Position numbers and translations under genes: made by a program. Positions 1 through 32,310 of a stretch of 32,310 nucleotides of DNA are shown in pieces (the stretch's first letter is position 1; each line of letters starts with the position of its first letter). This DNA is from a virus. The notes under the pieces are model-generated. The model saw nothing but the letters and a program-made list of their open reading frames with translations, was not told the origin of the DNA and made no database searches. Where the stretch lies: IMG/VR virus record IMGVR_UViG_3300003319_000043, positions 1-32,310 of that record. One strand, written 5' to 3'.

Positions 1-11
1 GGCGGTTTTTT
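1..11 (+). terminator. possible 3' end of a terminator at the window edge
   Basis: The window opens with GGCGG followed by six T residues (6-11), the usual look of the descending arm and U-tract of a Rho-independent terminator. The ascending arm would lie outside the window, so pairing cannot be tested. Positions 12-44 hold no other recognisable signal; no clear Shine-Dalgarno precedes the first gene. Confidence 0.25.
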
Positions 12-44
12 GAGGCTGCACCAGATTGCGAATCGCACCGGCCG

Positions 45-551
45 ATGAAGCGCTCTCGAAAGTGGACGTTCGTCGCACAGGAGGCCACGCGGCTGTCAGG
101 CCTCGGATTGACGCCGCGGGAGATCGCGCTACGGTTGGAGCTGAATAAGTCGACGGTGACGCGCTGGATCGCGTCGGGAAAGCTGCCGAAGCCCGACACG
201 ACGAAGCGCCCTCGATCGCCAAAGGCGCCCCAGTCACAGACGCCGGAGGAATGGGCGTGGTCAGTGCGGCAAACCTATCAGCTCGACCCCACGGACGAGC
301 AATTGCTGTCGTTGGCGATGAAGGCGCTGATGACGGCGCGGAATCCGAAGGAGACGGCGCGCGTGCAGCTGGCGGCAATGAACCGCTTCCAGGCGATCGT
401 CAAGCAGCTGGCGCTCGCGATGCGCAGCGATGCGGAACAGCCGGTAGCGCCGGCGCCAGAGCCGCCGAAGGTGGAAGCGCCGGCACCCGTGCGTGAACGG
501 CGTGCCGATCCGCGGGCGCTCGTGATGGATGAGGCGAAAACGATTCAATGA
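45..551 (+). CDS. HTH protein, probable terminase small subunit
   Basis: A 168-residue protein directly before the terminase large subunit module. Residues about 18-48 form a helix-turn-helix (LTPREIALRLELNKSTVTRWI), matching a DNA-recognition subunit that selects phage DNA for packaging. The middle (about 68-125) is helical and could mediate oligomerisation. The C-terminus is rich in Pro, Ala and Glu and probably disordered. Identification as small terminase rests on position and the HTH rather than on a family signature; it could instead be a transcriptional regulator. The ATG at 45 has no strong ribosome site, and an upstream start outside the readable context cannot be excluded. The stop overlaps the next start (ATGA). 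Confidence 0.7.
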   Translation: MKRSRKWTFVAQEATRLSGLGLTPREIALRLELNKSTVTRWIASGKLPKPDTTKRPRSPKAPQSQTPEEWAWSVRQTYQLDPTDEQLLSLAMKALMTARNPKETARVQLAAMNRFQAIVKQLALAMRSDAEQPVAPAPEPPKVEAPAPVRERRADPRALVMDEAKTIQ

Positions 552-760
552 TGGACTGGAACAAAGAACCGCGTAGCGTTGTCGAGCGTGCTGCCGCAAA
601 AGGCGACGAGGGAGCAATCGCCTGCCTTCGGCTGCATCAACGCCTAGACGGTGTTGACTCGGCAGTCGATGGTCTCCGTATCGAGTTGACCGGATTCAAT
701 GAGCGACTCACGTCGCAGATTAACGATCTACGACAGAAGATCGTGAGTCGACGCGAATGA
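548..760 (+). CDS. small coiled-coil protein between the terminase subunits
   Basis: A 70-residue protein coupled by ATGA overlaps to the genes on both sides, which supports that it is translated. Two adjacent ATG codons (548 and 551) are available as starts. Residues about 30-65 have hydrophobic heptad spacing and probably form a short coiled coil (VDGLRIELTGFNERLTSQI). No family is recognised. Its place between small and large terminase suggests an accessory packaging role, but that is inferred from position only. Confidence 0.6.
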   Translation: MMDWNKEPRSVVERAAAKGDEGAIACLRLHQRLDGVDSAVDGLRIELTGFNERLTSQINDLRQKIVSRRE

Positions 761-2406
761 TCCTCACCGTCCCGCGCGACCGCACGTTCTACCCAACACT
801 CGGGCCGCAGGTGTGCGACTTCATCGAGCAGAACATGGTTTACGGCCCCGGCGATCTGCGCGGGCAGCCCGTGCGCCTTGACGATGAGAAGGTCGCGCTC
901 ATCTACCGCATGTACGAAGTCTATCCACGCGGCCACCGGTTCGAAGGCCGCCGGCGCTTTAAGCGCGTCGGCATCTCGCTGCGCAAGGGCGTCGGCAAAA
1001 CGGAGCTGGCCGCCTGGGTCGCCGCATGCGAGCTCCACCCAGACGCCCCGGTGCGCTGCACGGGCTGGTCAAGCAGCGGCGAACCGATCGGCGGCCCGGT
1101 GACCGACCCCTACATCCCGCTCGTGGCGTACAACGAAGTCCAGTCGTCCGAGCTGGCGTACGGCGCGCTCAAAACGATCCTCGAGGAAGGGCCGCTCAAG
1201 GACGAGTTCGACATCGGGCTCGAGCGCATCATGCGGAAGCGCGGCGGCGGGAAAGCCGAATCGCTCGCCGCGGCGCCGAACGCTCGCGACGGCGCGCGAA
1301 CGACCTTCAGCGTCATGGACGAGACGCACCGGATGACGCTGCAGCGGCTCCGCGATGCGCACCAGACGATGATCAACAACAACGCGAAGCGCATGCTGGC
1401 GGACCCGTGGATGCTCGAGATCACGACGGCGCCGGAGCCGGGCGCCGGCTCGGTGGCCGAGGCGACGATGCAGTATGCCGAAGCGGTCGAGCATGGGCAG
1501 GTCGCCAATCCGAGCTTCTTCTTCTTTCATCGGCAGGCGAGCGACCATCACGATCTGACGACGGCCGAGGGTGCGCGCGCCGCGGTCGTTGAAGCGTCTG
1601 GCCCGTGCGCCGTCTGGAGCGACATCGAGGCGATCGTCGCGATCCTCGATGACCCGGCCACCGATCGCGCGTATTGGGAACGCGTCTGGTGCAATCGGCT
1701 CGTGAAGGGCTCAACACAGGCGTTCGACGTCGAGCTGTGGCGCAAGGGGCTGCTGAAAGAGAATCCCGTCCAGCCGGGCGACCTCATCACGATCGGGTTC
1801 GACGGCGGGCAATTCCACGACGGGACCGGCGTTGTCGCGACGCACGTCGCCACCGGCTATCAGTGGGTGCCCGGCGCGTGGGAGTGCCCGCCAGGCGGCG
1901 AGAAGCGAACGCCACCGTGGCAGGTGCCGACCGCGGACGTCGACGCCTGCGTGCGGCGACTCTTTGCGACGTTCAAGGTCTGGCGCATGTATGCGGACCC
2001 GCCGTACTGGCAATCGTGGATCGCGCAGTGGGCAGGCGACCTCGATCGCGATCGGCCCGACAGCGAGAAGCGCATCATCGAATGGTGGACGAACCGCACG
2101 AAGCCGATGACGTTCGCGCTGGAGAATTTCGACACGGCGATCAAGACCGGCCAGATCCGCCACGACGGCGATCAGCGGCTGGCGCGGCACATCGGCAACG
2201 CGCGAAAGAAGGAGCTGCCGCAGCGGAGCGAGGACGGCAAGGTGCTCTGGCTGATTCAGAAGGATCGCCCCGACTCGCCGCAGAAGATCGATAACTGCAT
2301 GGCGGCGGTGCTCAGTTGGGAGGCGCGCACGGATGCGATTGCCGCGGGCGTGCTGTCGGAGAAAGAGCCGCAGTTTCAGATGATGATCATGGGAGGCGGA
2401 CGATGA
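757..2406 (+). CDS. terL: terminase large subunit
   Basis: A 549-residue packaging motor with an N-terminal ATPase and a C-terminal nuclease. The Walker A loop is at about 76-83 (RKGVGKTE), and the Walker B with catalytic Glu at 184-189 (FSVMDE). A coupling TTAP motif follows at about 223-226. The nuclease domain begins near 345 (IGFDGGQFHDGTG, with metal-binding Asp349) and continues with a YADPPYW segment near 410 and an HDGD-containing segment near 465. It translocates genomic DNA through the portal into the prohead and cuts the concatemer. The length is normal for the HK97/P22-type large terminases. The start overlaps the stop of the preceding gene. Confidence 0.95.
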   Translation: MILTVPRDRTFYPTLGPQVCDFIEQNMVYGPGDLRGQPVRLDDEKVALIYRMYEVYPRGHRFEGRRRFKRVGISLRKGVGKTELAAWVAACELHPDAPVRCTGWSSSGEPIGGPVTDPYIPLVAYNEVQSSELAYGALKTILEEGPLKDEFDIGLERIMRKRGGGKAESLAAAPNARDGARTTFSVMDETHRMTLQRLRDAHQTMINNNAKRMLADPWMLEITTAPEPGAGSVAEATMQYAEAVEHGQVANPSFFFFHRQASDHHDLTTAEGARAAVVEASGPCAVWSDIEAIVAILDDPATDRAYWERVWCNRLVKGSTQAFDVELWRKGLLKENPVQPGDLITIGFDGGQFHDGTGVVATHVATGYQWVPGAWECPPGGEKRTPPWQVPTADVDACVRRLFATFKVWRMYADPPYWQSWIAQWAGDLDRDRPDSEKRIIEWWTNRTKPMTFALENFDTAIKTGQIRHDGDQRLARHIGNARKKELPQRSEDGKVLWLIQKDRPDSPQKIDNCMAAVLSWEARTDAIAAGVLSEKEPQFQMMIMGGGR

Positions 2407-2603
2407 CGAGCCGTCTCGAACTCAAAGTAAAAGAGTTCGCTGAGCGCGAACGCGTGACCGAAAGAACAGTTTACGCGTGGATCGCGAAGGGCGCGGTGCA
2501 AGTGCGCCGCACGCCGGGCGGTGGTCTGCGGATCCTCACGCCACAAGACGAGGCCGATGATCAACTGAAAACGGCGGAAGAATTTAGAAGGGCTTCCCGG
2601 TAG
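2403..2603 (+). CDS. small MerR/excisionase-type HTH protein
   Basis: A 66-residue protein starting at an ATGA overlap with the terminase stop. A longer in-frame start at 2316 would lie inside terL and is unlikely. Residues 10-45 (VTERTVYAWIAKGAVQVRRT) form the winged helix-turn-helix of the HTH_17/excisionase class, with a PGGGLRIL wing. It may be an excisionase-like factor or a regulator. It sits directly before an inverted repeat and the capsid gene, so autoregulation of capsid expression is possible, but this is inference. Confidence 0.75.
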   Translation: MTSRLELKVKEFAERERVTERTVYAWIAKGAVQVRRTPGGGLRILTPQDEADDQLKTAEEFRRASR

Positions 2604-2621
2604 TCTCTATACCACTACCGG
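2597..2621 (+). promoter_or_regulatory. 8-bp inverted repeat before the capsid gene
   Basis: CCGGTAGT (2597-2604) is perfectly complementary to ACTACCGG (2614-2621) across a 9-nt loop. The left arm overlaps the TAG stop of the HTH gene. No T-run follows, so it is not a standard terminator. A second, imperfect pairing (GTGTCCC near 2622 with GGGGCACAC near 2640) could cover the ribosome site of the capsid gene. It could be an operator, an mRNA processing or stability element, or a translational control hairpin. Confidence 0.5.
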
Positions 2622-2648
2622 TTGTGTCCCTACTCTGGTGGGGCACAC

Positions 2649-4658
2649 ATGGCCGGGCAGCGGGCGTACGCCGTTCTGAACGTCAAGGCGATCGACGCCG
2701 AGCAGCGCGTCATTACCGGCATCGCCACGACGCCGACGCCCGATCGCATGGGCGACATCATCGAGCCCGACGGGATCACGTTCAAGAATCCGCTGCCGCT
2801 GCTGCTCTATCACGACTCGCGGCGCCCCGTCGGCACCGTCAAGCTCGATAAGCCGACCGCCGACGGCGTCACCTTCACCGCCAAGATCGCCGACATTGCC
2901 GAGCCCGGCACGCTGAAAGATCGCGTCGACGAGGCGTGGCTCTCCGTCAAAAACAAGCTGCTCCGCGGCGTCTCGGTCGGGTTCCGCCCGCTGAATGACG
3001 CGATGGACTGGATGCAAGACACCGGCGGCATTCGCTTCCGCGAGACGGAAATCCTCGAGCTCTCGCTCGTCGCCGTGCCCGCCAACGTCGAAGCCACCAT
3101 CAGCAGCATCAAGTCGTACGACCAGGAACGGCCCGCCGCGACAGGCACTGGCCGTTCGGTCGTTGTTCGCACCACACCCGCCGCCGGCGCCCCGGCCCCT
3201 GCCCGGAAGGACCGGGACATGAAAACGATTCAGGAACAGATCGCCTCATTCGAGGCCACGCGCGCGGCGAAGTCCGCCGAGATGGCCGCGATCATGACAG
3301 CCGCCGGCGAGAAGGGCGAAACGCTCGACACCGCCGACTCCGAGAAGTACGACGGCCTCGCGCTCGAAGTGAAGTCGCTCGACGCGCACCTCGCACGGCT
3401 GCGCGACATGGAAGCGCTGAACGTGCAGAAGGCCGCCCCGGCGGACGGCAGCGATCCGCAAAAGGCGGCGCAGTCGCGCGGCGCGGCGTCGCACACGATC
3501 CGCACGGTCGAGAAGCTCCCGCCCGGCATCGGCTTCGCACGCGCGGTCAAGGCGTGCGTCGTCGCGCGGCTCGATGGCCGCAACATGCTCGACGTCGCGA
3601 AGGAGATGTACCCGAGCGACAACCGTCTGCACGGGCACATCACGCACGTGCTGAACCTGCCGAACGTGGTCGCACAGATGAAGGCGGCTGTCCCTGGGGC
3701 GACGACCACGAATACGACCTGGGCGAGCGCGCTCGTCGATCCAACGAACCTCGCCGGCGAATTCATCGAATATCTGCGCCCGGCGACCATCATCGGCAAG
3801 TTCGGCACGAACGGGATCCCCGATCTGCGCCGCGTGCCGTTCAACGTCCGCATGATCGAGCAGACGCAGGGCGGCACCGGTTACTGGGTCGGGCAGGGTG
3901 CGCCGAAGCCCCTGACGGCCTTCGGCTTCGCGCCGGTCACGCTCGCCTTTACGAAGGTTGCAGCGATCTCGGTCATCACCGAGGAACTCGCCCGCTTCTC
4001 CAGCCCCTCAGCCGAGCAATTGGTACGCGACGGTCTGCGCGATGCGCTCGTGGAGCGCATCGATCGCGACTTCATTGATCCGGCGGAAGCCGGCACGGCG
4101 AACGTGCAGCCCGCCTCGATCACGAACGGCCTGACAGCCGGTTCGTCCGCAGGCACCAGCGCCGACAACGCGCGCACCGATATCGCTGGCTTGGTGGCCG
4201 ACTTTGTCGCCGCGAATCAGGATGTCGCGGGGCTCGTGCTCATCATGCCGGCGTCGCTGGCGCTCGCGCTGTCGTTCCAGGTGAACAGCCTCGGGCAGCA
4301 GCAGTTCCCGAACCTCTCGCTGGCCGGCGGCACGATCAACGGCATCCCCGTGATCACGACGCAGTATGCGGCCAACGAGTCGGGCGGCGGCAACCTCGTG
4401 ATCGCGGTGAACGCGCGCGAGATCTTCCTGGCGGACGACGGTCAGGTCACCGTCGACGCCTCGCGCGAAGCCTCGCTGCAGATGCTCGACAACCCGACCA
4501 ACAACTCGGCGACGGCGACCGCGACCACGATGGTCAGCATGTGGCAGACCAACTCGATCGCGCTACGCGCCGAGCGGTTCATCAACTGGGCGAAGCGCCG
4601 GTCGACGGCCGTCGTGTACCTCGACGACGTCAACTGGGGCAGCGTCGGCAGCCCATAG
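2649..4658 (+). CDS. fused HK97-type prohead protease and major capsid protein
   Basis: A 669-residue fusion. Residues 5-155 are a prohead protease of the U35/S78 type: His55 (YHDSRRPVG), Ser109 (LLRGVSVGF) and Glu134 or Glu137 (ETEILEL) fit the expected catalytic set. A Pro/Ala linker (178-187) leads to Met191, where a classic capsid protein begins: a coiled-coil delta domain (about 192-250), then the HK97 fold to the end. The protease should remove the delta region during maturation. The chosen start at 2649 follows a GGTGGGG ribosome site; an upstream in-frame ATG at 2622 lies inside a hairpin and adds nine unconserved-looking residues. Protease and capsid are usually separate genes, although fusions are known. 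Confidence 0.93.
   Translation: MAGQRAYAVLNVKAIDAEQRVITGIATTPTPDRMGDIIEPDGITFKNPLPLLLYHDSRRPVGTVKLDKPTADGVTFTAKIADIAEPGTLKDRVDEAWLSVKNKLLRGVSVGFRPLNDAMDWMQDTGGIRFRETEILELSLVAVPANVEATISSIKSYDQERPAATGTGRSVVVRTTPAAGAPAPARKDRDMKTIQEQIASFEATRAAKSAEMAAIMTAAGEKGETLDTADSEKYDGLALEVKSLDAHLARLRDMEALNVQKAAPADGSDPQKAAQSRGAASHTIRTVEKLPPGIGFARAVKACVVARLDGRNMLDVAKEMYPSDNRLHGHITHVLNLPNVVAQMKAAVPGATTTNTTWASALVDPTNLAGEFIEYLRPATIIGKFGTNGIPDLRRVPFNVRMIEQTQGGTGYWVGQGAPKPLTAFGFAPVTLAFTKVAAISVITEELARFSSPSAEQLVRDGLRDALVERIDRDFIDPAEAGTANVQPASITNGLTAGSSAGTSADNARTDIAGLVADFVAANQDVAGLVLIMPASLALALSFQVNSLGQQQFPNLSLAGGTINGIPVITTQYAANESGGGNLVIAVNAREIFLADDGQVTVDASREASLQMLDNPTNNSATATATTMVSMWQTNSIALRAERFINWAKRRSTAVVYLDDVNWGSVGSP
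3205..3221 (+). promoter_or_regulatory. ribosome site and internal start for a separate capsid protein
   Basis: GGAAGG (3205-3210) lies eight bases before an in-frame ATG (3219-3221), exactly where the protease-capsid linker ends and the capsid delta domain begins. Initiation here would give a 478-residue free capsid protein alongside the fusion. This would supply the excess of capsid over protease that prohead assembly needs. The site is visible in the sequence; its use is inferred. Confidence 0.5.
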
Positions 4659-4664
4659 TCCGTA

Positions 4665-4919
4665 ATGCTGAAAACCTTGATCGCGCTCACGTCGTTCACC
4701 TTCGAAGGTCACCCTTACGTGCCCGGCGAGGTGTTCGACGTGACGCCGATCAAGGCGCTCGCGCTCACCTACAACAAAAAGGCGAAGTTCGCGCCACCCG
4801 GCTACAAGCGGCGTGACATGGAAGCGGAGAAAACTCCGGTGCCGCCGCCGCCGAGCAAGCCCGCACGCACTCCGCGCCGCCGCTATCGACGCCGCGACAT
4901 GGAGGCCGAGCGGGACTGA
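4665..4919 (+). CDS. small protein with Pro/Arg-rich tail
   Basis: An 84-residue protein between capsid and portal. Residues 1-46 look like a small beta-rich fold (FTFEGHPYVPGEVFDVTPIKA) resembling short SH3-like phage proteins that begin by describing a required or extended value, such as DUF7210; this family call is tentative. The rest is Pro- and Arg-rich and carries the heptapeptide RRDMEAE twice (about 49-55 and 76-82), showing a small internal duplication. Its stop overlaps the portal start by one base. It may be a capsid or portal accessory factor. Confidence 0.6.
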   Translation: MLKTLIALTSFTFEGHPYVPGEVFDVTPIKALALTYNKKAKFAPPGYKRRDMEAEKTPVPPPPSKPARTPRRRYRRRDMEAERD

Positions 4920-6295
4920 TGGACATCTTCGGCTTCACCATCACACGCACGAAAGCGCCGCCCGGGCAACTCTCGTCCGTTGAGAGCCGCGGCGGCTGGT
5001 GGCCGATCGTGCGCGAGCCGTGGGCCGGCGCGTGGCAGCAAAACATTGAGATCGATCTCGCGAACGTCCTCACACACCCGGTCGTCTTCGCCTGCGTCAC
5101 GGCCATCGCGAACGACATCGCGAAGTGCCGGCTGCGCCTCGTCGAGCTCGATGACGATGGCATCTGGACCGAAAAGAACGTCCCGGCGTACTCGCCTGTC
5201 CTGCGTCGGCCGAACCGCTACCAGATTCGGATCAAGTTCGTGCAGTGCTGGCAGATCAGCCGCCTGGTGCACGGCAACGCCTACGTGCTGAAGCAGCGCG
5301 ACCAGCGCAAGGTGGTCACCGCAATGTATGTGCTCGACCCGCAGCGCTGCCGGCCTCTCGTGGCGCCGGACGGTTCGGTCTACTACGAGCTGAAGCGCGA
5401 TCACCTGTCGCAGCTGCAGGACGAGCAAGTCGTTGTCCCGGCGTCGGAAATCATCCATGACGTCATGTATCCGCTCTATCACCCGCTCGTCGGCCTGGGG
5501 CCGATTCACGCGAGCGGGCTCGCCGCAGTGTTGGGCCTGCAGATCCAGACACAGTCCGCCAATTTCTTCGCGAACGGCAGCAGCCCGGGCGGCGTGCTCA
5601 CGGCCCCGGGCGAAATCACCGACGCGACGGCGCAGCGCATCAAGGCGTACTGGGACGCGAATTACACCGGCAACAACGTCGGCAAGGTAGCGGTGCTGGG
5701 TGACGGGCTGAAGTACGAGCCGATGGCGGTGACGGCGCAGCGCGCGCAGCTGAGCGAGCAGTGGGACGCGGCCTCGCAGGCGATCGCGACGGCCTATCAC
5801 GTGCCCGGCTACAAAGTCGGCGGCCCGTTGCCGGCGTACAACAACATCGAAGCGCTCGCGCGGCAGTACTACACGCAGGCGCTACAAGAGCCATTCGAGT
5901 GCATGGAAGCGCTGCTCGACGACGGCCTCGGACTCGGCCCCGAGTTCGGGAATCGCTACGGCACCGAGTTCGACCTCGACGATCTGTGGCGCCTCGATTC
6001 GGCCACGCTGACCGATACGCTCGCGCAGCAGACCGGCGCCGGCATCGCGGCGATCAATGAAGCGAGGAAGAAGCTGAATCTCCGACCAGCCAAGGGCGGC
6101 GAAGAGCCGATCCTCCAGCAGCAGAATTGGCCACTGTCGCAGATTGCCGAGCGCGAGCCGCCCGATATTCCCGATCGCCCTGACAACGACGAGCCGCCGA
6201 TGGATGACGACGACAATCCGCTGGAGGACGACGCGACCGCAGAGAAGTTCGCGGCCGCGCTTTTCAGGAAGATGGCGGACCTCCATGCAGCCTGA
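4919..6295 (+). CDS. portal protein, HK97 family
   Basis: A 458-residue portal. It has the family's typical opening (LTHPVVFACVTAIANDIAKC at about 51-70), the central region including HDVMYPLYHPLVGLGPI (about 180-196), and a region after the clip with VPGYKVGG and an alpha-helical crown (AYNNIEALARQYYTQAL). It forms the dodecameric ring through which DNA enters and to which the connector binds. The C-terminal 50 residues are acidic and Pro-rich, probably disordered. The gene lies after the capsid gene, whereas the order terminase-portal-protease-capsid is more usual. Confidence 0.92.
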   Translation: MDIFGFTITRTKAPPGQLSSVESRGGWWPIVREPWAGAWQQNIEIDLANVLTHPVVFACVTAIANDIAKCRLRLVELDDDGIWTEKNVPAYSPVLRRPNRYQIRIKFVQCWQISRLVHGNAYVLKQRDQRKVVTAMYVLDPQRCRPLVAPDGSVYYELKRDHLSQLQDEQVVVPASEIIHDVMYPLYHPLVGLGPIHASGLAAVLGLQIQTQSANFFANGSSPGGVLTAPGEITDATAQRIKAYWDANYTGNNVGKVAVLGDGLKYEPMAVTAQRAQLSEQWDAASQAIATAYHVPGYKVGGPLPAYNNIEALARQYYTQALQEPFECMEALLDDGLGLGPEFGNRYGTEFDLDDLWRLDSATLTDTLAQQTGAGIAAINEARKKLNLRPAKGGEEPILQQQNWPLSQIAEREPPDIPDRPDNDEPPMDDDDNPLEDDATAEKFAAALFRKMADLHAA

Positions 6296-6605
6296 CCAAT
6301 TCGCCGACATCGTCGCGACCGCGATCAAGTCGGTCGTCGCGCCGCTCCAGGCGCGCGTTGCCGCACTGGAAGCGCGCCGCGATCCCGCGCTCGAGATGCC
6401 GGCACTCGCCAAAGACGCTGCCGCCGCCATGCTCACGCAGTTCACGACCGCGCTGATGATGCGGGCGCAGGAGACGGCGCAGACGCTCGCGACGTCATCG
6501 GCGGCGCTCCCGGCGCCGACGCCAACCACCGTGCGGAAACACATCCACTATCAGCGCATCGACGGACTGTTGCGGCCCATGCTGGTACGCGAGGACACGA
6601 CGTAA
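6285..6605 (+). CDS. uncharacterised protein with a module shared with the collagen-like protein
   Basis: A 106-residue protein; the ATG at 6285 overlaps the portal end by 11 bases and gives a sensible helical N-terminus, while earlier in-frame starts lie within portal. Residues 4-31 align with residues 6-33 of the collagen-like protein encoded at 10356, with 13 of 28 identical, including the shared pattern PL-AR--LEAR. That helical segment could be a trimerisation or virion-attachment module. The remainder is Ala-rich and ends in a basic HIHYQRIDGLLRPM segment. Function unknown; likely structural. Confidence 0.6.
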   Translation: MQPDQFADIVATAIKSVVAPLQARVAALEARRDPALEMPALAKDAAAAMLTQFTTALMMRAQETAQTLATSSAALPAPTPTTVRKHIHYQRIDGLLRPMLVREDTT

Positions 6606-6803
6606 ATGGGGCTGATCCGAACGACTCACGGCCTGCTCGACGAGGCCGCGCTCGCGCGCACGGTGGGCTTTGAGGACCGTCCGACCGAATTCGTCATCTG
6701 GGTGGAATGGCGCCTGGGCGACGAACTGGTCCGACGTGACGCCCATGTCGTGTTGAAAGAACCCACGGTGTCGGCTGACCTCGTGGCGGCGGCAATCGGC
6801 TAA
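6606..6803 (+). CDS. small uncharacterised protein
   Basis: A 65-residue protein that starts one base after the preceding stop. It appears to be an alpha/beta mix, with a central beta stretch (TEFVIWVEWRLGDELV, about 27-42). No family is recognised. Codon use and tight spacing match its neighbours, which supports expression within the structural block. Confidence 0.5.
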   Translation: MGLIRTTHGLLDEAALARTVGFEDRPTEFVIWVEWRLGDELVRRDAHVVLKEPTVSADLVAAAIG

Positions 6804-6820
6804 GGGAGGAGCGCGGGGCG

Positions 6821-7276
6821 ATGGCGAACAGTCAAGCGATGACCACGTCGTTCAAGGAAGAATGCCTGAAGGCGTTGCATGCGCTCGGCACCACGGTCAC
6901 GCGTGGCGCGACGACGGCCGACACGATCAAGGCCGCGCTCTATCTCGCGACCGCCTCGCTCGGTGCGGGCACGACCGCCTACAGCGCCACGGGCGAAGTC
7001 AGCGGCACCAACTACACCGCCGGCGGCGTGACGGTCACGAACGCCAACGCGCCCTCCAGCAGCGGCACGACCGCCTTCTGGACCCCGAGCGCGAGTATCG
7101 TCTTTACCAACGTCACCCTGGCGACCGCGTTCGATGCCGTGCTGCTCTACAACAGCTCGCAATCGAACCGCGCGATCAGCGTGCACACCTTCGGGTCGCA
7201 GACCGTGACGGCCGGCACCTTCACGCTGACGATGCCGACCAACGACGCGTCGAACGCGTTGATCCGGTTCGCATGA
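6821..7276 (+). CDS. Gp80-like fibre or tail-associated protein
   Basis: A 151-residue Thr/Ala/Ser-rich beta protein with a very strong ribosome site (GGGAGGAG) before its ATG. The opening pattern, a short helix then a Lys-x-ALYLATA strand and a TGEVSG-Y segment, matches a phage family often annotated as tail fibre (Gp80-like). The protein at 23584 shares the same plan (LYVALYTA and EVSGGSYAR), so two versions occur in this genome. Here it sits in the head-side decoration block rather than by the tail tip, so it may decorate the capsid. Function is inferred from the fold pattern. Confidence 0.6.
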   Translation: MANSQAMTTSFKEECLKALHALGTTVTRGATTADTIKAALYLATASLGAGTTAYSATGEVSGTNYTAGGVTVTNANAPSSSGTTAFWTPSASIVFTNVTLATAFDAVLLYNSSQSNRAISVHTFGSQTVTAGTFTLTMPTNDASNALIRFA

Positions 7277-7301
7277 CGGGCCTCACGGAGGGGAATACGT
7301 A

Positions 7302-7595
7302 ATGCCGACGATCACGAAGGAAATCGCCTCGATCGACAACGGCGCCGTCGTCGTTCAACTCGACTACAACAACGCAAACATGCGGGCAGATAAAGTGCGC
7401 GTGATCAACAACGGCACGGCGGCTTGCTTCGTAGAGGCCAAGCGTCCGGACGGACTTATCTACGGCCAGCGGTTCGACGTCGGGACGTCGTTCATCACCA
7501 TCCCGCAGACGGGCGGCGGCGAGATTCAATTGATCGATCCCGGCAGTGGGAAACTCGCCGGTATCGAAATTTCCATCAACTATCCCTACGCGTAG
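7302..7595 (+). CDS. small beta-rich structural protein
   Basis: A 97-residue protein with a strong GGAGGGG ribosome site. It consists almost wholly of alternating hydrophobic strands (GAVVVQLDYNNANMRADKVRV, then ITIPQTGGGEIQLI), suggesting a compact beta sandwich. It is placed among decoration-like proteins and probably belongs to the virion surface. No family recognised. Confidence 0.55.
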   Translation: MPTITKEIASIDNGAVVVQLDYNNANMRADKVRVINNGTAACFVEAKRPDGLIYGQRFDVGTSFITIPQTGGGEIQLIDPGSGKLAGIEISINYPYA

Positions 7596-7598
7596 CCG

Positions 7599-8966
7599 AT
7601 GGCTGCACCCGTTTATCAGACGCAGGGATCGCTCGCGGCCGGCAACCGGTCAACCGCCCCGGTGCCGGTACCGTCGGGCGTCGCCGCAGACAACGTCATC
7701 ATCACGCTCGCGCACTTCGAGTCCGACGCCGCGATTACCCCGCCGTCCGGGTTCACGCAGAAATACATGCGGGAGCAGAACGACGCCGGCGGTGCGTTTC
7801 GCGAGTACGTCTTCTGGAAGCGCGCCACGGGCGCCGACTCGGGCACCTACGACTTCAGCTGGGACGCCACGTCTCCTTGGAGCGAGTGGGTAGCCCTGCG
7901 GATCAGCGGCTGCGTGACGACGGGCGACCCATTCGGCGCTGACGATCTCGCGACGATTCCGGCTGGAGCGCAGACGGTGATCGCGCCTATCGGGATCTTG
8001 TGTGAGACAGAGACGCTAGCCATTGCCGCCTACGGCAGTTTTGCTGGGAACGCGGATTTCTCTACGCCAGGAGGACCACAGGCGTGGACCGAGCGGTTCG
8101 ACGGCGGCGCGATGGCGGTCAACACGTCGACGGTGACCGCAGGCGGTGGACAGTTCGCGGCGCAGATTACTGTGACGTCGGGGACATGTATTGGACAGAT
8201 CTGTTGTCTGCGGGCGGCGACCAGTGTCGCGTTCACCGAGCCGACGGTGGTCAACATCAGCAATCAGACGGTCGTCAATTCCGGCACGGCCTGCGATGTG
8301 GCCTGGCCACTCGGCAGCGAAGCGAACGACATCGCGATCTGCGTGTTGCACGCGAAGAACAACCTCGCGTGGACCGTGCCGACCAATTGGGCCGACGTCT
8401 TCACACAGCAGAACAACGGCACCACCCAGCGCGCGGGCGCGATGTGGATTCGCACGGCCGGCGGCGAATCGGGCACCGTCAATTTCGCGATCGGCTCGTC
8501 GTCGACGCTGGTGCGGTCGGGGCTCATGTACCTGGTGCGCAACGCGATTGCGTCGGGCTCGCCCTTCGACGGCGCGGCGGTTGTGAACGCGGACTCCACG
8601 GCCGATGACAACATCGAGTGGAGCGACTACGACCCCGCGGTCGCAGATGACTTGATCTGCTGGCTCGGGTACTACGCGGACGATTTGACGACGCCGGCGA
8701 GCTCGATAGCGGGCACGCCCACCGCCGCACTGACGTACGAGTTCGAGACGTCGACCGGTACGGATCTGACAACGGCGATGTATTGCGGCAATCACACCGG
8801 CTCGCATGCCGCCGTTGGCACGCGCAGCGCGGCCACGACCTCGACGGCGGATGCCGTGAGCGTCGGGGTCGTCTTCGGCATCTTGAAGGCCAGCGCCGCC
8901 GCCGCGAACAGTCGCCCCACCACTGTCACCACGCAGCAAGCGGTATCGCGCGCCGCGACGTTCTGA
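7599..8966 (+). CDS. two-domain beta-sandwich structural protein
   Basis: A 455-residue protein built from two related halves of about 210 residues. Both halves contain a VADNVII/EANDIAI-type strand, a PPSGFT or VPTNWA turn, a block of the form W-R-A-G--SGT--F, and a closing segment with GDPF or GSPF. The tandem layout suggests duplication of a jelly-roll-like adhesion or decoration domain. There is no signal peptide or membrane segment. Such repeated sandwich proteins commonly make fibres or capsid decorations; the exact role is unknown. Confidence 0.6.
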   Translation: MAAPVYQTQGSLAAGNRSTAPVPVPSGVAADNVIITLAHFESDAAITPPSGFTQKYMREQNDAGGAFREYVFWKRATGADSGTYDFSWDATSPWSEWVALRISGCVTTGDPFGADDLATIPAGAQTVIAPIGILCETETLAIAAYGSFAGNADFSTPGGPQAWTERFDGGAMAVNTSTVTAGGGQFAAQITVTSGTCIGQICCLRAATSVAFTEPTVVNISNQTVVNSGTACDVAWPLGSEANDIAICVLHAKNNLAWTVPTNWADVFTQQNNGTTQRAGAMWIRTAGGESGTVNFAIGSSSTLVRSGLMYLVRNAIASGSPFDGAAVVNADSTADDNIEWSDYDPAVADDLICWLGYYADDLTTPASSIAGTPTAALTYEFETSTGTDLTTAMYCGNHTGSHAAVGTRSAATTSTADAVSVGVVFGILKASAAAANSRPTTVTTQQAVSRAATF

Positions 8967-8977
8967 CTGGAGACCCT

Positions 8978-9439
8978 ATGGCCGCACGATACACGGTGGA
9001 CACGACGGGCGATGTGGCGCTGACAGCGGCGACCGCGAAGACGATCCTCAGCGTCATCGCGGCCTCTAATGCGCCGATCAGGCTCACAGAGATCAGCGTG
9101 TCGTTCGATGGCACGACGGCAAGCGCCGAGCCGGTCACCGTGGAACTCTGCTCTTCCACGCAGGCCACCGCGGGTACGTCGACGTCGCAGACGCCGGTGC
9201 AGACCGGTGGCCCGACGCGCACAGTTCAAGCAGCGGGCGCCAGAAATTACACGGCCGAGCCGACGGTGCTCACGCCGCTGAAGCGCTGGCTGGTGCGCGC
9301 TGATGGCGGGTTGCTCGTACTGCAATTCCCGCTCGGGCGCGAGCCGGAACAGGTCACCACTGCGGACGCGTTATGTATGCGCTGCACCGCGCCGGCCAAC
9401 GTGAACGCGCAGGGCTATATGGAGTTCGAGGAAGGGTAA
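8978..9439 (+). CDS. uncharacterised structural-type protein
   Basis: A 153-residue protein. The ATG at 8978 (behind GGAGACC) is chosen because upstream in-frame sequence overlaps the previous gene in a different frame. It is beta-rich with a Thr/Ser-rich middle (TQATAGTSTSQTPVQTGGPT, about 63-82) and ends MEFEEG. The general pattern, TAKTILSVIAASNAPIRLTE followed by a strand with E-V-V, resembles phage proteins of unknown function found in decoration blocks. Its last bases overlap the next start. Confidence 0.55.
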   Translation: MAARYTVDTTGDVALTAATAKTILSVIAASNAPIRLTEISVSFDGTTASAEPVTVELCSSTQATAGTSTSQTPVQTGGPTRTVQAAGARNYTAEPTVLTPLKRWLVRADGGLLVLQFPLGREPEQVTTADALCMRCTAPANVNAQGYMEFEEG

Positions 9440-10356
9440 TGCCGGTTCACGGTCGGAGCACCATCTTCCGCGTCACGGCGCCGCGCGTATTGAGCGCCCA
9501 GACATCCGATGTCGTCGTCGGGCTGACAGGGGTGTCAAGCGTGGTGGCGGTCGGCCTGCTCGGTGTCGCACTCGCGACGGCGCTGACAGGCGCGGGCGCG
9601 ACGAGCGCGGTCGGGAATGAGGCGGTCACGCATAGTCAGGCGCTCACGGGTGTGAGCGCGACCACAGCACCGGGCGCGGTCGCATCGTCACGCACGCGCG
9701 CGCTGACTGGTCTGGCGGCGACAGCTGGCGTCGGCACGACCATACCCTCGCGAACGATCGGCGTGACGGGGCTCGTGGCCGACTCGGCATCCGGGAGCGT
9801 GGCGGTCTCGCATACCCAAGCGGTCTTGAGCGCAAGCGCCACCGCCGCCCTTGGCTCGATCGAGTCGTCACGCGCGCGGGCGCTCACCGGACTCGCGGCC
9901 ACGTCCGGTCTGGGAGCGGTCCCGCCCTCACGAGCGGTAACCGTCACCGGACTGGCCGCGAGCGTTGCGCCCGGCAGCGTGGCGACTTCTGGCGGCGATA
10001 CGTCGGACGTGACGCGGCCACTGTCGGGGATCGGCGCGACCGGCGCGATCGGCATGCTGACGGCCGAGATCGTGGCCACGCCAGCCCCGCAACCGTCGCT
10101 CGGCGGGCACTGGTCGGCGGCCTCGGTCGAGTCGCTCTTCAAGCCTGTTGATTTCGGTCCGGTCCCTACGCGCGCCGCCCTACGCGGCACGCAACTCCGC
10201 GCGCGCGTCGGAAGGGTGCAGATGTCCCGCGCGAGCGGCTTAGCCGGCGCAACGACAGTCGGCGCCGTCGGCCAACTCGCGCCGTCGCAGATCTCGACGA
10301 TCGCGCAGACCCTGCTTGAAGACGACGCGCTGCTGGTGACGATGGGAGCGATCTGA
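9439..10356 (+). CDS. 20-residue-repeat fibre-like protein
   Basis: A 305-residue protein starting at a TAATG overlap. Residues about 28-200 consist of eight or nine copies of a 20-residue unit of the form ALTG--AT---G----S---. Repeats this regular, with Gly and Thr at turns, suggest a beta-solenoid or fibrous rod. The C-terminal 100 residues are non-repetitive (LFKPVDFGPVPTRAALRG) and may hold a cap or attachment domain. It is probably a virion fibre or decoration. The repeat number is likely to vary between relatives. Confidence 0.65.
   Translation: MPVHGRSTIFRVTAPRVLSAQTSDVVVGLTGVSSVVAVGLLGVALATALTGAGATSAVGNEAVTHSQALTGVSATTAPGAVASSRTRALTGLAATAGVGTTIPSRTIGVTGLVADSASGSVAVSHTQAVLSASATAALGSIESSRARALTGLAATSGLGAVPPSRAVTVTGLAASVAPGSVATSGGDTSDVTRPLSGIGATGAIGMLTAEIVATPAPQPSLGGHWSAASVESLFKPVDFGPVPTRAALRGTQLRARVGRVQMSRASGLAGATTVGAVGQLAPSQISTIAQTLLEDDALLVTMGAI
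9520..10074 (+). repeat. tandem 60-bp coding repeats
   Basis: Imperfect direct repeats with a 60-bp period encode the 20-residue units of the protein at 9439. The most conserved codons specify ALTG at the start of each unit and a Gly about eight residues later. One unit is extended by GGDTSDV near the end of the array. Divergence between copies shows the expansion is not recent. Confidence 0.7.
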
Positions 10357-10976
10357 TGTCCGCCGATATGGAACAGCTCGCCGGCCACGTGGTGTCTGCG
10401 TTCAAGACACTGCTTGATCCGCTGCTCGCCCGAATCGTCCAACTCGAGGCGCGTCCTGTGGCGCAGGAAGGTCCGCAGGGACCGACGGGCGCCGACGGCG
10501 CGCCAGGACCGATGGGGCCGCTCGGTCCGGTCGGTCCGCCGGGCGCACCGGGCGTGCCGGGGCGCGACGGGCGCGATGGCGTGCCGGGCGAGCGCGGTCT
10601 CGATGGTCAGCACGGAAAGGACGGCGCGCCTGGGAAGGACGGTGCCGACGGCTTGGGGTTCGACGATCTCGACGTCGCCTATGACGGCGCGCGCACGGTG
10701 ACGCTGTCGTTCACCCGCGGCGAGCGCGTGAAGACCTTTCCGCTCACGATGCCGATCGTGCTCGATCAGGGCGTCTACCAACAGGGCACCACCTACCAGA
10801 AGGGCGACGGGGTCACCTGGGGCGGCTCGTTCTGGATCGCGCAGGCCGAGACCGACGCCAAGCCAGGCGAGGGCGCGACGCCGTGGCGATTGGCGGTGAA
10901 AGCTGGTCGCGAAGGGAAGGCGGGTCGTGACGGCAAGGATTTGCGCGATGCACCAGTCGTGAGGGCGGTGCGCTGA
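10356..10976 (+). CDS. collagen-like protein with a sugar-binding-type C-terminal domain
   Basis: A 206-residue protein in three parts. Residues 1-38 are a helical segment shared with the protein at 6285. Residues 39-101 are 21 uninterrupted Gly-X-Y triplets (GPQGPTGADGAPGPMGP and onward), a collagen triple-helix stalk rich in Pro, Asp and Arg. Residues 102-206 include GVYQQGTTYQKGDGVTWGG, a motif of the type seen in CBM5/12-like domains that stack aromatic residues on polysaccharide. The whole suggests a trimeric virion appendage whose tip may bind glycans. It lies just before the gp6-type connector gene. Confidence 0.75.
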   Translation: MSADMEQLAGHVVSAFKTLLDPLLARIVQLEARPVAQEGPQGPTGADGAPGPMGPLGPVGPPGAPGVPGRDGRDGVPGERGLDGQHGKDGAPGKDGADGLGFDDLDVAYDGARTVTLSFTRGERVKTFPLTMPIVLDQGVYQQGTTYQKGDGVTWGGSFWIAQAETDAKPGEGATPWRLAVKAGREGKAGRDGKDLRDAPVVRAVR

Positions 10977-11296
10977 TGGCACTCATCACCATCGACCAAG
11001 CCAAGATGCAGCTGCGCATCACCGACGATGCCGCTGACAGTGATATCGCCATGAAAAGCGAGCAGGCCACGGCGATCGTGCTCGACTACCTGAAGAATCC
11101 CGACGCGGCGCAGCAATGGGAATCGGGCAGTCCCGGCAGCCCCGGCGGCGGAAGCCCGCTCGACGACCAGGCGCTCACGATCGTGCAGGCCGCGATCCTC
11201 ATGGTGCTCGAGCGCCTCTGGATGCGCGAAGAAACGATCCTGACCGATGGCGTCAAAGCGCTCCTGCACCGCCTGCGAGATCCCTCCTATGCGTAA
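10976..11296 (+). CDS. head-tail connector, gp6-like
   Basis: A 106-residue protein of the HK97 gp6 type. The hallmark opening ITIDQAKMQLRITDDAADSD is at 4-23, followed by a helix (IAMKSEQATAIVLDYL), a Gly/Ser-rich loop and a long helix (VQAAILMVLERLW). It forms a ring below the portal during head completion. The Gly/Ser loop (about 51-60, GSPGSPGGGSP) is a common variable region. Its partner adaptor (gp7-like) lies more than 5 kb downstream, separated by the glycosyl/methyl cassette. Confidence 0.88.
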   Translation: MALITIDQAKMQLRITDDAADSDIAMKSEQATAIVLDYLKNPDAAQQWESGSPGSPGGGSPLDDQALTIVQAAILMVLERLWMREETILTDGVKALLHRLRDPSYA

Positions 11297-11933
11297 CCAG
11301 CAACAGCGCACCTTCGTGCCCGTGACGCCGCTCTGGAAGAACGCGACGTGCGTCTGTATCGCGAGCGGACCGAGCTTGACGCCGGCGGATGTCGACTACG
11401 TCCGCGATAAGGCGCGCGTGATCGTGGTCAACAACGGCTACAAACTCGCGCCCTGGGCCGACGTGCTCTGGGCGACCGATGCGCGCTGGTGGCGCTGGCA
11501 CAAGGGCGCGCCTGGGTTCAACGGTCTGAAGTTCTCGCTGTCCGTCGGCGGGCTCAACCTACCGCGAGACGTGCATGTGCTCCGGAACGCGGGCTTCAGC
11601 GGTTGGTCAACCGATCCCGCGGCTGTCTACCACGGGAAGAATGGCGGCTTTTGCGCGACGCAACTGGCGGCCCATCTCGGCGCCAGCCGGGTGATTTTGC
11701 TCGGGTACGACATGCAGGCGACGAACAACCGTCATCACTGGCACGGCGAGCACCCGTACCACATGCCCAATCCGTATACGTCGTGGGTGCGCGCGTTCCG
11801 AGACAACGCCGAGCGGGCACGTTCGGCAGGACTGGAGATCGTCAATTGCACGCGCGAGACGGCCCTGACGATGTTCCCGCGGATGCCGCTCGAGCAGGCG
11901 CTGCCGGCGCAGCGCGATGAGGCCGTCGCGTGA
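11289..11933 (+). CDS. MptE-like / DUF115-type Rossmann protein
   Basis: A 214-residue protein starting at the ATG that overlaps the gp6 end by eight bases. It has a nucleotide-type opening (CVCIASGPSL, 21-30), then VIVVNNGYKLAPWADVLWATD (45-65) and a second core segment (NGGFCATQLAAHLGASRVIL, 118-137) ending GYDMQ. This is the pattern of proteins related to 6-hydroxymethylpterin diphosphokinase MptE, DUF115 and sialyltransferase-like folds, often found in phages beside sugar genes. It may activate or transfer a sugar, but the substrate cannot be predicted. It is the first gene of the cassette. Confidence 0.65.
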   Translation: MRNQQQRTFVPVTPLWKNATCVCIASGPSLTPADVDYVRDKARVIVVNNGYKLAPWADVLWATDARWWRWHKGAPGFNGLKFSLSVGGLNLPRDVHVLRNAGFSGWSTDPAAVYHGKNGGFCATQLAAHLGASRVILLGYDMQATNNRHHWHGEHPYHMPNPYTSWVRAFRDNAERARSAGLEIVNCTRETALTMFPRMPLEQALPAQRDEAVA

Positions 11934-12565
11934 AGGCAACCGCCGCCTGGGATTGGTCGGGCTTTCAGGGGAGCGCGCCAGCGCTGAAATATGCGCGCCG
12001 CGACCTGCCAAATCTGCGCGCGGTCATCAAGCTGACGCCGCGGCATCGCGTCTGCCTACAGGCCGGCGGCAATCTCGGCATCTGGCCGAAGGCGCTCGCG
12101 ACCGCGTTCGAATCGGTATTCACCTGCGAGCCCGACGCGGACAACTACGACAAGCTGCGCACGAACGCGCCCGAGAAGAACATTCACGCATATCCGTACG
12201 CGCTCGGTGAAACGAGTGGCGCCGTCGGCCTGTCGCGTGTGCGGCGCGACGGCAAGCCGACGAGCCATGAGGGCTGCGTGCATGTCGACGGCGCCGGAAC
12301 GGTGCCGATGGCGACGATTGACGAGTTCGAGTTGCCGGTTTGCGACCTAATTTATCTCGACGTTGAAGGCTACGAACTCTTCGCGCTCCGGGGCGCGCGC
12401 GCGACGTTGGCGCGCTGCCGCCCCGTGGTCGCCGTCGAGATCAACAAGCATCTGCGCTCATACGGCCTGACGGAGCTCGACGTGCTGACGTTCATGGAAG
12501 CCGCCGGCTACCGCTCCGGGCCGCGCGTTGGCTGCGATCAGGTGTTTCTCCCGGAGGCCGCGTGA
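11930..12565 (+). CDS. FkbM-family methyltransferase
   Basis: A 211-residue protein starting with GTG in a GTGA overlap. SAM-binding motif I is at 41-50 (VCLQAGGNLG), an acidic residue ends strand 2 (FTCEPDADN), and the FkbM signature LIYLDVEGYELFALRGA lies at 140-156. FkbM enzymes methylate hydroxyl groups, frequently on sugars of glycans or antibiotics. In this context a methylated virion or surface sugar is a reasonable hypothesis. The variant QAGGN in place of DVGAN is a small departure from the usual motif I. Confidence 0.85.
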   Translation: MKATAAWDWSGFQGSAPALKYARRDLPNLRAVIKLTPRHRVCLQAGGNLGIWPKALATAFESVFTCEPDADNYDKLRTNAPEKNIHAYPYALGETSGAVGLSRVRRDGKPTSHEGCVHVDGAGTVPMATIDEFELPVCDLIYLDVEGYELFALRGARATLARCRPVVAVEINKHLRSYGLTELDVLTFMEAAGYRSGPRVGCDQVFLPEAA

Positions 12566-13287
12566 AGACCGCTACCCGTTCTGCCGCCGACTATCAAGCC
12601 GCCTTCGAACAGGAGCGCGCGCAGTCGTATCCGGCGATCGACGCCTTTGAAGCGCGCATGGGCGCGATGGTCGACCGCGAGGCGCTCGAAGACGCCGCGC
12701 GCGTGCTTGCTTGCCCGCTCAAGGCGAATCCGCCGAACTGGCAGCACGGCCGCGTCATCTATGCGGTCGCCCGGCATGCGCTCCGGCGTGCCACTCTGTC
12801 CGGCGCGGCGCCCGTGCGCCTGCTCGACATCGGCACCGCGAAAGGTTTCTCGGCGCTGATGCTGCAATGGGCGCTGCGCGACGCCGGCATCTGCGGCCGC
12901 GTCGTCTCGGTCGATGTCATCGACCCAACCGAACGCGTCGCGCGCAACACGGTCGCCGAGGTGGACGGCCTGAAAACGCTCGCCGAGATGTTGGCGCCCT
13001 GGCGTGACGCACTCTCGATCAGGTTCGTGCGGAGCGAGGGGCGAATCTGGTTGACCGGACATCCCGAGCGCGTGCATGTCGCGGTGGTCGACGGCAAGCA
13101 CACGCACCAGGCGGTCAGCTGGGAAGCCGCCCTGTTGTCGACGCGGCAAGAGTCCGGCGATGTCATCGTGTTCGACGACCTGCAGATCCCCGGCGTCGCG
13201 CAGGCGGTCGGCGAGTTGGTCGGCTACGACATTGAGCGTCTCGAAGCCAAGCCCGATCGCGTCTACGCGATTGCGAGGAAACGCTGA
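12562..13287 (+). CDS. class I SAM methyltransferase, TylF/Methyltransf_24 type
   Basis: A 241-residue protein with a GTG start preceded by GGAGG. Motif I is VRLLDIGTAKGFSALML (85-101); strand 2 ends VVSVDVIDP (114-122); later come VHVAVVDGKHTHQAV (171-185) and DVIVFDDLQ (200-208), whose paired Asp residues suit a metal-dependent O-methyltransferase. Such enzymes often act on sugars. It is coupled to the FkbM gene before it and to the next methyltransferase-like gene. Confidence 0.8.
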   Translation: MKTATRSAADYQAAFEQERAQSYPAIDAFEARMGAMVDREALEDAARVLACPLKANPPNWQHGRVIYAVARHALRRATLSGAAPVRLLDIGTAKGFSALMLQWALRDAGICGRVVSVDVIDPTERVARNTVAEVDGLKTLAEMLAPWRDALSIRFVRSEGRIWLTGHPERVHVAVVDGKHTHQAVSWEAALLSTRQESGDVIVFDDLQIPGVAQAVGELVGYDIERLEAKPDRVYAIARKR

Positions 13288-13838
13288 TGGGCATTCTCGC
13301 TGAACCGGCCGCCTTCGTGCGCGCGCTGAAGCTCCCGAAAGGATTTTCCGTCTGCGAGCTCGGCGATCAGTGGGTGACGTACCAGCTCCCGCATTTACTG
13401 GCGCGCGATTTCTATCTCCAAATGGGCGCGAAGCGCTACGAGTCCATCGACGCGAACGGCCGCGGCTCCATCACTTTCGATCTCAATCGCAAATGGCACG
13501 GCAAGATCGGGCAGTTCGATCTCGTCACCGACTTCGGGACGGGCGAGCACATTTTCAACCAAGCCGAACTCTGGCGCACGCTACACGTCCTGACGAAGCC
13601 GGGCGGCTTCATCGCGTTCGATCGGCCCGCAGCCGGCTACAGCAATCACGGGTTCTACAACGTCCACGAGACGCTCTTCCATGATCTCGCGGACGCGAAT
13701 CGCTACCGCGTACTGCGGCTTGAGCGCCACCCGTCGACGCGCGGCGAGTTGCTCCGCGGCGTGCTGCAGAAGTCGTCCGGCGAAACCAAATTTCTCGCGC
13801 CGCAACAGGGGCGCTATCAGAAAGCGCTGCAGGTATGA
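13287..13838 (+). CDS. methyltransferase-like protein
   Basis: A 183-residue protein starting at a TGATG overlap behind GAGGA. The order of strands suits a class I methyltransferase: VCELGDQ (about 22-28) in place of motif I, YESIDANG (about 50-57), FDLVTDFGTGEHIFNQ (about 78-93) and a LTKPGGFIAFDRP segment typical of strand 5. The Gly-rich loop is weak, so SAM binding is uncertain. It may act on sugars with the neighbouring enzymes or be a degenerate copy. Confidence 0.65.
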   Translation: MGILAEPAAFVRALKLPKGFSVCELGDQWVTYQLPHLLARDFYLQMGAKRYESIDANGRGSITFDLNRKWHGKIGQFDLVTDFGTGEHIFNQAELWRTLHVLTKPGGFIAFDRPAAGYSNHGFYNVHETLFHDLADANRYRVLRLERHPSTRGELLRGVLQKSSGETKFLAPQQGRYQKALQV

Positions 13839-14116
13839 CGTTCGCGATCGTCTTCTCGGTCGTCCTATTGGCGCTGGCGTGGCTGGTGCGGATAATCCGC
13901 TGGGCGCCAAAGCCATACCCGCCTCCACCCTCCGGTGATTTCATCGCGATGCTGGAATGGGAAGCCGGTAATCCTAACCTGCATCCGGCCATCCGGCTCT
14001 CCGCAAGTACGGCGCTGTGCCGCCTCCACGAGCGCCGCTGCGAGGACGCTCGCATCCGCCAGATCCTTCGGGAGGAGATACTGGAGGCCGCAAGGCACGC
14101 GAGGCCGCGATGCTGA
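13835..14116 (+). CDS. small single-pass membrane protein
   Basis: A 93-residue protein with one N-terminal membrane helix (about 2-22, TFAIVFSVVLLALAWLVRII) and a cytoplasmic basic and helical tail. It is coupled by ATGA to the methyltransferase-like gene. No family is recognised. In a sugar cassette it could anchor the enzymes at the membrane, but this is inference. Confidence 0.55.
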   Translation: MTFAIVFSVVLLALAWLVRIIRWAPKPYPPPPSGDFIAMLEWEAGNPNLHPAIRLSASTALCRLHERRCEDARIRQILREEILEAARHARPRC

Positions 14117-14763
14117 CGGTCGCCTGCGTCTGGGTCGCCGCCAACGTGCCGTACGGCGTGGAGTACGTCACGAATCTCCGCGCGATGGTCGCGAAGCACC
14201 TGACGCGGCCGCACCGGTTCGTCTGCCTGACCGATCGCGCGGCGTATCTCCCGAGTGGGATGGAGACGCAACCGATCGCGCTGCGTGCCGACATCCCTGG
14301 CTGGTGGGCGAAGGTGCTGTTGTTCAATCGTGCGCGCGGACTGAGCGGTCGCGTGCTCTATCTCGACCTCGACACGCTCGTTGTCTCCGCGCTCGATCCG
14401 ATCGTCGACTTTCCGGCGCCGTTCGCGCTGATCCCAGACGCGGGCACGTTCAAGCCGCGCACCGCGCACCGAGTCATTAAGCGGTTCAATTCGTCCGTGA
14501 TGGTCTGGTCGGATTGCGCGGCCGATCGCCTCTACGACAACTTCAGCAGCGACGTGCCCGCGCGGCTCTGGGGCGATCAGGATTGGATCGGCGAGCAGAT
14601 GCCGGGCGCGGCGACGATGCCGCTCGAATGGTTCCCGCGGCTGTCGGAACTGCACGGCCAGCCGCCCGGCGCTGAGGCGAAGGTTGTGCTTGCGAAGAAA
14701 CCGAAGAACGTAGAGGCGGCGAAGCGCTGGCCGTGGGTGGCGGATGTCTGGAGGGCGGCATGA
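14110..14763 (+). CDS. glycosyltransferase-like protein, DxD type (copy 1)
   Basis: A 217-residue protein with a GT-A-type nucleotide-sugar fold. It carries RVLYLDLDTLVVSALDP (about 80-96), with the metal-binding DLD, then a FNSSVMVWS strand and a WGDQDWI segment near 156. These are usual in small GT8-like or related phage and bacterial transferases. It overlaps the previous gene by seven bases; upstream in-frame starts lie within it. A paralogue of the same plan is encoded at 15975. The donor and acceptor are unknown. Confidence 0.7.
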   Translation: MLTVACVWVAANVPYGVEYVTNLRAMVAKHLTRPHRFVCLTDRAAYLPSGMETQPIALRADIPGWWAKVLLFNRARGLSGRVLYLDLDTLVVSALDPIVDFPAPFALIPDAGTFKPRTAHRVIKRFNSSVMVWSDCAADRLYDNFSSDVPARLWGDQDWIGEQMPGAATMPLEWFPRLSELHGQPPGAEAKVVLAKKPKNVEAAKRWPWVADVWRAA

Positions 14764-15059
14764 AGGAATTGACGATCGGTCATCAGATGCGCAATCTCAC
14801 TGCCCTCGCCACGTTCCTGCTGTTGATGATGACCGCGACGGGTCCGTCAGCATCGACCTCCAGTATGAATAGCGTTCCGGCGGCGAACCCTTTCGGCGAG
14901 CCTATCTCCTCCAGCCGCGCCGAGTGCTTGGAATACGAGTGCCCATTCAATCTGTACAGCGAGGAGATTTGCTACGAGACTGGCGACGTGATTTGGGTGC
15001 CCTGTGGCACAGCCCGTTGCGACTTCGGCGTCTGGTTCCTGCAGTGCGAGGGTTGGTAA
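14760..15059 (+). CDS. exported Cys-rich small protein
   Basis: A 99-residue protein from an ATGA overlap. Residues about 11-30 (RNLTALATFLLLMMTATGPS) form a signal peptide core with small residues at a likely cleavage site near 32. An alternative start (Met10) gives the same mature protein. The mature part has six cysteines (56, 61, 71, 82, 87 and 96), enough for three disulfides in an oxidising compartment. Nothing in the rest is recognised. It is odd among cytoplasmic-type sugar enzymes and could be exported during lysogeny or act on the host surface. Confidence 0.6.
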   Translation: MKELTIGHQMRNLTALATFLLLMMTATGPSASTSSMNSVPAANPFGEPISSSRAECLEYECPFNLYSEEICYETGDVIWVPCGTARCDFGVWFLQCEGW

Positions 15060-15061
15060 AA

Positions 15062-15808
15062 ATGGGCCTCTGGTGTAAGGATCTGCCGTTCGTGACGGTG
15101 GCGTACCGCGGCACACCGCTGCCCGTCACGCTCATCGTCCCGTACTACGAACAGCCGATCTTCTTCGCGCGCCAACTCGCGCACTGGGCCAGCTACCCAC
15201 CGGCCATCGCGGACTACCTCTCGATCATCGTGGTCGACGACGGATCGCCCGAGCAGCCCGCGAGTGCCGTGCCGCGGCCGATCCTCCGTGACTTCCGCCT
15301 CTTTCGCATTCAGCGCGATGTCCGTTGGAACTGGCTCGCCGCGCGCAACATCGGCTTTCATCACGCTGCCGATGGTTGGTGCCTCGTGACCGACATGGAT
15401 CACGTGGTGCCGCACGAGACGCTGGCCGCCCGCATCTACGGCAACCACGATCGGCGCACGGCCTACGCGTTCTCGCGCATCGAGCACACGGGCGAACCGG
15501 CGACGCCGCACTCGGCAAGTTTCTTTCTCACGCGCGAGCTCTTTTGGGCCGTCGGCGGCTACGACGAGGCGCTGTCTGGCCACTACGGTACCGATGGCGA
15601 CTACCGTCGACGGCTCGCCCAGCACGCGCCGATGGCGGTCCTGCGCGATGTCCTCGTGCGGCACGAATATGTCGACGACTCAAGCACGACGCGGTATCTC
15701 AGGAAACAGCCAGAAGACGCGGCGGTGAAGCGCCTCGTACAGCAGCGACGTCCCGGCTGGCGGCCGAAGGTGCTCAGCTTCCCGTACGTCGAGGTGACAG
15801 CGTGCTGA
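15062..15808 (+). CDS. glycosyltransferase family 2
   Basis: A 248-residue GT-A enzyme. Residues about 22-60 have the family opening (LPVTLIVPYYEQ, then LSIIVVDDGSPEQP), a DxD-equivalent DMD at about 118-120 (CLVTDMDHVVP) and the acceptor-side segment GGYDEALSGHYGTDGDYRRRL near 166-186. It transfers a sugar from a nucleotide donor. The ATG at 15062 is chosen because it places the sugar-binding core near the N-terminus; an earlier in-frame start at 14924 lies inside the Cys-rich gene. There are no membrane helices, so it acts in the cytoplasm. Confidence 0.9.
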   Translation: MGLWCKDLPFVTVAYRGTPLPVTLIVPYYEQPIFFARQLAHWASYPPAIADYLSIIVVDDGSPEQPASAVPRPILRDFRLFRIQRDVRWNWLAARNIGFHHAADGWCLVTDMDHVVPHETLAARIYGNHDRRTAYAFSRIEHTGEPATPHSASFFLTRELFWAVGGYDEALSGHYGTDGDYRRRLAQHAPMAVLRDVLVRHEYVDDSSTTRYLRKQPEDAAVKRLVQQRRPGWRPKVLSFPYVEVTAC

Positions 15809-15978
15809 TTCTCTCTTGGGCTAGCCTGTTCGTCATTTTCGCGATTGCGCTGTGGACTCGATTCTCTCGCCCAGGGCTGACTGAGACAGAACTGCTGCTG
15901 ATGTTCTGGCCGCGCTGGCTGGTCCTCGTCATCATCGCGGTCACCCTGTTGGTCGTTGCGCGCAGGAAGGGGAAGTGA
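15802..15978 (+). CDS. small two-pass membrane protein
   Basis: A 58-residue protein with a GTG start overlapping the GT2 stop. It has two hydrophobic stretches (about 3-20, ILSWASLFVIFAIALW, and 36-53, RWLVLVIIAVTLLVVA) and a basic RRKGK end. It is coupled by GTGA to the next gene. No family assignment. It may help locate the cassette's enzymes at the membrane or act in lysis or exclusion; none of these is shown. Confidence 0.5.
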   Translation: MLILSWASLFVIFAIALWTRFSRPGLTETELLLMFWPRWLVLVIIAVTLLVVARRKGK

Positions 15979-16694
15979 CGACGCTGACCTTCGTGACGTG
16001 GCTCTGGAAACCGCCAGTTGGGTACCGCTCTGCGTTCGCGGCCGAGCACGTCAACGTCCTAGCGAACATGATCGATCGCCACTACACCGCGCCGCATCGC
16101 ATCCTCTGCGTGACCGACCTGCCGAAGGGCATCGACCCGCGCGTGCAGATCGTGTCGGCTTGGAACGACTACGCCGAACTCGGGAGCCCGCATGGCGGGA
16201 TCAACAAGAACCCGAGCTGCTACCGCCGGCTGCGCGCGTTCCATCCGGACATCGGGAAAGTCTTCGGCCGGCGCTTCGTCTCGCTTGATCTCGACACGGT
16301 CATCACCGGCGACCTGGTGCCGCTCTTCGATCGCCCGGAGGACTTCGTCATCTGGGGCGAGACGAATCCGAAGAGTTGGTACAACGGTTCACTGTGGATG
16401 CTGACCGCAGGCGCGCGGCCGCAGGTGTGGACCGACTTCAACCCGCGGCGTTCGCCGCACGACGCGAAACGCGCGGGACGGTTCGGCAGCGATCAGGGTT
16501 GGATCAGTCATTGCCTCGGCAAGGGCGAGGCGACATGGTCGGTGGCCGACGGCGTCTACAGCTACCGCGTGCATCTCAAGCCGAAGGGCAACCAACTGCC
16601 AGCGAACGCGCGCATCGTGAACTGTCACGGCGAGCATGACCCCTGGGATGCAGAGATGCAGCGGATTCCCTGGGTGAAAGAGCACTATCAATGA
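15975..16694 (+). CDS. glycosyltransferase-like protein, DxD type (copy 2)
   Basis: A 239-residue protein starting with GTG. It follows the same plan as the protein at 14110: an opening strand, PHRILCVTD near 41-49, FVSLDLDTVITGDLVPLFDRP near 97-117 and GSDQGWI near 171. The DLD motif is the likely metal and nucleotide-sugar site. It ends NCHGEHDPWD and PWVKEHYQ, features of sugar-transferase C-termini. It is the last gene of the cassette, directly coupled to the gp7-type adaptor gene, so the structural operon resumes without a gap. Confidence 0.7.
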   Translation: MTTLTFVTWLWKPPVGYRSAFAAEHVNVLANMIDRHYTAPHRILCVTDLPKGIDPRVQIVSAWNDYAELGSPHGGINKNPSCYRRLRAFHPDIGKVFGRRFVSLDLDTVITGDLVPLFDRPEDFVIWGETNPKSWYNGSLWMLTAGARPQVWTDFNPRRSPHDAKRAGRFGSDQGWISHCLGKGEATWSVADGVYSYRVHLKPKGNQLPANARIVNCHGEHDPWDAEMQRIPWVKEHYQ

Positions 16695-17056
16695 GTCCGA
16701 TCGCGACCGGCCGCCGGAACAAGCTCGTGCAACTCGAGCAGGGCACCGATGAGGACGGGATCATCGGCGATCCCTGGGCCGCGCTCTCGCCGGCAACGGC
16801 ATGGGCCGCGATCGAGCCGGTCGTCGGCGCGATTTCCGATACGACCGGCGCCGAGTCGGCGCTGATCACCATCCCGTATCACGCGGGCGTGACGACGCGG
16901 ACGCGCATCCTCCATAACAATCGCGCCTATTACGTGCGCGGGGTCTCGAACCCCGACGAGGCAAACATCGACACCGTCTGCACGTGCGAAGTCGTCGAGA
17001 ACATTGGCGCCGCGCCTCCGGGCGATTTCAGCTGGGTGCAGGAGGGCTGGATCTAG
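16691..17056 (+). CDS. head-tail adaptor, gp7/gp16-like
   Basis: A 121-residue protein of the head-closure family (HK97 gp7, SPP1 gp16 type, PF05521). The pattern includes GRRNKLVQLEQGT, WAAIEPV and THTRTRILHNNRAYYVRGV-like segments with the strand order of the family. It would sit below the gp6 ring and seal the head before tail joining. Its distance from gp6 (5.4 kb) is unusual, since the two genes are normally adjacent or nearly so. Confidence 0.8.
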   Translation: MSPIATGRRNKLVQLEQGTDEDGIIGDPWAALSPATAWAAIEPVVGAISDTTGAESALITIPYHAGVTTRTRILHNNRAYYVRGVSNPDEANIDTVCTCEVVENIGAAPPGDFSWVQEGWI

Positions 17057-18198
17057 TGATTCGACACGCGTTCGTCTCGCCGAAGGCTGACGGCCCGGAC
17101 CCGACGAAGCTGCGCCCGTCGAATTGGGGATCCGTCGCGACAAACTACGCGACGCACCCGACGCATACCTTCGATGGTGGGGTGCAGGGCGCCCTCCTGT
17201 TCCGCGACACGACGGCGATCGATGGCGCTGGATGGACCACGACCCCGACTCTCGAGAGCCTCACCGTCGGTGTCGCGACTTTCCGTACGCCTGGCACGGA
17301 CAACGTCTTCATCGGCGACGGCGCAGGGAATCTCACGCTGACTGGGACGCAGAACACCGGCATGGGACACGGTGCGCTCGCCGCCCTGACGACTGGCACG
17401 TACAACACCGCGTTCGGTGACCTCACGCTCAATGTCAACACCACCGGTAACTACAACACGGCGATTGGCGGATTCACCCTCAACCTTAATACGACCGGGG
17501 AGTTCAACACGGCCGTCGGGCTGCAGGTGATGTCGAGCAACACGACTGGCCATCGAAACGTGGCGATCGGCGCGCTGTCGCTGTGGCGCAACACGACCGG
17601 CCATCACAACATGGCGCTCGGGTACGGCTCTCTGGCGAACAACACGACGGGATCGTTCAACACCGCCGTCGGGCAGGGCTCACTCGGGGGCGCGGTCACC
17701 GCTGATCAGAACGTCGGTATCGGCGACTTCGCCATGATCTACAACACGGGAGCCAACAACACCGTGGTAGGCGTTCAGGCTGCTGGCAGCGGAGCCGTCG
17801 CCGGGCAGACGTTCCACAACAGCGCGATCTTCGGCTGGCTCGCCGGGCAGTTCCTGACCGGCGGCTCGAACAACGTCCTGCTTGGCGCGAAGACCGCGCA
17901 GAACCTCACGACGGGCAGCAAGAACATCGTCATCGGTTACGACGTCAACGCGCCTGCGGCCACGAGCGCGAACACGCTCAACATCGGGAACTTAATCTAC
18001 GGCTCCGGCCTCGACGGCTCCGGCGACACGCTATCCACGGGGTCCATCGGCATTGGCACGAAGACCCCGACGAGCCGTCTCCACGTGGTGGGACTGCCCG
18101 TCTACGCGAACAACGCGGCGGCCGTCACGGGTGGGTTGACGGCCGGTGCCTTCTATCGCACGGGCGGTGACCCCGATCCGGTCTGCGTGGTGCACTGA
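17056..18198 (+). CDS. NTTG-repeat fibre or adhesin-like protein
   Basis: A 380-residue protein with a GTG start. Residues 112-230 consist of seven exact 17-residue periods of the form TTG--NTA-G-------N, a repeat found in left-handed beta-roll heads of trimeric adhesins and in tail fibres. Later come GIGTKTPTSRLHV (about 333-345) and GAFYRTGGDPDPVCVVH at the end, motifs that in other proteins precede or form the junction with a peptidase S74 chaperone domain. No S74 chaperone domain is present here; the protein ends right after. It may be a non-cleaved fibre or use another gene's chaperone. Confidence 0.75.
   Translation: MIRHAFVSPKADGPDPTKLRPSNWGSVATNYATHPTHTFDGGVQGALLFRDTTAIDGAGWTTTPTLESLTVGVATFRTPGTDNVFIGDGAGNLTLTGTQNTGMGHGALAALTTGTYNTAFGDLTLNVNTTGNYNTAIGGFTLNLNTTGEFNTAVGLQVMSSNTTGHRNVAIGALSLWRNTTGHHNMALGYGSLANNTTGSFNTAVGQGSLGGAVTADQNVGIGDFAMIYNTGANNTVVGVQAAGSGAVAGQTFHNSAIFGWLAGQFLTGGSNNVLLGAKTAQNLTTGSKNIVIGYDVNAPAATSANTLNIGNLIYGSGLDGSGDTLSTGSIGIGTKTPTSRLHVVGLPVYANNAAAVTGGLTAGAFYRTGGDPDPVCVVH
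17389..17745 (+). repeat. seven tandem 51-bp coding repeats
   Basis: A 51-bp period encodes the 17-residue beta-roll units of the fibre protein. Codons for TTG and NTA are most conserved. The seventh unit (VTADQNVGIG) is degenerate. The repeat unit length matches one coil of a trimeric adhesin-type solenoid. Confidence 0.75.
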
Positions 18199-18425
18199 TG
18201 AATACGCGATGCGAAGAAGTGATCGTGCAGTTGGTAGTGCGCACCTACGACGAGAACGGGCGCCCCGTGCGCGAACAGATATCGCCGCAGGTGAAGGTGT
18301 TTCGGAACGCGCAGACGCGAGATTTTTGGGGCGAGGTCGATAAGGCCGTGAAGGCAATGCAGGCACCGCCGCCGACTCCGGCGCCGACCGAGCCGACTAA
18401 AGCCGGTAAGAAGGGCAGGCGCTGA
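18198..18425 (+). CDS. small uncharacterised protein with Pro-rich tail
   Basis: A 75-residue protein coupled to the fibre (TGATG) and to the next gene (TGATG). Residues 7-50 are a beta-alpha mix (EVIVQLVVRTYDENGRPV); the tail is Pro/Thr/Lys-rich (PPPTPAPTEPTKAGKKGRR) and likely disordered. It may serve the fibre gene before it as an assembly factor, but this is guesswork. No family recognised. Confidence 0.5.
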   Translation: MNTRCEEVIVQLVVRTYDENGRPVREQISPQVKVFRNAQTRDFWGEVDKAVKAMQAPPPTPAPTEPTKAGKKGRR

Positions 18426-18844
18426 TGCCGAGCACGCTGACGTTGTTCGGCCTCAACGCATTCCGCGCCGAACTGCGCGATCATCTCGTGGATCTGAACG
18501 ACCACGCCGAAGCAATCGTCGAGCACCACGCCGAGCTCGCGAAGGCGGAGATCGTGCAGCGCTACCCGATCCGCACCGGGAATCTTCGGCGCGGCGTGAC
18601 GATCCGTCGGGCGACCAGTCGCGGGCTGTTCGGGCGACAGGTGCTGAGTCGCGCGCCACACGCGCATCTCTATGACAACCGCCGGAAGGGCACGAAACAG
18701 CGGTTCACGAAACGCGGCGCCAATCGCGGCCGCATGCCGCCGAAGGATATCGCGGTCCCGGTGGCGATTCGGCATCGGCGACTGATGGAAGACGACCTGA
18801 TCGCGCTGTTGATTAGAACCGGGTTCGAGGTCACACGCACTTAA
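18425..18844 (+). CDS. tail completion protein, HK97 gp10-like
   Basis: A 139-residue protein of the gp10 family. The typical layout is present: helix 1, KAEIVQRYPIRTGNLRRGV (39-57), then HAHLYDNRRKG (74-84) and an Arg-rich stretch with the later helix MEDDLIALLI. It caps the tail and joins it to the head. It lies directly before the tail tube gene, the usual place for this family. Confidence 0.85.
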   Translation: MPSTLTLFGLNAFRAELRDHLVDLNDHAEAIVEHHAELAKAEIVQRYPIRTGNLRRGVTIRRATSRGLFGRQVLSRAPHAHLYDNRRKGTKQRFTKRGANRGRMPPKDIAVPVAIRHRRLMEDDLIALLIRTGFEVTRT

Positions 18845-18863
18845 GCGCATAGGGAGACGCGAC

Positions 18864-19298
18864 ATGGCAACGAATCGACGACACGGTAAGAGCGGACAAG
18901 TACTGATGGATATCGGTGGGAGCCCTGGCAGTCCCGTCGGCGGCTCGCCCTTCGCGCCCGTCGTGATTGCCGACCTGAGCACCTGGACGCTCGAGATGAC
19001 CCGCGATCGGGTGGACGTCACCGCCTTCGGGGATCGCAACAAGGTGCGCGTGACGGGCCTCCCCGACTTCAGCGGCACCTTGGGCGGCTGGTGGAGCCCA
19101 GACTCCTCGCCCGCCTTCTTCGGCGTCGTGCTGGGCGACGATCCGGTCTTCATGCGGCTCGTGCCCAGCACAGAGGATCCGACCAACTACTTTCAAGGGT
19201 TGGGGAATCTCGATGGGTCGATCAACGTCGCGGTCAACGGCGGCGTCTCGATCTCAGGGAACTGGGACGCGGCCGACAACTGGGAGATGGTGCCGTAA
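18864..19298 (+). CDS. major tail tube protein
   Basis: A 144-residue protein with a strong ribosome site (AGGGAGA). The pattern DLSTWTLEMTRDRVDVTAFG (33-52) and VTGLPDFSGTLGGWW (60-74) is characteristic of siphovirus tail tube proteins, as is the strand-rich end INVAVNGGVSISGNWDAA. It polymerises into rings around the tape measure. The length is in the usual range. It is the first gene after a 19-bp gap, so it may be separately and strongly translated. Confidence 0.8.
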   Translation: MATNRRHGKSGQVLMDIGGSPGSPVGGSPFAPVVIADLSTWTLEMTRDRVDVTAFGDRNKVRVTGLPDFSGTLGGWWSPDSSPAFFGVVLGDDPVFMRLVPSTEDPTNYFQGLGNLDGSINVAVNGGVSISGNWDAADNWEMVP

Positions 19299-19301
19299 GC
19301 G

Positions 19302-19601
19302 ATGCGCGGCGGGGCGGTGATTCGCGGCGTGGTGGGCCAGATCAAATGGTCGTACTACGTCGCGGCGGCGATCAACGGCTACACCGTCTCGCGCGGTCCA
19401 GACGGGCAGTGGAGCGTGCGCGCGCTCGTCGTCCACGCGGACAAATTGAAGATGTCACAGAAGCCGCTCATCTTCGTTGCGCCGCATCAACACGGCGAAT
19501 GGCGGTGGCCGATCTTGGATCTGCAACTACACGAGAGCGTCTTAACCGCTCATCTCGGCACAGTGGAGACCTATGTCGCGCAGTCGCATCGTTCGACCTG
19601 A
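19302..19601 (+). CDS. tail-module protein of unknown function
   Basis: A 99-residue protein between the tail tube and the tail chaperone. It has a motif set seen in comparable phages (IKWSYYVAAAINGYTVSRGP and LIFVAPHQHGEWRWPI), though no named family is known to me. It overlaps the chaperone gene by 29 bases in another frame. A beta-rich fold is likely. It may be a tail terminator or assembly factor. Confidence 0.55.
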   Translation: MRGGAVIRGVVGQIKWSYYVAAAINGYTVSRGPDGQWSVRALVVHADKLKMSQKPLIFVAPHQHGEWRWPILDLQLHESVLTAHLGTVETYVAQSHRST

Positions 19602-20016
19602 AACCACCACGCTCCCGATTTCCGATGGGGATTGGCTGCTGGTCAAGAAGCGCCTCAATAACGGCGAGCAGCGGCAGCGTCTCGCCCGCCTGTATCGGTA
19701 CGCGCCCGATGGCACCACGCAGATCGATCCGCTGCAAATCGGGTTGAGCACAATCCTCGCTTATCTGCTGGACTGGTCGCTCGTCGATCCGAATGGCGCG
19801 CAGATCGCCATTGCGGGGAAGGGTGTCGACGACATCACCGCCGCGCTCGATGCCATCGACCCGGAAAGTTTCCGCGAGATTCGCGAGGCCATCGAGGCGC
19901 ACGCCGAAGCGATGGAGGCCGAGCGCGAGACGCAAAAAAAAATCCTGAATTCCGCGCCTGGGTCGCTCGCGACCTTTCCATCGCCCGTCGCTGCCACTGG
20001 CGGTACGAATGGGTAA
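19573..20016 (+). CDS. tail assembly chaperone, zero-frame product (gpG-like)
   Basis: A 147-residue protein of mostly helical character (ILAYLLDWSLVDPNGAQI, then DAIDPESFREIREAIEAHAE) directly before the tape measure gene. The position and the A-rich slippery site near the end identify it as the G-like chaperone that coats the tape measure during tail assembly. The zero-frame tail after the slip site (ILNSAPGSLATFP onward) is low in complexity. The start ATG follows TGGAGACC. Confidence 0.75.
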   Translation: MSRSRIVRPETTTLPISDGDWLLVKKRLNNGEQRQRLARLYRYAPDGTTQIDPLQIGLSTILAYLLDWSLVDPNGAQIAIAGKGVDDITAALDAIDPESFREIREAIEAHAEAMEAERETQKKILNSAPGSLATFPSPVAATGGTNG

Positions 20017-20096
20017 GAGACCTCGATGCGGATGTGCACGAGATGCTCGTCGAGATGCTGCTCGAGGAGCAATCCGTCGAGGACGCCGCCTCGTAG
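19573..20096 (+). CDS. tail assembly chaperone, -1 frameshift fusion (gpGT-like)
   Basis: The reading frame continues in -1 phase beyond the run of nine A residues at 19934-19942. Slipping on A-AAA-AAA gives 123 zero-frame residues followed by 51 new ones that begin NPEFRAWVARDLSIARRC and end MLLEEQSVEDAAS before TAG at 20094. The -1 segment has natural composition (RYEWVRDLDADV, then an amphipathic acidic helix), unlike noise, and matches the T-domain in siphovirus G/GT systems. A stem-loop (GGTCG at 19961-19965 with CGACC at 19970-19974) lies about 19 bases downstream. No independent start codon suits the extension, so frameshifting is the best explanation. The product would be 174 residues. 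Confidence 0.75.
19934..19942 (+). promoter_or_regulatory. slippery site for -1 frameshift
   Basis: Nine A residues; the zero-frame codons are CAA AAA AAA ATC, giving the A-AAA-AAA heptamer at 19935-19941. A Shine-Dalgarno-like GGAGG lies 15 bases upstream (19914-19918) and a short hairpin downstream, either of which may stimulate slipping. The gene's place before the tape measure is where such sites occur in long-tailed phages. Confidence 0.75.
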
Positions 20097-20110
20097 GGTG
20101 GCGCTGACAC

Positions 20111-21937
20111 ATGGCGATCTCGGCCACATTCAAAGCGGACTTCACCGACTTCGAGGCGGCCGTTCGGCGCGCGGATGCCCAGCTGATCGGATTGAGCGAG
20201 GCGGCGAGGAAGGTCGGCCCCGACATCGATCGCATGGTGGGCAAAGGCCCCAAGGATCTCGATCGCCTCAATGACTCCGCCCGCCAAGGCGCCAACTATC
20301 TCAAGGCGTTGCATGGGAGCGTGGACCAGGTCGATCGCGTGCTCGCGGCTGCTGGCCAGAGTCTCGGCCCGATTCCCGGCGCGCTGAAAGAACTCGGCAC
20401 CGTCGCCGGCCAGACGGCGGCGGATCTCGGCTTACTTGCGACGGGTGGGCTCACGGTGGCGGCCGCGCTGGGGGGATGGCAAGTCGGGCGGGCGATTGCG
20501 GAGTTCACCGGCTCGGACAAGATCATCGGCGGCGCCACGGCCGCCTTGCTCGGATGGGGCACTGCCGCCAAGGAGGAGGCCGCCGCCGGCGCCCAGACGC
20601 TGGCGATCGCCTCGGAACGCGCGAATCGCACCATCACCGATCTCAGCGAGGCGATTCAAATCAATCTGAAATGGACGGCCGACTGGGCGCTCCATGCCGG
20701 TCGGGCGCGCGATGCCGCCGGGGAATCTGCGGCCCAGGTCGCGAAGTGGCACGCCGAGATCGCCCAAGTCGCGAGCGACGGCAATCTCGAATCTCTCAAT
20801 AAAGATCTCGCCTCGCAGAACTTCACGCTGCAGGAATTGTCCAAACGCTACGGGATCCATATCGAAGCGCTGCAACTGCTGACGCGCGAGACGAAAGCGG
20901 CAGCGGACGCCGAAGAGCATCTACGAGACGTCCGCGAAAACAACGCCGCGAAGCTCGCGCAGCTCGCCGAAGACATTCAGAAAGACAACGAGAAGCGTGC
21001 CCAGTTCGAACAGCGCACGACTAACGAACTCATCAAGCTGCAGGAGATGTATTACACGCAGCGCGTGCAGATGAGCGGGACGACGAACGAGATCGAGATC
21101 GCGAACATCAAGCGCTGGGCCAAGGTTACCGAAGAGCAACTGCGGACGGCCGGCATCACGTCGCAGGAGGTCTACGCGCAGATTGCCGCGAATGCCGATC
21201 AGGCGATCAAAGCCGTCGGCATCGATTGGGACTTTCTGGAGTCCCGTTCGATCGAAGCCTTGCAGGAAACGCTGAAAAACGCGACCGCGACGTACGCCGA
21301 GATGGTGACGGGCTCGCGCCACTACACGCGCGATGCACTTGATGAGCAGATCAAGAAGATCCACGACGCGGAAGACGCGCTCCGCGGCATGGGCAAAGCG
21401 GCGGCGGAAGAGCAAGAGAAGGCCGCCGAGGCGACGCGGGCCGCGACCGAAGAACTTAAGAAGCAAACGGACGCGGCGCGGCAACGCACGGCGATCACCT
21501 TCGGCGGCGCGTTCGAGGTCACGCGCGAGAACTTCGAATCCACCGCGCGCGGCTTGGGCGGCGATCCCGGCGCGATCGAGCGGCTCCTGAAGAAGGGGTA
21601 CTCGTTTCAGCAAGCCCTGCTCTGGTCGAAGCATCCGGATTGGCCGCCGCCCGAGCATCCTGGGCCGCGTGTGCCCGGCTTCGCTAGTGGCGTGAAAAAT
21701 TTCGGCGGCGGCTTGGCGGTTGTCGGTGAACGCGGACCCGAGCTCGTGCGGCTGCCGGCTGGCAGTGACGTCCTGCCCATGACGGGTGCCGGCGCCGCGA
21801 AAGGCGTCGTCGTCAACATTCAGCCGGGCGCCTTCGTCTGGCCGGTGATGAATGACCGGACCAGTATCGAGATGTTGGCCCGGCAGATCGGGCGCGCGAT
21901 CGTGGCAGATTCCGCGATCGTGGGACGGCGGACCTGA
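20111..21937 (+). CDS. tape measure protein
   Basis: A 608-residue protein, mostly helical. The N-terminus (ATFKADFTDFEAAVRRADAQ, 5-24) has the usual tape measure opening. A hydrophobic stretch at about 106-122 may enter the host membrane during DNA injection. A long coiled coil spans about 260-460. The C-terminal segment (about 520-557) carries the common GGGLAVVGERGPELVRLPAG motif. The length is short for this family and predicts a short tail, roughly 90 nm if the usual 1.5 angstrom per residue applies. It is preceded by the frameshifted chaperone. Confidence 0.93.
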   Translation: MAISATFKADFTDFEAAVRRADAQLIGLSEAARKVGPDIDRMVGKGPKDLDRLNDSARQGANYLKALHGSVDQVDRVLAAAGQSLGPIPGALKELGTVAGQTAADLGLLATGGLTVAAALGGWQVGRAIAEFTGSDKIIGGATAALLGWGTAAKEEAAAGAQTLAIASERANRTITDLSEAIQINLKWTADWALHAGRARDAAGESAAQVAKWHAEIAQVASDGNLESLNKDLASQNFTLQELSKRYGIHIEALQLLTRETKAAADAEEHLRDVRENNAAKLAQLAEDIQKDNEKRAQFEQRTTNELIKLQEMYYTQRVQMSGTTNEIEIANIKRWAKVTEEQLRTAGITSQEVYAQIAANADQAIKAVGIDWDFLESRSIEALQETLKNATATYAEMVTGSRHYTRDALDEQIKKIHDAEDALRGMGKAAAEEQEKAAEATRAATEELKKQTDAARQRTAITFGGAFEVTRENFESTARGLGGDPGAIERLLKKGYSFQQALLWSKHPDWPPPEHPGPRVPGFASGVKNFGGGLAVVGERGPELVRLPAGSDVLPMTGAGAAKGVVVNIQPGAFVWPVMNDRTSIEMLARQIGRAIVADSAIVGRRT

Positions 21938-23568
21938 TGCCGTTCCAGAACTACAGCCTCAGTAACTGGGATCCCGATCCGGTCCGCGTGCCGACGGTGG
22001 CCGAATTCACCGCGAGCGGGGGCACCGGTGGTGCCGGCAATCCCGACACGCTCGTGTTCATCGCCAGCATCAACAAGCCAGACATCGGCATCCAGCTCTT
22101 TCATCGCTACGCCGAGGGCGGGCCATCGGGCGCCGGGGTGACGGTGACGTTCCGCGCCGAGAACGCGGACGGCACGCCAGCCTTATCGGGACGCGGGGAC
22201 GGCAAGCATTTCTCTGACGGTCTGTTTTATCCCGATGGTTGGATGGCGGGCGAGGTGGGCTTCCATGCCTTCGGCGAGGACGCGCCCGCGCAACTCACCA
22301 TCCAAGCCGGGTACGACGACGGCAGCTTCACGATCGACGATCCGCCGACCGAACCGCCAGACGGCATTCATCCGCCGACCAACCTGGTCGCGAGCGCGGA
22401 GGGCCCCTACAATCGCTTGACCTGGTCCGACAACTCCGACAATGAGCTCGGATTCAAAATCGAGTGGTCGCCCGTGGATCCCGAGACGGGACTCCCGACG
22501 GGCGTCTGGACGAAATTCGCAGAGGTACCAACGGACGTCGCCCTCTACGACGATTACGACATCGTCGAAGGCGAGATCTATGGCTACCGCGTGTACGCCT
22601 TCAAGGCCGACAAGCAGTCCATCTACAGCAACGAAGCGACGACGGATGCCGCGTTCACCATCGTGCCCGACACGGGCCCGTCGGGCGGCGGCACGCCATT
22701 CACGATCACCGGGCCCGGCGACTTTGATCCTGCGGCGACGACGACGGTGCTCTTCGACACGGCGGCAGCCACCGATCTTGTCGTCACGGCAGAAGCAATC
22801 ACCGGTCGCACGCCCGCGCACGCCGCCGGCGTGGTCCCAGTCGCGCTGACAAACGGCACGCTCGCCGCGACCATTCCCGACGCGTTCACCTACACGGCCG
22901 GTCGACTCTATCCGCATGTCGAGGCCACGGCGACGCCCGAGGTCTTTCCGGCGCCCGTGCCGAGCTCGGTCATCCTAACCGCCGTCATCGTCGACGACGT
23001 CGACGGCATCTTCGATGATGCGGCCTATCGCTGGGCGTTGCTTGCGTCGCCCTCACCGGCCGCGGCGGCTGCGACGGTCATCACGGCACCGGACAGTCCC
23101 GCGACAGCCGTCACGACGACGCTCTATCAAGAGGGGACCTTCGTCTTCGAGGTCGTCGTGACGGGTACTGATCTCGCCGGCCACGCAGTGACGATCCGCG
23201 ATACTGCGAGCGTCGTGCTCGCCTCCTCGGGTGTGCCGCGCGTGCAGTCGGGCATGCTCACGGCGGCCTATCCGGCGTCGGTCACGCTGGCACCGGTCAT
23301 CACAGACGACGGCTGGAATGGACCGCTGACCTACGCGTGGAGCCAGACGAGCGGGCCGGGCACGGCGACGATCGCGACGCCGAATGCGCCGACAACAGAC
23401 GTGACATTGCCCGAGATCCCCGGCGTCTATGTGTTCCAACTCGTGGTCGCGAATGCGCGCTTCTCGGGTGTCGGGATCTGGAAGGTCGCGCAATCCACCA
23501 GCGCCAATCCGGTGACGCCGATCATTGGACGATCGCTGGACATCTCGATCGACGGTATGACGTTCTGA
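21937..23568 (+). CDS. multi-domain Fn3/Ig-like tail protein
   Basis: A 543-residue protein between tape measure and tail tip genes. Residues 1-140 form an N-terminal domain of unknown type. Residues about 145-237 look like a fibronectin type III domain (PPTNLVASAEGPYNRLTWSD onward, with a late YGYRVYAF strand). Residues about 240-330 fit an IPT/TIG domain (VPDTGPSGGGTPFTITG), and two PKD- or Ig-like domains follow (about 330-430 and 435-530). Such Ig-like chains on tail proteins often bind the cell surface weakly. It may be a distal tail or side-fibre component. There is no catalytic motif. Confidence 0.65.
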   Translation: MPFQNYSLSNWDPDPVRVPTVAEFTASGGTGGAGNPDTLVFIASINKPDIGIQLFHRYAEGGPSGAGVTVTFRAENADGTPALSGRGDGKHFSDGLFYPDGWMAGEVGFHAFGEDAPAQLTIQAGYDDGSFTIDDPPTEPPDGIHPPTNLVASAEGPYNRLTWSDNSDNELGFKIEWSPVDPETGLPTGVWTKFAEVPTDVALYDDYDIVEGEIYGYRVYAFKADKQSIYSNEATTDAAFTIVPDTGPSGGGTPFTITGPGDFDPAATTTVLFDTAAATDLVVTAEAITGRTPAHAAGVVPVALTNGTLAATIPDAFTYTAGRLYPHVEATATPEVFPAPVPSSVILTAVIVDDVDGIFDDAAYRWALLASPSPAAAAATVITAPDSPATAVTTTLYQEGTFVFEVVVTGTDLAGHAVTIRDTASVVLASSGVPRVQSGMLTAAYPASVTLAPVITDDGWNGPLTYAWSQTSGPGTATIATPNAPTTDVTLPEIPGVYVFQLVVANARFSGVGIWKVAQSTSANPVTPIIGRSLDISIDGMTF

Positions 23569-23583
23569 ACAGGAGCCCTATCT

Positions 23584-23994
23584 ATGGCCGGCAATCTCAG
23601 CGACTATCTCAAGAACGAACTCCGGAAGCATGTCTTCCGCACCGGCAGTTTCACCAAGCCGACGACGCTCTACGTCGCGCTCTACACGGCCGCTCCCTCC
23701 GACAGTGGGGGTGGGACGGAAGTCAGCGGCGGATCGTATGCGCGCGTGCAGGTCGGACCCTCGGATGCCGCATGGTCTGCCCATGCGACCGCAGGCCGCA
23801 CGCAGAACTTGAGCGCCGTCACCTTTCCAGCCCCGACCGCCAATTGGGGCACGGCCACGCACGTCGGCCTCCACGATGCGTCTACTGGCGGCAATCTGCT
23901 CACTTGGGCTCCGCTCGTCACGGCGCGCGTCGTGAACAACGGCGATCCGGCGCCCGCGTTCAACGCGACCGCGCTTGACTTTCAGTGGGATTAG
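23584..23994 (+). CDS. Gp80-like tail fibre protein
   Basis: A 136-residue protein with ribosome site AGGAG. It has the pattern LSDYLKNELRKHVFRTGSF (5-23), TLYVALYTAAPSDSGGGTEV and GGSYARVQV of a family widely annotated as phage tail fibre, with a late THVGLHDA strand. It probably attaches to the tail tip. The protein at 6821 is a second, more divergent member. Confidence 0.75.
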   Translation: MAGNLSDYLKNELRKHVFRTGSFTKPTTLYVALYTAAPSDSGGGTEVSGGSYARVQVGPSDAAWSAHATAGRTQNLSAVTFPAPTANWGTATHVGLHDASTGGNLLTWAPLVTARVVNNGDPAPAFNATALDFQWD

Positions 23995-24011
23995 CGCCGC
24001 GGTAGATCTCG

Positions 24012-27000
24012 ATGGCTGATATCCAGATCATCGGCGCAACCACGCCGTTCGATCGCGTCGTCTCGCGCCGAGTGGTGTTCACCAGCGCGAACGTTGGGTA
24101 CGTCTTCTTTATTGAGAACACGACCGCTGGCCACTTCCAGTACAAGAAGACGACCGACGGCGGCGCCACGTGGGGATCGGCCGTCACGATTCATACGGGT
24201 CCGGGCACCGCGACGGCGCCCATCGGATTCGATGTCTGGTACGACCGCTGGACGAGCGGCGATAGCGGGACGAAGATCCACACCGCGCTGATCACGCGCG
24301 ACACGGACGACGTCGTCTATCGGGCGCTCGACACAAGCGGCGACACGCTCGGGACGGAGACGACGGTCCTCAACGGCGCGTCCGCCGATGAGACGGTCAT
24401 TGCGAACGTCACCATCACGAAGGCGCGCGGCGGAAATCTCTACGTCGCGGCGATGATCGACGCTGGCGTTGAGTTCGTCTTCGGTCGCAGCACGGACGGA
24501 GGCGCGAGCTGGTCGTCTCGCGCACACTCGTTCGAGGCCAGCGGGTTCGATCGCTTCACGCTCTACCCTGGCAACGAGAGCGACAGCCAAGACGTCTGGC
24601 TGCTTTTCGAAGATGCGTCCGCCGACGAGCTGACGCTCAAGACGTATGACGACTCCGCAGATAGTTGGTCGGAGTCCAGCGTTATCTGCCCGATCGCGTC
24701 GGTGTTTGATTTCAATCGGCAGTGGGGTGGACACGTCCGCCATGCCGACGGGCATCTCATCATCGCGGTCTGGACGGAGAAGGACACGGCGACGGCCGAC
24801 TTTCGCGTCTTCGACATCAACGGCGCGGGCAGCATCGTCGAGAAGACGGCCATCGCGACGAACGTCGACGACTCGTTCTACCCCGCGCTGTTCATCAACC
24901 AGTCGACGAACGACCTCTACGTCTCGTACACCGGCAAGAAGGACGGCAGCGAGACGCTCGACACGACAGCCAGCGTCTGCTACGTCAAGTCGACCGACGG
25001 CGGGGCGACGTGGGGCGCCGAGGTGGTCTACTCCGCGACGGCCAGCGACTGGATGCAGACGTGGACGCCGCAACAGGGCGACCGGTTCGCCGTCGTCTGG
25101 AGCGACGCCTCGCCGCGGCAACTTCTCATCAACGTCGACAACAGTCTGAGCTTCGGCCTCGTGGCGTCGTTCGCCGGCGAAGGCATTCTGACCACGCCCG
25201 CCATCACGACCTACATCGGGCTCACGCCGAACGCGATGGCGGGCGAACTGCAATTCACCGCGCCAAGTCTAGTTACGTGGGCCTGGGAAGCGTCGTTTGC
25301 CGGTGAAGGCTTTCTGACCGCCGATCTAAACAATGTCGATTGGCGCGCGACCTTCGCGGGCGAAGGCGTGCTCGGGATGCCTGATCTGCCGCATCCGTTC
25401 CCCGGATGGGAAGCCCTCTTCACCGGAGAGGGTCAGCTCGCCGCGCCGGTCTTTACGACGTACGCGTGGGAGGCGCTCTTCGCGGGTGAAGGCGCGCTCA
25501 CGGCTGATCTCACGGTCTCGCTCAGCGCGTCCTTTAGAGGCGAGCTGGCGCTGCAAGAGCCCGCGCTGGCTGCGGCGAGCATCGCGTTAGCGGCGTCGTT
25601 CCGCGGCGAAGGCGCGCTGCGAGGGCGCTTCTACACGGTGACGGGACGGCGGGATCCAGACGGCGACCGCGCGATCGTTCTGCACGATTCGATCAGCATT
25701 GAGGAATCGCGCGACGGCGGCACCGCCGCGCAAATGACCGTCCGGGGCTTCTCGCCGCCGGAGGGGGCGCCGGTGACCATCGCCCTCGGCGGCGATCCAC
25801 TCTTCGCCGGCCTCATCCTCGAGACACTGCGCTTTTACGATCAGGGCCACGCGTTCACAACATTGACGCTCGTAGGACACGATTGGCATCTGACGCGGCG
25901 GCGCTTCTCGCGGCGCTACGTCAACCAGTCGGCGACCGCGATCATCCTCGACGTCATGGCCACCTTTCCAACCTTCGACGTGACGAATGTCGAGGCCGGC
26001 TTGCCGACGATTGACGACATCACCTTTTCGCAGGCCACCGCGGCCGACATCCTCGCTGAGGTGATGCGGCGGATCGGCGGGCACTATCACGTCAGCCCGC
26101 CACGCTTGCTCTATGCAGGTCTCGTGGAGACGGAACCCGACCCCGAGCCGTTCACGCCGGCCTATGCGACCGAGCACTCCGTTCTCCAGGCGTTCTCGAT
26201 CGCGCGCGATCTGCGGCAAGTGGTGAATCGGGTGACGATCATCGGCGCGGGCACGACGCTCGTAGAGCCGCCGCCAGGCGAACCGCCGGATTTCATCCCG
26301 CGCGCGTACGACCCGACCGACGATGGCGACCGCACCGTGCGGTATCCCGTGGGCGCGACGCGCCTGTATCTCGAGACGGGCGAGCGGCTCAATCCCGATG
26401 AAGTGGACGAGAACGGCAATCCGTTCAATCCGCGGCGCAAGGTGCCACCGACGCCGCTCTTCCAGTCGCCCGGCATAGTTCTCGTCGACGATCGCCAAGA
26501 GCTCGCCTTCCACGCCGCAGGCAAGCAGACTTTTCTCACGTGGGGTGGTGGTGGGAGCGACACCCTCACCGTCGCGTCACTCCCTGACGGCAGTCTCCCC
26601 GAGATCTTCGCGGAGCCCTCGTTCACATATCTCTACGTCGCCACGCTGGTCACCGCGTGGGGCGAAAGCACGCGGTTCTACGAGACGTTCGCGTATCGGA
26701 CACCGCGGCGCACGAGCGATGGATCCGGGTATGTCTGGGATCGATCGTTCCTGGTGAAGGTGAGCGCCATCCCAAATCCGAATGTCACCGCCGTGAAGGT
26801 CTATCGCCAGGTGTACGGCCCGGATGGGTGGGGGCCGTTCATCGCCATCGGCTCGACGCCCGGCAGCGGAGGCGTCATCATCGACAGTCAGGATCATCCG
26901 CCGACAGATCATCCCGATGAATTGCCGCTGGTGGACACGTCGCAGCGCCCGCCGCTCGCGTATCTCGACGTCGCGCCGCTGACCCAGGCGATCCCCGTCG

Positions 27001-27428
27001 GCGCGTCGGTGCGCGTGATGACGGTGTTGGACGACCTGCCCTCACAGGCGTATCTCTCGGTTGTGCTCTCGCGCGACGGCGTGCCCGATGACGGCATCGT
27101 AGAAGGGGTCCTCGACGACAGCGATCTCACACCCGAGGACTTCGAGACTGTCGGCCGGACGTATCTCGAGGAGCGATCGTTTGTCGAGATCGCGCCCTCC
27201 TGGGATTCGCGCGATCCGAACACACGGCCCGGTCGCACGCAGTTTATCGACATGCCCGATCTGCAGGGCGCATTTACCATTGAGCGCGTGCGGATCGATA
27301 GCTTCGTGCTGGCGAATTACGACGGCTCTGGCCTGACGGTCGCGCCGATCTTTCACGCGACGGCCAAGCGAGAGCGCGTGTCGATTCATGATCTACTCGC
27401 GCCAGGGTCGCGGTTCGAGCTGCGCTGA
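24012..27428 (+). CDS. tail tip protein: sialidase-like propeller fused to a baseplate-hub domain
   Basis: A 1138-residue protein. Residues 1-380 hold three Asp-box motifs at 48-54, 161-167 and 328-334 (T-D-G-G-A-T/S-W), the mark of a sialidase-type beta-propeller. Residues 387-536 carry about eight short repeats of the FAGEG--- type, spaced about 20 residues. From about 545 the sequence resembles tail hub proteins (SISIEESRDGGTAAQMTVRG, then LIGHDWHLTRRRFSRRYV-type and VMRRIGGHYHVSPP segments) and ends in a further beta region. A glycan-binding propeller on the hub suggests host-surface recognition at the tail tip. No complete sialidase catalytic set (Arg triad, Tyr, Glu, Asp) was traced, so enzyme activity is not claimed. 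Confidence 0.75.
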   Translation: MADIQIIGATTPFDRVVSRRVVFTSANVGYVFFIENTTAGHFQYKKTTDGGATWGSAVTIHTGPGTATAPIGFDVWYDRWTSGDSGTKIHTALITRDTDDVVYRALDTSGDTLGTETTVLNGASADETVIANVTITKARGGNLYVAAMIDAGVEFVFGRSTDGGASWSSRAHSFEASGFDRFTLYPGNESDSQDVWLLFEDASADELTLKTYDDSADSWSESSVICPIASVFDFNRQWGGHVRHADGHLIIAVWTEKDTATADFRVFDINGAGSIVEKTAIATNVDDSFYPALFINQSTNDLYVSYTGKKDGSETLDTTASVCYVKSTDGGATWGAEVVYSATASDWMQTWTPQQGDRFAVVWSDASPRQLLINVDNSLSFGLVASFAGEGILTTPAITTYIGLTPNAMAGELQFTAPSLVTWAWEASFAGEGFLTADLNNVDWRATFAGEGVLGMPDLPHPFPGWEALFTGEGQLAAPVFTTYAWEALFAGEGALTADLTVSLSASFRGELALQEPALAAASIALAASFRGEGALRGRFYTVTGRRDPDGDRAIVLHDSISIEESRDGGTAAQMTVRGFSPPEGAPVTIALGGDPLFAGLILETLRFYDQGHAFTTLTLVGHDWHLTRRRFSRRYVNQSATAIILDVMATFPTFDVTNVEAGLPTIDDITFSQATAADILAEVMRRIGGHYHVSPPRLLYAGLVETEPDPEPFTPAYATEHSVLQAFSIARDLRQVVNRVTIIGAGTTLVEPPPGEPPDFIPRAYDPTDDGDRTVRYPVGATRLYLETGERLNPDEVDENGNPFNPRRKVPPTPLFQSPGIVLVDDRQELAFHAAGKQTFLTWGGGGSDTLTVASLPDGSLPEIFAEPSFTYLYVATLVTAWGESTRFYETFAYRTPRRTSDGSGYVWDRSFLVKVSAIPNPNVTAVKVYRQVYGPDGWGPFIAIGSTPGSGGVIIDSQDHPPTDHPDELPLVDTSQRPPLAYLDVAPLTQAIPVGASVRVMTVLDDLPSQAYLSVVLSRDGVPDDGIVEGVLDDSDLTPEDFETVGRTYLEERSFVEIAPSWDSRDPNTRPGRTQFIDMPDLQGAFTIERVRIDSFVLANYDGSGLTVAPIFHATAKRERVSIHDLLAPGSRFELR
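25170..25619 (+). repeat. short coding repeats with FAGEG core
   Basis: About eight imperfect copies of a unit of 18-22 residues in the linker between the propeller and the hub domain. Cores are at residues 387, 409, 429, 448, 470, 490, 508 and 530 of the protein; several are preceded by a WxA segment. They probably form a rod or stalk that separates the head of the protein from the hub. The spacing varies, unlike the fixed 60-bp and 51-bp arrays elsewhere. Confidence 0.65.
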
Positions 27429-27760
27429 TGGAGCCGTGGCACCTCTTCGTTGGCGGCGTGATCGTGACTATCGCCAGCAACATGCTGACGTGGATCATCG
27501 CGAGATCGCGATCGGAGGGCGTCACGAGCAGTCAGATCGATCATCTCGAAGCGATGCTCAACGAGCGCGAGAAGGACATCACGCGCATTGAGACCGCGAT
27601 CGAGAAAGTGCATGATGCGCGGCACGCGCTGCGCAACGAGCTGTTGACGCAACAGCGCGAATACTGGGGCGAGGTCGGCCGTCGGCTCGACGGATTGCGC
27701 GACGAAATCAAGCGACTCGATGGCAACATCTGCAACGTCTGCCGGATGAAGAATCAATGA
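27428..27760 (+). CDS. membrane-anchored coiled-coil protein
   Basis: A 110-residue protein. One N-terminal membrane helix (about 6-25, LFVGGVIVTIASNMLTWII) precedes a long coiled coil (about 37-95) and a terminal CNVC pair. The topology, short N-terminus out or in and long helical body, resembles i-spanin-like or lysis-accessory proteins, but there is no accompanying outer-membrane partner visible. Coupled by ATGA to the lysozyme-like gene. Function tentative. Confidence 0.55.
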   Translation: MEPWHLFVGGVIVTIASNMLTWIIARSRSEGVTSSQIDHLEAMLNEREKDITRIETAIEKVHDARHALRNELLTQQREYWGEVGRRLDGLRDEIKRLDGNICNVCRMKNQ

Positions 27761-28992
27761 TCGATCTCCTGCATCGCTTCATCGTGCCCGCCGCCTACAC
27801 GCTGCTACCGCCAGCGATGGCATCGGATCGCGCGACAGCGATGTTGCTGGCGATTGCGCTGCAGGAGTCGAGCATTGAGGGCGTGATGCACCGGACGCAG
27901 ATCGGCGGGCCTGCCCGATCCTTTTGGATGATGGAGCGCTCGGGCGGCATCGCTGGTGTCCTCTCGCATCGGGCGAGCCGAGGGCCGATCCGCCAAGCGC
28001 TCAACGTCTTACGGTATCGAGACTCTGGCGACGAGTGCTATCGCGCCGTGGCCGACAACGATGTACTCGCCGCGTGCTTCGCGCGCTGCCTGCTCTGGAC
28101 ACTGCCCGACGCGCTGCCGCGATTGGACGATCCGGAATGGGCGTGGCAGCAATACGTCGCGGCGTGGCGGCCCGGGAAGCCGCATCGCGAGACGTGGGAC
28201 ACCTACTACGCGCAGGCCTGGGCGATCGTGGGTAAAGCCGAATGGGGTGGGCGAAGTTCAAGTTTTGGCAAAAGCAGTCGCGAGAGTTTAGTTTCCGAAG
28301 GAGCCACCGTCATGTACGAGCCGAAATGGAATCACCTGCGCGCGCAGATTCTCGACATTGCCGCCAAGGTGCAGGACGAGCATCCGAGCGATTGGCAAGC
28401 CGTCGAGCGCAAAGACAACACCTTCATTCGCCGCGTGGCGCACGCCTGTCAGGTCGCTGGTTTAGGGATGGTCGGGCTCAACGGCAAGCGCGGCAACGTG
28501 AACGATCTCTCGACCGACGTGCTCGCGTTTCCCAATGACACCGGCTGCCGCGATGAGAGCGGCACGTATCCAGGCTTGGAGCTCCACGACATCATCAACG
28601 CGTCCGACAGCCCGCAGAAGGCGCTCGCGTGGGGCGACTCGACGCAGGGCACGATCGATGGTGGTGTCGGCGGCGCATGGGTCCGGCCGACACCCGTCGG
28701 CGCCGCGACGCCGGGAACGCCCAGCACACCGACCAGTGCCACGCTGCCCGATCGCCACGAGTTCGAAGATGAAGTCGCGCAGCTCGAACGGTTCTACGAA
28801 GCGCCGGAAGGGCTGCAGCGGCCGGCGCCGGGGCTGTCGCTCAACGGGCGCCCGGATGTCACCGCCATCGCGGCGTGGATCCTCGAAATCTATCTGCGCG
28901 CTCGCTTCGCCGGGATGTCGCGCGAGCAGGCGCGTGAGGCGTACCGCGCGCAGATCCGCGAGTCCGCCGAGTGGAAGTCAAAACACCAATGA
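27757..28992 (+). CDS. lysozyme-like protein with an added domain
   Basis: A 411-residue protein. The N-terminal domain (about 20-165) opens with LAIALQESSIEGVMHRTQIG (31-50) and GPARSFWMMERSGGI (51-65). This is the pattern of phage peptidoglycan-cleaving domains of the transglycosylase/lysozyme type; Glu37 in the QES segment is the candidate catalytic acid. A second domain (about 190-305, KWNHLRAQILDIAAKVQDEH onward) is of unknown type. The tail, from about 320, is partly disordered and ends in a helical stretch. It is probably the endolysin or a virion-associated cell-wall enzyme. Holin-like genes stand on both sides. Confidence 0.6.
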   Translation: MIDLLHRFIVPAAYTLLPPAMASDRATAMLLAIALQESSIEGVMHRTQIGGPARSFWMMERSGGIAGVLSHRASRGPIRQALNVLRYRDSGDECYRAVADNDVLAACFARCLLWTLPDALPRLDDPEWAWQQYVAAWRPGKPHRETWDTYYAQAWAIVGKAEWGGRSSSFGKSSRESLVSEGATVMYEPKWNHLRAQILDIAAKVQDEHPSDWQAVERKDNTFIRRVAHACQVAGLGMVGLNGKRGNVNDLSTDVLAFPNDTGCRDESGTYPGLELHDIINASDSPQKALAWGDSTQGTIDGGVGGAWVRPTPVGAATPGTPSTPTSATLPDRHEFEDEVAQLERFYEAPEGLQRPAPGLSLNGRPDVTAIAAWILEIYLRARFAGMSREQAREAYRAQIRESAEWKSKHQ

Positions 28993-29276
28993 CCAAATTC
29001 ATCGAGTGGCTCGCCACGCTGAACACCGTCACCGTCACCGAAGCGATCCGGCAGGTGATTCTCTCGCTCGTCCTGTTCGAAGTCATTCGCTGGGATGAGC
29101 ATCAAATCGCCGGGTTCCTGATGGCGGTCTCGGCGGTGCTGGCGCTCTTCGCGCGCGGCACGACGGTGTCGCATGGCCGCGTCGAGCAGAAGGTGGATGA
29201 GAAGGTGGCGCTGCGCGAGATCGCCGGCACGACAGGCACCGCCGCGAACATGTCGCCACCGACGAAACAGGTATGA
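28989..29276 (+). CDS. putative holin
   Basis: A 95-residue protein; the ATG at 28989 overlaps the previous stop. Two hydrophobic stretches (about 20-37, IRQVILSLVLFEVI, and 42-62, IAGFLMAVSAVLALFARG) are separated by a WDEHQ turn, followed by a charged C-terminus. Size and topology suit a class II holin. Its place after the lysozyme-like gene supports a lysis role. The sequence resembles small phage membrane proteins often annotated as holins. Confidence 0.6.
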   Translation: MTKFIEWLATLNTVTVTEAIRQVILSLVLFEVIRWDEHQIAGFLMAVSAVLALFARGTTVSHGRVEQKVDEKVALREIAGTTGTAANMSPPTKQV

Positions 29277-29992
29277 AGCCCTACTACGAGCAGGACGGGA
29301 TCACGATCTACCACGGCGACTGCCGCGAGGTGCTGCCTGCGATGGCGTCGACGCGACTCGTTGTGACTGATCGGCCGTACGTGTTCGGCATCGCATCAAC
29401 AGCCCAGGAAGGCAAGGCGGGCGGCTGGGGCGACTTAATGAACAGTTCCATTTGGTACGAGTCGTGGCTGTCCGAGTGTAAGCGGCTCACGGAGACGGCG
29501 CAGGGTGCGGTGTGGGTGTTCAACTCGTGGCGGTCGTTTCCGGTTCTCGCGCGTGCGGCGTACGGCGTTCGCTGGCCGGTCGAATCGCTGTTGGTGTGGG
29601 ACAAGGAATGGATAGGCCCCGGAGGAGAGCGCGGACTCCGGCCGTCGTACGAACTCGCGGCGCTGTTCGCGCACTCCGATTTCGCCATCGCAAATCGCGG
29701 ACTGCCAGACATCTGGCGCAGTAAGTGGTCAAGCAACAAACCGAGCGGACACCCCGCAGAGAAGCCCGTCGATCTGTTACGGCGCATCATCCGCGAGAGT
29801 GGCGGCGGCCCAGTGCTCGATCCATTCGCCGGTAGCGGGTCAACGCTCGTTGCAGCGAAGGATGAGGGACGGGCGGCCGTCGGTATCGAGATTGAGGAGC
29901 GCTACTGCGAGATTGCGGCGCAGCGTCTGGCCCAGAGGGTGCTGTCGTTTGGTGAACCGCGTTCGATTTGGGAAGGCGAAATTACTGCATGA
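29273..29992 (+). CDS. DNA methyltransferase (amino-group type) with altered catalytic motif
   Basis: A 239-residue beta-class N4/N6 methyltransferase. The N-terminal IYHGDCREVLPAM (12-24), the HPAEKPVDLL motif (160-169), and motif I VLDPFAGSGSTLVAA (181-195) with GIEIEERYCEIAAQRL are all standard. The catalytic motif IV, normally D/S/N-P-P-Y, reads TDRPY (32-36): a single CCG-to-CGG change would explain the Arg. The enzyme may be inactive, regulatory or of shifted specificity. It is coupled to the lysis genes and probably guards phage DNA or marks it during late infection. No cognate nuclease is visible. Confidence 0.85.
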   Translation: MKPYYEQDGITIYHGDCREVLPAMASTRLVVTDRPYVFGIASTAQEGKAGGWGDLMNSSIWYESWLSECKRLTETAQGAVWVFNSWRSFPVLARAAYGVRWPVESLLVWDKEWIGPGGERGLRPSYELAALFAHSDFAIANRGLPDIWRSKWSSNKPSGHPAEKPVDLLRRIIRESGGGPVLDPFAGSGSTLVAAKDEGRAAVGIEIEERYCEIAAQRLAQRVLSFGEPRSIWEGEITA

Positions 29993-30138
29993 ACACCGGC
30001 CCAGTGATGCCGCCACGTCCGCCAGCCGATCGAGATCCAGCAGGTCGCCGGAATGATGACGTCGCGTACGACATCATCGCCACGTTGATCGTGGCGGCGC
30101 TGATCGCCGCGTTGTTGTATTGGCTGTTCTGGTTCTGA
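29989..30138 (+). CDS. 49-residue C-terminally anchored membrane protein
   Basis: A short gene coupled by ATGA to the methyltransferase stop. The first half is Pro/Arg-rich (MPPRPPADRDPAGR) and the second half one hydrophobic helix (about 29-49, IIATLIVAALIAALLYWLFW) ending the protein. This is the look of a small tail-anchored membrane protein and may be an antiholin, holin partner or exclusion protein. It is the last rightward gene before the attachment region. Confidence 0.6.
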   Translation: MNTGPVMPPRPPADRDPAGRRNDDVAYDIIATLIVAALIAALLYWLFWF

Positions 30139-30152
30139 CCGCTCCGTCAGGG

Positions 30153-30174
30153 AAAGTGACGAAATGCTCACTTT
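30153..30174 (+). terminator. weak hairpin after the late operon
   Basis: AAAGTGA (30153-30159) pairs perfectly with TCACTTT (30168-30174) across an 8-nt loop, 14 bases after the last rightward stop. A single T and no T-run follow. It may be a weak terminator or part of the attachment region. The AT-rich stem is not very stable. Confidence 0.35.
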
Positions 30175-30186
30175 TGAACACTTCGG

Positions 30187-30212
30187 CGATCCAACCGTTC
30201 GATCCAACCATT
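30187..30212 (+). repeat. tandem 13-bp repeats, left arm of attP
   Basis: Two direct copies, CGATCCAACCGTT (30187-30199) and CGATCCAACCATT (30200-30212), differing at one position. The same pair occurs on the other side of the tRNA fragment at 30409-30434. Tandem repeats on both sides of a core are the usual arrangement of integrase arm-type sites. Between this arm and the core is an inverted repeat ATAGGG/CCCTAT (30225-30230 and 30241-30246). Confidence 0.6.
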
Positions 30213-30298
30213 CGCCCCTACCGGATAGGGTTCGATAGACCCCTATAGAGTCGGCGAGAGCGGGGCTTTAGCAGATTTCCTCAGAAATTCGCGAAAAG

Positions 30299-30346
30299 TG
30301 GCGCGCCCGACAGGATTCGAACCTGTGGCCTTCGGCTCCGGAGGCC
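30299..30346 (-). other. 3' half of a tRNA-Arg(CCG) gene, probable attP core
   Basis: Read leftward, this segment holds an anticodon loop CTCCGGA with anticodon CCG, the 3' anticodon strand, a variable loop AGGCC, a perfect T-arm (ACAGG, TTCGAAT, CCTGT), the 3' acceptor strand CGGGCGC, discriminator G and encoded CCA. The expected 5' acceptor strand (GCGCCCG) and a normal D-arm are missing upstream; the sequence there (GGGCGGGTCAACAAG) does not pair. It is therefore a half tRNA, as carried by phages that integrate into tRNA genes and restore them. The integrase gene is close by. The core could be longer or shorter than given. Confidence 0.75.
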
Positions 30347-30384
30347 GCGGACGTGTGCAGGCTCTAACTTGTTGACCCGCCCAG

Positions 30385-30400
30385 TGTTTCACGTGAAACA
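30385..30400. other. perfect bacterial parS-type palindrome
   Basis: TGTTTCACGTGAAACA is a perfect 16-bp palindrome and matches the bacterial chromosomal parS consensus TGTTNCACGTGAAACA at every position. parS is bound by the CTP-dependent clamp protein ParB, which spreads and recruits SMC. The site stands between the attP core and the right arm repeats. No parA or parB gene lies in the window. Use of the host's ParB or of a phage ParB outside the window would be the natural explanation. Confidence 0.8.
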
Positions 30401-30408
30401 GTGACGGC

Positions 30409-30434
30409 CGATCAAACCGTCCGATCCAACGATT
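30409..30434 (+). repeat. tandem 13-bp repeats, right arm of attP
   Basis: CGATCAAACCGTC (30409-30421) and CGATCCAACGATT (30422-30434) repeat the left arm pair with one or two changes each. They overlap the last codons of the leftward gene at 30412. Same orientation as the left pair. Probable integrase arm-type sites. Confidence 0.6.
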
Positions 30435-30609
30435 CCGCCCAAGGTGTGTCGAGCGGTTGCTCATCGATCATGATGATGTCGTGTGGATAGACGGTCCTTA
30501 GTCGATCGGCCTCGGCCTCTGCGAGTTCGCGCGATGACCATGCACCCAGGCATGACGGCGAGGGGTCGTTCCTGTCGGTCGCCGAGTAGATCAAGTACAC
30601 CTGCGCCAT
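30412..30609 (-). CDS. DUF7336-like small protein
   Basis: A 65-residue protein downstream of the integrase in the same operon, 22 bp from its stop. It has the pattern VYLIYSATD (4-12), LGAWSSRELAEAEADRLR (about 21-38) and IIMIDEQPLD (about 45-54), which resembles the DUF7336 domain found in small phage and bacterial proteins. The fold is alpha/beta with an SRELAEAEA helix. Function unknown. Its 3' end overlaps the right arm repeats. Confidence 0.65.
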   Translation of the reverse strand: MAQVYLIYSATDRNDPSPSCLGAWSSRELAEAEADRLRTVYPHDIIMIDEQPLDTPWAESLDRTV

Positions 30610-30631
30610 ACGGCGCCTGCAAGTCTAGCAT

Positions 30632-31717
30632 TCAACTTGCCTGCTTCGCCTTCACTCGCGCCGCCACCGTCGCCATCCGCCGATCGACCGCCCCGCGCAC
30701 ATACCGCCGCGTCGTCTCCAGATCGGCATGCTGCGCGTAGTGCTGGACGAGCAACAAATCCTCCGTCTCGCGCCATAACCACGAGAGGAACGAATGGCGC
30801 AGATCGTAGACGCGGAGATCGCCGGGGAGCGCCACCGTACGGCCCGCCGCGCCCTCCTGCGCCACGTAGCGGCGCACGGCGGCATGGAAGGACCGGCCCA
30901 GGGCACGCTGATCAAAGCGGCCCCAGGCGAACGCTCGCAGCCAGGCGCGGCACGCCAGCACCCCGTACGGGAAGAGCGGCACGGTGACGGACTCGGCGCC
31001 CTCGCCCTTCAGCCGCGGTGGCAACGTCAGCGTTTCGCGCGCGAGATCGATCCGCTCCGGCCGCAGTCGATGCAAGCTCGCGGGCGTGATGCCGGTGCCG
31101 AGCATCATCATCAGCCGCGCCTGTGCTTTGTTTTTGAAGCCGCGACCGCCGCGCCCAGGATGCCGGTGCGTGCGGTGCGTGTCCATCGTGGCGAGGATCG
31201 CGGCAAGCACGTCGACATCGATCGCGCGCACTTCGCCTTGCGGCTCGCGCGGCGTCTTGATCGCGCGCGCGGGATTCGGTGCCTCAGCGCCGTCGAGCGC
31301 GTCGTAGAGCTGCGCCAGCGCGCGCCGCCGGTGCTTCACGGTGCTGACCGCCACGCCATCAGCGATCCAGTCGTTCACGACGGTTTGCAGGCGCTCGATC
31401 GTCAAGCGGCTGCGGCGGACGTCGCCGAGCACCTCGAGCCACGCGGCGAGATTCGACGCAACATCTCGCCGCGGGCGCCCCGGGGGAAGCGTCTCGAGAT
31501 ACTCGAGCACGTCGCCTTGCAGCGTGCCCTGTGTTTTGCGCCGACGATCGCGCCGCTTGCGAAACTCGCTTTTCGTTGAGTCAATCCAGGCCTGGATCTC
31601 GCGCACGCCGCGCGACCGCGGAAAACTCTTTTCGCGCCGCAGCGTGCCCACCTTGGCGATCGCGATGCGCACGCGATCGTCTTCCCAGATGTTCGTTGCG
31701 ATGCGGACGCGGGGCAT
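30632..31717 (-). CDS. int: tyrosine integrase
   Basis: A 361-residue recombinase. Residues 1-55 form an arm-type DNA-binding domain, about 65-155 the core-binding helical domain, and 170-355 the catalytic domain. Visible catalytic residues are Lys237 (RLKGEG), Arg307 and His308 (YDLRHSF), His330 (QHAD) and the nucleophile Tyr339 (TTRRY). The first catalytic Arg, normally in a TG-x-R context, is absent: the segment reads LGTGITPASL (206-215), with Thr211 in its place. Tyr304 stands in for the first His of HxxR. It should integrate the phage at tRNA-Arg(CCG). It directly follows a small membrane gene (stop and start abut). Confidence 0.9.
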   Translation of the reverse strand: MPRVRIATNIWEDDRVRIAIAKVGTLRREKSFPRSRGVREIQAWIDSTKSEFRKRRDRRRKTQGTLQGDVLEYLETLPPGRPRRDVASNLAAWLEVLGDVRRSRLTIERLQTVVNDWIADGVAVSTVKHRRRALAQLYDALDGAEAPNPARAIKTPREPQGEVRAIDVDVLAAILATMDTHRTHRHPGRGGRGFKNKAQARLMMMLGTGITPASLHRLRPERIDLARETLTLPPRLKGEGAESVTVPLFPYGVLACRAWLRAFAWGRFDQRALGRSFHAAVRRYVAQEGAAGRTVALPGDLRVYDLRHSFLSWLWRETEDLLLVQHYAQHADLETTRRYVRGAVDRRMATVAARVKAKQAS

Positions 31718-31900
31718 TCAGCGGCGCGCGCCGAGATAGCTGCCGATCACGAAGAACACGCCCATGCCGAAGAGGATCCCGCTCAGCGCCGCCGCTCCGA
31801 CGAACGCCATCAGGAGGCCGAGCGCGATGCCGAGATAGCCGACGGTGGTCAGCCGCCCCTTCGGGCGTTTGACGGGGGTGTTGAGATCCATCGCTGTCAT
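31718..31900 (-). CDS. small two-pass membrane protein before int
   Basis: A 60-residue protein. The ATG at 31900 is preferred because AGGT lies before it and earlier in-frame sequence (from 32008) is charged and unlike a protein start. Two hydrophobic helices (about 17-35, VGYLGIALGLLMAFVGAAAL, and 39-55, ILFGMGVFFVIGSYLG) follow a short basic N-terminus. Its TGA directly abuts the integrase ATG, so the two are co-translated. Function unknown; a superinfection-exclusion or lysogeny role is possible. Confidence 0.55.
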   Translation of the reverse strand: MTAMDLNTPVKRPKGRLTTVGYLGIALGLLMAFVGAAALSGILFGMGVFFVIGSYLGARR

Positions 31901-32062
31901 TGTTTGACCTACAGCAGGCGCGCCCCGACGGACGCAGGTTTCTGATTTCTCAACGCCGCGCGCAGCTTGCGGCAATTGCGATCTTGGTACTTGCCGCCGA
32001 TTATCCAATTCGATACGTTACGTGACGTTTACCGAACAATTTTTACCGGCTCACGGAGGCGT
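31901..32062. promoter_or_regulatory. divergent promoter/operator region
   Basis: A 162-bp gap between leftward (membrane protein, int) and rightward genes, so it must hold promoters for both. A possible rightward promoter is TTGCCG (31991-31996), 17 bp, TACGTT (32014-32019). Three ACGT tetramers at 5-bp steps (32015-32028, ACGTTACGTGACGT) overlap its -10 and make a near-palindrome suited to a dimeric repressor. On the leftward strand GATAAT lies at about 32000-32005, without a good -35. All are weak predictions. Confidence 0.35.
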
Positions 32063-32310
32063 ATGTCTTCCCCCCGTCGTCCCCGCATTCCTGACCGTCC
32101 GCTCACCGTCCTCGAGAAGCGCGCTTGGCGCGCGTACGCTCGGTTACCGGAGGCGCTCCAGCGGGATCTGTGCCGCCGGCTAATCGTGCAAGCCAAGCAT
32201 CTCGGAACTTCGTCAACCCCTCCGCCTCCGAGCGAACCAGATCCTCAGGAAGCGTCGCCTCGAATGCTCGAAACGCTCTCACATACGGCGACTCTTCTCG
32301 CGCTGGCCCA
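32063..32310 (+). CDS. partial uncharacterised protein running off the right edge
   Basis: A rightward frame open from ATG 32063 to the window end (82 codons so far), with an excellent ribosome site (ACGGAGG). The N-terminus is Arg/Pro-rich, followed by a helical region (LEKRAWRAYARLPEALQRDL) and an acidic Pro-rich linker (STPPPPSEPDPQEASP). It is divergent from int, the usual place of early or regulatory genes, but no HTH or other motif is visible in the part seen. Confidence 0.55.
   Translation, partial: MSSPRRPRIPDRPLTVLEKRAWRAYARLPEALQRDLCRRLIVQAKHLGTSSTPPPPSEPDPQEASPRMLETLSHTATLLALA

Follow-up and report, generated by a model that had tools for sequence, protein, structure and literature searches.

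The window analysed here is the whole of a viral DNA record of 32,310 nucleotides (IMGVR_UViG_3300003319_000043). Its frame at 2649-4658 holds an S78 protease and an HK97-type capsid protein in a single reading frame, and phrog_617 matches it over residues 4-663 (E 9e-154). A large terminase gene (757-2406) and a small HTH gene lie upstream of it, and the portal gene (4919-6295) lies downstream. The parts of the fused gene are the following:

2649..4658, + strand: gene for prohead protease, scaffold and major capsid as one fused protein of 669 aa, a single open frame (the PAJU2 orthologue is likewise annotated as a fusion)
2790..3116, + strand: S78 protease domain, residues 48-156 (Pfam PF04586)
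3093..3218, + strand: disordered linker, residues 149-190 (pLDDT < 50)
3219..4658, + strand: putative nested frame for a free scaffold-capsid protein, 479 aa, from ATG 3219 (sequence, alignment and Shine-Dalgarno pairing)
3228..3431, + strand: predicted delta (scaffold) domain, with long helices at residues 194-221 and 228-261 (AlphaFold model)
3744..4622, + strand: HK97-fold shell domain, residues 366-658 (Pfam PF05065, Phage_capsid)

The order terminase - protease/capsid - portal across 757-6295, with the portal after the capsid, is common to PAJU2, SP-016 and JLK-2012.

An earlier note on this DNA had claimed that a complete S78 protease is fused in frame to a complete capsid protein. The in-frame fusion holds, with both Pfam matches inside frame 2649-4658; the capsid is also present, and its description is refined here to a scaffold (delta) domain plus a shell domain. 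H55 and S109, which we take to be the catalytic His and Ser of the S78 protease, are invariant in all 39 aligned fused proteins. In the AlphaFold model of the fused protein (mean pLDDT 74.7, pTM 0.50), pLDDT stays below 50 through the linker and reaches 77 for block 191-200, so that order begins at about residue 191. The two long helices that the model places after this point, from residue 194 onwards, are as expected of a delta/scaffold domain, and the location of ATG 3219 at the domain boundary, as the earlier note had it, is thereby confirmed. The best solved match to the modelled shell domain is HK97 prohead I (8fqk; VIA-align, Z 16.3, rmsd 3.4, 255 residues).

The protease-capsid fusion itself is of an already known kind, given the phrog_617-type match and the annotation of the PAJU2 gene product as 'prohead protease fused capsid protein'. 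PAJU2 and its Salmonella and Escherichia relatives (phrog_617) share the full-length architecture with the window, at 44-46% identity over 99% of the protein. A tblastn search with the fused protein matched 797 phage records, in 27 of which a single place covered 80% or more of the query. The NCBIfam model for protease/capsid fusions, NF045541, scores only 39 bits against a curated cut-off of 525, and hence the protein is not a member of that family. PAJU2, SP-016 and JLK-2012 carry, like the window, a Met in the column of residue 191; unlike the reading developed here, their records annotate one product and leave an internal start unmentioned.

ATG 3219 is codon 191 of the fused gene, and the GGAAGG that ends eight bases ahead of it, already pointed out in the earlier note, is confirmed. 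Shine-Dalgarno (SD) strength was taken from how well the 16S tail pairs with bases -18 to -4, and the null was obtained by random recoding with each gene's own synonymous codons. The two start signals of the gene are:

2637..2643, + strand: SD-like GGTGGGG before start ATG 2649 (pairing -5.5 kcal/mol, start region MFE -21.5)
3207..3211, + strand: internal SD core AAGGA, begun inside GGAAGG (3205-3210), which pairs with the 16S tail and ends seven bases before ATG 3219

Among the 16 in-frame ATGs of the window gene, SD pairing is strongest at 3219 (-5.7 kcal/mol), followed by 2649 and then by a site at -5.0. The value at 3219 is only moderate, a little stronger than its own synonymous null (-4.8), and the internal start region is more structured than its own null (folding energy -13.2 versus -11.4). 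Judged from the sequence, the more structured upstream start (-21.5 versus -13.2) would favour the free capsid, yet the two SDs are alike. In the window, AAGGA also makes up the five loop bases of a predicted hairpin at 3202-3216, with CCCGG/CCGGG as its stem. The stability of this hairpin does not exceed that of shuffled sequence for the region (z -0.14), and on visual inspection it is not kept in the relatives L003, L125, L115 and L002; it could be a protein-binding regulatory element or a product of chance.

Relatives were gathered from viral contigs, bacterial genomes and phage records, which gave 193 sequences with a capsid match (window included): 145 in which one frame encodes both protease and capsid, 38 with several frames, and 10 without a protease match. 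The last 10 were left out of the counts, as were three multi-frame loci, namely L146 (in-frame TAGs), L084 (decayed) and L108 (rearranged). Removal of near-copies at 90% identity reduced the fused genes from 145 to 111 and the split genes from 35 to 31; these homologues share ancestry, and the counts below are not independent observations.

In a first alignment of 16 fused proteins, Met 191 was invariant amid a highly variable linker. A plain Met-column alignment over 183 proteins had to be discarded: it found M in only 66, as the start shifts by a few codons. The search was therefore anchored on a conserved 'AEQI' motif and confined to the 8 codons before it, a choice made after the alignment had been seen. 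So defined, the boundary holds a start codon in every one of the 111 non-redundant fused genes, ATG in 103 and GTG in 8, whereas ATG occurs in 10.5% of ordinary 8-codon stretches of the same genes. Wherever ATG is missing, GTG takes its place (10 of 10 genes; 8 fused, 2 split). With GTG as the sole substitute, what is kept is the identity of a start codon and not methionine. Conservation of an ATG alone is nevertheless no proof of a start, because a second Met further downstream is conserved too (ATG 13-22 codons past the anchor in 99/111); that ATG mostly lacks an SD, and it is the SD that discriminates.

Over the 111 fused genes, the internal start has a mean SD of -7.30 kcal/mol, compared with -5.45 for the synonymous null (300 sets, whose means have an sd of 0.19 and a lowest value of -6.12). 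A strength of -4.4 or better is reached in 95 of the genes, with 67.9 expected, but at only 19% of the 1652 other in-frame internal ATGs and at 12% of 161 Met codons located 12-23 codons past the anchor. The remaining 16 fused genes fall short of -4.4. They include L003, the nearest relative of the window, in which the SD is almost absent (-0.1), and L115, in which it is weak (-3.2); the ATG is kept in both.

The split relatives bear on the same site. In 35 of the 38 multi-frame loci the break falls between protease and capsid, in the linker region, the others being L146, L084 and L108. All 31 non-redundant split loci have a capsid frame with ATG (29) or GTG (2) at the boundary site, which is the first ATG, GTG or TTG of that frame in 26 cases; an earlier start codon is present in the other 5. 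The capsid start overlaps the protease stop by four bases in 11/31 (10 ATGA, 1 GTGA), and gaps of 0 to 260 bases separate the two genes in the rest. The SD at the boundary reaches -4.4 in 23 of the 31, and thus the corresponding sites in the fused genes resemble genuine gene starts. In the annotation of Moraxella phages Mcat5, Mcat7 and Mcat9, two genes meet at this boundary. On a tree built by a quick method from the capsid part alone (142 rows), there are 17 changes between fused and split, against 28.3 with shuffled labels; well-supported branches force at least 12 of the 17. The tree indicates that the two forms have repeatedly replaced each other, and such switching fits best if the capsid can start at the internal site.

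A few loci depart from this simple layout. Besides the linker split, L029, L103 and L109 have a break or truncation within the capsid part; in L029 and L103 the frames overlap at this additional break in the capsid gene, for which sequencing error, decay or frameshifting may account. In L146 (2908-5103), the protease frame and the capsid frame are each interrupted by an in-frame TAG, and a downstream frame has three more; reading TAG as sense opens all of them. L146 is possibly a TAG-recoded phage, or else decayed.

The folding energy around the internal start (-30 to +21) averages -8.16, compared with -14.23 elsewhere in the same genes, and it is weaker in 105/111. However, synonymous recoding of the region yields nearly the same value (-8.86 versus the real -8.16; the gain is small, 64/111, p 0.03). 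We therefore gave low mRNA structure little weight as extra evidence, since it mostly follows from the residues encoded. Upstream and internal starts were compared in 107 genes, 4 of the 111 having no assigned upstream start. The mean SD is -6.39 or -6.75 upstream and -7.33 at the internal site; the two starts thus have similar values, and SD strength was not accepted as proving an excess of capsid. Structure is stronger at the upstream start (-12.39 versus -8.14), the internal one being the less structured of the two in 84/107.

Taken together, these data make it very probable that the gene yields two proteins. Ribosomes starting at ATG 2649 would make the full protease-scaffold-capsid fusion, while those starting at ATG 3219 would make the free scaffold-capsid protein. 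HK97-type assembly is established, and it serves, together with lambda C/Nu3, as the model for the steps that may follow. By this analogy, fusion and free capsid would co-assemble through their common capsid part, each procapsid would receive a limited number of capsid-tethered proteases, and the protease would then free itself by cutting and remove the scaffold (delta) domain. The earlier note had proposed that the internal site could make free capsid in excess and so set the protease-to-capsid ratio. The supply of free capsid is well supported at the level of sequence, by start codons in 111/111 fused genes, an SD stronger than the synonymous null and split genes that begin at the same site. 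The proposal of an excess fares less well, given how close the SDs are, although the lower structure of the internal start in most genes points in its direction; from HK97-type assembly, a surplus of capsid over fusion is plausible.

A different account would have only the fusion translated, with all capsid derived by proteolytic cleavage in the linker. The open frame and the linker that the model predicts to be disordered are compatible with it, and HK97-type proteases are described as trimming capsid N-termini in the part of PMC8508860 that was available. We nevertheless consider it quite improbable: cleavage leaves unexplained why a start codon, GTG substitutes included, and in most cases an SD should be kept in a very variable region of the protein, and the 31 non-redundant split relatives have a separate capsid gene that starts at this very site.

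About as small a chance is given to the idea that SD and Met serve no initiation at all, being either a relic of formerly separate genes or a site of ribosome pausing that aids domain folding. The interconversion of fused and split forms would suit a relic, as would the variation in SD strength, with an SD all but missing from a small number of fused genes, L003 among them. A relic should decay, yet the large fused groups hold strong internal SDs that are spelled differently from group to group; a pausing site would not require a correctly spaced start codon, nor would ATG be replaced by GTG there. The least probable account, to which we give hardly any credence, is that free capsid comes from the same ATG but mainly on a shorter mRNA begun inside the protease region, as in herpesvirus UL26.5: the same protein would result and hosts may use other promoter types, but sigma-70-like promoters numbered 0 in 2400-4700 on both strands (0.2 expected by chance).

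Initiation at two sites on one mRNA, the reading preferred here, has a close counterpart in lambda C/Nu3, a pair of nested genes in which an in-frame internal start yields the C-terminal assembly protein alone. Both systems have an N-terminal protease and an in-frame, SD-preceded start downstream of the protease domain, here at the level of sequence. In lambda, however, the nested product is a scaffold without a capsid domain and the capsid protein E has a separate gene, whereas the nested frame of the window comprises delta and capsid. The protease families also differ, S78 in the window versus S49 for lambda C; the available part of PMC10695390, from which the latter assignment comes, lists C and nu3 as separate essential genes.

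HK97 shares with the window an S78-type protease (gp4) and a delta-domain capsid protein (gp5), the latter being the fold match given above, but it encodes the two as separate genes. The HK97 portal precedes the protease, while in the window it follows the capsid. Gene 5 comes directly after gene 4 according to the portion of PMC8508860 available.

The same portion describes MD8 gp5, in which protease, scaffold and capsid share one gene, without an internal start. An internal ATG after the protease domain is nonetheless present in 13/13 non-redundant MD8 relatives, as in the window, although the protease is ClpP-type and the capsid Phage_capsid_4 / Mu gpT-like, that is, of other Pfam families. 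In a scan of conserved start-codon columns, the annotated start came first and the post-protease ATG second. Its mean SD is -6.59, compared with a synonymous null of -4.76 (sd 0.68, lowest of 200 -6.68), and its mean folding energy is -5.64 versus -12.74 for the genes. SD alone fails to single out this site, because two more conserved Met columns have similar SDs of -6.12 (10/13) and -5.62 (13/13) and at least one of the 200 null sets reached the observed mean; those two columns are strongly structured (-17.2 and -16.0). The Gifsy-2 paper reportedly also speaks of a tripartite capsid gene of protease, scaffold and capsid.

PPpW-3 ORF5 (NF045541-like) agrees in its Pfam families and their order with the window protein, to which it is distantly similar (23.8% over 60%, E 7e-9); unlike in the window, the portal precedes the fused gene. 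The conserved-column scan found no internal start for this type. A filtered look sequence by sequence found, in 7/14 non-redundant relatives, an ATG that sits in a single column or the one next to it and was picked after the fact, and no such ATG at that column under the filter used in the other 7. The seven ATGs have SDs of -5.7 to -7.9 and weak structure, with a mean SD no better than the null (-6.54 versus -6.34).

At the level of sequence, the MD8 and PPpW-3 data suggest a general association of nested starts with protease-capsid fusions. We lean slightly towards the view that nested initiation is a general rule of such phage fusions, with an internal start between protease and scaffold in the S78 phrog_617 genes, in part of the PPpW-3 type and in the unrelated ClpP-type MD8 family. 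The protease would then enter the procapsid only as a minority of tethered subunits, and the linker would be free to gain or lose stops or frameshifts, because the internal start keeps the capsid supply independent of the fusion.

No description of an internal start in a protease-capsid fusion was found in the literature searched, including the available parts of PMC8508860, PMC10275583 and PMC10695390. How protease is dosed into the procapsid of tailed phages is a good question; a pair of start codons on the same mRNA could set this dose, and the naturally fused and split relatives offer a ready comparison. Databases name one long product, and the abundant protein may instead be the nested capsid. 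The JLK-2012 gene has a near match in 1245 of 5426 complete E. coli genomes, in up to seven places per genome, and among the matches listed for it, 38 of 40 were named only 'phage major capsid protein'.

Elsewhere in the window, a protein with collagen-like repeats (PF01391) is encoded at 10356-10976. It is followed at 11247-16694 by an enzyme block unusual for a head-tail module, with three methyltransferase-like proteins (FkbM, Methyltransf_24 and a weak Methyltransf_23), one glycosyltransferase of family 2 and a weak MptE-like match; two more proteins of the block match no Pfam family. The phage looks temperate, given a DNA methylase (PF01555) and a phage integrase (PF00589) near the right end, at 29273-29992 and 30632-31717 (minus strand).
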